This document shows, piece after piece, positions 1 through 64,000 of a stretch of DNA of 64,000 nt. The notes below the pieces were generated by a model. That model was not told the DNA's origin, did not search any database, and saw only the letters and a list, made by a program, of their open reading frames with translations. Position numbers and translations under genes: made by a program. Position 1 is the first letter of the stretch; each line of letters opens with the position of its first letter. This DNA is from Xiphydria camelus (taxonomy: Eukaryota > Arthropoda > Insecta > Hymenoptera > Xiphydriidae), in contig OY783197.1 in the NCBI GenBank assembly GCA_963678675.1, positions 24,161,934 to 24,225,933 on the forward strand, given 5' to 3'.

Positions 1-420
1 TTTGCCCTTTGTTTGCCCATGATTGCCCATCACTTTATTTTTTTTGCCCAACTCACCGTTTAGAAGATATAGCTAAAAATAGGGCGGGGGGCTAACTTCA
101 CGCTAGCCCCCCCATAACGTAATTTCGAAAATTCAAATGCATGATCGTTTGCCCTTTGTTTGCCCATGATTGCCCATCACTTTATTTTTTTTGTCCAACC
201 CACCGTTTAGAAGATATGGGGGGGGGGGAGCTAGCGTGAAGTTAGCCCCCCCATAGTGTAATTTCGAAAATTCAAATGCATGATCGTTTGCCCTTTGTTT
301 GCCCATGATTGCCCATCACTTTGTTTCGTTTGTCCAACTCACTGTTCAGAAGATATAGGGTGGGGAAGTGGGGAAGTATTACATATAAAACTTTGCCTCC
401 GCCGTCTTCATCGTAAGCGA
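1..420. repeat. Subterminal ~139-bp repeats, left end of foldback
   Basis: Three copies begin near 1, 146 and 285. Each starts CGTTTGCCCTTTGTTTGCCC, contains a small GC-rich palindrome (GGGGGGCTAACTTCACGCTAGCCCCCC in variants of both orientations), and ends with AATTTCGAAAATTCAAATGC. The inner palindrome is inverted between copies 1 and 2. Mirror copies lie at about 4860-5220. Confidence 0.8.
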
Positions 421-529
421 TCTACAATAGAACGGCGGAAGCAAAATGGTAAGTAGTAACACCTCGGCATCGCTTTCCCATTTTTAGATACAGTCTCAAT
501 GTGCATTTTCGACGTGATAACACTTCGGA

Positions 530-3500
530 ATCGTTTGCCCATTTTTAGAAAGATTATCAGTAAGCATTTTCGACGTTTGCCCAACCCGTGGAACCGCTCT
601 ACAGCGAGTTTCATAAGTGATGTAAAAATGAAAAATCGTAAAATCGGTGATATCAACTCGGAAACGTTTGCCCATTTTTAGAAAGAGCTTCAGTAAGTAT
701 TTTCGACGTTTGCCCAACCCGTGGAATCGCTCTACAGCGAGTTTCATAAGTGATGTAAAAATGAAAAATCGTAAAATCGGTGATATCAACTCGGAAACGT
801 TTGCCCATTTTTAGAAAGATTATCAGTAAGCATTTTCGACGTTTGCCCAACCCGTGGAATCGCTCTACAGCGAGTTTCATAAGTGATGTAAAAATGAAAA
901 ATCGTAAAATCGGTGATATCAACTCGGAAACGTTTGCCCATTTTTAGAAAGAGCTTCAGTAAGCATTTTCGACGTTTGCCCAACCCGTGGAATCGCTCTA
1001 CAGCGAGTTTCATAAGTGATGTAAAAATGAAAAATCGTAAAATCGGTGATATCAACTCGGAAACGTTTGCCCATTTTTAGAAAGAGCTTCAGTAAGTATT
1101 TTCGACGTTTGCCCAACCCGTGGAATCGCTCTACAGCGAGTTTCATAAGTGATGTAAAAATGAAAAATCGTAAAATCGGTGATATCAACTCGGAAACGTT
1201 TGCCCATTTTTAGAAAGATTATCAGTAAGCATTTTCGACGTTTGCCCAACCCGTGGAATCGCTCTACAGCGAGTTTCATAAGTGATGTAAAAATGAAAAA
1301 TCGTAAAATCGGTGATATCAACTCGGAAACGTTTGCCCATTTTTAGAAAGAGCTTCAGTAAGTATTTTCGACGTTTGCCCAACCCGTGGAATCGCTCTAC
1401 AGCGAGTTTCATAAGTGATGTAAAAATGAAAAATCGTAAAATCGGTGATATCAACTCGGAAACGTTTGCCCATTTTTAGAAAGATTATCAGTAAGCATTT
1501 TCGACGTTTGCCCAACCCGTGGAATCGCTCTACAGCGAGTTTCATAAGTGATGTAAAAATGAAAAATCGTAAAATCGGTGATATCAACTCGGAAACGTTT
1601 GCCCATTTTTAGAAAGAGCTTCAGTAAGCATTTTCGACGTTTGCCCAACCCGTGGAATCGCTCTACAGCGAGTTTCATAAGTGATGTAAAAATGAAAAAT
1701 CGTAAAATCGGTGATATCAACTCGGAAACGTTTGCCCATTTTTAGAAAGAGCTTCAGTAAGTATTTTCGACGTTTGCCCAACCCGTGGAATCGCTCTACA
1801 GCGAGTTTCATAAGTGATGTAAAAATGAAAAATCGTAAAATCGGTGATATCAACTCGGAAACGTTTGCCCATTTTTAGAAAGAGCTTCAGTAAGCATTTT
1901 CGACGTTTGCCCAACCCGTGGAATCGCTCTACAGCGAGTTTCATAAGTGATGTAAAAATGAAAAATCGTAAAATCGGTGATATCAACTCGGAAACGTTTG
2001 CCCATTTTTAGAAAGAGCTTCAGTAAGTATTTTCGACGTTTGCCCAACCCGTGGAATCGCTCTACAGCGAGTTTCATAAGTGATGTAAAAATGAAAAATC
2101 GTAAAATCGGTGATATCAACTCGGAAACGTTTGCCCATTTTTAGAAAGATTATCAGTAAGCATTTTCGACGTTTGCCCAATCCGTGGAATCGCTCTACAG
2201 CGAGTTTCATAAGTGATGTAAAAATGAAAAATCGTAAAATCGGTGATATCAACTCGGAAACGTTTGCCCATTTTTAGAAAGAGCTTCAGTAAGCATTTTC
2301 GACGTTTGCCCAACCCGTGGAATCGCTCTACAGCGAGTTTCATAAGTGATGTAAAAATGAAAAATCGTAAAATCGGTGATATCAACTCGGAAACGTTTGC
2401 CCATTTTTAGAAAGAGCTTCAGTAAGCATTTTCGACGTTTGCCCAACCCGTGGAATCGCTCTACAGCGAGTTTCATAAGTGATGTAAAAATGAAAAATCG
2501 TAAAATCGGTGATATCAACTCGGAAACGTTTGCCCATTTTTAGAAAGAGCTTCAGTAAGTATTTTCGACGTTTGCCCAACCCGTGGAATCGCTCTACAGC
2601 GAGTTTCATAAGTGATGTAAAAATGAAAAATCGTAAAATCGGTGATATCAACTCGGAAACGTTTGCCCATTTTTAGAAAGATTATCAGTAAGCATTTTCG
2701 ACGTTTGCCCAACCCGTGGAATCGCTCTACAGCGAGTTTCATAAGTGATGTAAAAATGAAAAATCGTAAAATCGGTGATATCAACTCGGAAACGTTTGCC
2801 CATTTTTAGAAAGAGCTTCAGTAAGCATTTTCGACGTTTGCCCAACCCGTGGAATCGCTCTACAGCGAGTTTCATAAGTGATGTAAAAATGAAAAATCGT
2901 AAAATCGGTGATATCAACTCGGAAACGTTTGCCCATTTTTAGAAAGAGCTTCAGTAAGTATTTTCGACGTTTGCCCAACCCGTGGAATCGCTCTACAGCG
3001 AGTTTCATAAGTGATGTAAAAATGAAAAATCGTAAAATCGGTGATATCAACTCGGAAACGTTTGCCCATTTTTAGAAAGATTATCAGTAAGCATTTTCGA
3101 CGTTTGCCCAACCCGTGGAATCGCTCTACAGCGAGTTTCATAAGTGATGTAAAAATGAAAAATCGTAAAATCGGTGATATCAACTCGGAAACGTTTGCCC
3201 ATTTTTAGAAAGAGCTTCAGTAAGCATTTTCGACGTTTGCCCAACCCGTGGAATCGCTCTACAGCGAGTTTCATAAGTGATGTAAAAATGAAAAATCGTA
3301 AAATCGGTGATATCAACTCGGAAACGTTTGCCCATTTTTAGAAAGAGCTTCAGTAAGTATTTTCGACGTTTGCCCAACCCGTGGAATCGCTCTACAGCGA
3401 GTTTCATAAGTGATGTAAAAATGAAAAATCGTAAAATCGGTGATATCAACTCGGAAACGTTTGCCCATTTTTAGAAAGATTATCAGTAAGCATTTTCGAC

Positions 3501-4012
3501 GTTTGCCCAACCCGTGGAATCGCTCTACAGCGAGTTTCATAAGTGATGTAAAAATGAAAAATCGTAAAATCGGTGATATCAACTCGGAAACGTTTGCCCA
3601 TTTTTAGAAAGAGCTTCAGTAAGCATTTTCGACGTTTGCCCAACCCGTGGAATCGCTCTACAGCGAGTTTCATAAGTGATGTAAAAATGAAAAATCGTAA
3701 AATCGGTGATATCAACTCGGAAACGTTTGCCCATTTTTAGAAAGAGCTTCAGTAAGTATTTTCGACGTTTGCCCAACCCGTGGAATCGCTCTACAGCGAG
3801 TTTCATAAGTGATGTAAAAATGAAAAATCGTAAAATCGGTGATATCAACTCGGAAACGTTTGCCCATTTTTAGAAAGAGCTTCAGTAAGCATTTTAGACG
3901 TTTGCCCAACCCGTGGAATCGCTCTACAGCGAGTTTCATACGTGATGTAAAAATGAAAATTCGTAAAATCGGTGATATCAACTCGGAAACGTTTGCCCAT
4001 TTTTAGAAAGAT
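530..4012. repeat. 133-bp tandem satellite, left arm, ~26 units
   Basis: Units of 133 bp follow each other head to tail. They differ mainly in a short stretch before TCAGTAAG: type a has GATTATCAGTAAGCA, type b GAGCTTCAGTAAGCA, type c GAGCTTCAGTAAGTA. From left to right the order is a c a b c a c a b c b c a b b c a b c a b c a b c b. The a-b-c trimer (399 bp) is therefore the main higher-order unit in the inner half. Each unit contains two copies of GTTTGCCCA. The last unit (about 3850-3980) carries extra substitutions, as expected at an array edge. Open frames of 89 codons recur on the minus strand but rotate frame at each unit, and are not genes. Confidence 0.9.
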
Positions 4013-4700
4013 GACTGAAAGCTTACTGAAGCTCTTTCTAAAAATGGGCAAACGTTTCATTTTTACATCACTTATGAAACTCGCTGTAGAGCGATTCCAC
4101 GGGTTGGGCAAACGTCGAAAATGCTTACTGATAATCTTTCTAAAAATGGGCAAACGTTTCCGAGTTGATATCACCGATTTTACGATTTTTCATTTTTACA
4201 TCACTTATGAAACTCGCTGTAGAGCGATTCCACGGGTTGGGCAAACGTCGAAAATGCTTACTGAAGCTCTTTCTAAAAATGGGCAAACGTTTCCGAGTTG
4301 ATATCACCGATTTTACGATTTTTCATTTTTACATCACTTATGAAACTCGCTGTAGAGCGATTCCACGGGTTGGGCAAACGTCGAAAATGCCTACTGATAA
4401 TCTTTCTAAAAATGGGCAAACGTTTCCGAGTTGATATCACCGATTTTACGATTTTTCATTTTTACATCACTTATGAAACTCGCTGTAGAGCGATTCCACG
4501 GGTTGGGCAAACGTCGAAAATACTTACTGAAGCTCTTTCTAAAAATGGGCAAACGTTTCCGAGTTGATATCACCGATTTTACGATTTTTCATTTTTACAT
4601 CACTTATGAAACTCGCTGTAGAGCGGTTCCACGGGTTGGGCAAACGTCGAAAATGCTTACTGATAATCTTTCTAAAAATGGGCAAACGATTCCGAAGTGT
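4013..4700. repeat. 133-bp satellite, right arm (inverted, ~5 units)
   Basis: The same 133-bp unit continues in opposite orientation. Read from the right edge inwards the types are a c a b a and a truncated b at the turning point. The first four match the outer four of the left arm (a c a b); after that the arms differ. This implies that one arm expanded or the other contracted by unequal exchange after the arms became mirror images. The turning point near 4010-4030 has a short disrupted unit. Confidence 0.85.
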
Positions 4701-5270
4701 TATCACGTCGAAAATGCACATTGAGACTGTATCTAAAAATGGGAAAGCGATGCCGAGGTGTTACTACTTACCATTTTGCTTCCGCCGTTCTATTGTAGAT
4801 CGCTTACGATGAAGACGGCGGAGGCAAAGTTTTATATGTAATACTTCCCCACTTCCCCACCCTATATCTTCTGAACAGTGAGTTGGACAAACGAAACAAA
4901 GTGATGGGCAATCATGGGCAAACAAAGGGCAAACGATCATGCATTTGAATTTTCGAAATTACACTATGGGGGGGCTAACTTCACGCTAGCTCCCCCCCCC
5001 CATATCTTCTAAACGGTGGGTTGGACAAAAAAAATAAAGTGATGGGCAATCATGGGCAAACAAAGGGCAAACGATCATGCATTTGAATTTTCGAAATTAC
5101 GTTATGGGGGGGCTAGCGTGAAGTTAGCCCCCCGCCCTATTTTTAGCTATATCTTCTAAACGGTGAGTTGGGCAAAAAAAATAAAGTGATGGGCAATCAT
5201 GGGCAAACAAAGGGCAAACGATCATGTATTCAAAAATTTTTTATTCGGTGGTGGGGGGGCTAACTTCACA

Positions 5271-7944
5271 CAGGTCGCGTAAACGCGCAAACGCCCACGC
5301 CTCTCGCACCCTCCGGCTATTCCGTCCGATTCGCTAGGTCAGGGATCACCGCGAGAATGTTACTCATACCTGATCCACATCGATACGCGCGAGCGAGGGA
5401 AGCTGCAATTTAAAATAAAGCCCATAATTTCTCTCATCCTCGCTCTCCCCACCCCAACTTTTGCATCACCGTCGCCTCGTCACGTCACTTATTCCCGCGG
5501 AAAAGCGCCCGACGACGCGCGACGCCTCGGGGGAGCGCCGTTGAACACGGTCCGACATTTCTCGAAAACTCCGACACCTGCCCCCGCGCGGGCTGGCTCG
5601 CCCCTCTTTGCCAAGAGAACGCAGGGCTGGATGCTCTCACCCCTTCGGGGGCAGAGTTCGCACGTACCATTGATGCGGTGCAGACGATGAACTCGGAGGT
5701 AATAGCTGTTCGCGCGATTAGTGTATACAGCGTCTGCGGCGCGCGGAGCCAAATAGCCCCGGAAGGGAATAGGGCGAAATTAGTTGTCGGTACATTTCGC
5801 CGCATCCCAGACGAGTTTATTCGCTGGGTCTGCGTTCGCTCACGTATATACGCGCACGCGTACTGCCAGACGTTACGCGTTATCTCTAAGTGGGATTCGC
5901 GAATTCTGAACCGGCATATCGCGCGTGTTTATTTCATCGCGGTGCACCGGCGTCCTGCAGCGCGCTTGCCAGAGAGACGGGATTATACCGACCCGCGATG
6001 TATACACGGCATGCCGGTACCTACACAAGCGTCGAGTGCGCGCGCGCGCGTAATATCGAAAAATCGCGGGGACTGCCAAATCGATGTACTAAACGGGTTT
6101 AACCGGGCAGAGAATAATTAGGGTGTTGGCAGCGAGCCGAGCCGGGTTCCCGGAGAACAGATTCCGGGAGGAGGAGATATCTGCAGCGGGCTGCAGGGGG
6201 GCGTTTCATTTCGAGCGCGGAAGCTGGTCACACGCCGTTACTTAAAGTCCAAATGGTGAGTGGCGCGATTTTGGAAACGTATGCTCGCGATATTCCGGAC
6301 TCGATCTTTGGGCTCATCTCTTAGCGGAAGAGACGTCGCGTCGACTATAAAAAGGTCAACGCTTCGGTTGACATACCGAAAGTACGGGAAACATTTTTAT
6401 ATGGACATATCAAAAGTACCAAGAAGAAATTAGTTGACCAGGCGACTAAAACCCGTCTGAAATTGGCGATTGGTCATGTAATACGTAATACCAAGAAGTA
6501 AATGGAGAATTTGGCGTTTAGTGTTTTTGATAATTTAAAAAAAAATAACGGTTTTTATAAGCTCATTATTTTTTTATAATTAGATTACGTCTATAGGCAC
6601 TAGATGATGATATTATCTCCAAATTGGCGATTTGGCGCTTAGTCAAGTTATGCGTAACGACGTCCATATCATCCTCTTAATACTACAACTAGGTAACTCG
6701 AATTTTCGGTATTAAAATTGTGCACTTATTGCATGTATATATTAGTCGCTTTAGTGACTGTATCTATATCGTACTACTGGATTTCTAACCTTAAATATAC
6801 GACAGAATTAATCTCGTTGTAGCACCGAAAAGAGCGTGCAAAGTTGGATACAAAGTAGATAACTTAAAATACCTAGATGTAGTATTAAGGGGACGATATC
6901 TACATGCAGTTCTAGTGGAAAGAATTTTTGAGAGGTCCCATGATCGACCGCCTCCTTCATCCCTTTCCCTGTCCTCCCTCCATCGTCGACTTTTCACCTT
7001 CCGAGTCATCGAATCCCCGAGAAATGTATACAAATTATTCCCCCTCCATCGTCCCTCGCCTAGAGATCCCCTTACGTCAGCAATTTTCCTCGCTCCTTCT
7101 CCGTCGCTCGGCGTGTGACGTCCGTGGGATCGAACGGGGTTGGGCGCTCACCGATATATCGCGTAGAAGGTGCGCGACGCGTACCAACGGTACTTACCGA
7201 TGACGCGCAAATTGATTCCAGAAGCTGCAACACGTGAAAGCGCAATTCGGAAGCGCGATCGGCGCTCGATGGCTGGCGCCGCGGCTTGTGATGTGCAATT
7301 TTAACGAGATTGCCATCAAGTGCAGCGGCGGTAGGGGCGCGCGGCGATGCCGGAAAAATTAATCAATTCATCGCAAAGCCGCGCGTCCAGTTCGACGAAC
7401 CGACGAGGATTCCGTCGCTAACGGTTGGCGTGGAGAAATTGCATCGGGGCGTCGAAAGAAATTTTGAAAAATGCACGTGAAGGTCTATGCCGTAATTAAA
7501 AATTGAATGGAGAGATTGACAGAAAGGTGCACCGTAAAGCAGAGTTGATAGTCCACGTTTCAATGTATCCCGATACAACGTGAAATATGAATCAAGATTA
7601 GAACACAAAAATAGTTTTCGGAACACCCTACCGGAGTGGGTATAAATTTGAGATTATATTTATACCTTGGTAATATTTGTTCCTTTCCTTTGAGTACAAA
7701 AACGCTTCGGTATTCCGCGGGGTCCGGTTCTGTGTCTTGCATATCCAATTAATGGAGGGTTCCACGTGGGTCCTTCCGCCAGAGGCTTGCCTACACCCAA
7801 AACATGCCTCATCTAATTGCAATAGGGGAGAGTTACATAAATTAAACCGGCTCTCAAATTGGACCGCTAAATCTTGAACTAAGACACTGATAGTATAGGC
7901 AGGGATTTAAAGAAAAGTGCTCCGGTTTCTGGGAGCCGGATCGG
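5271..7944. other. Non-coding, partly CpG-rich; no gene recognised
   Basis: 5271-6260 and 6900-7400 are CpG-rich with long open frames on both strands, but no codon pattern, splice context or family resemblance supports a gene. 6260-6890 is AT-rich; it includes a short imperfect direct repeat around TACCAAGAAG (6415-6520) and a small hairpin GTCAACGCTTCGGTTGAC at 6354-6371. Near 7826 there is one isolated GGGGAGAGTT terminus followed by AAACCGGCTCTCAAATTGGA, a likely decayed relic of the element family seen at 10336. Confidence 0.5.
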
Positions 7945-8190
7945 TAAGGAAGAGTTGGCTATATTGTATTGTACTACTGCTTAAATTGTACCACCGTTTA
8001 TGTTTTATGAAATAAAGATGACAAAGCATTCCGTTGCATGGAAAATCAACAATGGTACGATTACTTACCACCATCTCTTTCGTACCACCATTGATTTTCT
8101 GCGAAACAGAGTGTTCCGCTATTTCTGTTTCATAAAATATCAGTGGTGGTGCGATTTAGGCGATGGTACAATGTAGACTCCCCCTATAGA
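7945..8190. mobile_element. Palindromic MITE, GGGAGTTGGCTATATTG-type terminus, copy 1
   Basis: The left half (GAGTTGGCTATATTG..., then TTTATGAAATAAAGATGACA...) is the imperfect reverse complement of the right half, which ends ...GGCGATGGTACAATGTAGACTCCCC. The centre is near 8065-8075 with GGTACG/CGTACC on either side. No coding potential. Related halves lie at 8472-8640 and 29560-29740. Confidence 0.65.
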
Positions 8191-8250
8191 CCATTTTTCC
8201 AATGTGTTATAAAATAGAAACTACAAAGGAACTACTACACTACTATTTCA

Positions 8251-8474
8251 TACAGTAAGAACAAAATTCATTTCATCGAAATGAACGTGTTTTTGAATAA
8301 TTCTAAGAGCACACTTATTCGATTAGAATGAATATCAATTGGACGTGTACATATTATTGCATTAATTGAATGTTATTTAGATCAAATTAGTATTCATTAA
8401 AATCGAATAAACGTAATTGTAGGACCGTCCAGAAACACGTTTAATTCGATTAAACAAATCTTTCTCTCAGTGTA
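8251..8474. mobile_element. MITE of the CACTGAGAAA terminus family
   Basis: The ends are TACAGTAAGAAC on the left and the complement of TACACTGAGAGAAAG on the right. The interior is AT-rich with several inverted ATTCATT/AATGAATA pieces and no ORF. It lies between two copies of the palindromic MITE, which suggests it inserted in or beside that repeat. The family has further likely members in this window at 23721, 26037, 30350, 59641 and 63439. Confidence 0.55.
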
Positions 8475-8642
8475 AAAAATCAACGGTGGTACGATTACTT
8501 ACCACACCATCCACCTGAATCTTACCACCATTTATTTTCTATGAAACAAAGCACTCTGCTATTTTTATACCATAAAATATCAGTGGTGGTGCAATTTAGG
8601 CGGTGGTGCAATATTGTCAACTCTCCTATACAGACTATTTTT
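8475..8642. repeat. Second, partial copy of the palindromic MITE at 7945
   Basis: AAATCAACGGTGGTACGATT through ATATCAGTGGTGGTGCAATT and GTGGTGCAATATTGTCAACT matches the right half of the 7945-8190 element with scattered changes. Confidence 0.65.
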
Positions 8643-9549
8643 CCCTGTATCACACTTTAAAAATAATAATGATGACATAATCATACATTTATCGTGTTTT
8701 ACGATACAAAATATCTATATTATAGAAAATCTTTCCAATTTATGCTTCCCTACTCCATCGAGCTCTCCTCCCAACGTGCTACTGCTGCAACGACGCGCAG
8801 CGCAGACCCAAGGGGTGACTCCCATTGAACTATTTAACGTTCAATCACTTTGCAGTCATCGTCGGACGGCAATCGCGCAAGTGTGTCGAGGGTTTCCCAC
8901 CATGATTGACGGAAGCTGCGCGCGACACAGTCGCGTTGGGTCTCAATGAACGCGTTTAGTTTAATGAGCACTCCCCGCAATCACAGCGGGCCGTCATGAA
9001 TTCATACAATGAATTCGAGACGCCCGCTCGCCCCGTTGAGTGACGCGATGTTGAGCCGTTCGGCGGTTGATTTAACGCGACGAATTTATTGTTATCGTTG
9101 CTCCGCGGAGTGGCAACAATGGCCCGTTAACATCGCGCAGCGTGTGTCCCGGAGGGCGAGAGAGAACGGAGGGTCGAGATTGCGTGAAGAGTCAGGGCGC
9201 GCGGAAGAACGCGTAGAGACTTTGTAGAGAGGGAGGAGAGCTTGCGAGGCTCTCTCTTGTATTCAATTTCTGAAGGACGGTGGGAGGGAACGTTGTCAAA
9301 GGAAACAATCGCGCTTACCTCGACTGAACGCTTCGAGCGGTAAGTATAGATTATATTTATAACGGGGGACGAAGAAGCATTTCCTTTTGATGTAATGAAG
9401 CGTATGAAATGAATGTTATCGTTCGCATCTTTTTGTTCAGAAACGCGCGAATTCGGGTGGTGCTGAAGCGAAGCGACTCGATCCATGAAGAATTCCTTGT
9501 GTTGGGAATCATATTGCGGCTCCTGGTGGTGAATTTGTAACTATGCAAG
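8643..9549. other. Non-coding; CpG-rich block 8745-9350
   Basis: The composition shifts from AT-rich to CpG-rich. Open frames (for example 8614-8949 and 9127-9486) show no recognisable protein features and overlap on opposite strands. No gene is supported. Confidence 0.45.
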
Positions 9550-10175
9550 GGTGTACTAGAATTTTCTTGACTACTTTCGGCGTAATTAAAGCGAAAATCA
9601 TGAAATGAAAGCTCTTTTCACATATAAATGAGCCGAAATTATCTTTCAAACTCATACACTAAAAAAGATGCTGATATTGGATTTACACAGTCAAACTTGT
9701 AAATATATTCTTATAAATGCAACTAATCTGGGTGTACAATTAATTACTCATTATGTAAACTGCATTAGACTCTGCAGTTGATTTTATGGTTTCTTAGTAA
9801 ATTTTACGTTTTTCTGCTGTAAATTTAACATTGCCCTGCGTCTATCACTTGGTAAGAGCAGATTGTGTTACAATTTACAATAATTAGTGTAGTGTTTACG
9901 TCAAATTTTTTTTATGTAATCATCATGCAACGGTAATGAAATCAGAAAATATCAAAGTTATTGGTATCAGACAACCCAAAATACGACGACGACCATATTG
10001 TTATGATAATAACATTTTTATCTCGAGTCGTATTCTCAGCTGATTCTAATTTCGAAAACGTAGTGTAAAGCGGAGATTTTGGAAAAAAATTATTTCAATA
10101 TGCGAGAGAGGATAATTGCGGAGAAAGTAGTCAAGAAAATTGTCCAATCTAGTGATAATTTTCTATAAACATCAT
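9550..10175. mobile_element. Dispersed repeat with inverted ends, copy 1 (diverged copy at ~59990-60400)
   Basis: The left end TTTTCTTGACTACTTTC is the reverse complement of GAAAGTAGTCAAGAAAA near 10123-10140, giving terminal inverted repeats of about 50-60 bp. The block from GCGAAAATCATGAAATGAAA to GGAACTATATGGGACTCTTG has a clearly related but diverged copy at 59990-60400. No ORF. This is an old non-autonomous DNA transposon family by structure. Confidence 0.6.
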
Positions 10176-10335
10176 TAGTTGAAAAATAAGGAACTATATG
10201 GGACTCTTGCCATTGAAGAAAAACTGGTATCAACGGATTACAAATCAGAATTCTCCACAGACTTCAAAAACTCCTTAACATATTGCGTGCCACGCTGTAA
10301 TCGCGCTGTAATCGCGAAATGTTGGTGTCACTCAT

Positions 10336-12024
10336 AGAGGAGAGTTGCCTATACTAAACCGGTATCTAAATTGAACCTCCTGGCTATTTTAAGTAAATGA
10401 GCATTTCCATGTCATCTATCCAATCTATCTATTCCAAGTAGGCATACTGACCGGTACTAAGGTTTGAATTTCTACTGATTCCAGAGATTTTGATTTTTGT
10501 CAAAATCTTAAGCGCTGATTGCAAAATCATGCACTTATTAACATATATGTATGTATACCCTATAGGTATACATATTGTATATTGACTATATCTTAAAGGA
10601 AATATCAAGTATTAACGATTTTATGTACGAGAACTTTTTTTCTTCATGAGAAATCATCGATGTCTTGGCGATTCTTTAAGATTTTGACAAAAATCGGAAT
10701 TTCTGGAATCGAACTCTCAACCATCCTATCTTGTGTATTTTTTCGCGTTGATTACGAAAATCATCAATATATTGAGGAAATCTCAAAGGAACACCGAGAT
10801 ATCCATGACTCTTTCATGAAAAAATAATTTTTCCGAACATAAAATCGCGGATATCTCACATTTCCTTTGAGATATGGACCTGATAACCATGATTTTCGGA
10901 ATCAGCGTGAAAAAATACATCGGATAGGGTGCTCGAGAGATCGATTTCAGATTTCAATTTTCGCGCAAAATTGAAAAAATGTTGAGTAAATTAAGATTTT
11001 GACAAAAATCGAAATCTCTGGAATCGAACTCTCGTCCACCCTATCCGATGTATTTTTTCACGCTGATTCCGAAAATGGCATATATACTGACGATATCTCA
11101 AAGGAAATATAAGATATCGGTGATTTAATGTACCAGAAAATTACTTTTTTCGCGGAAAATCATCGATATCTCAGTCTTCCTTGGAGATATCCTCAATATA
11201 TCTATAATTTTCGTAATCAGCGCGAAAAAATACATAAGATAGGATGGTCGAGAGTTCGATTCCAGAGATTTCGATTTTTGTCAAAATCTTAAGGCATATA
11301 CTCACGATTTTTACAAAAATCGAAATCTCTGGAATCGAACTCTCGACCATCCTATCTTATGTATTTTTTCGCGCTGATTACGAAAATTATAGATATATTG
11401 AGGATATCTCAAAGGAAGACCGAAATATCGATGATTTTCCGTGAAAAAAGTAATTTTCTGGTACATGAAATCACCGATATCTTAGATTTTCTTTGAGATA
11501 ACGTCAATATATCTGCCATTTTCGGAATCAGCGTGGAAAAATACATCGGATAGGATGGTCGAGAAATCGATTTTAGATATGTTAATTTTCGCGAAAAAAT
11601 TGAACTTTCAACCATCCTATCTTATGTATCTTTTCGTGCTGATTAAGAAAATTATAGATATATCGAGGCTATCTCAAAGGAAGACCGAAATATCGAAGAT
11701 TTTCCGTGAAAAAAAATAATTTTCTGGTACATGAAATCGCCGATACTTATACAGATTATATTTCCTTTGAGATATCGTCAATATATTTGCAATTTTCGGA
11801 ATTAGCGTGAACACATACATCAAATTGGGCCGTCAAGAGTTTGATTGATAAAATTAAAAGGGAGTTAAAAATTAAAATCTCTTATCTTATGTATTTTCTG
11901 TAGGTATACTGACCGGTACTAATGTTTGAACTTCTACTGATAGATGACGTGGAAATGCTCATTTACTTAAAATAGCCAGGAGGTTCAATTTAGGTACCGG
12001 TTCAATATAGGCAACTCTCCCCTA
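10336..12024. mobile_element. Non-autonomous palindromic element with GGGGAGAGTTGCCTATA termini
   Basis: The left end (GAGGAGAGTTGCCTATACTA, AAACCGGTATCTAAATTGAA, CCTCCTGGCTATTTTAAGTA) is repeated inverted at 11890-12024. The terminal repeats are about 150 bp, including TACTGACCGGTACTAA. The interior is a set of inverted and direct copies of a ~250-bp sequence containing GACAAAAATCGAAATCTCTG, CATCCTATCTTATGTATTTT and ATATCTCAAAGGAA. Short open frames in it are repeat artefacts. A related interior block lies at 27725-28235. Confidence 0.75.
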
Positions 12025-12786
12025 TATGAGCCACGTGGCACGCAATGTGTTAAGGATTCTGTCCTAGTTGGATTCACTAGAGAAGCCGCCATGTTTTTTC
12101 GATAAAGGAGACCTTCAAATTATTACACGTGGGCTTAGTTTTAAATATTCCTTTAATACAAACATAACTTCACGAAAAGTCCCTAGCATTCCCCGGAATG
12201 GACAAATCATTAATTACTGAACTACAATAGTTCACCGTGAAAAACGAAGACTGTAGCAAGTTGATGGTCTCCTTTATCAGAAATACTATAGTTCATGAGG
12301 GGAATCATCTTTATTTGCAAATAAGAAGGGATCTAAGTTCTCACTAACACCACCTAATATTTCTTAGCCAAGTAGATTCTGTATGTAAGAGTGTACGTAA
12401 AACATGGCGGCTTCATCAAGCAGGACAGGGTCATTAAGTTCAGAATTAATTTCGCGTCCCGGAATTTTCGTTTGGTTGTTATTCAGCGAACTCGAATACC
12501 GCGCGTTTTTGTCGCGGCGTAACTGTGACTGGCATTTCGCGCGAACGTCACCGGAGTAGGTAAAAGTGAGGCCGCCGCGAGCTCGCGTCGCCCACGAGCG
12601 ACCAAACCGAAACTTTCCCAGTAATTCACAACGGGGGAGGCGTCGTCGCGGTGAACTCGGAATAGGTGCTGGCGGTACCGGAGAAAACGAAGGTCGGCGA
12701 CGGTGAACGAGAGGACGGGGAAGGGGGTGGAAAAAGGGCGAAGAAAGTGGGAGAGAGAAACTCCACAAGCTTCAGCGCGACCGCTC
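12025..12786. other. Non-coding flank of the CMC element
   Basis: 12025-12400 is AT-rich without features. 12400-12786 is CpG-rich with a pyrimidine-skewed minus strand, giving overlapping open frames with no family resemblance. The CMC element is inserted at the right end of this block. Confidence 0.4.
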
Positions 12787-12965
12787 CCCAGGTAGCAGTG
12801 ACACGTCATATTCACGTCGCTTGAAGGTGATTGTTCGTCGACGACGTCATATGCCTTAAATTCGACGTTTTAATCACGTGTTATTTGAAGATCATATTAT
12901 GACGTCATTGAAATGACGTTTTTTTCACGTAATTTGTTGACGAAACAGTCACATAATTTATTATT
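12787..12965. promoter_or_regulatory. Left terminal repeat and subterminal ACGTCA array
   Basis: After the terminal repeat there are repeated CACGTC, GACGTCAT, CGACGTTT, TGACGTCATT, ATGACGTTT and TTGACGAA motifs in both orientations. In plant Spm the accessory protein TnpA binds repeated subterminal motifs; by analogy these could be protein-binding sites for transposition. That role is inference. Confidence 0.6.
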
Positions 12966-13027
12966 TCCCTACGCATAATCAGGTGTGTAACTGTAAGAAA
13001 TGTATAAGATGAAATACCCATCAGTTG

Positions 13028-13150
13028 AAAAGTTTGTGAGATATTTTCGTTCAAAGTACAAGAGTAAATTGCGCTGCGTGCGACTAAGTTTCCAGCGCCC
13101 AGCGAAATTTACTCTTGTACTTTGAGCGGAAATATCTCACAAACGGTTCA
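13028..13150. repeat. Hairpin MITE-like sequence inside the CMC element
   Basis: GTTTGTGAGATATTTTCGTT, CAAAGTACAAGAGTAAATT is mirrored by AATTTACTCTTGTACTTTGA and GCGGAAATATCTCACAAAC around a ~30-bp loop. A related half is found in intron 5 of the DUF4806 gene (about 15645-15740). It lies upstream of the first gene and could be part of the element or a nested insertion. Confidence 0.6.
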
Positions 13151-13764
13151 GCGAATGGACATTTCACCTTTTACCTTTTTTTGTTCATCTTGACGAGCTC
13201 TACTACTTTTGTAGGAATTAAAATACCGAATTCCACTTAAAAAGATGAAAGTAACCTTCATATCTCGTAAATAATGCGTGTCATTGAAAATCTGTTGCAT
13301 CTACCATATGTATCTTTCAATACCAAACAAATTTTATTTGAAATATATTTTCATAAAATTACAAATAACGGAAATAAACGGGATTTTCCCTTGATACCTC
13401 TGCGGGATACTTTTTACAAGAACTCCAACGGAATAGAAAATCACGGCATTGCGGGTACCCGTGTTACCTGCCACTTTCCTTGGTATCCGCGTTTAATGAG
13501 TTCCATGTGCTGACCAAATGCCGTAGACCGAGGTGGGTCTTTCCCTATACTAACGTACCGTCACCACGGCAGAAACGGTTTATTTCTTTGAGTTTGAAAA
13601 TTTCGGTTCAGTCACGTCGGTAGTCCCGTACAGTTCAAACGATATTCGAACATTCGTGGCATTTTCAGTGCAGTGCATATACGATTTCTTAAAGCAGCAA
13701 AGTGACAGGAAAATAAAAGTGAGAGCGAGCGAAAAAAGAGTGACTGTATAAGACGTCGCGTATA

Positions 13765-15879
13765 ATGACATATGTAGGCGTCGAGTTTTCTGCTTCCGAG
13801 GAATGTGCAGGCGGCATAGCTGTAGTAAATAGCCGCTGGTTAACGCCACGAAAAAAAGAAGTCTTGTGGCCACCATGCAAGACGCAAAATGAATACAATA
13901 AATTATTAAAACGTGGGGAAAATCCAGATGAGGAGACCTGGACAGTGTATGGTATTTGCCGTCGTTTTTTTGAGTGCGGTAAGTACACACATATGCTTAT
14001 TCCTTCTTAACAAAAGGGGGATAACAACGTAAAGCCGAATTTTTGGAGCTCCTCATTATCTTTTCTTTGTGATATGGTTGAGCGCTGAACGAATGCACGA
14101 GATATCGTTCGATAACATTTTTTTTTATTTCATCAGATTCTTCAATTCGATATTAAAAAACTATAATCATTATATTTCTATACAGATGATTTTGAAAAAG
14201 CTTCGTATAAAATAAAACAAGCCGAAGTAACCTCAGATATACAGTCAGGTATTGAAACACCAAAAAAAAAGCAATCGTGGAAGAGAAAAGTCTCTGCTAC
14301 CCGCAAAATTTTGTCTGATTCGAGTGACGAAGAAAATATCAGTCTTCTTCCTAGACCACCGAAGGTAGAAATCTATAAAAAGTCTGGTTCTGAGTGCAAA
14401 AGATTGAAACTGGGAGAGGATGGTACGTACACCTGAAGAATTATTAATGAACATGGCTGATTATATTTTTCGCGCTGGCATTTCGATAAATTTAAGAAGA
14501 TTTTCAAATTGAGCCTTCATTAAATAATTATAGGAAATTTAAAACTTGATTTGTATCATTTTATGGACATGATCCAACAATTACGAGCAATCTTATTACA
14601 TGAAATAAGCTATTTAACAGTTTTGTATCATATCTTTGTATGAATTAGAAATGTATGATCTGAATATTTTTTAGTTAATTCCGATCCACATTCTATTAAT
14701 ACAAGAAATGATGATGATTATTCAGTTCAACCATCTCATTCAACGATCTCTCATCTTTCAAAAGTATCGCAATCTACCGGTACTTTGAATAATGATTTAG
14801 ATGACCTAGCAGCAAATAATGTTAATAATATCGGTAAGCCTATGGTAATTATATTTGAAATCCAATATTTCAATATGTGCGGGTAAAATTGCCTGCACAT
14901 ATTGCAATACGACAAAACGTTTCCGCCAACCTAATATACAGATTTTATGTAGGAAAATTAACAGACGTATGTCTATATATTTTTACCAATACTTTGATTA
15001 ATTTATTGTAGTGTTTCAACGGAAGTTATTACGAGAAATTTTTATTATAAAAGAACAAAATACCCAAATACTTCGATGGATTGAAAAGCAGTCAACAACT
15101 GCCACGTTAAACCAATGTCAAGCAGCACATTTACCATCAAATTTACCGATTAATACTACTGATGATCTAGATGGATTCGAACGTTATTTAGAAGAAAAAG
15201 AAAATTTGATTGGCTTCGTAAGAATTGTCTCTTTACTTATAAACATATTGACATATAATTTGATTCAAGCTTCTCTATATTTGATTACTTCTTTTTATTA
15301 TCATACTTCGTAAATCATATGAATAGCATACATATACGTATACCGCAATTCAAGAATTCAATTTATCACTTTAACTCAATTTCAAAAGTCACATCACAAC
15401 ATATTTCCAGACATAAATAAGCCTATACAAAAAAGGAATAACGTTTTGTTTCAGTCTACATACCTATCACAATTGGGCGGTAAAAACACATCATCCAAAG
15501 TAAATAATATATTACGTCGATGCATAACAGACAATCTCGCAAAAGAATATAGTTTCTTTGGCAAGCGTGCAGATAAGAAAGTTTTTTCACAACTAAAGTT
15601 GAAGACTGCCGTCGTTCGTAAGTATTCTGACATACTTTGAAGAATGAGTTATGCTGCGTGCCGCTACAAATTCCCATTACACATCAGAGTGGTGGAACAG
15701 ATTACTCTTGTATTTTGAGTGGCAATATGTTTAACAAACTTGTTTGAAATTGTTTAATTCCAGGTGCAATAAACTCAACTGATTGTTCAGAACAAGAAAT
15801 CAACGACAGTATCAAAATTTGGCTTAAACACGCACCTCAACGGTACAAAATTCAAGAATTGAAGAAACAGAATCCTTAA
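13765..15879 (+). CDS. DUF4806-type protein of the CMC element, six exons, 364 aa
   Basis: Exons are 13765-13978, 14186-14422, 14675-14833, 15012-15217, 15455-15617 and 15764-15879. All introns are GT-AG and the phases (1,1,1,0,1) join into one frame of 364 codons. An in-frame stop lies shortly upstream of the first ATG. Residues 1-71 (MTYVGVEF, then RWLTP..VLWPP) resemble the N-terminal module commonly found in insect DUF4806 proteins. Exons 2-3 are polar, with a basic NLS-like PKKKQSWKRK and an acidic SDSSDEEN stretch, so a nuclear protein is likely. From about residue 248 to the end is the DUF4806 core: LPINTTDDLDGFERYLEE, YLSQLGGKNTSSKVNNILRR, FSQLKLK, then WLKHAPQR. The biochemical role of DUF4806 is unknown to me. 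Placement next to the transposase suggests an accessory DNA-binding factor comparable to TnpA, which is inference. Confidence 0.78.
15640..15763. repeat. Intron 5 relic of the hairpin at 13028
   Basis: CTGCGTGCCGCTACAAATTC and ATTACTCTTGTATTTTGAGT GGCAATATGT resemble the right arm of the hairpin at 13028-13150, diverged. It is spliced out of the DUF4806 gene. Confidence 0.5.
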
Positions 15880-15882
15880 ACA

Positions 15883-17973
15883 ATGAGCAGAAAGACGACA
15901 AATGCAACTACAGGGAAACGTCAGCGGAATAGAAAAATTGCAAAAGCTGTCGAAAATGCATTACATGAAATAAAACAGGAAAGTAATAGAATTCAAGTAA
16001 CGAAGGAGTCTATTGCACATAATCATAAAAGCGAAAATGTATATAGAAGCGATTGTGATAGCAATGTTTCACCGCTACTTCAAAATAGTACCCACATGAA
16101 TCGCGTATTTTTGAATGACAGTGCTACCACATCAGAATTAGTCTATAACAATGATACTTTTGAAATGCTTTCCGATAGTAGCAGTACGATTGAAACACCT
16201 GATCTCTCTCAGAAGCTGAGACTTTGGGCAATAACTAGGAATGTACCTCGCTCGACAGTTAATGATCTATTACACATTCTTTCGCCCTATCATCCAGATT
16301 TACCGCTTGATTCACGAAGTTTATTAGTAACTAAATTAAATATAGACACTAAGAAACTAGAAAACGGGGAATACTGCCACTTGGGTTTATTGAATGGAAT
16401 TAAAAAAGTAATTTCCCCATATCTGAAGGATATTTCTAGTAATGTAATAGAAATAAGTTTCAATGTTGATGGTTTGCCCTTATTTGCAAGTTCGAAAACG
16501 CAGTTGTGGCCTATTTTGGGGTTAATAAAAAAAATAAAATGTCAACCTTTTGTTGTTGGAATTTTTTGTGGCAACGGCAAACCAAAGCCACTAACCGAGT
16601 TTTTAGAAAATTTTGTAAATGATCTTAGTCATTTATTGGAAAATGGCATTAAACTTGATAACAAAAAATATATTGTCACTTTACATAGCTTCGTTTGCGA
16701 TGCTCCAGCTAGGGCATACTTAAAATGTATAAAATCTCATGGCGGATACTCTTCTTGTGAAAAATGTACAGAATCTGGCGAGTATGTCGATGGAAGAGTT
16801 ACATTGCAAGGTATTCATGCGCCTAAGAGAACTGATACTTCATTCTCTCTACAAATAGATAGCGACCACCACTTAGGCGTTTCACCTTTATCGAAAATTC
16901 CAACAATAGGATTAGTGTCAAATTTCCCCATAGATTATATGCATAATGTATGTTTAGGTGTTGCTAAAAAGTTATTAAATACTTGGATTTCTGGTTCTTT
17001 ACAAGTCCGCCTAGGCAGTAGATCAGTTCATCTATTATCAGAACGCTTATTGTCATCGCGATTTTACATTCCTGTAGAGTTTAACCGCAAACCCCGCAGC
17101 TTGGAAGAATTGCCACGCTGGAAAGCAACAGAATTTAGAACTTTTGTATTATACCTAGGTCCGATTGTATTAAGAAATATCGTAGATCCCTCGATATATG
17201 AACATTTCTTGCTCTTTCATTCTGCTATTACTATTCTGATTTCATACAAACACATTTCCACATTCGGCTGCAGGACTGCTGGCAATGTTTTAAACGTATT
17301 TGTTAAGCATTGTGAAAAATTGTATGGCAAACAATTTTTAATTCATAATATTCATATGTTATCTCACCTCAGCGATGATGCAGAAATGTATGGACCTTTG
17401 GATAATTTCTCAGCGTTTGTTTTCGAAAACTTTTTAGGACAAATTAAACGCTTAGTGAAGTCACCTAATAGACCACTACAGCAAATTTGCCGCCGTATAA
17501 GTGAAATTGAAAGTGCATTTATTAATGAAAATATCAAATTAAAAGGACCAATAATTCCTAAATTTGAATATAACTGTGGCCCTCTTCCTACAAATATTAT
17601 TTTCAGAAACAGTAAACAATTTAAACAACTACGCTTGCAGAATTTCCAGATTTCTGTCCATGCATATTCTAAAGCTGATTCGTATTGCCTTATAAAAGAA
17701 TCTAGATCAGTTGTGCAAATTCATAATATTTTGATGGATCACAACAATTCTTTTACGATAGTCGGGAAACGATTTTCATTTCATACATCATTATATTGTA
17801 ATCCAATAGATTCTAAAGAATTAGATATTTATGTCATCACAGGAATTTCAAATGATTATGAAACATGGCCTATCAACGTTATTACTGCTAAATGTCTAGT
17901 TCTACCTATTACTCAAAAGAATGATAAAGATTGTTGGGTTTCGTTGCCTTTAATACACTCGATTTATACTTAG
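15883..17973 (+). CDS. Tnp2-like transposase of the CMC element, 696 aa
   Basis: A single uninterrupted ORF. The start ATG has A at -3 and follows the DUF4806 stop as TAA-ACA-ATG, so both frames are the same. Residues 1-110 are basic then polar. The core resembles invertebrate relatives of the EnSpm/CACTA Tnp2 transposase: FNVDGLPLF (Asp196), PFVVGIFCGNGKPKP, FVCDAPARAYLKC (Asp273), a CEKC zinc-knuckle-like pair (Cys292, Cys295), NFPIDYMHNVCLGVAKKLL (Asp351, His354) and FENFLGQIKR (Glu515). These are candidate DDE catalytic residues; which three act cannot be told by eye. The C-terminal part (IVGKRF, ending DCWVSLPLIHSIYT) also has the look of full-length relatives, so it appears complete. 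It should cut and rejoin the element ends in the nucleus. Confidence 0.8.
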   Translation: MSRKTTNATTGKRQRNRKIAKAVENALHEIKQESNRIQVTKESIAHNHKSENVYRSDCDSNVSPLLQNSTHMNRVFLNDSATTSELVYNNDTFEMLSDSSSTIETPDLSQKLRLWAITRNVPRSTVNDLLHILSPYHPDLPLDSRSLLVTKLNIDTKKLENGEYCHLGLLNGIKKVISPYLKDISSNVIEISFNVDGLPLFASSKTQLWPILGLIKKIKCQPFVVGIFCGNGKPKPLTEFLENFVNDLSHLLENGIKLDNKKYIVTLHSFVCDAPARAYLKCIKSHGGYSSCEKCTESGEYVDGRVTLQGIHAPKRTDTSFSLQIDSDHHLGVSPLSKIPTIGLVSNFPIDYMHNVCLGVAKKLLNTWISGSLQVRLGSRSVHLLSERLLSSRFYIPVEFNRKPRSLEELPRWKATEFRTFVLYLGPIVLRNIVDPSIYEHFLLFHSAITILISYKHISTFGCRTAGNVLNVFVKHCEKLYGKQFLIHNIHMLSHLSDDAEMYGPLDNFSAFVFENFLGQIKRLVKSPNRPLQQICRRISEIESAFINENIKLKGPIIPKFEYNCGPLPTNIIFRNSKQFKQLRLQNFQISVHAYSKADSYCLIKESRSVVQIHNILMDHNNSFTIVGKRFSFHTSLYCNPIDSKELDIYVITGISNDYETWPINVITAKCLVLPITQKNDKDCWVSLPLIHSIYT

Positions 17974-18551
17974 GAATAATTAATGTATAATATCCTTCAA
18001 TAGTACCGAAATACATAACACGTACGTTAGAAGTTATACACATACCGTACGTTAGAAGTTTTAACATACAATATGTATTACGTACATATATATGTATATT
18101 CTCAAATATATGTAGATGTTATTTCTCGAATATGCAATTGTGTATTAATATTTTTCAATGCCTATTATTGTAATTCTAATGATCATATTTCACTGTTTAA
18201 CAATATTGCGACTAGAGCTTTACTTACATTTTTTACACTCTTCTTTAAAATTTCCTTGAGTTTAAATAATATTGCAAAGCTTTTCACTGAGAATAAGATT
18301 TTAAAGTGTGACGTCTTTAGGATGGCATTATCACGTAACTTTTAACGTCAATATGACGACCCGAATCAATAAAAACGAACGTAAATAAAACGTGACTATA
18401 GTGACGACATATTGACGTCGAAGTATGACGTCTCTTTAACGAGACATAATCACGTCATTTATGACGACATTATAACCGAACTAATCACGTTATTTCGACG
18501 AATCGAGTGACGAAATATTGACGTGAGTTTGACGTGCCACTGCTACCTGGG
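17974..18551. promoter_or_regulatory. 3' region and right subterminal ACGTCA array of the CMC element
   Basis: Downstream of the transposase stop is ~330 bp of AT-rich sequence. From 18308 follow many TGACGTCTT, AACGTCAATATGACGAC, TTGACGTCGAAGTATGACGT and ATCACGTCATTTATGACGAC motifs up to the right terminal repeat. AATAAA at 18368-18373 is a possible polyadenylation signal inside the array. Confidence 0.55.
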
Positions 18552-18553
18552 TC

Positions 18554-20785
18554 GTCCCTCCCCCGACTCTGATTTAAAGACCTCCGAAAGCTCGAATAAA
18601 TGCGCGATAACCGCTTCTCCTTCCTTCCGCCCCGCGGAGGAGCGATCTCGCGCGAGTTATTTCGAAGCATCGAGAAGCGAGCTCCGAAGAGAGCGCGTTC
18701 TTTCCACAACTTCACCCCTCGAACTTTTGCCGTCGCCCGAAACTCGGCTGACTACCCTCTCTTCTATGTGTAGCCCGAGGTCGGAGATTTTGAAAGTACC
18801 TACATATGTAGATGCGAATCACGATGTGCAGTGGTATCGACACTCGAGAGCGTATTGTACAATAGTAGCACACGGATACACATATCGCCATTGCAATTGA
18901 GTAAATACTTCTGCTCTTCCCTTTAGCGCAGAATCCGCCAAGAAATTATTTGTTTGCGACTCATGGTAATAGCTTAAAGTGGTACTAATAAAATAGGTAG
19001 GATTTCTCTCTTTGTGGGATTATGCGACAGGGTAAAAGCGGAATAGACTTGGTTGAAGAGCAAGTTAAACTGGATTATCATTGAAATCGTTAAAACAAAA
19101 AAATGTCGTCTATATTTTCACTATAAAAAAGGGACCCTACATTTTTTATACAGAGAAGAGTTGCCGAATTTGGACGGATGCCTAGAATGAGCCATCCCAG
19201 TATCAATAACATTAAGGATATTTTTCCTTGTTTGTTTCCAATTTTTTCTCTCAATTTCTTAATTGAAAAAATTAAGTTACACCCCTAACCTAACAGAAGC
19301 CGTTGATATGCGTATACAGCCACTCGCCACTTGCTACGCGTTGCTCACTATCGTCCATTATTCAGACGGGTACTTCACACACATTTGCGATATAATATCT
19401 CCTGCGGAATATCCCACCCTCTCGTCTCCGCCACCCAACCCGAAGAATAGGAACGACGAGCGCGAATGCTCCAAAAGTTTCACCCCGGACGCGAGACGGA
19501 GATAGAAATCCCCCTCCTCTCTCGGACGTATACACCTAGTTCCCGCGGAGTTTCGCGAAAGGGGCGCAACCCCCCCGGTGGGCCCGCGTTGCCCGCAACG
19601 ACGCGAGGAAATTCGGAATTATTCGCCGCGCTAAACAGGCGCAGCCGACTTACAACTCGAGCGGTTACTCCGAGAGAATCCTTAATTGCTCCTACGGGCG
19701 AAGCCCGAACGACCGCCCGGGCGAAACAGCGCCCGCGCAAATTCAATTATGCAATGTTTTTCTTCAATTAACATCTCAAAATTGGATTCGAGTTGAGGTC
19801 CCGCGAGAACCGTCGGTTTTCGCGGGACGGCCGTCGGAATTTCTCCGGGCGATTCGCGGATCGAATTGCGCTGTAGCTGCGTATCCGCGCGGCTCTCTTT
19901 TTTTCTCTCCCACATCCGCGCCATCGGGCGAGACATGGAAATCGTTTTTACGCGTCTCCCGTATTAACGCGAAATTTCATTCGCGCGCAATTAGACCGGG
20001 ACGCGCCGGAAGCGCGAGGAAGGACGCGGGAATTAACCCCCCTCCACCCTCCTCACCCCTGAATACGCCCTGGAGAAATTTGACTTTTGGACAATTTGCG
20101 GCGCGTGTATAGAGCGCAACACGCGAAAGGGTACTGAGTTCTCTATTATTTTTTATCACCCCTCCCGCGCGCGAGAAACGAAAACCGTGTATCGCCGGCT
20201 GCTGGAGCGCGGGAAACGCAGTTGAAATAAACTGCGCTTGTTTTTTTTATCTTACGCGAAACGTTATCGGGTTTCTGATCGAAATCTCGCCGGCGGCGTT
20301 ACATGCAGGATATTTCGAAACGCGATTCCTCGGCCGCGCTGGGAATTCATACACGATCATACCTATCGGCGGCGAAGTGGAACGAGCGAAGTGGAACGAG
20401 CGGGGCAACGTGGAATGAAAATGCCAAGCGCGACGGTGGTCGTGGGGTTGATCGTGGAAGTTCGTTCCGGCAGCCGCTGATTACGCATTCCTCGGCAAAA
20501 TAGCGCGGCAATCATGACGGAGGGTCCATGACAAAAGAGATAAAATGTTCCTATGATTGTAATTGTGTTATGCACGACATCACTGAAGAGTAAAAATAGC
20601 GCCAACTCTCGTCTGTAGTAATCGCCACTGTTGGGCTTCAGCAATGCATTACCGGCAAATCGAGCTAACAAATAACACAGAACATTTTTACGTTAATGTT
20701 CGTATGTCACATTTGAAGGTACAGCAAATGTTTAGAGACGTATGCAAATACATTTCTCATGCGTTCTAGTGACAGCATTGCACCA
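18554..20785. other. Non-coding; mostly CpG-rich
   Basis: 18554-18800 and 19380-20500 are GC/CpG-rich with unconvincing open frames on both strands. Near 19148-19195 there is one GAAGAGTTGCCGAATTTGGA terminus followed by AATGAGCCATCCC, a solitary relic of the family at 58085. No gene supported. Confidence 0.45.
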
Positions 20786-21065
20786 TGTTTGAATTAATCA
20801 CAAAAGTAGATCAATAATATTACTGCATGGTGGACTATATAAAAAAAAAGGGTTAGGGACATTTATCAATCACGCTGTAAGTTATCCTGTTTACAGAAAT
20901 TCTGATCTCTTGCTGCTATAACCAGAATTTCACTGCTTGGAAACACTGTAGAATTATGATTGACATCAAAATCAATCGCGATTTCTAGTTACATTATAGT
21001 TCTTTCAACCAGATTTTTCTCTGAGTGCGACGTAGGTATATGTTGGTAATCATTAGACATGAACG
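20786..21065. repeat. Dispersed repeat, uninterrupted copy (second copy 22410-22905)
   Basis: CATGTTTGAATTAATCACAA, then GATCAATAATATTACTGCAT, GGGACATTTATCAATCACGC, CTCTTGCTGCTATAACCAGA and TTCAACCAGATTTTTCTCTG run in the same order as in the copy at 22410-22905, diverged by perhaps a fifth. This copy lacks the insertion seen in the other, so it shows the empty site near 20945-20960. Confidence 0.6.
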
Positions 21066-22409
21066 TTTACGTTTTAAAGCTTACAGCTCCAACAGCCTAT
21101 TGCATGCAACATTACCCGTAAAACTGCTACGATAGCATTGTAAAGTTTCAGGAGTGACATTTATCAACATGAATTTTATTCATCTGAAGAATTAGATCGT
21201 TTGCTACATTTATAAAACAATTGTACACGTATAACTGATACTTTTTCTCAGCAGTATATAAATCCTTTGCAAATATTACATTTACCCTAAAACATCAACT
21301 ACAAGACGCAAATAATCGTTATTCGAAGGCAAATAAATAAGATATGAAATTGCAGTTATCACTAACTATGCTACGATAATTACAACAGCAACTGCTTCAC
21401 TTCTGTGAAGCAGTATACCGAACATTTTTATTTTCTTCGATGCAATATACGGTTCGAAGGTCGTGAATTTTTGAACGACGTCGAACTGAAATCGACTCTT
21501 ATTTATCGACTACGCGATAAAAACTCCCTTTCGCGTTTGTAATTCCACAATAGCGAGACCGTATAACGCCTTGAGCAATTCTAACGTTAATTAATGCCGA
21601 GAACGCGGCAATCGTGGCGCGCAACGGCGACAATATCGTAACGCGATATGGGACAGCCCTTTAACTCCCGGTCGCATTGCAAAACAACGTTTGCACTGGT
21701 ACGTATGCGAGCACTTTACGAGAACGAATACTCAGGCACCCCTATACCGAAAGACGTCCATTATTACAGTTACAACAGTTTCAAACGCTTCGGCACAAGA
21801 GTTTTACCGTAACTATAACAACTACGAAGGTAGTAAAAATGCGTGGCACTGAGTAGGAGCCATTAGCGAAGTAATGGTAACTTTTACCACAACTGCGCTT
21901 ATTTCAATCGAAATGAAACTTTTGTCTCGAATTCGAATCGGGGTTGGTATAGTGAATATCGTTGCAATGAGGTGTACAAATAGCTTTATCCGTTCAAGAA
22001 AATAATACAAAAAATGCTCAGCAAATACAGTTTCGTAATTGGCTATCAAAAGTTTATCAATGACGCATGCATATTGCAACAAAAACTACTTTACGACGTT
22101 CCGGTGTAGATAGCGGAGGAGTATATCCGCGAACCAAATGCATCGTAAATTCAACAGGGTGTAAACGTCTCGTAGGAAATCTATATTCTAGGTTGGATTA
22201 CAGGTCAGGTTGTGCGAACAAAACTGGCCGAGAACTGGTTCAACGATGCACGAAGCTTTGCGCGACTTACGACGAGATCTACTTGGCAATTTCTTTCAAG
22301 TTGCTACCGCTACACAAAAGAAATTACTTCGATTTACTGAAAATTACTTGCGGGGTCGTAATTATTTATTTACATTAATTAATTTCAGGAGATCTTAGTT
22401 CATGATATC
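21066..22409. other. Non-coding stretch between two repeat copies
   Basis: AT-rich and mixed sequence. A small hairpin around CTGCTTCACTTCTGTGAAGCAG (21391-21412) is the only local structure noticed. Open frames at 21822-22082 (minus) and 22067-22378 (plus) lack recognisable features. Confidence 0.4.
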
Positions 22410-22905
22410 CATGCACCATGGTTGAATTAACCATAAACGTAGATCAATAGTATTACCGCATGGCAGTATCAACTACGTATAAAAAAAATTGGGAACATTT
22501 ATCGATCATGCTTCAAGTTGACCTAATTTCAGCAATCCTAATCTCTTGTTACCGTAACCAGAATCTCACTACTTAGAACAATTGAAGAGGCAAGTGGATG
22601 AAGGGGTTATATAACAAAAAGTTGGTTTTGAGATATTTGAGTTTTAAGAAAATGTCAGTAGACGTATCACATACTAAACACTCCCCTCATCCGTGTAATA
22701 TCTGGGTTTTGAATGGAATTCGAGCTATGCAAGATTTACCAGAAGTTACATTCGGATATAACATTTTCGTTCATTGAGAGTGATCTCATTTTTGTTTCTA
22801 AAAATGTTACATAACCCCTTTATTCACTTGCCTCTTCAATTATAGAATTATGGTTTGCGCCAAAATCTTTTAACCAGATTTTTCTACGAGTGCATATGCC
22901 CGAGC
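22410..22905. repeat. Dispersed repeat, copy 2, interrupted by a MITE
   Basis: Matches 20786-21065 from CCATGGTTGAATTAACCATA to CAGATTTTTCTACGAGTGCA, but is split by a ~264-bp insertion at about 22581-22845. Confidence 0.6.
22581..22845. mobile_element. MITE with TTGAAGAGGCAAGTG inverted ends, nested
   Basis: The left end AATTGAAGAGGCAAGTGGAT, GAAGGGGTTATATAAC mirrors the right end GTTACATAACCCCTTTATTC, ACTTGCCTCTTCAATT. The rest has no ORF. Comparison with the uninterrupted copy at 20786 places the insertion between TTAGAAC-A and TATAGAATTATG, so the boundaries are supported independently of the inverted repeats. Confidence 0.75.
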
Positions 22906-22906
22906 A

Positions 22907-23720
22907 CGTCGTTCATTCCACATGAACGTAAGAAAAAGATATTTAATTGGTACACGAGAGAAATTAATTAATGTAAATAAATAATCGCTCGCGACACCGC
23001 AAGTGATTTTTAGTCGATCTAATTTTTTGTGTGCTTGCACGCAATTACTGTCGATTAAATAAATTCAAAACTTTTTAACTTCACTCCCGCAAATGAACGA
23101 CCGATAAATCTAGATACGCGAGTACCTACGTGACTGACGGAGAGCTACGAGGGTTCTCTCTACTCGACAACCAAGCACCGTGGGTGGAGCCGTGCGTCCT
23201 GACATTAACATTGTTACGATGTCAGCCCATGACGTCCCCTTAAGTCGGTCGGCGAGGGCTGCACGCGAATCAACCGCTACAAAGGGCTGCTCGTCGCCAT
23301 ATGTATCGTAACTCACCAATTACATATCGTCCGTCCTGCGACAATGCGCCTACGCTGCGCGGGGCGACCGATTTGCCGCGACACTGTCGCGGACAGCTGT
23401 ATTATTAACGAACGTTGCAATATTCTTTCGACGATTCGAGCGCGCCTGCATTCGGTGCAGCGCGGCGCGTCGGTCACGTTTGCGGAGAGAAATTATATTG
23501 GAAATGGGACAAGGACTTTTTTTCCGCTCCTGCTGTCGAGAGGAGAGAGCTTCTGGCGATTGGCATTCTGTGCGGGGCGGTGCGAGGGCTTCCCGACTGC
23601 CGTATATTAATCGAGTTTGTTGGATTATTTTACGAGTTCTACGATTTAAAATTTGCAATATTAAGGAGATGTAGGTAGTATTGATAAATCATGGAAAAGA
23701 TGAATTATATTATGTTGCCT
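22907..23720. other. Non-coding; CpG-rich block 23100-23600
   Basis: AT-rich start, then CpG-rich with overlapping open frames on both strands (for example 23344-23610 and 23350-23658). No family resemblance or splice support. Confidence 0.4.
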
Positions 23721-23906
23721 GCAGTGAAAAAAAAAAAAATGTTGAAAGATTTTGTTGGTTTAAATTAGTCGAAAAAATAATGTATTCGTTTGACTTAAGG
23801 AATATGTTGAATTAAACAAAATTCCCTCAAATATTGAATGTGTGGATATGTTATTCTTTCGACTAATTTAAACCAACTAAACCTTTAAATGAATATTTTC
23901 TCTCAG
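23721..23906. mobile_element. Hairpin MITE, CAGTGAAAA/CTGAGAGAAA termini
   Basis: TTGGTTTAAATTAGTCGAAA is mirrored by TTCGACTAATTTAAACCAAC, with ends GCAGTGAAAA and TTTTCTCTCAG. A related copy is at 58357-58565, and pieces flank 23930-24445. Confidence 0.65.
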
Positions 23907-23929
23907 ATATTATACTCTTTTATTCACAG

Positions 23930-24445
23930 CAAGTACGTGTAAGCATAATCAATGTGAGTAAATATTAGTCGTATTAAGAAAATATTTAATTAGTTCAACT
24001 GCTCAGAAATAATCATATACGTATAGCGGACCAAATGTACAGTATGTAATGGCTAAGAGGGCTGAAGTAGGAGGAGAATAATTCTGTTCAGTATTTATAC
24101 ACTGACAAACAGTATAACTTTCTACGATCTACTCATTTTGACAAAGCGTTGACTGTAGAGAGGGTTCCGAGGAATGGGGATCGTAGCAAATCATGTCATT
24201 GTGGTCGGTGTACTAACTCTGAACAGAATTAGACCCTTCGATTTCAGACCTCTTAGCTATTACACCCTGTGTAAAGATGTGATAACTAAATATCTCCTTA
24301 CAGAGTGATCATGATTAAACATATATTAGTTGCAAATGAGCGGGTATTGGATTGAACACAATTATGAAAGTTAAGAAAACATGTAATTGCTTGAACTAAT
24401 TCGAACCAACTGAGTCGATTTAACCAATTTTTTTCTCAGTGTACA
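23930..24445. mobile_element. Related MITE, split by a second MITE (24046-24263)
   Basis: The left part (TGAGTAAATATTAGTCGTAT, TTAATTAGTTCAACTG) and the right part (CTTGAACTAATTCGAACCAA through TTTTTTTCTCAGTGTA) resemble the two arms of the 23721 hairpin. Between them lies an unrelated palindrome. Boundaries of the outer element are approximate. Confidence 0.45.
24046..24263. mobile_element. Nested MITE, GTAATGGCTAAGAGG termini
   Basis: GTAATGGCTAAGAGGGCTGA at the left and TTTCAGACCTCTTAGCTATT AC at the right are imperfect reverse complements, as are AATTCTGTTCAG and CTGAACAGAATT just inside. No ORF. Confidence 0.65.
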
Positions 24446-24881
24446 TATCTATGAGATTCAAGCCAAGTCGATTATACCAACAGGGGGAAATATAGATATA
24501 GATGCCACTCGATACGGAATGTTCGGACGGCGTTTTATCTCGAAACGTGCTCCGCCAAGGATCGGCTGATTCCCGGATACGCGTGTCCCTTTCCCAATGA
24601 TAATCCCTCGAGCGGAAGAGCGGATGGACGCCCGGAACGACCGTCTTATCGGTCAGCGAGGCGGTTATAAATCGCGCGCGCGGCGTCCCTTAGTCCACCG
24701 CCGGGCCGTTCTCCCCCGCCACTTGCACCGTCGCGATATTAATTCGCCCGACAATTTACCCCGACGACAATGGAGACGCGCCCTCGATCGCGCGATCTAA
24801 AGCGGCTCGTTTCGTCGCGCGTCGACGTCCCAGTTCGTTTGCGATTACGACGCTATCTCCTCCCCTATTCTTCTCTTTCAG
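24446..24881. other. Intronic sequence upstream of the first DIP exon
   Basis: CpG-rich from 24480. It ends with a pyrimidine-rich tract and TTTCAG, the acceptor for the exon at 24882. The open frames here are not supported as coding. Confidence 0.5.
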
Positions 24882-25089
24882 GTGGCATGGCTGCGGGTGA
24901 CCACCCAGACCATTCTGACGATCGCCAGTCACGTCATCACGAAGAATCACAGAATCGGCGTCACGCACACCGATCACCGGACGTGGCAGCTGCACGTTCG
25001 CGACGTGCACGAGTCCGACAGGGGCGAATACATGTGTCAAATCAACACCGACCCTATGAAGAGTCAAATCGGGTATCTGGAAGTCGTAG
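24882..25089 (+). CDS. Lachesin/DIP-like Ig protein, exon with second half of Ig1
   Basis: The exon encodes VAWLRVTTQTILTIASHVIT, then KNHRIGVTHTDHRTWQLHVR and ESDRGEYMCQINTDPMKSQI, ending GYLEVV. This is the hallmark Ig1 segment of Dpr-interacting proteins and lachesin, including the DxGxYMCQ motif with the second Ig cysteine. The acceptor TTTCAG precedes GTG-GCA-TGG in phase 0; the donor is G|GTAGGT in phase 1. The partner exon with the first Ig1 cysteine and the signal peptide was not found upstream and may lie outside the window. DIPs are GPI-anchored or secreted surface proteins that bind Dpr proteins for synaptic partner choice. The paralogue cannot be named from this fragment. Confidence 0.92.
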
Positions 25090-25797
25090 GTAGGTAGCCT
25101 TGAATAAAATTGAATATTTCTTAAAAATCAAAAAAAAAAATACGCCATATATGTCACGCGGACTCTAATAATTCCACGTAGAAAGCAGCTACGACGCTGG
25201 AGGAAATTGTATTGGATTCCAGTTTAATATTGCTCGAAATATTATCGCCCGTCAAATTCCTCGGAAATTTTCGGATACGCCTGCGACTTTCTTTAATTTG
25301 TGACAAATTTTACGACGATTAGATAGGTACAAAAAAAACTGCGCGGTAGCAGCCTAGAAATAGTAAAATACAATCGATTAAAATTGATTATAGCGCATAA
25401 AAATAAGTAGAAAAAGAAACATTACGATCCTACTAAATCGTGTCAATTTTTCCAACTTCCGACAATGTTAAAAGACGGCCCTTAACTTATGGAACGGGAT
25501 ATTTATGTTTGTTCTTGTTTTTTAAAGCTATACTTTTTCCCGCACCGGTGTATATTTATATGTAGTTACAGCAATGTAAATCTCTCGGTGGTTTATGCGA
25601 ACAATCTCTACGCGTTACAACCAATCCCATAATCTACGTTAAGCCACACTATACACCGGGTGAGCACGCTTCGTGCGCAGAATGGACGTTCGCTCGTCCG
25701 CGAAGCTGCAGCCCGCGAATCGCCACCCCATTGCGGGCTGTGGCGCACGACGAAGTTTATGTCCCGGAAAACACCGACGCTTTGTTTCGGGTTGCAG
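25090..25797. other. DIP intron, 708 bp
   Basis: Bounded by GTAGGT and TTGCAG. AT-rich, then CpG-rich from 25640. Long open frames over its 3' part are read-through of the following exon and are not coding. Confidence 0.7.
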
Positions 25798-25944
25798 TGC
25801 CACCCGACATCCTGGACTACCCGACGAGCACGGACATGGTGGTGCGCGAGGGCAGCAACGTGACGCTACGCTGCGCAGCAATCGGATTTCCAACCCCCAG
25901 CATCATTTGGAGGCGCGAGGGCGGTGAATCCATCATCCGAAATG
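25798..25944 (+). CDS. Lachesin/DIP-like Ig protein, exon with first half of Ig2
   Basis: Joined in phase 1 to the previous exon it reads VVPPDILDYPTSTDMVVREG, SNVTLRCAAIGFPTPSIIWR, REGGESIIRN. VPPDI and the first Ig2 cysteine (TLRC) are family hallmarks; SNVT is a potential N-glycosylation site. The acceptor is TTGCAG and the donor G|GTAATT, leaving phase 1. The next exon is 10.9 kb away because the intron is filled with mobile elements. Confidence 0.92.
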
Positions 25945-26036
25945 GTAATTTGCGAGAGCCAAGGAAATTTTAAACATTCTTTTCGGGACGCTTGTGCGTT
26001 AATAATAAATTAATGATATAAAGTTTCGCCAATATG

Positions 26037-26330
26037 TACACTGGGAGTAACAATTACTGTTTCCAAAAAAATTTCAATTCAATCGAAAACATGATGTAAT
26101 TCCAGGATCCAGCTGTGGTTTTCTTCATGCGAGAAAATAATTGATGGGCTCGAGTAATTTTTTCTTCGCACATGAAGAATCATGTCTTGTCCCAGCGAAG
26201 CTATTATTATTGAATCAAGAATATATACTCTTCGCGACCAAGAACCCCTATATTCTTAAAAATTGTCAAGATCACATATTCTTGGTTCAAGAAATAATTG
26301 TTCACACTAGCAATTATTTTTCTCAGTGTA
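26037..26330. mobile_element. MITE, TACACTGRGA termini, in DIP intron
   Basis: Left end TACACTGGGAGTAACAATTA; right end CAATTATTTTTCTCAGTGTA. The inner arms carry mirrored segments such as TTCATGCGAGAAAATAATTG versus TTTCTTCGCACATGAAGAAT. No coding. Confidence 0.55.
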
Positions 26331-27724
26331 CTTTAGATATTGAGCGAAATACCAAGTCGATAAAAAATTGTTATACGAATCCCCGAGCACGGAGATTTGA
26401 TTCGGAGTTTGATGGGATTCCTATAAAAACCGGCAGGGAATTTTATAGGAGATTTTATTTGGAAACGTAACGCTCGCGAGATGGAATGTCTTATCGTGAA
26501 TCCAGGCTCATATCCAGTTCCGATAATGATCCTATCATAATCTGGAGAGTACTGTGTTACGCTGGCGAGAAACTATGGTATTCCCACGCGAGTGGTATTC
26601 CACTTATAGAGGCCATTTAGTAACAATTACGAGTAGATTGAAGTTCACAACCTAAGTACAGAGCTCTATCACATTCCCGACCTTTTCCTCTCGATACCTC
26701 TTCCTCTCCCGATTCCCTTTATCGGAATTACCTTTCCAATTTTACGTAACCCGAACGAGATTAAAGGAGTTCGATGCTCGCGTACAAACTCTATTCTCCG
26801 TGAACGCGCGCGAACTGTGGATAATTCGCTTTAAACGAGGCGAGTTCACGAGGTGTTCGATATTCGATACGGATGAGCGAGAGTGCCCGAACTCTTTAAT
26901 CATATTATAGCCAACCTCGTGAAGAAAAAAGAACTACACGAATTACAATTTGATCATAGCATAAAATACGGGAAATTTTCCTGTCCGGAAAATTTTATCG
27001 AATTACACAGCAATCAGGTTCCTGGGAAACCGATAGAAATTCCTGAAGAACCAGTAGAAATTCCTGTGGAAACAAATATTGTGTCTGGTTAAACTAGTAC
27101 TCGTACAGTTATAAGCTTGTAAATAGAAATGCGTCCTCTGTACATGTTCACGAAAATCAATTCGAATCTCAGTGCTGCTTTATGAAATTGTAAAAATTGC
27201 TGGTTTTTTTTTGCGTGCTTCGGGGATGCAGATTTCCATCGAAACGAATTCGACGGCCGAACGGTTGTCGCGCGGAGAGTGTGGTGGTTTAAGATGATAT
27301 CATAAACGACAGGAAGAGTCGTAAAATTGTTAATAAGTTTCGAACACTGGCGTGTCCCGTCGTAAAATGTCGATCTTGCCGCTGCATCCGCCTTGCTTCG
27401 ACGTACCTCTACTCGTCGACGACGATAAGGCGCGTCCTGGCCGCGCGCTCCTCGGTATTCCGCAGGACCGTGAGATTAAATTATGCAAATTACCGTATAA
27501 ATAGGGCGGCCCTCTCCAGTGAATTATACGATATTTACGGTGACGATCGAGCGCGCGCCGGTGCGTTTGCGATTTACGGCTTCGTCGACCTGCACGAGAG
27601 TGTATAAAGGGGGGAAAAGCTTCCGCGTACAATACTAAATCGGGCGAGCGATCGCGCGATCCCGGTTACGTCCGAGCGGGGATTATTCTGAAACGTGTGT
27701 CGTATATATTGGTATAGAAAAAAT
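26331..27724. other. DIP intron, no feature recognised
   Basis: Mixed sequence, CpG-rich at 27240-27670. The open frame 26883-27092, with a repetitive EIPEEPVEIPVE end, has no supporting splice sites or resemblance and is left out. Confidence 0.4.
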
Positions 27725-28235
27725 TGAATTGTTTCGAGATAAATTGTCTCGGTGTTCCTTCGAGAGATTTACCCTATAAATCTGTTATTTTCGAGATCAG
27801 CATGAGAAATGCATCGAATAAAGCGACCGAGAGTTCAATTCGGCAGATTTCGATTTTTACGAAAAATTTAAACAATTTCAAGGGTCACGTTTTACCAAAA
27901 ATCGAAATCTCTGTCATCTATTAGTCGAAAACCCTCTCTTATGTATTTTTTCACACTGATTACGAGAATCACGATTATATGGTCGATATCTCGGAGGAAA
28001 TGTCAATGATTTTATGCACGAGAAATATTTTCAATCAGAGAATTGCTGATATCTCAGTTTTTCTTTCAGATTCACCCAATAAGTCGATGATTTTCGGAGT
28101 TAGCGTTAAAAAATACATCATATAGGGTGGTCGAGAGTTCAACTCTGCAGATTTTTATTTTTGCAAACAATCGAAAAAATCTCAATTTCATTGATATTTC
28201 TCTAAAAATCGGAATCTGCAGAATCGATCGTAATA
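27725..28235. repeat. Diverged interior copy of the 10336-12024 element
   Basis: Contains AAAATCGAAATCTCTG, CTTATGTATTTTTTCACACTGATTACGA-like strings, GATATCTC blocks and GGTCGAGAGTTCAA in direct and inverted orientation, as in the interior of the palindromic element at 10336. The GGGGAGAGTTG termini are not seen here. Confidence 0.6.
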
Positions 28236-29089
28236 AACTGCGTTCGCTACGTCTTCCATGAATAAAAGTCGACCGTTACTCCTGCACACCTGAACTTCTC
28301 TGGTAGCCACAATTCGTTCCCCGCAGTTGTTCGACTCCGCCCCGCGAGTTTAAATGGAAGTATTTATCGCGAAATGGATTTATAATTCAATTTCCTCTCG
28401 GCGCGACCACACCGGGAGCTTTTCTCTACGGTTTTTGCGAGAATCGCCGCGATATAGCCCTCCCGTTCACACACACGCCACGCGACGGCGCGCCTAGGTA
28501 CGAGGAGGAGCCCCAGTTTATCCGATATCGCTATCACCCGCGAGTGGAGCCGGAGCAACTCTGCACGGTGCACCGGTTTACTCGAGGAAGCCGAATCCCA
28601 CAAAGGACCGAGCATCCTGGCTCGGTAGATTAAGGCCACCCCTATACAGACGACGAATCTACTCTACGGCGTAAATCGATTCGTTTAGTATGCTCTTAGC
28701 AGCGCCCCACGTTTTTCAGCGCCGAGTCTCTCTCCCCCGACCCAGCGGCTCCTATCTGGTCTCTCCCCCCCTTGCTTCGTCGTTCCCACGTACCCACGAC
28801 TTGTTGCTCGTCGGTGTACTCGAGAGGCTTCGTTGCTCACGCCGAGCCCCTCGACCGAATAATGGAGGGACGCTCCGAGAAAAAGACACCCCCCGAACGC
28901 GCGCAGTTGAAAGAGCTGGAGGTTCGCGCCAGTCTGCCGCTCGGCTGTATCGATTGTCGATCTCGCGGAACTCGAGCAATGCCGACTGAGGAAAGATACT
29001 GGAGAGTTTCGGAGGTATCTTCGAATGGGGGCCATTTGCGCGAAGATTAAAAGGAGACTTCTCTCATAATTTCCTGTGTAGACATTTTC
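28236..29089. other. DIP intron, CpG-rich, no gene
   Basis: Open frames on both strands at 28364-29050 overlap and show no domain features. Stop-poor CpG-rich sequence explains them. Confidence 0.4.
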
Positions 29090-29515
29090 TTAGGGCTGTG
29101 ATAAAAGGGCCTTATTATTTGGCCCTATTTATAATCCGGCCCTGATGAGGAAATATTGTAACGTTTGGTGCGTGAAACCGCTTTTAGGGAAAATCAATCG
29201 GTTCCCGATTGAAATGCCTTAATAAGGCCTTAATTGTATGCAGCTCAGAGTTTAGTAATAAGAAAGCCTTGAAAAGCCTCGACTGGGCTCTGCTAAGTTT
29301 TCATTAACGAAGCCTGCTTATTTCTTAACAAAGCATCCTTATCGAACCTTGAAAAGGCCCTTACAAGTTGGCCTTACTAGAGGTTTACGGTTTAAAAATA
29401 AGGAAACCTTAGAAAGCTGCGATGAGGCCCTACTGAGGCAATAATAATGAAGCCCTAGTTCAGTCTTACAGGGGCCTCTTCTTAACTAAGGCCATCCCTA
29501 ACTAATTTCTACATG
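29090..29515. repeat. Cluster of AAGGCC/GGCCTT-type motifs
   Basis: About 420 bp with many AAGGCCTT, AGGCCCT, GGCCTTA, AAAGCCTT and GAAGCC strings in both orientations, bounded by GGGCCTTATT and CTAAGGCCATCCC. No ORF. It may be an ancient inverted-repeat element or an intronic motif cluster. Confidence 0.4.
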
Positions 29516-29559
29516 AATTACTTCGAGTCCTGATATAGTGGATGACATCCGAGATGAAA

Positions 29560-29740
29560 AATGGATTTTCTATTAAACAGAGTGCTCTGTTATCTCTACT
29601 TTATTAAAAATCGACTGAAATGATGACAGGTAATCGAACCACCGTTGATTTTCCATGAAGCAAAATTGTCTGCTATCTCTGTTTGTAGTGGTGGTACGAC
29701 TTAGGCGATGGTGCAATATAGCCAACTTCTCCCGTGAGAC
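29560..29740. repeat. Partial copy of the 7945 palindromic MITE
   Basis: GATTTTCCATGAAGCAAAAT, CTGCTATCTCTGTTTGTAGT, GGTGGTACGACTTAGGCGAT, GGTGCAATATAGCCAACTTC match the right arm of the MITE at 7945-8190; ACAGAGTGCTCTGTTATCTC is part of its mirror arm. Confidence 0.6.
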
Positions 29741-30349
29741 TCGAGATAAGAAACTCCGCGACTCCAATATCATCCCAATAGTAAAAGTGCTGACTCAGTG
29801 CTGAGCCAACTCCAAGTGCATTCCTGGGTCGAGGGGCAAATCTTAATATTCATATATCCAAATTGTGGGTACCGACGTGCAAATATTTTCCAACAAGGAA
29901 AAAATATTGCCAACGCAAAAAATTTGGATAGAGAAGTTTGGTGCCATTAGCTAATGGAACAGACTAGCGCGATCATTCGGCTTGCCTTTGACGGTTACAT
30001 TGGCAAAAGGTGATGCGATGCGCGTGCATGCACCCAAGTACCGCTGCTAAACCGCACATTCCAATAACATGAATTACTCTCTCTCGAAAGTGAAGTGTCC
30101 CTTCTCTCTCTAATCCGTCTTCTCTTTCACGAGGGATGCTGCCGAGTCGAAATTAACATTCAAACGCCATGCAACTATTCCTGTTCCTCATTACGATGCA
30201 TAAGATGACTTATAGACTAAGCAACGCGGTCGTTGAACTGTTCCAAATTCTATCTCTTCTCGTCTAATGTAGCTCGTACCACTTACAATTAGTGCAAACT
30301 ATTGCGGAAAAAATACACCTAGAGAGAAGTTTATTTAAATATACGAATC
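29741..30349. other. DIP intron, no feature recognised
   Basis: AT-moderate sequence with no ORF of note and no clear repeat. Confidence 0.4.
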
Positions 30350-30590
30350 CACACTGAGAAAATATAATTAGTAATGTTAATCAAACTTTGATTGATATGG
30401 GAGCAATGAAATATTTTTATTGTGACAACAAATATTTATTTGTAACGACAAAACATTTTCGAAGCATTACGTTACCACAACCAACATTTATTTATCGTAA
30501 CCAAAAGTTTAGTTGTCGCAATAAAATTATTTCGTTGTTCCTGTATCAACAAAAGTTCGGTTAACATTACTAATCATTTTCCTCGGTGCA
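30350..30590. mobile_element. MITE, CACACTGAGAAAAT termini
   Basis: CACACTGAGAAAATATAATTAGTAATGTTAA at the left is mirrored by TTAACATTACTAATCATTTTCCTCGGTG at the right; inner arms (TTATTGTGACAACAAATA and related strings) also pair. No ORF. Confidence 0.65.
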
Positions 30591-31819
30591 GTAGTAACAT
30601 TTATTCGCTATAACATCCCATTTGGCAGCTTCCAAAAATCACTGCAACGCGAATCTCAAAATTACTCAATACCGCGAAAAGACAATTCGTCGAATCAGTC
30701 GTCGAGATCATCGAAGCGCGAACGTACTTAGAGCGTGTCACGTCGACTAAGCACCCCGTGATACGTCCGAGTCAATTATCGTCGACGAGATAAGCCGGCA
30801 AGGGATCAGATACGATTAGACGTAGCGTGATTAATTGCAATAATTATGTGGACACGCAATGGCGCAGACCCCCGACGGACCCGACGGCACCCCACGGGAA
30901 AGACGCCCCGTCCCCGCGCGTGCAGCCTCGCACCACCCCTTCCCTCTCTTGGGATGACGCTCTCATCCTCTCTCCCATCCTCGCGAGACGAGAGCAACCC
31001 GCTAATAAGTGGCGGACGTGACAACCGCGCGGCGGCCTCCACTATCGCTCTTCCTCGCGACTTTCGCCGGGTGTATAGGTGTGACATCTTCCCACCTCCG
31101 TTTCTCTCGCGCTCCTGATAACGTCGTCGGCTTGATTAATGTGCCGACGCCTTAAAAATTCATTCGCTCCTCCTCGCCCACCCCCTCGATCCCCCCGCTA
31201 TCGTCGCTTGTAACGCGAGTTTCCTCTTTGCATTACGTCGCATTGACGCGGACGCGGACGCTGCGCCGCGCGCGTGCTTCGTCTTCGCGCGACGTCGAAG
31301 TGACGTGAAATATACATACGGGCGAATAAAGTGCTCCGATGTCGTCATTTTTTAATTCCTCAGATTTGTCAACACGGTTCCGTGTGGAGGCGACGGGATT
31401 TAAGGTTGAGTCACGCGTACGATGAAAAATGAAACCACGTATGTGAAATTTGAATGTATGACATTTAAATGTGTCAGCAGTACCTGGCTAAAATTTCGTA
31501 TGATTTAATTAAAAAAATTTAGGAGGAATAGCCACTCTAAATTTGCTATTTTTACATTGCCTCTTATGCGAGTGACGATTTTTCACACTTCAGAGTTAAA
31601 AAAAAGTGTATGGCCGGTTCACCAAACTTGGAAAAACTGTTTTAATTAAAAGATATACCAATTAACAGTATTTTAAATATAAAAAAACAATGACTTCTAC
31701 AGAAAACTCTCCTAAATGATGCACCTCTGAAATAGCCCCCTCCCTCACTTTCCTGTCCTTATCTGTTCTTTATTGGTAAGGAAAACTGAAGTTGGGACGA
31801 CCCACCGCAAACTAGAGTG
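30591..31819. other. DIP intron, CpG-rich block then AT-rich
   Basis: 30640-31350 is CpG-rich with overlapping open frames on both strands that are not supported. 31350-31819 is AT-rich without features. Confidence 0.4.
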
Positions 31820-33899
31820 AGATCCCAGAGCCCCCAGACCTACGTCATTTTAGCAAAGCTAATATTTTGTGAATAAATAGTGTTATATGTAGTTAAGAAC
31901 GTATGTGTACTTGCTAGCTCGAAAACGGGGCCGTTTAACAGGTAACAGGTGCAAAAGGTACACGAAAACCTTGCTCACCTACGTTAAAGTATGAAAGCTG
32001 GTTTTTATATATATTTTACCGAATATTGTTAAAAACCAACATTCATTATTGTCAGACACTTTCTGTGGGCCCTAACTTCCGCCAGACGCTTTAAAGTTCC
32101 CAAAAAAAATGAGGTAACCTACGTCATAGCAGCACACAAGCCCAAATTTTATATATGTTACTTGTGTGTTGGGTTACTATTTTAAGACCTATTGTAAACT
32201 GCCAGACCAATCCGATGGGCCAAACATCCCCCCAGACACGATAAAAGTTCCGTTATGAGTATGAGCGCGAGGGCACTATTCATGCGCACGAGTACGAGTG
32301 AGATGTACTCGGGGGGGGGCGCATGGATCTCTCTTTCTTATCGCATGGACTACTCTGTGTGTTTTAAGGTATTTCTTCTCCAAACCCACTTTTCTCTAAA
32401 ATTTGAAATTTTGGTCAAATAGAGATTGAGGTATTCTGCACCTCCTCTAATTTTTTCAGATTTCTTTACACGTTTAATTGTTATTAATATTTTTTCAAAG
32501 ACACTTTTATACCTACGTGTTCCCTATACCCAAGCCGTAAAAATGACACATTTTTACCTTTTTATCCATTCATTAATTTCTGCATTAAAAATATTACTTA
32601 ACATTAAGCCCACAGTTACCCCTCGCATTATAATACCATTTAGGTCCAGTTTTCTAGGTAGACCACAGTCTTCCCGTCATTTATAGCTATTCGCAAACTA
32701 ATTAATTTACTTGTTTTTAAAGAGGATTTAAATAATGATGCAGACGATGGTGATGATGAATTAAATATTTAATTTGAAGATTGCCAGGATGATAAAATAC
32801 AAAACTTTGACGATGATGACAACGAAGATTAAGAGTTAATAATATGACAATTAATAATTATAAATGATATTTTTTACCAATAGTTTTTTACTTTGTAATT
32901 CATGTATCTTTGATAGTTGTAAGACAAAAAAACAGTAAATCATCATTTTATTGAATTTATTGTTATTGAAAATTATTCATTTTCATACATATACACAGTA
33001 AAAAATATTCGTCCTTGCATAAAAAAATTGCGTTACAATTTAAATTAAAGAATTTCTTCGTTTTTACGTTTTCAATGAAATATAAATCTATAAAAATTCG
33101 TAGTTTTTAATCGCCAAGAATTTTAACACAGCTTGGTATTACTTTTATCATACATCTGTATAACTATTTTTTACACACCATATATACATACCTATGTTAA
33201 ATTTGATGCACAATTTTTTACTGTGTATTTTCATTACATTTATATTTAAAACCGAAATTTAATAAAACATCAAATTCTTGAACTTTTATTTTGCCAAATT
33301 TATTGCGTTGAAATTATTGTGATAATTAAGCATTACAGTTTTATTGAATAATTATTAAAATATTCCATTAAGACAAATAAACAACCTACATTTCATGAAG
33401 CTGTCTTATAATGGCATCTAATGCTCTCACTCGCACTCGTGCGCATGAATAATGCCCTCGCGCTCATACTCATAGCGGAACTTTTATCGTGTCTGGGGGG
33501 ATGTTTGGCCCATCGGATTGGTCTGGCAGTTTACAATAGGTCTTAAAATAGTAACCCACAAGTAACATATATAAAATTTGGGCTTGCTACTATGACGTAG
33601 GTTACCTCATTTTTTTTACGAACTTTAAAGCGTCTGGCGGAAGTTAGGGCCCACAGAAAGTGTCTGGCAATAATGAATGTTGGTTTTTAACAATATTCTG
33701 TAAAACATATATAAAAACCAGCTTTCATACTTTAACGTAGGTGAGCAAGGTTTTTATGTACCTTTTGCACCTGTTACCTGTTAAACGGCCCCGCTTTCAA
33801 GCTAACAAGTACGTATACGTTCTTAACTACATATCACACTATTTATTCACAAAATATTAGCTTTGCTAAAATGACGTAGGTCTGGGGGCTCTGGGATCT
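31820..33899. mobile_element. 2.1-kb element with ~470-bp terminal inverted repeats
   Basis: The left arm starts AGATCCCAGAGCCCCCAGAC and runs to about 32300 (ACTATTCATGCGCACGAG). It is mirrored at 33430-33899 with few differences. The arms contain repeated CTACGTCAT, TGTCTGGC/GCCAGACA and CATCCCCCCAGACACGATAA. The AT-rich middle contains an acidic run (GATGATGATGAC-type codons at 32735-32835) that may be a decayed coding tail. No intact ORF is present, so it depends on enzymes encoded elsewhere. No convincing target duplication was found. Confidence 0.75.
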
Positions 33900-33919
33900 T
33901 GGACTATAGCACTTCTGTC

Positions 33920-34270
33920 CTCAAGATACGTATATGGGGTGTCCTTGCGTCTGATATTGATATAGGAATCGTGCGAGTGCGAGTGAGAACATCGATTAAT
34001 CCTAGCACACTAGGATGCACAACGGTGGTCTGTCAGTCCACGCAATCCACGCTTTTGCATGGACTGACAGAACACCGTCGTGCATCCGAGTGCTATAGTG
34101 AACGTATAAGAGCCTCTTTGTCGCGCATTCTCCGTCCTTCTCGAACTTATCCAGTTGGAGTGTGCGACAGAAAAACTCTTATGTGTTCATCAGGGTTAAT
34201 CCGCGTTCTCACTCGCACACGTATGATTCCTGAATATCAGACGCGAAGACCTCGTATGTACCTAGTATGT
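33920..34270. mobile_element. Palindromic MITE beside the 2.1-kb element
   Basis: CTTGCGTCTGATATT, GGAATCGTGCGAGTGCGAGT, GAGAAC is mirrored by GTTCTCACTCGCACACGTAT, GATTCC, AATATCAGACGCGAAG. In the middle a second hairpin pairs TGGTCTGTCAGTCCA with TGGACTGACAGAACA. The frame open across it is a by-product. Confidence 0.65.
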
Positions 34271-36870
34271 AAAAACATGTTGTCGATAATAAAACAGTGC
34301 ACTATCGGCATGTAGACCACACCTCTGAACGCAACCTCTTAAGGCAGTACTATCACGATATCGATTCATCTATGGAAATTCTGAAATTTTTTTCAGACGT
34401 AGATCTCGACAAAATAAAACATTTTTGTTAGTGAAAAAAACCATCTACCGTCGGGAAATAAAGATATTAAATTTTAAAGATGTGCATTTCTCACATTTAA
34501 CCTCATGTAAATGGGCATGCTTTGAAGTATTTTTCACATTTTGAAGCTAAAACATCCTCCGATTTGTTAAAAAAATTCAGACACACAGTTCTATATTCAT
34601 AAAAAAATATATTAAAAAATAGGCAAGATCCACCGTTTAGTTATTGAGTAAAAAAATATAATGTAATGACGCTATCAATCACGTAGGAGGGGAAAATTGA
34701 ACGGAGAGAATGTGGCAACAGCACGTGACGTATTCAGTAGCAACGGTAGCAACACATAACCAAACACAACAAACTTGTCAGTACAGTGATGAAGCGGTGT
34801 CGCCATGTTTTCGATGCGGACCTTACGATACTAGTGTACGTGTATGTACGGGAATGTATTGAGACAGGGCTGTACGAATCTGTACGGTTGTGGTGCATGA
34901 AAAGATAATATGAAATATTTTTGCTACAAAATTTATTTCTGTTTTCGTCCCGCAAAGGGTTACGAAAAACATTCAAACGAAGCGTCAATGAGCAAATTTT
35001 AGAAACTCTTTCCTGCCGAAATGAACATTTTCTTATACCCCCCCGGTGCCCCTATGAGGTGGTGAGCCAAGCGATAGTATTACCAATAACTCATCTCCCA
35101 GTCGGGTGTGCCATTTGGGAGAGTCTTCTGTATTCTGAATAATTTTCAATTGTTTCACGACATAATATGATTATTTTTTCTCTAACTAACAAATATTGCA
35201 AAAACCGAAGAAAACATTTTTCCACCTGAGTACATTTTACTTTTGACTTGAACAGTGTATGTGGCTCAACCTTGAGCAAAATGTTCCGTACGAAGCGTTT
35301 TCTCTTATCCGCTGAGCAACCAGCGGAAAAGCTTTCTCGCACTTAATCGTTAAACCACACTGACGCGCGACTTTCGAAGTTCACTTCGTAAGCGTCGCGC
35401 TGCAGCGAACTAAGCGCTAAATCTTTGACGATGCATCGATACGACCTCCGGTTACCACGCGCAGCGGAGAGCTGCGGTGAGCATCTCGAATGAGACGCGA
35501 TCGGGACAAGAAACTGCCAACAAGCTCGCCGACCTGTGCACGCGCAGAAACGCGGCCAGGGTTTTGCACGGGTGCGGCGTGCTCGTATAACGCCGATACG
35601 CTGTCTACCCGGATTACAGCGTAGCCCGCAAAAACGACGCGATGTTATTTGTAGCGATTAGTATGTATATCGGTGCGGTGCGAGAGTGCAAACATGGCCG
35701 TTCGACCGAGGCAGGGCACCATTTCGATGCGTTCGATAGACTCGAACATTTGTTCGCGACCGCACGCGATCATCAGGCGTGTACGAGCGGAAATTCGTTC
35801 GTCTGGCGATATACTCTGGGCGCGTTGAAAGCGCTCCACCGTCGCGCCTCGGACTTTATGGCTCGGCCGTGGACGCTCGTTCGTGTCCCTGCGAAATAAA
35901 ATTTATGGGGATTGATATCGCTTTTATTTGTAATATCAACGTGGTAGCTTCAACGAAAATGTATGAGAATAATAATAATTCCGGCTCGAGGGATTCGGAG
36001 ATACGCGTTCGATGTAATAGATAGTTGAAACTGACTCGTCGAATGCTGTGATTCCTGTCATCTACGTACAGACTGGACCAGAAATGCTGTCCTGAAAGTA
36101 GATTGAAATAAAAATACGAAGCAACCATTAAATACGAGTTGCATTTCTCGCACTCGGAGAAAAATTGATAACTATTACAAATTCGTAATTATATCCTCCG
36201 AGCAGGGGCGACTATCCCTATTGCATAAAAAATGAACGAGAAAAACGAAAGCTCGTCTTTAAGGTAAATCGACAGCTCTGATTTTGAAAAAAATAAATAA
36301 TTGAAAAATTCTATTTTTATCCTTCGAGTAGGAATGACCACCCCTATTGCGAAAAAAATGGTCAAAAATTCCGAAACTCCTGGAGCTACTACGATACAAA
36401 TAATAATTGTTATCCACTCGGAATAAATTAGAGCTCCCCATAAGACCGGACCTTTATTCTCAGACTTACCACTTGAAGGAGCTAAATCACATTTTTTATC
36501 GTTACCACCGATGCTCGTTCAAAAATTTACATCCCTCCTCTAATTTTCTGACAAGTGCCAATCGTATCTAATGATTCCTTCCTATTTATATAATATTTCA
36601 ATCTACTCTTAGGACATTTCTGGCCCAGTCTGCATAATATAGGATAAATGCAAGTTAAAAATCGATTATCCCGAAAACGATTAAAGATGTCGAGAAAAAG
36701 TTTTAACAAAAGATATTCATCTATGTTTCTGCTATAAAAAAGTTACTTTTAGTTTTTCACGTATCTCCACTGTATTTCGAAATAATCGCGTTCAAAGTTG
36801 AATGGAAACTGTGGTGTTTTCCCCACTCTTGCTTTACAGATTTCATCTTAGTACATTTTTTCTATTGCAG
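34271..36870. other. DIP intron; mostly featureless
   Basis: 34271-35340 AT-rich, 35340-35900 CpG-rich, then AT-rich. Two diverged direct copies of a ~40-bp stretch, ending CCCTATTGCATAAAAAATG and CCCTATTGCGAAAAAAATG, lie at about 36197-36235 and 36320-36360. The intron ends TTCTATTGCAG, the acceptor for the next exon. Confidence 0.5.
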
Positions 36871-36999
36871 TCACCAGCGTGGAAGGTCCGGATTTAAACA
36901 TAACCAGGGTGAATCGACTGCAGATGGGCGCCTACTTCTGCATCGCTTCGAACGGCGTGCCGCCTACAGTCAGCAAACGAATCATGCTCATAGTGCACT
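36871..36999 (+). CDS. Lachesin/DIP-like Ig protein, exon with second half of Ig2
   Basis: Joined in phase 1 it reads VTSVEGPDLNITRVNRLQMG, AYFCIASNGVPPTVSKRIML, IVH. NITRVNRLQMGAYFCIASNGVPPTVSKR is a signature of DIP/lachesin Ig2, with the second Ig2 cysteine. NIT is a potential glycosylation site. Acceptor TTGCAG, donor ACT|GTACGT, phase 1. Confidence 0.93.
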
Positions 37000-37985
37000 G
37001 TACGTACCGTGTATATTATGCAAACCCACACGCGTACGAACGCGGGGACAAAAGCCCCATTGACCATCGAGAATCGTCGAGTGTCGCGCGACTCTGAATC
37101 CCCGACGGTATTGCATTTGCGACCCCGTTCTTTGATTGTCAGCGTCGCTGCCGAGCGCGGCGGCGCCGTTATATCCCCGTGAAATAAATGCGGACGAAAA
37201 GGTGTCGACGCGACGTCGCCCCGCCGCGATGCGCAACGCCCATTGTCTCGTGGAGAATTTCCCCCGTCGAAGGAGCTGCGGTGCGCCGCGCCGGAAATAT
37301 CCGTTAACCGCGCAAAGAACGACTGATTATTATCGCCGAGAGACGAGACGACGACGAGATCTCCCAAAGAAAAATCGCGCAACGTTCATCCGGGGGCGTT
37401 GCATCGATGCTGCGGCGAATCTGCTTTTTGAGCGCGCGTCGAACGACCGGGTCACCAGTTTTTTTCAGCTTCGAATCTCCGCAATTCCCTTCGAGAGCGG
37501 GAAATTGCAGATGTATGCTTTTCTTTGTTTCCGGGTCGACGGGGTTGGTAGAAAGAAATGGAATGGAGTTGCTGGAGCGATATAATATGCGGCGCTTATT
37601 TGGAGTTTATATTCGAAATGCATTGTATGACTCTTAGTAAAAAAAGCGTTTTGAATACGAGCGGCACATAGGTGCACCGTTAAAAATGATTTGCATTTTA
37701 AGAATTGAAAGAACCGGAATTTTTAATAGTTCTCGTATACTTATACCGCCTCTTAATATTCACTTTTTTGACTAAAATTGAAAACAAAAGGACATTATAA
37801 ACATGACGACTTATTATTTTGTATGATATTTTAGGTACAAATGTAGTTGATGATTGCTTCAGTTACCTTCACTTAAATTTCCATCGAAATTTTTAACGGT
37901 TTATATTTCTTTGAAAATTAACTTAGACTGCCCGTCAATTACGAAAGGATATTTTAAGGAGGCACAATCTCTCTCCTCCCCAATG
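37000..37985. other. DIP intron, no feature recognised
   Basis: CpG-rich 37100-37450 with unsupported open frames on both strands (largest 36894-37382, antisense to the exon), then AT-rich. Confidence 0.5.
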
Positions 37986-37987
37986 TA

Positions 37988-38364
37988 CAGGGTGTAACAA
38001 AATAAGTGTAAAACATTTCAGGGGGTGATTCCTCATCGAAAAAGGGATAGGGTCTTTCATATAAAGAAACTTCATTTGAGCATCCCTTGCGTTGCGTTTT
38101 CCACCCCTTACAACCATGGGGTAAACCGAATAAATTACTGGCTAAGTGTCTTTTTGATAGTAGAAAATGTCACGTTAATTTCAATTTTGTAACTTTTTTA
38201 GTGTTTGTGAAAAAAATTTTAAAACAAATTTTATGTACCCCCTTTAAGGGGCTGTATCTTAATAAGGGATGCTCAAATGAAGTTTCTTTATATGAAAGAC
38301 CCTATCCCTTTTTCGATGAAGAATCACCCCCTGAAATGTTTTACACTTATTTTGTTACACCCTG
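37988..38364. mobile_element. 377-bp palindromic MITE flanked by TA (mariner/Tc1-like)
   Basis: CAGGGTGTAACAAAATAAGT at the left and ACTTATTTTGTTACACCCTG at the right continue as nearly perfect inverted repeats of ~110 bp (to GGGATGCTCAAATGAAGTTT on the right arm). TA at 37986-37987 and 38365-38366 fits a TA target duplication. No ORF. Confidence 0.85.
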
Positions 38365-38366
38365 TA

Positions 38367-39089
38367 TAACTCCATAAGATTTCTCTTCTTCGAGAGAAAT
38401 CTCTCCCTCCCCCCACCCTTATAATATTACGTAGGGAAATTAATTCAATAAACTCGATGCAAAAAGGTCTATGGGGTTTCTCAGACCAATTTCAGTTACC
38501 TGCTCAAAATGCGTGAAACTTTTTAAAATCTCGCAATGCTGTTAAAAAACTATCATTGATTCTTTTTCGACATTTAAGTGTATTCCTTTTCAACGTATAA
38601 TACATTGACAACCACCCGCGACTTCGTTCGCGTAGATATTAGATATATGCTATCACGGACTTTATTGTAGATCTATTCATGTTCTACACAATTCGCCCAT
38701 ACATCATTTTTATAGGTACACATATCTTTTTCCGTCAAGACAGCGTTTTCCAGAAACTCGAATGTTTGTTCGTTTTTAAGATGAACTATGTCACTAAAAT
38801 GGTCACTCGTCATCTCTCTTTTGTCAAAAACCTCACGAAATATAGCCTATGTTCATTCTGAAAGTCCAGGCTCCTTACCAGTGAGAGATTTTTTAAATCG
38901 GATCAGTAGTTCCATATTTTACCCTCGACAATCAAATAAACTCACAAACTTTTTCTCCTTATTACATTATTAGCCTAATTATTTTTACGTAAAATTTACC
39001 CCCACACACTCCACCCCTAGCGGTCTTGCGTAATTTATGGACAGCCCCTTACAAAATTCCACTCTCTATACAATAACATCTTTCCGCAG
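38367..39089. other. DIP intron; possible retroposon tail near 38610
   Basis: AT-rich. CCGCGACTTCGTTCGCG at about 38614-38630 resembles a motif common near 3' ends of some arthropod RTE-like elements; weak evidence. Ends with TTTCCGCAG acceptor. Confidence 0.4.
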
Positions 39090-39248
39090 TCCCGCCAATG
39101 ATCTCGGTGCAAAATCAGCTGGTGGGTGCCCGAGAGGGCGAGGAGCTGACGCTGGAGTGCAATTCGGAAGCCTACCCCAAGTCCATCAACTACTGGATGC
39201 GAGATAAGCACGGGACACTCGCAGATAAGCACGAGATTATAGCGACCG
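39090..39248 (+). CDS. Lachesin/DIP-like Ig protein, exon with first half of Ig3
   Basis: Joined in phase 1 it reads FPPMISVQNQLVGAREGEEL, TLECNSEAYPKSINYWMRDK, HGTLADKHEIIAT. FPPMI..QNQLVGA and LECNSEAYPKSINYW are family signatures, with the first Ig3 cysteine. Acceptor CCGCAG, donor G|GTGAGT, phase 1. The exon with the second Ig3 cysteine and the C-terminal anchor signal was not found in the remaining 24.7 kb, so the gene probably continues beyond the window. Confidence 0.93.
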
Positions 39249-40311
39249 GTGAGTTCAACTCTCGCACCCTTTTCCCAGCGAGTAAACTTCCTCACCCACC
39301 TGCACCACGGGGAAACCCACCCCGACTGCATTCTATCCGCGCGTAGACCTCCCCAGGTGCATAAGTAACCCCGCGCAGTCAAGGTTTACTTCTTCCGTCC
39401 GATCGCTATCACTCGGTTCTAAAAATGAAAATTCCTGAAAACATCCCAACCGCGCGAGGTCGTTTCGCCCCTAACGAAGATACGAATCGCGTTCGACCTA
39501 CATCACACGCGAAGGACTTGCTCGCGTACCGAGGCACATGCACGATGCTCGAGTGCCGGGTAATCAAGAGCCTCGATAGATTTAGGGGTTTATGAAATGT
39601 ATCGAGCTTTCAGCCGCGATGATATTACCAAGCAGAGGGAATTGATAATTGTATAAATACGGCAAATCCGAGATACGGCAAAACCGAGAATTTGTAAGGG
39701 TTTCTTAAAGGAGTCGTCATGATATTAGAGTACATGACGAGTCGATAAATTGTTCAATAATTTGTTTGAACGTAAAATTTCGCGAATATCTCGAAAACGG
39801 TAAGAGATACGATGAAACGGAGAAAACTTTTGTGTAAATATTAACGCCGTGAAACGTACGAACGTTAACGACATTTGCACGAAAATCGGCTTTCGCGCAT
39901 ACACGTGCGCCTGCGTATTTCCAGGCAGCAGCCACTTACCTGTGTTTCTTGGATAATTAGAATCCTCAGTCGGCTCCGCTCCGTTGGTTTCGCGTCTCTG
40001 TACATTCAGGACACGCGACGTTGGAGGTGCAACGGGGACCGCCGCGCGGGTTAATGGGTTAATTAAGGCGCCGCTCGCGCCCCCGAAGCGGTGCGACCTA
40101 AGGTTTCTCTCTTGCTCCGCGATTTTCTTCCTATCTCTTTCTCTCTCTCTCTCTCCCCATCTCTGCGCGCGATTCCTTCTATTTTACCCTCCGCGTAAAG
40201 AGTATATTTTTCCGCGTCGTGATTGATGGACTTAAAATGCTTTTCCTGTAGAAGGCGGAGGTCGAGGCGCGGGGAAGCCGCGTACCGAATGGCGTTAATT
40301 ATTAAAACTTC

Positions 40312-40356
<45 letters not shown>

Positions 40357-40852
40357 CTGTCCGACGCGCCTTCCTTTCAACTAAGCTCTTCGCGATCCGC
40401 CAGTGCGCACGATCCAACTCTTCGTCGATCAAAACTTGATCGCCGCCGGTTAATCACCTGCGCGGTCCCGGCAAATTCGTACCTCTCTCCGCGACTGTTA
40501 CGAATATTCGTTTTAACATTGAACATTTTTATGTTCCCGTATATGAGGGGACATTTCTAGGCTTTCGACGAGCCAGAGAGGGTTTAACGGATATGTCGCT
40601 CCCCCACTCTAGCGCTCTCGACCGTGTGTATATAGTAGACTGAGAGTGGGTACGGGTGATGATGGTATTATGTAGTGGTACGGGTGTTGAGGCAGCTACG
40701 CGGGACGAAGAAAGAAGAACAAGCTCGAAAAAAGAACTCTTCACTCGGCGAGAACTGAATGATACAAATGCGTATGATATCGGTGTGAACGGCTTGGCTA
40801 CTGTCGCGTCTCCTCACGCCGGTGGCGTCGCTCGCCGAGGATGGGGGGCCAC
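39249..40852. other. Non-coding; AT microsatellite
   Basis: Mixed, partly CpG-rich. Contains a CT run near 40136-40156 and an (AT)n run at about 40312-40353. Open frames on both strands are not supported. Confidence 0.5.
40312..40353. repeat. (AT)n microsatellite
   Basis: About 20 uninterrupted AT dinucleotides. Confidence 0.95.
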
Positions 40853-41513
40853 TTGAATCACGCATTTGAGAAACCCCACATGTCCACAAATGATAGTTTT
40901 GAGGAAAATGAAAAAAACTGTTTTATGCAAAATCATAGCATACATCTGGAAATATACTTTTAGGGTTTGTGAAGGTATGTGAATACATTAGAAATTTCAC
41001 ACAAATTTAAATATACAGCTTCTGCTGCATCAATAAAATCATAAAATGATGACTGGACATGTGTGATCTCTAAAATGTACGTTTATTTGACCAGAACTTT
41101 TTTAGTAATTCGTTTTTATTTTATCAATAACTCTTATTTTAATGGTTACATGACATGATAAAGTAAATGTTTAATATTCAACAATGTCTTCACCTTCTCT
41201 ACCCACTGTTGGCCAGGAAAATATTTCTTGATAAAAATTTCTCATCAGTTCTTCTTGGTCGCGAGTGAATCGTTCAAATTTCTTGATGGATATCATTTTT
41301 TTGGCACTAATTAGTTACCTTGACATCTGGACAGGTAACTTCGTTGGGAGAAGATGTGATTTGCGTAGATGTGTGAGCAAAGCAAGCACCGAACTTATGT
41401 GGTTTCTCTCTAAAAAAGATGCATTTATATGAGAGAAGCTGATTTTTGGTAAAAACCCCATATGCCCAAAATGTGGACATGTGGGGTTTCTAAAATATGT
41501 GATTCACTTATTC
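40853..41513. mobile_element. Non-autonomous element with ACTTGAATCAC...GTGATTCACTT termini
   Basis: ACTTGAATCACGCATTTGAG, AAACCCCACATGTCCACA at the left is mirrored by GGACATGTGGGGTTTCTAAA, ATATGTGATTCACTT at the right. The interior is AT-rich with no ORF. It directly abuts the duplicated block starting at 41505. Confidence 0.7.
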
Positions 41514-42110
41514 TATAATTTAAAATTAGATTACATGCAAAACGCCAGAAGGCTAGATAAAACAATAAGGGAGATAATTCCGATGCTAAGAGCGTCGGCG
41601 CCCCACTTTTCTTTGCATTTTAATATTTCATTTCTATTAAAATGATATTATAACCCTTTCAGTCACAGATTTCTTTAAAACTTTCAATCACAGATTTCTT
41701 TAAAAAGGAGAACAAATCTCAAATGTGGTATACTACTTGAAAATACATTTCTGAGCATGTTTTACTTAGAAATGTCCATCCAAATGGACGCGATGACCGA
41801 AAGCGTTAAGAATGTTAAATATTCGTAGAATATCACTCTCATGTTTGAACTCCCAGTATAACCACAATGTCTGTGGAACGAAAATTTGTTTGAAGATAAA
41901 CTTCTTAGGCGCAATTCAGACAGAAGTGGCGCGTGGTGGTGGCGTGGAAGGGGCATTTGCCACCTCCGTGTTAGCCTATGAGACAATACAGACAGAAGTG
42001 GCGTGGCACTGGCATAGTCCCTCATGGGCTTAAATGCAAGAGGCAAATGCCCGTTCCACGCCACCTCCACGCGCCACTTCTGTGTGAATTGCGCCTTATG
42101 TGATGTCGGA
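41505..42110. repeat. Duplicated block, copy 1 (copy 2 at 52664-54115)
   Basis: Starts TATTCTATAATTTAAAATTA, runs through GGGAGATAATTCCGATGCTA, AGAGCGTCGGCGCCCCACTT, AAATGTCCATCCAAATGG and AACGAAAATTTGTTTGAAG. It lacks the 1.07-kb insertion of copy 2 but carries a Harbinger-like MITE that copy 2 lacks. A ~28-bp piece around TTTCAGTCACAGATTTC is tandemly doubled here and single in copy 2. Confidence 0.8.
41908..42095. mobile_element. Harbinger-like MITE flanked by TTA
   Basis: GGCGCAATTCAGACAGAAGT, GGCGCGTGG is mirrored by CCACGCGCCACTTCTGTGTG, AATTGCGCC. TTA flanks both ends (41905-41907, 42096-42098), the target preference of PIF/Harbinger elements. Copy 2 of the host block shows the empty site AAACTTATGCGACATCGGAG near 54100. 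Confidence 0.85.
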
Positions 42111-42656
42111 GCGTTGAACGCGCTCCTCTGCAGGGGGTACGGCACCCTGGGCCCACTAGAGGTGGAAATGATTTGCGCATGCGCACCGCATTCCCTGTAC
42201 TGTAGTGACGGGCGCCGGGTCGCAAGCGAATATAAGGGCCCCTCGACCGCGCGTGTTCAGATTTCAGGAGCCTGATGAAAGGGCACAGAGAGAAACCCTA
42301 TATAATTCGGAGCTGAAAATGATGACATGTGATTTACGACAGCGACGAGGATATTGAGTTTGAGGATTACAATAATTATTGATGTATATAGAAAATCAGA
42401 GTTACGAAATAGAGTAATTTTAGATTCGATTAGTGTTAGAGATGTATGTTGTATTCGAAGTAGAAAGAAAAAAAAATTCGATTTTTCACTGTTTTTGAAT
42501 TTTCAAAATTCGTGAGCGACCTCTAGAAAATTTTTATATATTTCCTATTCATTGTATTCGTAAAACAAAAAAAAATTACTTTGTAATATCGCGGTAAATA
42601 TACAATATGCTATTATGTGGTGTTACGGCCAAGGCGCTACGACGGTTGACCCCTAA
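42099..42656. other. Non-coding; weak core-promoter-like sequence
   Basis: Around 42230 is AATATAAGGG, about 28 bp before TTCAGATTTCAG, which fits a TATA box with an initiator. Just downstream is a short acidic reading YDSDEDIEFEDYNNY-stop (about 42335-42382). No ATG-initiated ORF connects the two, so this may be the 5' end of an unrecognised or broken mobile gene. Confidence 0.3.
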
Positions 42657-43605
42657 TAGTCCAGTGCATTTAGGAATATTTTATAGGTGTGACCCAAAAA
42701 TTTCGGGTACATTTTTTCTTTTGTTGCTCATTCGAAAGGGTCATCGATGGAGACCTTAACCCTGAATTTGCGCATTTCTCAAATTGCCCCGTCCGCCGCC
42801 ATCTTGGATTCTTTTTTTTTTCAACTACTCATATCTCGCGTTCTAATAATCCCACAGCAGTCGCTTTGGGGTCGTTGGATTCGTCAGAATTTACTCTTTA
42901 ATTGAGTTTATATTAAGTAAAACTCTCCAACGTACTGGAAAAAAGTTATTAGCGTTCAAAGTTGAAAGTTGTTTGCCAAAAGTTCTTGCGCCCGGGTTTT
43001 CCGCGCGTAGTTCTTTTCCAGTGCATCAGAGACCCCTATCGATGCTTAACTATTTAAACTAGACTCAATTTGCAGTATTTTAAAAAAAGAATCATCCCGA
43101 TCGGTTGATTCCTCGCCCGGCAATCCACGCTCGAAGTTGCGCTGTTTATTATCGTGCTATTTTGAAGCCTCTAATACTCGCGCGTCGCGCTTTGGCGAGT
43201 TCGCGGTTCGCGCTGCATTTCTCGCTTTTGTAACTAATATAACTCAAATTACTTAAGATCAACGACATATTCGTTAAATCTATGCTAAGAACACGCGTTT
43301 TACATTAATTTTTTACTTAAATTTATAACTCAGATCAAATATGATTTGAGACATTCGGTAATATATGCTCTATCTTTCTCTGCAGGAACGTGTGTATGTG
43401 TGCGTGTGCGTGTTTAAAGAATAAAAAGAAAAATACGGCCGGTCCCGCGAAAAACCCAGGGAAAGTTTTACAATATCTTTTTTCCTTGTTCTCTGCTTTC
43501 CTCGAGACACAGTTGGCTGCCAGATGCCTTGCCTACTGTTCCGACAAACGTTGGTCGGAATTCTGATTATCGGCTAATGAACGCAATAAAAAGAATTTCA
43601 TTGAG

Positions 43606-44538
43606 ATGTTAAAGAAGCACCTGATCAATCATGGATTCGAAGTGAGACAAGCATGGGAGGATGCGGACGTGGACATCGTTAGAACGGCAATTGAAGTAGC
43701 TTCAAGATTTGATTCCGCCATAGTCGTAGGAGAGGACGTGGATCTACTCGTATTGATGTGCGCACTTGGAAAAAATCTCAAAAATATCTATTTTCGTAAA
43801 GTCGGAAGGGGAGCAACCGCATCGAAAATGTATTCTACGAGTAGCTTCAAGCATAAAAATATGATAGAGCACATACTTTTCATGCACGCATTTTCGGGAT
43901 GCGACACCGTGTCTGCGATCTGTGGAATGGGGAAAAAAAAAATAATTGACGTCATTAGAAAAAATGTTCACCTTCGAGAAGGAATAAAATTATTTCAGAA
44001 AACCACTCCCGGACAAAATAACATCGCTGCAGCTGGGGAGAGTGTGTTGATTGCACTGTACGGAGGAAAAGAATCCGATGCTTCTATTGATCAATTCAGA
44101 TATAAAATGTTTGCACGTTCAGGCCTCAAAACGAAGACCGACTTATCACGATTGCCTCCAACGAGCTCAGCAGCACGCCAACATTCCCTGCGGACATATT
44201 ACCAGGTTCAGAAGTGGCTTGGAGAAGAGAAAAATGCGCTTGACTGGGGCTGGAAAAAAAGTAACCGGGGTTTGGAGCCAGTGACTAGCGAGCAGGAACC
44301 AATTCCACGAGTTCTATTGGACATTATATCCTGTGGCTGCACAAAAAAATGCGGTAACGCTTGTGGATGTCGAAAGGCAGGATTGAAATGTTCAAACCTA
44401 TGCAAGATTTGCTGTGGCGATTTTATATCTGAATTGATCAATAGAAGCATCGGATTCTTTTCCTCCGTACAGTGCAATCAACACACTCTCCCCAGCTGCA
44501 GCGATGTTATTTTGTCCGGGAGTGGTTTTCTGAAATAA
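43606..44538 (+). pseudogene. Fragment of a PIN-like/CXC-domain mobile-element protein
   Basis: A 310-codon open frame. Residues 1-110 (DADVDIVRTAIE, VVGEDVDLLVLM, HAFSGCDT) have the acidic-residue spacing of a PIN/FEN-like nuclease fold; Asp21, Asp23, Asp44, Asp46 and Asp100 are candidates. About residues 185-215 have LPPTSSAARQHSLRTYYQVQ. Residues 243-270 form a cysteine-rich CXC (tesmin/TSO1-like) cluster, CGCTKKCGNACGCRKAGLKC and on. This order matches a multicopy protein family of arthropod and other invertebrate genomes that appears mobile. The ATG is probably internal: the family normally has more upstream sequence, and the frame is closed 5' of it. The 3' end runs from the CXC cluster into the antisense arm, so the C-terminus is also lost. 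Confidence 0.6.
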
Positions 44539-44922
44539 TTTTATTCCTTCTCGAAGGTGAACATTTTTTCTAATGACGTCAATTATTTTTTTTTTCCCCA
44601 TTCCACAGATCGCAGACACGGTGTCGCATCCCGAAAATGCGTGCATGAAAAGTATGTGCTCTATCATATTTTTATGCTTGAAGCTACTCGTAGAATACAT
44701 TTTCGATGCGGTTGCTCCCCTTCCGACTTTACGAAAATAGATATTTTTGAGATTTTTTCCAAGTGCGCACATCAATACGAGTAGATCCACGTCCTCTCCT
44801 ACGACTATGGCGGAATCAAATCTTGAAGCTACTTCAATTGCCGTTCTAACGATGTCCACGTCCGCATCCTCCCATGCTTGTCTCACTTCGAATCCATGAT
44901 TGATCAGGTGCTTCTTTAACAT
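44430..44922 (-). pseudogene. Mirror copy of the PIN-like fragment in the right arm
   Basis: The minus strand encodes the same first ~167 residues as 43606-44108, because this arm is its inverted copy. It ends shortly after QFRYK and lacks the CXC part. This is a by-product of the palindrome, not a second gene. Confidence 0.7.
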
Positions 44923-45863
44923 CTCAATGAAATTCTTTTTATTGCGTTCATTAGCCGATAATCAGAATTCCGACCAACGTTTGTCGGAACAGTAGGCAAG
45001 GCATCTGGCAGCCAACTGTGTCTCGAGGAAAGCAGAGAACAAGGAAAAAAGATATTGTAAAACTTTCCCTGGGTTTTTCGCGGGACCGGCCGTATTTTTC
45101 TTTTTATTCTTTAAACACGCACACGCACACATACACACGTTCCTGCAGAGAAAGATAGAGCATATATTACCGAATGTCTCAAATCATATTTGATCTGAGT
45201 TATAAATTTAAGTAAAAAATTAATGTAAAACGCGTGTTCTTAGCATAGATTTAACGAATATGTCGTTGATCTTAAGTAATTTGAGTTATATTAGTTACAA
45301 AAGCGAGAAATGCAGCGCGAACCGCGAACTCGCCAAAGCGCGACGCGCGAGTATTAGAGGCTTCAAAATAGCACGATAATAAACAGCGCAACTTCGAGCG
45401 TGGATTGCCGGGCGAGGAATCAACCGATCGGGATGATTCTTTTTTTAAAATACTGCAAATTGAGTCTAGTTTAAATAGTTAAGCATCGATAGGGGTCTCT
45501 GATGCACTGGAAAAGAACTACGCGCGGAAAACCCGGGCGCAAGAACTTTTGGCAAACAACTTTCAACTTTGAACGCTAATAACTTTTTTCCAGTACGTTG
45601 GAGAGTTTTACTTGATATAAACTCAATTAAAGAGTAAATTCTGACGAATCCAACGACCCCAAAGCGACTGCTGTGGGATTATTAGAACGCGAGATATGAG
45701 TAGTTGAAAAAAAAAAAGAATCCAAGATGGCGGCGGACGGGGCAATTTGAGAAATGCGCAAATTCAGGGTTAAGGTCTCCATCGATGACCCTTTCGAATG
45801 AGCAACAAAAGAAAAAATGTACCCGAAATTTTTGGGTCAATTCCTAAATGCACTGGACTATAA

Positions 45864-45922
45864 CGGGTCCTCGGGCAGGTCGAGTACCGTCCCCCCAATT
45901 CGGGCGGTTTTCCTTCTAGAGG
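45864..45922. other. Short spacer between two elements
   Basis: CGGGTCCTCGGG and following sequence; nothing recognised. Confidence 0.4.
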
Positions 45923-46651
45923 CGCTCCTGACTGAGTCAACAGTGTCGATCGACACTGTCGATCGACACTGTCGACTCAGTCAGGACGCGGCAGTCGACT
46001 TGGTCGATCGACATATTTTGTCGATCGACATGTCGACTGGTTTTCCACGAGTTGTCGGTAAACATCAAAGGTAGTCGAGTCGAACGCAGAGGGTTCGGCA
46101 AGGCGAGCGGTTGTTTCGGCAGCGGTGCGATGACGGTCGGCGTACGGCGTACGGTTTTTGGCGATGCTCAAAGACCGCCCCAAACTGTTCGCTTCGTGTA
46201 GACACTAAATTACTTGGCTCATGCTTGAATGCTTATCTTTTTATTCGTGTTCCGTCGCACGATAGACGGAATTCAGAATATCGGTTCGTACCGTTCGATA
46301 GCACCGCGATCTGAATACCTCACTAGCAAACGATATATTTCGGCGAAAGCGGCAAATGCGCTTGCAGTCCCGCACATTCCCCGAAAATTTTAATCGATAC
46401 CGCTATGCGTGGAATACTAAATCTGTCTTGTAAAGGAGAGAATGACGAATTCAATAGATGACCGTCCGGAAAGACCAATCCAACCGGGGGGCCGTTTACG
46501 CCGAGGGTCGGAACATACCTCCGGAGGGTCGGGCCTTGTAGACCCGTCGACTCGACTACCCTTTGATGTTTACCGACAAACCAGTCGACATGCCGGTCGA
46601 CAAAATCCAGTCGACAAATTCTAGTCGAAACTCAGTCAGGATGCGCCTTAA
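45923..46651. mobile_element. Inverted-repeat element rich in GTCGAC, AGGCGC-TCCTGACTGAG termini
   Basis: AGGCGCTCCTGACTGAGT at the left is mirrored by ACTCAGTCAGGATGCGCCT at the right. Matching continues inward over ~170 bp (TCGACTGG, TGTCGGTAAACATCAAAGG). The left arm has extra tandem GTCGATCGACACT units (45947-45975). The middle has TTCCGTCGCACGATAGACGG, GGTTCGTACCGTTCGATAG, resembling part of the palindromes at 55190-55260. Confidence 0.65.
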
Positions 46652-46892
46652 GAATTCGACCGCCGGATGTGCAACCGGGATTATCTAAGAAATTCAACGT
46701 CAGCAGTATTCCAATTAACACTTAATGACTTAGATCTCGGCACGTTTCCTTAATACTCCTTAACGGTACGTAGGGGCAATTCGCGGTAATGCCGACTTTT
46801 GAATTAACACCGAAACGCAGAGGTACGCCCTCCCCTTCGAACATTCCTACGGGTCGCGTCAGGGTAGAAAACGTAGCCCCCGCCTTGCCGTA
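46652..46892. other. Non-coding spacer, nothing recognised
   Basis: No ORF or repeat of note. Confidence 0.4.
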
Positions 46893-47690
46893 GGGTCAGT
46901 CGATTCTTGACGTGCAAAGCCTCTTCTGTCGCTCGCGGTCAGTCGATTCTTGACGTGCAGAGCCTCTTCCGTCGCTCGCACTCTTGACGCGCATAGCCTC
47001 TTCCGTCGCTCGCGGTCAGTCGATTCTTGACGTGCAGAGCCTCTTCCGTCGCTCGCACTCTTGACGCGCATAGCCTCTTCCGTCGCTCGCGGTCAGTCGA
47101 TTCTTGACGTGCAGAGCCTCTTCCGTCGCTCGCACTCTTGACGCGCATAGCCTCTTCCGTCGCTCGCGGTCAGTCGATTCTTGACGTGCAGAGCCTCTTC
47201 CGTCGCTCGCACTCTTGACGCGCATAGCCTCTTCCGTCGCTCGCGGTCAGTCGATTCTTGACGTGCAAAGCCTCTTCTGTCGCTTGCACTCTTGACGCGC
47301 ATAGCCTCTTCCGTCGCTCGCGGTCAGTCGATTCTTGACGTGCAAAGCCTCTTCTGTCGCTTGCACTCTTGACGCGCATAGCCTCTTTAGTCGCTCGCGC
47401 TCAGTCAATTCTTAATCACCAAACCGAACAGTTCTCTCAGTGCAAAGCCTCTTCTGTCGCTAGCACTCTTGACGCGCGTAGCCTCTTTAGTCGCTCGCGC
47501 TCAGTCGATTCGTAATCGCTCGAACGGAACGTTCACAGTGCAAAGCCTCTTCTGTCGCTTGCATTATTATCACAATCAGAGCATAGCCTCCTCCGTCGCG
47601 TGCATTACTCTCAGTGCTTAGCCTCTTCCGTCGCTCGCACTCCTGACGCGTGTAGCCTCTTCCGTCGTTCGCGCTCAGTGTATTCCGATC
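46893..47690. repeat. 77-bp tandem repeat array (two-part unit)
   Basis: A 77-bp unit made of two related parts, GGTCAGTCGATTCTTGACGT, GCAGAGCCTCTTCCGTCGCT, CGC and ACTCTTGACGCGCATAGCCT, CTTCCGTCGCTCGC. About six regular units run to ~47390, then decaying versions to ~47690. The core AGCCTCTTCCGTCGCT recurs every 35-42 bp. Overlapping 69-codon minus-strand frames are repeat artefacts. A CpG-rich minisatellite. Confidence 0.9.
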
Positions 47691-48150
47691 TCGTCGCGAA
47701 CTCTACGACCGTTCCGATCGATCTTCCGATCGCTCGCCATTCGAGCTTTAAGCATAAACTTTGTATCTTTGTCGCTTGTTAAAATATAGGACTAGCTTGA
47801 AATCCTCTCACTCTCCTCTCACTCGATACGATCCCTTTTACCACGTCCCTGACGTAACATGTGGTTATATATCTTTTTTTTTGCATTGTAATACATAGTT
47901 AATGACAGTATCATCATTTATATATTTTTCGTATCATTTTCAATGTCCCCGATATTTGCAAGGATTGCGAGGTCTGTGAATTTTTTTACTATAAATAGGT
48001 AGGTACACAACATGTGGTCTTATTTACTAAGTGAAAACAATATAACGTAAAACAAAATGATGTTTGTGATTAGTGATTTTGCCGGGTCACCCCGGTACAT
48101 AGCATCTGTTCAATTATAATAGGTAAATATGTCAGTGACGCACGAAGGTG
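47691..48150. other. Upstream region of the small peptide gene
   Basis: AT-rich, no other gene. It contains the distal promoter of the peptide gene by position. Confidence 0.4.
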
Positions 48151-48155
48151 ATGAG

Positions 48156-48186
48156 TATATAAGGCAGTAAATGTTGAGTCAATCGA
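48156..48186 (+). promoter_or_regulatory. Core promoter of the small secreted peptide gene
   Basis: TATATAAG at 48156-48163, followed about 25 bp later by TCAATCGA (48179-48186), an acceptable initiator. The start codon is at 48244, giving a short 5' leader. Confidence 0.6.
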
Positions 48187-48243
48187 CACACATCTGCTAT
48201 TCCAATAAATCGCATAGTCGTTTGTTAAAGGCAATTTGGAAAT

Positions 48244-48432
48244 ATGAAGTTCCTCGCATTTTACGTACTGCTGTTGACAATCTTGACGATCAGCGGGACC
48301 ACATGGGCAAATCCTTGTAAGAATTTCCGCTGTCCCCGACCATGGGAAGAATGCATACTAATTCATGTACAGGAGAAAGGAAAGGGTCAAATAACATTGA
48401 TTCCAATGTGCGTACCACACAGATCACACTAA
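48244..48432 (+). CDS. Small secreted four-cysteine peptide, 62 aa
   Basis: An intronless ORF with a clear signal peptide: basic start MKF, hydrophobic LAFYVLLLTILTI, and a plausible cleavage after TTWA (residue 22), giving a mature peptide of about 40 residues that begins NPCKNF. Cysteines are at 25, 30, 37 and 56 (C-x4-C-x6-C-x18-C). The pattern NPC....C......C, ending P.C, resembles the N-terminal part of follistatin/Kazal-type modules, but the peptide is too short for a full module. The TATA box and leader fit a regulated secreted-product gene. Function unknown; a defence, gland or venom product is possible but unproven. It sits among repeats yet has no break. Confidence 0.65.
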   Translation: MKFLAFYVLLLTILTISGTTWANPCKNFRCPRPWEECILIHVQEKGKGQITLIPMCVPHRSH

Positions 48433-48692
48433 GTTGTATAACAAATGGATGCCATACTGCATTCCAGAAGAATGTACTTTCCAATGGATAAAAATGTTGG
48501 AACTAATGAAGAAAGTTAATATAATTTATCAAATCTATTTGGTTGTGATTTTTTAAACATTTTTACCTTCCAAAGTCCTAAAAAAGTGGGGAGAAAATAA
48601 TAGTTTTCGTCACTCCTGCCCATTTCGAAGCCTTTTCCAGTCTACTTTTAGAGCGCGGTCTCTCACGGGTCGGTATGATTTCGGCGCAGTTA
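48433..48692. other. 3' flank of the peptide gene
   Basis: AT-rich sequence with AATATAATTTAT near 48518 as a weak polyadenylation-like region. The repeat cluster begins at 48693 after TTA. Confidence 0.4.
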
Positions 48693-48769
48693 GGCCAAGC
48701 GAACGTTGAGACGCAGTGTGACGTACGGTGACACAGAGTGAGGTGAAGTGCGTGGGTGAAGTGAGCTGC

Positions 48770-48905
48770 GTACCCTGGGTGGTGAGAAAGATGACTGCGC
48801 CGGTCGCTTATACAGGCAAACCTGAGTGGACATGTGACCACATGTACACTCAGGTTTGTCTGTTTGAGTGACCTGCGCAGGCAGACCTCTCCGGTGCAAT
48901 GCTTC
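48770..48905. repeat. Palindrome with CCTGAGTGTACATGTG, copy 1
   Basis: GCGCCGGTCGCTTATACAGG, CAAACCTGAGTGGACATGTG is followed by CACATGTACACTCAGGTTTG, TCTG; an inverted repeat with almost no loop. A cleaner copy is at 50760-50845. Confidence 0.75.
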
Positions 48906-49182
48906 AAAGCCCATCGGAACCGAGGAAACTCAAGTGGTCGATCCTGGTCCCGGCCAGGAATCTCGAACTTTTTCGGATCTAATTTATGGCTCAAAGGGTC
49001 CCGAGGAGTGTCGCATTTCTCCAACACACTGGTCTACGGCCTAAATGCGAGGAGGGTTTATCCGCTCATTGTTTTTCAATAGAATAGCAGTCCTAAATTA
49101 GTTTGGATATTCGATTTTTACCGCTATGAAATGTAGTAACCCTTGAAAGTTAAACGGGATTTAGATCAAATCTAGTTGCATA

Positions 49183-50025
49183 CACTGTAAAAAATCGGGA
49201 GAGAATCCGGAGTGAATTTTCACTCCCATCACTCGAAATTTCGGAGTGACAAAAAGAAGAACTCGGCGGACGGAGTGAACATGGAGTTTTTTTCAGCGGA
49301 TTGATTGCGGAGTGATTTCGCATCAATTTCGGAGTGAATATATTGTAGATTTAATTCACAAAAATTCACATTATCAATTAAATACAATAAAATTCACGAA
49401 AGCGTTTAAAAACAATGCTTAACCTTGAAATAAATTTGTATTTGACAAAAAAATTCTTTTCTGGAAAATTGTCAATAATAACAGTGTAATAAATTAAAAT
49501 TCACTATATTACATAGTTGAAAAATAAAGTATCATATACACATGGTATCAATACCTCATTGATACCATGTAGCCTAATAGGCTTATCAAATTCAAAACAA
49601 AAACTCTTTATTTTCAATGACAAGAAATTCATTGAATTCAAAACTGTCGCATGATTCACATTAATCTTGACAACGGTCATGCAAATAATATTTGTACTAG
49701 TAATGTTTGTATGAAATAATAATAATAATAATAATAATAGTAATAACAATACTGTAATATTTCTAATATATTATTAGTTCTAAAGTAAAAGCAATAATGA
49801 AAATAATAATAACTTAATTGCATTATTTGTATTATAATTTAATATTTTGTAATCGATTCCTATCTGAATTTCATCCGCGGAGTTAATTTTATAAATAATT
49901 TAAATAAAATCCTTTTCGGAGTGAATTTCACTCCGGACGGGATTAAAGTAATTAAAAATCATCCACTCCTCATTCACTCCGCAAATCACTCCGCATTTAA
50001 CTACCGATTTTTTTGATAGTGTAGT
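49183..50025. mobile_element. Non-autonomous element, ACACTGTAAAAAATCGGGAG termini, copy 1
   Basis: The right end reads as the reverse complement of ACACTATCAAAAAAATCGGT with CGGAGTGATTTGCGGAGTG inside. The arms are full of CGGAGTGA/TCACTCCG. GTTGCAT occurs before the left end (49176-49182) and after the right end (50026-50032), a possible target duplication. An (AAT)n run at about 49717-49738 lies inside. Confidence 0.65.
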
Positions 50026-50032
50026 GTTGCAT

Positions 50033-50280
50033 ACACTGTAAAAAATCGGGAGTTAAATGCGGAATAATTTGCGGAGTGAATGCGGAGTGGATGATTTTTA
50101 ATTAATTTAATCCCGTCCGGAGTGAAATTCACTCCGAAAAGGATTTTATTTAAATTATTTATAAAATTAACTCCGCGGATGAAATTCAGATAAGAATCGT
50201 TCACAAAATACTAAATTATAATACAAATAATACAATCATATTTTTTATTGTTATTATTTAGTACTAATACTAATAATATT
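50033..50280. repeat. Left-end fragment of the ACACTGTAAAAAATCGGGAG element
   Basis: Begins ACACTGTAAAAAATCGGGAG, TTAAATGCGG and is the mirror of the right arm of copy 1. It breaks off near TACTAATAATATTTTAAGTC. Confidence 0.6.
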
Positions 50281-50699
50281 TTAAGTCCGCACAAACGTTT
50301 GGCAAGCGTGTAAACCCGGCATTATGCCATCTTAAACTAACAAACTAAAGTTCACGAACGAAAAATTACGTCCGGTTTTGTGTTTCGACCGCAGACCTTC
50401 GCAGGCTCTCGCAGATTCACGGCGTGTGAAAAGTGCGCCACCTCACACTGCGTCCGAACGTTCGCTGTTGTATAGATGGCTATTGGTTACAAAAATCTGC
50501 GGTGAGTCGCCCTGCGTCCCCTCACTGAACTGCGTCTCAACGTTCGCTCGGCCGGTTCGCGACGCGTGAAAACTACGCTACTTCACACTGCATCCGAACA
50601 TATTCGCTGTTATATAGATTTCTATAGGTTACAAAATCTGCGGTGAGTCGCCCTGCGTCACCCCACTCAACTGCGACCCAACGTTCGCTTGGCCTAACT

Positions 50700-52329
50700 C
50701 AGAGTGAGGTGAACAGCGTGGGTGAAGTGAGCTGCGTACCCTGGGTGGTGCGAAAGAAGACTGCGCCGGTCGCTTATACAGGCAAACCTGAGTGTACATG
50801 TGACCACATGTACACTCAGGTTTGTCTGTATAAGTAACCTGCGCAGGCAGACCTCTCCGGTGCAATGCTTCAAAGCCCATCGGAACCGAGGAAACTCAAG
50901 TGGTCGGTCCTGGTCCCGGCCAGGAATCTCGAACTTTGTCGGATCTAATTTATGGCTCAAAGGGTCCCGAGGAGTGTCGCATTTCTCCAACACACTTGTC
51001 TACGGCCCAAATGCGAGGAGGGTTTATCCGCTCATTGTTTTTCAATAGAATAGCAGTCCTAAATTAGTTTGCATATTCGATTTTTACCGCTATAAAATGT
51101 AGTAACCCTTGAATTTCATTCATTTCATTTCATCATTCAAAAATTCACATTATCAATTAAATGCAATAAAATTCACAAAAACATTTAAATACAATGCTTA
51201 ACCTTGAAATAAATTTGTATTTGACAAAAAAATTCTTTTCTGGAAAATTGCAAATAATAACAGTGTAATAAATTAAAATTCACTATGCTACATAGTTGAA
51301 AAATTTAAGTATCATATACACATGGTATCAATACCTAATTGATCATTTAACATACCTATAGACACTAATCTCGAGTTAGTAACGATAAATTATTAGGCTT
51401 ATCAAATTCAAAAATAAAACTCTTTATTTTCAATGACAAGAAATTCATTGAACTCAAAACTGTCGTATGATTCACATTAATCTTGACAACGGTCGTGCAA
51501 ATAATATTTTTACGAGTAATATTTTTATGAAATAATAGTAATAATAATAGTAATAATAATACTGTAATATTTTTAAAATATTATTATTAGTACTAAAGTA
51601 ATAATGAAAATAATAATAATTTAATTGTATTATTTGTATTATAATTTAATATTTTGTGAACGATTCCTATCTGAATTTCATCCGCGGAGTTAATTTTATA
51701 AATAATTGAAATAAAATCTTTTTCGGAGTGAATTTCACTCCGGACGGGATTAAAGTAATTAAAAATCATCCACTCTCTCTCCGCACTCACTCCGCAAATC
51801 ACTCCGCATTTAACTACCGATTTTTGATAGTGTAGTGTTGCGTACACTGTAAAAAATCGGGAGTTAATGATTTTTAATTAATTTAATCCCGTCCGGAGTG
51901 AAATTCACTCCGAAAAGGATTTTATTTAGATTATTTATAAAATTAACTCCGCGGATGAAATTCAGATAGGAATCGTTCACAAAATATTAAATTATAATAC
52001 AAATAATACAATAATATTTTTTATTATTATTATTTAGTACTAATAATAATAATATTTTAAGTCCGCACAAACGTTTGGCAAGTGTGTAAACCCGGCATTA
52101 TGCCATCTTAAACTAACAAACTAAAGTTCACGAACGAAAAATCACGTCCGGTTTTGTGTTTCGACCGCAGACCTTCGCAGGCTCTCGCAGATTCACGGCG
52201 TGTGAAAAGTGCGCCACCTCACACTGCGTCCGAACATTCGCTGTTGTATATATGTCTACTGGTTACAAAAATCTGAGGTGAGTCGCCCTGCGTCCCGTCA
52301 CTGAACTGCGTCTCAACGTTCGCTTGGCC
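50700..52329. repeat. Second unit of the tandem duplication
   Basis: 50706-51115 repeats 48735-49135 (offset ~1966), 51130-51835 repeats the 49183 element with its left end deleted, 51841-52050 repeats 50033-50280, and 52055-52329 repeats 50280-50560. The order is identical, so this is a direct segmental duplication. Confidence 0.75.
50765..50845. repeat. Near-perfect palindrome, copy 2
   Basis: CTTATACAGGCAAACCTGAG, TGTACATGTG is followed directly by CACATGTACACTCAGG, TTTGTCTGTATAAG with three or four bases of loop. It would form a strong hairpin or cruciform. Confidence 0.8.
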
Positions 52330-52332
52330 TTA

Positions 52333-52660
52333 GAGCCAACTCACACGGTGCGACTTCACTGCGACAGCAGTGCGACAAAATTGTCGCACTCTCTCGGTCG
52401 GACTCGGTTGAGAGTACGTCGCACGCGGCAAATCAGCATGGAGACGTAGCGAAGCACTCACACGGTGCGACTTCCCTGCGACAGCAGTGCGACACGCACA
52501 TCGCGCTTGTCTGTATGACATCTACAGGGCGGTGTCGATGTGTTAGTTTGCCGCGCATCTGCTCACGCGGTGGGACAAAACTGTCGCAGAAAAGTCATCG
52601 ATTCCTGCGACAGCGTGCGTCAGTTCTGCCGCAGTGAAGTCACGCCGTGTGAGTTAAGCC
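52333..52660. mobile_element. Harbinger-like MITE flanked by TTA
   Basis: GAGCCAACTCACACGGTGCG, ACTTCACTGCGACAG is mirrored by CTGCCGCAGTGAAGTCACGC, CGTGTGAGTTAAGCC. TTA at 52330-52332 and 52661-52663. It sits at the junction of the composite region and the duplicated block. Confidence 0.8.
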
Positions 52661-53223
52661 TTATTCTATAATTAAAAATTAGATTCAGACGGCTAGATAA
52701 AACAGTAAGGGAGATAATTCCGATGCTAAGAGCGTCGGCGCCCCACTTTACTTTACATTTTAGAATTTTATTTCTATTAAAATGATATTAATCCTTTCAG
52801 TCAGAGATTTCTTTAAAAAGGAAAAAAACAAATCTCAAATGTGGTATTGTGAGAACGCAGGTAAACGACGTAAAAGTCACGTATCACTCCGACGACGTCT
52901 CCAGCAGGAATGCCCTAAAGTGCCCCTTTGCCGTCCCAGGTCAGGTCAGTCTGTTGCCCTCACAAAAAAGGGGGGGCGGGTTAGGCCCAGTGCGGGGTCC
53001 TCCGCTGATCGGCGCGCTGACGTCAGAGTACCGAGAACCCTCGAGCTACCCCACGCCCAGGGTATTGTGCTCACAGTATTGGGAATCAACACGAAGGCGT
53101 GGCCTATTTAACATGGCGGCGTTATCCCAGTCAAGTGACAGGCGTTAACACGCACGATAGTGCAATTTTTTTTCCTGTTGCCCTATTTCGTTAATTTTTT
53201 CCACTTCTATTGACAATTCGAGT

Positions 53224-53460
53224 ATGAGGATCCTCACCGCTGACATCTGTGCGTGGGCGGACACGAGTGTAACGCACCGAAATTTTACTGAAAGCGAGAA
53301 AATATTAAACGCCGGGCATATTATTCGATGCGACAGATGTCAACCTGTTGGCGAGGAAGACGCTTATATAAAAGTTAAAGCATACTGCCTGCAAACATCG
53401 AGTTTGAAAGAGAATTATAAAATACATTTTGTACTAAATTTGTGGCTTGAATATTTCTAA
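53224..53460 (+). pseudogene. SWIM-protein-like fragment (NAGHIIRC motif)
   Basis: A 78-codon frame: TADICAWADTSVTHRNFTES, EKILNAGHIIRCDRC, KVKAYCLQTSSLKE. The FNAGHI..C and ALCLQTS.LK strings are characteristic, from memory, of a multicopy arthropod protein family that also has THAP, SWIM zinc-finger and YqaJ-like nuclease parts. After SLKE the resemblance stops, so the SWIM cysteines are absent and this is a broken piece or an isolated exon. Confidence 0.5.
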
Positions 53461-53756
53461 CCTGGTAGTACGTAGTCGTTTTTGTTGAAGTGTAGAGAAC
53501 ATAACCTCATCGACTTGCTGACAGCTTTGCCAATTTTTATTGCTCGAATCCATGCGGTTGCTCGATCGATCTTTTCTACCGTTCCAAATTTGTTGACAAT
53601 ATCAACAAAATCCTTCCCAGGTTTCGGAAACTTGTGAAATTTGACTGTCAAATCTCTCGTACCTTTACTCGTACACACAACAGAAAGATTTATCGGACCT
53701 AACTTTTGGCAAAAATCTAGAGCCTTCGCATTCAGGTTCAGACATTTTTATTTTAT
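53457..53756 (-). pseudogene. THAP zinc-finger fragment with a frameshift
   Basis: On the minus strand, SKGTRDLTVKFHKFPKPG, ATAWIRAI, and RLCSLHFNKNDYVLPG form most of a THAP domain (C-x2-H present). Upstream a second frame reads from an ATG at about 53744 to SFCCVY, where the first cysteines belong; the two frames do not join, so a small deletion has broken the domain. The 3' edge, CCAG|GTTAGA, could be an old exon donor. Confidence 0.65.
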
Positions 53757-54115
53757 GTATGAATGATTTATTTCACCAATAAATAAGTCAGCACACAATT
53801 ATTCCTCGAAAAGCTCCGCAAAATCCCATGCTTCCCAATATAAACGTCGGATCGCGACTGGGATAGAGCAGTTAGAAAATTTGCCACCAGAGGTCAGGGT
53901 GCTAAATGTGATTTCCCAATACTACTTGAAAATACATTTCTGAACATGTTTTAGTTAGAAATGTCCATCCAAATGGGCGCGATAACCGAAAGGGTTAAGA
54001 TTGTTAAATATTCGTAGAATATCACTCTCATGTTTGAACTTCCAGTATAACCACAATGTATGATAGTCTATCTGTGGAACGAAAATTTGTTTGAAGTGAA
54101 ACTTATGCGACATCG

Positions 54116-54601
54116 GAGCCAGCCCCCTGCAACTCTGCGTTTCACATGGCCACACCGCTATCGCCAACCGCCTGGTGGCGCAGTGTCGCTGGACCGGCTG
54201 AAAGCGGACGAATGAGGTGTGAATGAAGGGACTTGAGTGCAATGAAGCATTATTCCATTTTGTAATAAATATGTAGGGATAAGGAATTTTATGAAGTAAT
54301 AGAAATAGTCCAGTAAATGTTCGAACGAATTTTGTATGAGCCAGCGCAGCCAACAGCCAGCAGCCAGCAGCAGCCAACACAGGGCCAGCGATAACGCGCC
54401 ACGTAGCAGATTAGTACGCGACTGGCGACAAAGCGTGGTCAAAGATATCTAATGGGAATACGTATAAAGGCCCATCTAAACACAAAATCTCGCTAATAAA
54501 GTATAGTTGTCATGTATCCTCTGAGCTAAAGAATGGAAGAATAATGATAAAAATGTTTAATATTTTTAGATTGATCTGTATATAGTCAATTATGAATAAA
54601 T
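54116..54601. other. Non-coding; short CAGCCAGCAG run
   Basis: A CAGCCAACAGCCAGCAGCCAGCAGCAGCC run lies at about 54347-54375. The minus-strand open frames across it are explained by this run and have no recognisable domain. Confidence 0.4.
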
Positions 54602-54975
54602 ATAAAACAGTTCTTATAGAAAAATTGTTAGATGTGAAACATCGAAATTCTTCTTTGTAGAAAGTATGCGATAGGAAGGATGGACCACGCGTCCGTCGAA
54701 AGAACACGTGCGCCAGTGCGCATTTGTATTTATGACTGTGATACTATTAAACAGTACTTACCGATGGCAGAGTTAAGAGAGAATAAACTAAATGCGCTTT
54801 TTGAATAAGACACAACGGTTCGTACCGTTTAATAGTACCACAGTCATAAATGCAAATGCGCACTGGCGCACGTGTTCTTTCGACGGACGCGTGGTCCTAT
54901 CGCATACTTTCTACAAAGAAGAATTTCGATGTTTCACATCTAACAATTTTTCTATAAAAACTGTTTTATATTTCT
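54602..54975. mobile_element. Palindromic MITE, copy A
   Basis: AGTTCTTATAGAAAAATTGT, AGATGTGAAACATCGAAATT, CTTCTTTGTAGAAAGTATGC through GGCGCACTGGCG-type sequence is mirrored at 54835-54975. The loop holds GGCAGAGTTAAGAGAGAATA, AACTAAATGCGCTTTTTGAA. Confidence 0.75.
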
Positions 54976-55072
54976 ATGGCAGATGCTATTTTTCTCAACC
55001 GAGATTCTAGACTAAGTCTCGCTAGATTGTTCTCAATGCTGTGTCCACTTGAGTAAATCTAGCTGAAAACGA

Positions 55073-55385
55073 AAGAACACGTTCGCCAGTGCGCATTTGT
55101 ATTTATAATTGTGATACTATTAAACGGTACAAACCGTTGTGTCTAATTCAAAAAGCGCATTTAGTTTACTCTCTCTTAACTCTGCCATCAGTCGCTGTTC
55201 CGTCTCGCGATAAACGGAATTCGACACAACGGTTCGTACCGTTGAATGGTATCACAGTCATAAATACAAATGCGCACGGGCGCACGTATTCTTTCAACGG
55301 ATGCGTGGTCCATCCTTCCTATCGCATACTTTCTACAAAGAAGAATTTCGATGTTTCACATCTAACAATTTTCCTATACAAACGG
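55073..55385. mobile_element. Palindromic MITE, copy B, opposite orientation
   Basis: Same family as 54602-54975, with the loop (GCGCATTTAGTTTACTCTCT, CTTAACTCTGCCATC) in the other direction and an extra CGCTGTTCCGTCTCGCGATA-type piece also found diverged at ~46245. The left arm is shortened. Confidence 0.7.
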
Positions 55386-55572
55386 TATTTAAATGTTATT
55401 TTTAAACGTGCTAACCAATGATCAATCAATCCTCATGCTTTCATTAATGAGGGTAAATACTGCTTCGTACACCGATACAGTGAGCGTGTAGTAGTAAGTG
55501 GTTAAGGTAGGGCTCGGTGAGAGGGGACCATCGAGTCGTGGCGGAGAGAGCCGATGCGTCTCGAGTTAGTTA

Positions 55573-55687
55573 GGCCAGGCGAACGTTGGGACGCAGCTCA
55601 TTGAGGAGACGCAGGGTAACCGTTGCCTCTATATCTATATATAGAATAGATATAGATATAGAGGCAATGTTCAACGTTCGCCTGGCC
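55573..55687. mobile_element. 115-bp Harbinger-like MITE flanked by TTA
   Basis: GGCCAGGCGAACGTTGGGAC at the left and CAACGTTCGCCTGGCC at the right, with a central TATAGATATAGAGGC inverted pair. TTA at 55570-55572 and 55688-55690. The ends match those of the composite region at 48693-52329, so they share a mobilising enzyme. Confidence 0.85.
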
Positions 55688-55690
55688 TTA

Positions 55691-58084
55691 GCGTATTTAG
55701 CCACTCCAGCGACGTTTCACGAGCAGCCGGTCTCACCCCCGAAGCGCGGCATAAGATGTTTCACATCAAAAATATTATTTTTTTTTACTAATTTAGTCGG
55801 GCCCTTCTCATATATACCCACTAAATACGGCCCTACGTGATAGAACTACCTTAATTCAGAGAGGCGCGCAGCGCGAGGAGACCACGTTCATTTAGAACCC
55901 GCGGACGCCTTCCGGGCTCCGCGATGCGCATCATACTCGATTTCAAACGCGACGTGCATTTCGTTGCCGGGCGGTACACTCCATCTGTTTAATTCCCGAT
56001 ATTGAAAACATGTTTGCAAATGATAAAAAGTTACGCGCCGCTGCATTAACGCGCGTTCAAAACAGCTCCCCGCCCGGAGGCCCCTCCGCTGCGTGTTGTT
56101 GTTCACGTAAAAATGCGACACCGTCAATTTTATCTAGATCCAATTCCGCGAATTCGATTATCGCGACGCACGGGTGCGATTCGATGCATCGGAGGTTAAA
56201 TTACATCGGGATATGGCGATTCGACGGTGAAAAATTTGTCGGGCGTGTGCGCGCGGCAAGAAGAATTGGCAAAATTTCCTGCTGTCGTTTCGAGGAATGG
56301 AATAAAAAATTATTACCACTCGAGGTAATGTTGGGAGAAATAAAAAAACACGAATGAGCTTGACTTTCATGTTTTGTACAACGTTTTGTGAAATTGTCAA
56401 TACAAAACACGCGTAGCGATATTAACCGTATTTTGTGTAATTTTCAATAAACCTCAGGTAGTCATTTAGACGAAGAAATATTAAAAATTCTTCTTACAAT
56501 TAACCTAGATTTAGGGCTGATATAGGTAATTATATAATTATTATTACAATAGCTCTAATTAAAGTATCAATTACCACGATATCTATTGACATTTAAAAAG
56601 AGTGCCGCATCTGTTACTAAAGCACTGCGAGCGCTACAAATGCGAACGAGCCATGCGCTACACGAGTGGTTCAGATTTCGCGCGTTCATCGTCGATTTAC
56701 CTACACAGACTTAAAATGCATTTTACGCGAGGCACTCCAGGTCAAAACGACTATCCCCGATTGGAAATCAATTTTCATGATTAAATTGTTAATTGGATAC
56801 GTCGAAACGGCATTTCAACGAAAACTAATGAACAGTTTTTATAGATTATAATTCGAATCTGGTACAGAGAGATAGAGAACGCGTCTACATCGCGTATACT
56901 CCAAAAACGTATTATTTAACAGTTAATTATGCGTATTCGATACGCTTCACCGATAATAATTGCGATTTTGCTCGTAGCGGAAAGCGAGGAAAAAAGTAAT
57001 ACTTTTCACGTTATTGCCTGTAACTTGGGACTATTGAAAGGAAAAGGACATATTTTATCATAGGAATTTAGTTTATTTATTGAGTTACCACTTCCAGTAA
57101 TGAAGTAGTAAGTGTACTTAAATAAAAAATTTGTTTGTAAATTTACTAAGGATTTGTAAGGAAATATTATGCGTGTATGGCGTAGCAATTTTATAAAACA
57201 ATTATACAGTAAATTTACTCTATTGATTTAGTAAATTTACTAACAAGTGTAATAGAATTACTATACGAATATTTCGTAAAATAGCTATACCATATATGCA
57301 CAAAGCTTCCTATAAATGTTTAGTACATTTAATATGTGAATGTTTAGTAAAATTATTACAACAGCAGATAGCAGAGGACAGGAAAAATGGTCCTACATCG
57401 AATCGGTATATTCAAAATAAATCCGTTCTGGTGAACAAAGTCGGGTGTTACTTCTTGCCCCTTCATTAAAGTTAAAAGCAACAGGCAACTTTAAACGATT
57501 ATTTTTATTGTGAATTGAAATAAAATGGAAAGGGTTTACATATTATTAATAAAACGTGCTTGTTACTGTAAAAGACTAATGCACTTTGCTAGATAACACG
57601 CATATTGCATAAAGCATGTTAGTAAACTTTACAGAGTAAAATGACGAAAACAAAAACGCAAACGCATACGTCAGAATTTCACATGAAACGCAAAGCTCTC
57701 TCTGGCAAACGCGCACGGGTAATTGGTCAGTTACAACGGTTAACAGAGAGACCAGGCTTGCCCAGGTCGCGATTCCGCGCGTCTCGGACAATAGCGTCAT
57801 CCTACAAAACGCCTGTTACTACTTATCCCCGTTACTTTTAGCTCCGCTCTTTCCTACCGATATACCAGAGAATTATATAGATATATTTATAGTCGATATA
57901 TAAGTTCGCGTGCGCCTTTCCGCGAATGCTACGGGAAATATTGAAGACTTGGCATCGCGCGCCTTCGCATAAATCCTGCGAAGGAGATTCACAAAAGAAA
58001 TATCCAAGAGTACCTTCAACCGAGAACAGGTTACTCTTATCCGAGAAGTTATTTCCGAAAACCCGCGTGCATACGTATGATATA
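55691..58084. other. Non-coding, no gene recognised
   Basis: CpG-rich 55860-56300, otherwise AT-rich. Around 57080-57360 there are repeated GTAAATTTACTAA/TTAGTAAATT strings in both orientations, perhaps a decayed MITE. Open frames (56010-56357 and others) have no recognisable features. Confidence 0.4.
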
Positions 58085-58356
58085 CAGGGGAGAGTTGCCG
58101 AATTTGGACCGGCGCGCCGCTTGGATTGGACCACCCCTATATCTAGAACATTAGAGATATTTTTCATTTTTCGATTAGTGGCATTGTTTGCTCAAACTCG
58201 GAAATAGATGGCACATTTTCTTCGTTAATTCTGATAGCTATAATTTATAGCTGATAAGCAAACAACAGTTTTCACTACGAAGAGTTGAAAAACTCATCGA
58301 TAGTTCGAAAAGCTTTGCTAACCGTTCTAGTGGTCTGGAAAAAAATAAAAACAAAC

Positions 58357-58565
58357 TTAGTCCAGCATACATGACTATTTTTGTGCAGTTAAACCAATTA
58401 AGCATTTTTTAGTACGACTAATATTTATTCACATTGATGACATTTATATTTGTCGCGAATTAAAAGAGTATCAAATTAAACACAATTTCCTTACCTGAAA
58501 TAAGTATATTATAGTTTCGACTAATTTAAACCAATTAACCTTTCAACCAAATTCTTTTTTCAGTA
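58357..58565. mobile_element. Hairpin MITE related to 23721
   Basis: CAGTTAAACCAATTAAGCAT, TTTTTAGTACGACTAATATT is mirrored by TTCGACTAATTTAAACCAAT, TAACCTTTC. Boundaries approximate. Confidence 0.5.
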
Positions 58566-58824
58566 TGTAAATAATTATGTCTTATTTTGTATTTAGAAAG
58601 TACATTTACATAATTATAAAATGACATAACTCTTTTAATGATTCGTGCAGTAATCAAAGTTTAGCAACACGTGTTGAATAATTCGATAAAGTTTATTCCT
58701 TGATTTGACCTAGATTCAGCCAAGACAATTGTATAAATGTATAGGTGGTACCTATCCTTTTTTTCTTAATTTAGTCAGCATCCCAATTTAGGCAACCAGT
58801 TTCTCTGATTGATTGAACAGAATA

Positions 58825-58939
58825 CGAGGGCAGAGTGAAAAGTAAGATAATTTTTAAATAAAAATTTTGTTGTATGAATTGTTCATTTATTTTAAGAGGT
58901 TTTAATTAAAAAAGTATCGGACTTTTCACTCTGCCCTCG
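58825..58939. mobile_element. 115-bp mariner-like MITE flanked by TA
   Basis: CGAGGGCAGAGTGAAAAGT at the left and ACTTTTCACTCTGCCCTCG at the right are perfect inverted repeats; TA on both sides (58823-58824, 58940-58941). TACGAGGG-type ends are typical of mariner elements. Confidence 0.88.
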
Positions 58940-59126
58940 TATATATTTTTAATTTTTATAGTTCCTTGAGCATGTAAGCTATTTTTCGAAAAATTCAAAT
59001 TACACTAATTGAAGGCATACATAATGCCTTATTATTTCCGCATATTATTATTTCTCTAAAATATAATATTTTCAAAGTTTATTGAAAAATATCTGAAGTG
59101 GTCCAAATTCGACGCTCTCTCCTACA

Positions 59127-59640
59127 TATAGGTACATAACGACGCAGGTACGTCCACGCATTAATAGTATCGCTCAAACGAATCTCCTCTTCGCCGAAAA
59201 TCTGAAGTAGCTCTCACGCGCGTAACGGGCGCGCTCACCACAGGGGCTCCCGAATAGCTGTAGCCAAAACGAGAGCGTCGATGTTGCGTTCATGCATGTA
59301 TAGGTGCGCGCGCGAGTATCCTGTCTGTAGTGAAAGAGGAGCCGCTCGTAGGTGGTACTTCACGAGAATTTCCTAGCGTATAGCGGAGCCATTCAATCTC
59401 GTCGTTGCGATGCAAAAAGAGAATCTCGCGGGTACCACCGAACGCAAAATCTCGTGTGGCGTATAACATGGTGAATCTGCGCCGCGGTGTCGTTCGTGAT
59501 TGCACGTGAAGTCATATTTTAAGGGACGTCTTTCAATTCTGGGGATTTTAAAAATAGCTCATAGGGGAGTTTCTGAGCTGACAGTCAGGTACATCGAGTC
59601 AACAGATGAAAATAATTCAGACAGTATTCGATCCTCATTG
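59127..59640. other. Non-coding, nothing recognised
   Basis: Partly CpG-rich; no ORF with recognisable features. Confidence 0.4.
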
Positions 59641-59924
59641 CACACTGAGGGAAAAGGTCTATTTGTGAATACGAATCTAATAGAAAAATTTATTTGAGAT
59701 AAACAGAAATTTATTCACACCCAACGCGCGGAAAGTCTATTTGAATTTGATAAATGTTTGGCATTCATTTTTAATCAAAGACGAACCCAGTAGAACATTT
59801 ATCTAATTCAAATAGACTTTTGTTCGATGGGAATAAATTCCTGTTCATCTGAAATAAATTTTTCTATTAGGTTCGTATATATTCAACTATAGAATATATT
59901 CAACTAGATCTTTTCCCTGAGTGT
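59641..59924. mobile_element. MITE, CACACTGAGGGAAAAG termini
   Basis: CACACTGAGGGAAAAGGTCT at the left, CTTTTCCCTGAGTGTG-type at the right. The inner arms GAATCTAATAGAAAAATTTA, TTTGAGAT and AAAGTCTATTTGAATTTGAT pair with AATAAATTTTTCTATTAG and ATCTAATTCAAATAGACTTT. Confidence 0.8.
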
Positions 59925-59989
59925 GGTTAATATTTAAGCGTGTCTATAGGTGACTACTAGTGTTCCCTTCTGGGCAAATGAGGAAATTA

Positions 59990-60410
59990 AAAAGCGACTC
60001 GAATTTGTTCACTATTTTCTTCGTAATTTGAACGAAAATCATAAAACGAAGGCACTTTTCATATATAAATGGACTGCAATTATTTCCTGAAATCATAACT
60101 ACAATGCAAGGGTTGCGAAATCGGAAAATAATAAAATCACTGCTAGCAGACAATCCAATACAAAACGGCGGTCATGTTATTATAATAACGATATTTTCAT
60201 TAATTTGAATCGTTACCTAAGCCGATTCAATTTCAAGAAATGTAGTATGGCACATATTATAGATTTCGAAACAAATTATTTCATTTCGCGAAAATGAGTA
60301 ATTGCGGAAAAACTGGTGAAACACACTTTCCAAATATAGTGACAATTTTCCATAAGCAACATTAGTTAGAAAATATGGAACTGCATGGGAATCTTATAAT
60401 TGGAGGAAAG
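59990..60410. repeat. Diverged copy of the 9550-10175 repeat
   Basis: AACGAAAATCATAAAACGAA, CACTTTTCATATATAAATGG, through GGAACTGCATGGGAATCTTA follow the same order as in 9590-10210, with many substitutions. Confidence 0.6.
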
Positions 60411-61923
60411 CTAGCTCCGAGTCAGAATTTCCTGCTGACCCCAACCCCTACTTTAATGGTTAAAAAACATGCATTTGTATCTATAGGAAAATGAATAACA
60501 ATCGATCGAATAGGTACGTAACGAAAATATCGTACGGTATTAAAAATGCAGCGCCAACGATTCTTATGATTAAAGCGACAGATGCGCAAATCAACGGACT
60601 ACACGTCATCCCTAAAACTTCATTATTTATGCGCGCACGTAGACGATTTTCGAAGTACTTATACTCTCGTACCACTTCCGCCGTAATCCACTTTCCCGAG
60701 CCGACCGCCGACTTTCATCCCCGCGATTCGATTCGACCGCACGTAAAAATTTAATGGCGTCTGATTGTCGCTATATACATCCTCCATCCCCGCTATAAAA
60801 TTCGGCTCGACGCTCCCTTTCCCTCGTCGATTCACGTAGAAAACCTTTACCCGATTTTTCCGGGGAGCTGCTCTTGAGCCCCGGATCATTCGATTCCCCA
60901 GAGTTCGGGGTGTATTTCACCCGTCGCGGTGTGCGAATGTCGACGAGGGAAGTCTGGAAGGAATATCATTGACCGTGCAATTACATAAATATTGCATCGC
61001 GAGGACAATCTTTTCTCCGCCTGTCCAGCGATCGACTCGCAACTTCACCAGATTTCACTCCTTGTTTCTCGAGTTCCGTGCGCATCCCATCGCGATGCGG
61101 TTGCATCGCGCGCGCGCAAGTTTACCCGTCGACCGATAGTTGTACACTCGGCGCGCTCTCTCGAACGTCGTTCAACTTTTTCATCTGCCTTTCAAACTGG
61201 AACCGATGAAAGTTCTCGTTCCGTAGGTGAGACGCGCGCTCCCCGCAAATGCATTCTCTCGCGCGAGAACTTTTCTTCGCGAGTGAAAATATTTCTATCA
61301 TCCCCATCTGTGCTCCTCTTCCCGCCAGCGCTTCCGTCTCTTCCGCGACGACAAACGGCGGATCATTACGGTTGCAGAGCGATTTTACTCTCCACGCGGC
61401 GACAGCGGAGAGAGGGAGGCGCGCTTTTTCATACTATTTCGTCACTCTTCGCGTCACAGACTCGCACGGATCTCGCGCGCAGCGATTCTACGTCGAGAAG
61501 AAAAGTTCTTGAGGCTGCTTCCGATGCGACTGCGAGAGGTTTTCATCGAGACTCTCTCGCGGAGGGGAGCGAGAATTAGGTCGTCGAATGTAAAACTCGG
61601 TCCAGCGTCAAAACGAAGATCTGATGAAGATCCTAATAAATTGGTTTTACTCGCTGATTATTGCGATCTCCGAAGACCTGAAATAATAAAATTGCGATTT
61701 TTTTTCTTTAAATTCCTCTTTTAGTTCGCAATACTTCTATCCCGTGCAGAAAATGAAATGGGGAAGCCCTGATAAAATAAAGGTCTCGATCACGCTCGGT
61801 CATGAAATCCATAAGAGTGTTTCCACGCTTTCTCTCTATAGGGGGCGACTGTAGGAATAATACTCAGCCTTTCGTAATACAATTTAATCACAATTTAATA
61901 GGGAAGCAAACAAGAAAACCAAG
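60411..61923. other. Non-coding; CpG-rich 60650-61620
   Basis: The longest open frame (60992-61579, 195 codons) is serine/arginine-rich and lies in CpG-rich DNA with open frames on the other strand too. No domain or splice pattern supports a gene. Confidence 0.4.
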
Positions 61924-62518
61924 TAGGGGAAGGGGGGGCAAAGTGGGGAGCGTGGCAAAGCGGGGAGCTGTCGATAATTCGTATGCAGCACAGCATTATC
62001 TAACAAAATAGTATGAACTCAGTTAACAAAATGCCCTGGTGTAGTTTTGGACGTTGCAGCTAAGTCTGACATTACACAGCGAAGTTATGGAATACGCACC
62101 TAGTTTTTTGGCCTTGATGTAAGAATCTTCTCTTATTACAACACAAGTAAGCAATGAAAGAATCTTTCTGCACCAAAATTAGTTACACGTCGAAGGAAAT
62201 TCTTTAAATAACAAATACAGCCTAGAATGGTATCGTTATGTTGATTTTTAATCAAATTACGAACTGTTAATTAAAAATGTTGACCAGTTCCCACTTTGTC
62301 CCGCCCTTCAGGCAAAGCGGGGAGAAAGTAGTTTTTTCGTTAACAGTACCTATATTATATTCAGACATTATTGAATGTTACTATTTTAACATTTTTCACA
62401 AGTGCGATATCGATCAAGGAAGAGATACAAATTTCATTTACACAACTAAATAAACTTTTTTTATATATGACAAAATTTTTAACACGTTACGGTCCCCACT
62501 CTGCCCCGCCTTCCCCTA
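61924..62518. mobile_element. Non-autonomous element, TAGGGGAAGG termini
   Basis: TAGGGGAAGGGGGGGCAAAG, TGGGGAGCG is mirrored by CGGTCCCCACTCTGCCCCGC, CTTCCCCTA. Additional internal GGCAAAGCGGGGAG and CCCACTTTGTCCCGCC strings sit at about 61955 and 62290. The terminal TA may be the target duplication. No ORF. Confidence 0.75.
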
Positions 62519-63438
62519 AGGTTTCATTGTGGATTATCGCACTGAGAAAAATGATGTTTCAAAGTGCAGAAATCAATCGCAGAAAGTGTGTGGAAAAAAC
62601 TCCAGATATAGTTCCAAAAAATCCTGTGTATAGGTCCAAATTCACCACGAGGGTGTACGATATGACTCCCAAAGAGTCCTTGGGGGCCTTACGAGAAAGT
62701 CTCTGCACAGAGGATATGTATTTACTACATAATATATCCATGGCTCCTGATTTTTTCTTTTAACTTCACCTCGATCCTCGGGAAGCCGAAGTCTCTCGCG
62801 CGCGGTCTCATTAAATTCTTCTTCTCTTTAATCCCGCGGCGCTCGGTACAAAAAGTTGTGCTTTTTGTCGCGGCTGATAAAAATTCGCGCGGAGCATCGA
62901 AGCGATATTCCGAGGCCACGGGGATTCCCCGGAGCCGCCGTTGGCGATTTGGCCAAATTGAAAAATGAATTTGAAAAAATCCCCGGTCTCCACGAAGCCG
63001 CTGCACAACGCGTTCGATATCGTTACGGCAAACGCGTCGCAGGAACTCCGTGTCGGCGCCTCGTTCAGCCGGGATCGCGGCAATTGACCGCGTGCCGCAC
63101 GTATATACACCCCGAGTCGCTAACGACGTCGTGTCACGACGTGTGCGCTAAGGAGTTCGTAAGCTTCGGCGTTTATTATTGGCCCGCCTATACTTGGATA
63201 CGTGCACGCGCTCGAAGGAATTACAGCCTCGACCCCGCCACCGTCTCCTCGCACCCCGATCGACCCCTCGGCGGTGCCGTAACGAGCCGTTGGCGTGACC
63301 CAGTACCGCCCGCGTGATCGAACTTTGCGATTTTCGGCACACTTCTTCGCCACTTCCTACATTTCTCTTCGCGGCGCGGAGCATCCGCGTTATTTCCTGC
63401 CGACGCGGCCACGCTTCTGCTCCTCCTCTTCCACCCCT
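62519..63438. other. Non-coding, CpG-rich from 62765
   Basis: Open frames on both strands; none with recognisable features. Confidence 0.4.
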
Positions 63439-63975
63439 ACACGGAGAAAAATGGATTTGGAATTAAGAGCACTGAGTGGCCACATTTTCTGGCAGTGAGT
63501 ACTCAAATTCGAGCGTTTCTTTTATGCGATCGACTGTGTGGCACTGGAGTGACGACTGGAATTTTTGCAGAATATTGCCACGCAAAATGGTATTTGATTT
63601 TTCTCGCGTGGCAAAAATTAATGCAATATCGCATATTTCAAAATCACTTGATATTTTTTGCAATACAGCCAACGGATTGTATGGAGAAAAATAAGAAGTA
63701 TAGGAATTGAAGAATAAGGATAATAATAGTATCCTCTATATGCACGTTAGCTGTATCAGAGAAAAGACGTCAAATTATTTAAAAATATTCCGTATTCTAC
63801 CAATTGTTACCATACGAAGGGAACGAAGTGCTATTTTATGTGGCAATAATTTGCCAAAATTCAAGTGGTCACTCCAGTATCATACAGTCGATCACATGAT
63901 GCCAAAATCTAGGTACTCAGTACCAGAATCCAGGCACCGAGCGCTCTTTATTTCCAACCTATTTTTCTGCGTGTA
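63439..63975. mobile_element. MITE, TACACGGAGAAAAAT termini, palindromic
   Basis: TACACGGAGAAAAATGGATT TGGAA at the left; the right end is the complement of TACACGCAGAAAAATAGGTT GGAAA. Inner arms: GAGTACTCAAATTCGAGC, TGCGATCGACTGTGTGGCAC, TGGAGTGACGACTGGAATTT versus ATTCAAGTGGTCACTCCAGT, CATACAGTCGATCACATG, GGTACTCAGTACC. The short frame 63463-63694 lies within these arms and is not a gene. Confidence 0.75.
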
Positions 63976-64000
63976 CCGCGAGAGCGCGGGAAAAATAACG

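What the first reader, a model, noticed from the sequence alone, without database searches (positions are those of the whole stretch)
12787..18551. Apparently intact two-gene CMC transposon pairing a DUF4806 protein with a Tnp2-like transposase
Seen: matching termini, TC on both flanks, a complete six-exon frame for a DUF4806-type protein and an unbroken 696-codon transposase in the same orientation inside the termini. Known: plant En/Spm needs a transposase (TnpD) and a separate subterminal-binding protein (TnpA). Inference: DUF4806, a domain I know only as unassigned, may be the animal counterpart of the accessory factor. That would explain why DUF4806 proteins are multicopy in some insect genomes.
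Basis: partly seen in the sequence, partly recalled or inferred. Interest (0 to 1): 0.8.

Follow-up and report, generated by a model that had tools for sequence, protein, structure and literature searches.

The report
Two-gene insect transposon with BEN helper
This is a very young, apparently complete jumping gene, probably of an insect, that carries both a RAG1-like transposase and a predicted DNA-binding (BEN-fold) helper protein, a pairing seen again in other such elements and possibly the animal counterpart of a two-protein system best known from plants.

The parts
12785..12786 (.). left target-site duplication TC
   Evidence: exact 2-bp repeats in 38 of 41 copies
18552..18553 (.). right target-site duplication TC
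12787..12818 (+). left terminal inverted repeat, CCCAGGTAGCAGTG tip
   Evidence: (32 nt, 91%)
18520..18551 (-). right terminal inverted repeat
12803..12919 (.). left subterminal cluster of ACGTCA/TGACGT words (5)
18309..18535 (.). right subterminal cluster of ACGTCA/TGACGT words (7); one more in the interior at 15918
13765..13978 (+). gene 1 exon 1: conserved N-terminal alpha/beta domain
   Evidence: fold from relative P0121
14186..14422 (+). gene 1 exon 2
14675..14833 (+). gene 1 exon 3 (poorly conserved linker)
15012..15217 (+). gene 1 exon 4: predicted helix and start of DUF4806/BEN
15455..15617 (+). gene 1 exon 5: DUF4806/BEN
15764..15879 (+). gene 1 exon 6, end of BEN fold (conserved KxWLKHAPxR), stop TAA 15877-15879
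15877..15885 (+). TAA-ACA-ATG junction: gene 1 stop and transposase start 3 nt apart, same frame
   Evidence: same in 41 of 41 copies
15883..17973 (+). transposase, 696 aa
   Evidence: 912 relatives, 120 listed; intact in 41 of 41 copies; 64 of 64 scored genome matches 100% identical, of 662 candidates
16195..17538 (+). transposase aa 105-552, RAG1/Transib-like DDE core
16468..16470 (+). codon D196, proposed first catalytic Asp
   Evidence: invariant in 67 aligned proteins
16699..16701 (+). codon D273, proposed second catalytic Asp
16756..16767 (+). C292-x2-C295, the C(2)C motif
   Evidence: motif from PMC4592977
17353..17367 (+). H491-x3-H495, the H(3)H motif
17425..17427 (+). codon E515, proposed catalytic Glu
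17545..17922 (+). transposase aa 555-680, BAH-like fold (structure only)

Best explanation
An autonomous cut-and-paste CMC transposon of the animal CACTA (TRC) kind with two components. Gene 1 makes a protein with a conserved N-terminal domain, a predicted helix and a C-terminal BEN DNA-binding fold. It most likely binds, perhaps as a dimer, the repeated near-palindromic TGACGTCA-type sites inside both ends. It then brings in the second protein, a RAG1-like DDE transposase (D196, D273, E515), which cuts at the CCC tips and inserts at staggered sites, leaving a 2-bp duplication. The transposase's C-terminal BAH-like domain may steer it to chromatin. Shown here: anatomy, TSD, repeated linkage of the two genes, predicted folds, site clustering, very recent spread. 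Inferred: binding, recruitment, dimerisation, need for both proteins, how the second ORF is translated.
Against: No binding, expression or transposition datum. One DUF4806 relic (L056) has no transposase within the 5.5 kb fetched. In family B only 2 of 9 copies have the whole 427-aa transposase piece uninterrupted, so that family is largely decayed. Most of the 28 DUF4806 relatives have unknown neighbourhoods. A direct search for more fused proteins found only the query and one THAP4-like protein. Distances of the two proteins over eight linked pairs do not correlate (r -0.06, Mantel p 0.56). With the weaker any-word statistic, 2 of 500 shuffles matched family A's top 6-mer, 4 of 500 its top 8-mer, and family B's top 6-mers are AT-rich words common in its interior too. 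The BEN model is of a relative (P0121), not of the window's protein, and Foldseek E-values for BEN are weak (0.15 to 1.1). For F1 the BEN exons and the element's ends were not read; for C the ends were not read.
Confidence: 0.75

Rival explanations
1. Gene 1 is a regulator rather than a transposition factor: it binds the ends to control the element's own promoter or its silencing, and the transposase recognises the tips alone.
For: BEN proteins are mostly chromatin or repressor factors (recalled; a passage of PMC11075544 says they are predicted to recruit chromatin modifiers). The left cluster 12803-12919 lies upstream of gene 1.
Against: The clusters are at both ends, and the larger one is at the right end, away from the presumed promoter (7 against 5). 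In family B too the word occurs at both ends. Regulation and transposition are not exclusive: PMC1636069 says TnpA does both.
Confidence: 0.15
2. One fused protein: gene 1 and the transposase are made as a single polypeptide by read-through or splicing across the TAA-ACA-ATG junction, and separate ORFs are an annotation effect.
For: The two ORFs are in frame with only 3 nt between. Seven gene models in other insects are fused.
Against: The stop is kept in 41 of 41 copies. Of 120 listed transposase relatives, 6 are fused models; the aligned ones share a start M and an RQxYRR-like motif. In families B, C and F1 the genes are convergent or in the reverse order, so fusion cannot be the general plan.
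Confidence: 0.05
3. Gene 1 is a captured host gene or passenger with no role for the element.
For: DUF4806 also occurs in zebrafish and Hydra gene sets (PMC11075544, PMC7642931), so a host origin is possible.
Against: Repeated linkage in several divergent families with three gene orders, and intact frames in 40 of 41 copies.
Confidence: 0.04

Closest known systems
SmTRC1 and animal TRC elements of the CACTA superfamily (DeMarco 2006, PMC1636069; passages read)
   Same: CCC tips, 2-bp TSD, Tnp2-type transposase. The Tribolium tip CCCTAGTAGCACCGA resembles CCCAGGTAGCAGTGA. A second protein was proposed there to do TnpA's DNA-binding job.
   Different: The passages say the SmTRC1 accessory proteins had no detectable relatives in other elements. 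Here the accessory is a conserved BEN/DUF4806 gene, and the copies read are full length but for one.
Plant En/Spm (TnpA plus TnpD)
   Same: Two element-encoded proteins, one a transposase and one a proposed end-binding factor; repeated subterminal words at both ends.
   Different: Tip is not CACTA, TSD is 2 bp, gene 1 is a BEN protein. The plant 3-bp TSD, gene order and TnpA sites are recalled, apart from TnpA and TnpD passages in PMC1636069.
RAG1/RAG2, ProtoRAG and Transib
   Different: The helper is a BEN protein, not RAG2; TSD is 2 bp rather than 5 (recalled). The RAG1 alignments end near residue 555, before the BAH-like domain; some Transib rows run to 696.
Sly1-1, a two-gene CMC element of Neurospora (PMC4592977; passages read)
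   Same: CMC transposase with C(2)C and H(3)H motifs, plus a second gene of unknown function, conserved beside it in one other fungus.
   Different: That second gene is divergently transcribed, and the passages read do not identify it as BEN or DUF4806.
BEN domain proteins (Insv, Bsg25A, BEND6, BANP, NACC1, BEND3)
   Same: Fold of the C-terminal domain.
   Different: Sequence identity only 10-18%; here the protein is encoded by a transposon and has its own N-terminal domain.

Membership tests
CMC superfamily (CACTA-Mirage-Chapaev) | DDE residues with C(2)C and H(3)H motifs | tested here: met
   D196, D273, E515, C292/C295 and H491/H495 are invariant in 67 aligned proteins; motif definition from PMC4592977
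CMC superfamily (CACTA-Mirage-Chapaev) | Tnp2-type transposase profile (Transposase_21 / DUF4218) | tested here: inconclusive
   Window protein: DUF4218 24.5 bits, below the cut-off of 27, and no Transposase_21. At E up to 10, 64 of 67 aligned proteins match DUF4218 and 14 of 67 Transposase_21
Animal CACTA (TRC) elements | CCC tips and 2-bp TSD | tested here: met
   38 of 41 copies have exact 2-bp TSD; CCC tips in families A and B, with GG/GG and TT/TT TSDs in two B copies; criterion from PMC1636069
Plant En/Spm | CACTA tip and 3-bp TSD (TSD length recalled) | tested here: not met
   Tip CCCAGG, TSD 2 bp
Plant En/Spm | Accessory protein binds subterminal repeats and is needed for transposition | not testable with these tools
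   Only site clustering and the fold of a relative were seen
BEN / DUF4806 | Profile match above the curated cut-off | tested here: met
   PF16064 27.6 bits against 25; 25 of 27 relatives match at E up to 10
BEN / DUF4806 | BEN fold | tested here: met
BEN / DUF4806 | Sequence-specific DNA binding | not testable with these tools
   no assay possible
RAG1 / Transib | RAG1-like DDE core fold | tested here: met
RAG1 / Transib | 5-bp TSD (recalled) | tested here: not met
   2-bp TSD
BAH domain | Sequence profile match | tested here: inconclusive

The most novel reading that the evidence does not exclude
DUF4806/BEN proteins are the general end-recognition partner of the animal Tnp2-type CMC transposases. 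Each family carries its own BEN protein matched to its own near-palindromic subterminal site, as the different words of families A and B suggest. The catalytic partner is a RAG1-like enzyme with a BAH-type chromatin reader, so animals have a two-protein RAG-like transposition system independent of RAG2. Many multicopy or host DUF4806 genes would then be transposon genes or their descendants.
Probability: 0.55. Interest if true: 0.85.

Novelty: new variant of a known kind. Interest (0 to 1): 0.75.

Why it matters
Animal CACTA elements have been known since at least 2006, but in the passages read of that paper (PMC1636069) their proposed DNA-binding partner had no conserved relative. This proposes one, testable by simple binding and excision assays, and gives DUF4806, enriched in Hydra and in one ambrosia beetle's own gene families (passages of PMC7642931 and PMC13270666), a likely origin. 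The family suits experiment: 41 near-identical copies were read and word counts point to about 79, so it looks recently or still active. The RAG1-like core with a possible chromatin reader would add a comparison for how RAG-type recombinases gained helper proteins.

Tried and rejected
Co-divergence of the two proteins over eight linked pairs: no signal (r -0.06, p 0.56), reported as null; two of the seven fused models (P0089, P0114) were left out as near-duplicates and families B and C were not included. Search for more fused proteins with P0014 residues 1-330: only the query and one THAP4-like protein. DNA relatives in viral and prokaryote contig collections: none, as expected for an animal element. 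Sequence evidence for BAH or the classical BEN profile: no BAH among the families shown; PF10523 BEN in 1 of 27 relatives at E 0.026. A single read-through product was set aside because gene order differs in families B, C and F1. A 3-bp TSD was rejected: one of 41 copies. The N-terminal domain's fold: no match, but the aligner says that part was barely tested, so nothing is claimed. Not tested: ends or MITEs that diverge from the exact 14-nt tip (with mismatches, did not complete); transposase families other than A, B (with its decayed relative), C and F1; the remaining family-A copies; a count of a transposase word (not completed); DUF4806 matches at looser E (not completed).

Literature: DUF4806 is in 4 papers of the library; passages of three were read and none describes it in a CMC element; the fourth, PMC11445403, was seen in the listing only. 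PF16064/IPR032071 in 1 paper. BEN domain with EnSpm 0; with transposon and CACTA 1, not opened; with transposase 12, listing only. BAH domain with transposase and CACTA 0. Pan et al. 2023 was seen only as cited in PMC11075544; the papers listed were not opened for it. Common names of insects and the mutation rate are recalled.

Full report
Observation. The element at 12787-18551 is as described. The arms are 32 nt, 91% complementary and 5701 nt apart, the outer 14 nt are exact and found exactly only at these two places in the window, and TC flanks both sides. Gene 1 has six exons with five GT-AG introns and encodes 364 aa. PF16064 (DUF4806) scores 27.6 bits, cut-off 25, over aa 247-319. The transposase ORF is 15883-17973, 696 aa. 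Gene 1's stop and the transposase's start are 3 nt apart and in the same frame (TAA ACA ATG).

Copies in the genome. The window lies in a 357-Mb assembly of 38 contigs. The 14-nt tip occurs 79 times forward and 79 times reverse, and 0 times in the reversed control. The first 100 places, the only ones listed, form 50 pairs; 47 are 5765-5768 bp from tip to tip and the other three 5793, 5775 and 5460 bp (coordinates). No short pair is in that list. The 30-nt start of gene 1 occurs 79 times. The exact 21-nt left end occurs 71 times. Of the 41, 38 have exact 2-bp flanking repeats of 12 different dinucleotides. L021 has a 3-bp repeat, L024 1 bp and L043 none. The random expectation is about 6%. Gene 1 and its splice sites are intact in 40 of 41: L041 has a 305-bp deletion, and L036, counted as intact, has a 15-base in-frame insertion. 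The transposase is intact in 41 of 41. Pairs differ by 0-4 substitutions, median 1, gaps not counted. There are 12 variable sites, of which 9 are singletons and one (14944) splits the copies 20 to 21. Nine singletons over 41 x 5765 bases give 3.8e-5 per site, roughly 14,000 generations at an assumed rate of 2.8e-9 (rate recalled). In a protein search, 64 of 64 scored matches (of 662 candidates) were 100% identical open frames. So this is a very recent burst of mostly full-length copies.

Is DUF4806 part of the machinery? A PF16064 search of the genome gave 12 loci; family-A copies are not among them, presumably because introns split the domain. Nine have the same score and form family B. By coordinates all nine have a family-B transposase match within about 2 kb, on the opposite strand; only two of the nine have the 427-aa query piece uninterrupted, so the family is largely decayed. 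The one read in full (L049) has gene 1 on + and the transposase on -, convergent, about 30% identical to the window's transposase. Family B also begins and ends with CCC tips (CCCAGGTAGCAATTTC / CCCAGCTAGCAAATTAG) and has GG/GG and TT/TT duplications in the two copies examined. The C20 locus (family C) and the C6 locus (a decayed relative of B) also pair the two genes. The C10 locus is a DUF4806 relic with no transposase in 5.5 kb. Total: 11 of 12. In the other direction, one abundant further transposase family (714-aa frames, 23 rows with the same score) was sampled at one copy. The 1.2 kb downstream of the transposase holds an exon matching the accessory N-terminal profile (E 4.2e-7) and the following exon (E 1.1e-6). 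The stretch upstream (L057, 2 kb, of which the last part is the start of the transposase) and a 6-kb control stretch of the window gave no match at E up to 1. This family's BEN part and element ends were not read. The window's own matches are by construction, since its protein is in the profile. Three gene orders thus occur. Other transposase families were not examined.

Other insects. Of 148 proteins retrieved, 7 match both queries, with gene 1 at the N side in each: five Rhamnusium bicolor models, one Brassicogethes aeneus, and one Cyphomyrmex costatus that matches only gene 1's N-terminal part. Two pairs have consecutive locus tags on contigs of the same length: Aquatica leii RN001_002793/002794 and Pyrocoelia pectoralis RI129_012829/012830; this is read from names, not from DNA. 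The transposase search listed 120 of 912 matches; the gene-1 search found 28, most with unknown neighbours. A further search for fusions found none beyond its query.

Subterminal sites. TGACG/CGTCA occurs 17 times in the terminal 200+270 bp and 4 times in the 5295 bp between. Dinucleotide shuffles average 2.6 and never exceed 11 in 2000. With the tips excluded and any word allowed, 2 of 500 shuffles reach the top 6-mer count of 10 and 4 of 500 the top 8-mer count of 4. Family B has a different 8-mer, AACGTTCT (7 in the ends, 0 in the interior, 0 of 500 shuffles), within AAGAACGTT(CTT) near-palindromes; its top 6-mers, TATAGA and CTATAA, are AT-rich words that are common in the interior as well. 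ACGTCA is 12 in A ends and 0 in B ends; AGAACG is 8 in B ends and 0 in A ends. Different BEN proteins with different end words is what a family-specific recognition factor predicts; with two families it is suggestive only.

Mechanism. Most likely the BEN protein binds clustered sites inside both ends and helps assemble the transposase on the CCC tips; the RAG1-like enzyme then excises the element and inserts it with a 2-bp stagger. This parallels TnpA/TnpD, where both proteins are needed (PMC1636069 passages). How the second ORF is translated (alternative splicing, internal promoter or re-initiation) is open.

Relation to the known. The element is an animal CACTA/TRC-type CMC transposon by tips, TSD and catalytic motifs. 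It is not a plant En/Spm element (tip and TSD differ) and not a RAG/Transib element (TSD differs). New, as far as the searches named show, are the conserved BEN accessory gene, family-specific end words and the BAH-like domain.

Noticed in passing
window 1-5230: A mirrored array: 139-bp repeats at 1-365 and 138-bp repeats at 4855-5230, with about 26 copies of a 133-bp unit from 514 and about 5 copies of what reads as its reverse complement from 4055; it looks like one large inverted, satellite-like element.
   Followed up: no
window 43567-44961: The same peptide (LSANERNKKNFIEMLKKHLINHG...) is read on + at 43567-44535 and on - at 44401-44961, an inverted duplication with no Pfam match at E up to 0.1.
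   Followed up: partly
window 46905-47413: Tandem array of a 77-bp unit, 6.6 copies, 97% matches.
   Followed up: no
window 12995-13181 and 15640-15728: An 87-nt inverted repeat inside the element's left part, with a partial related copy in gene 1's fifth intron; possibly a nested foldback.
   Followed up: no
window 12801 (L031, L045): Two copies carry at 12801 the base found at the matching place of the right TIR, as if one end had been copied onto the other.
   Followed up: no
L036: One copy has two small insertions of 13 and 15 bases at separate places, and lies in a GAGAGGGA-like repeat, so its flank repeat reads 8 bp.
   Followed up: no
genome of the window: Many other families of the same transposase with open frames up to 769 aa, several with repeated identical scores, so the genome may hold several recently active CMC lineages.
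   Followed up: partly
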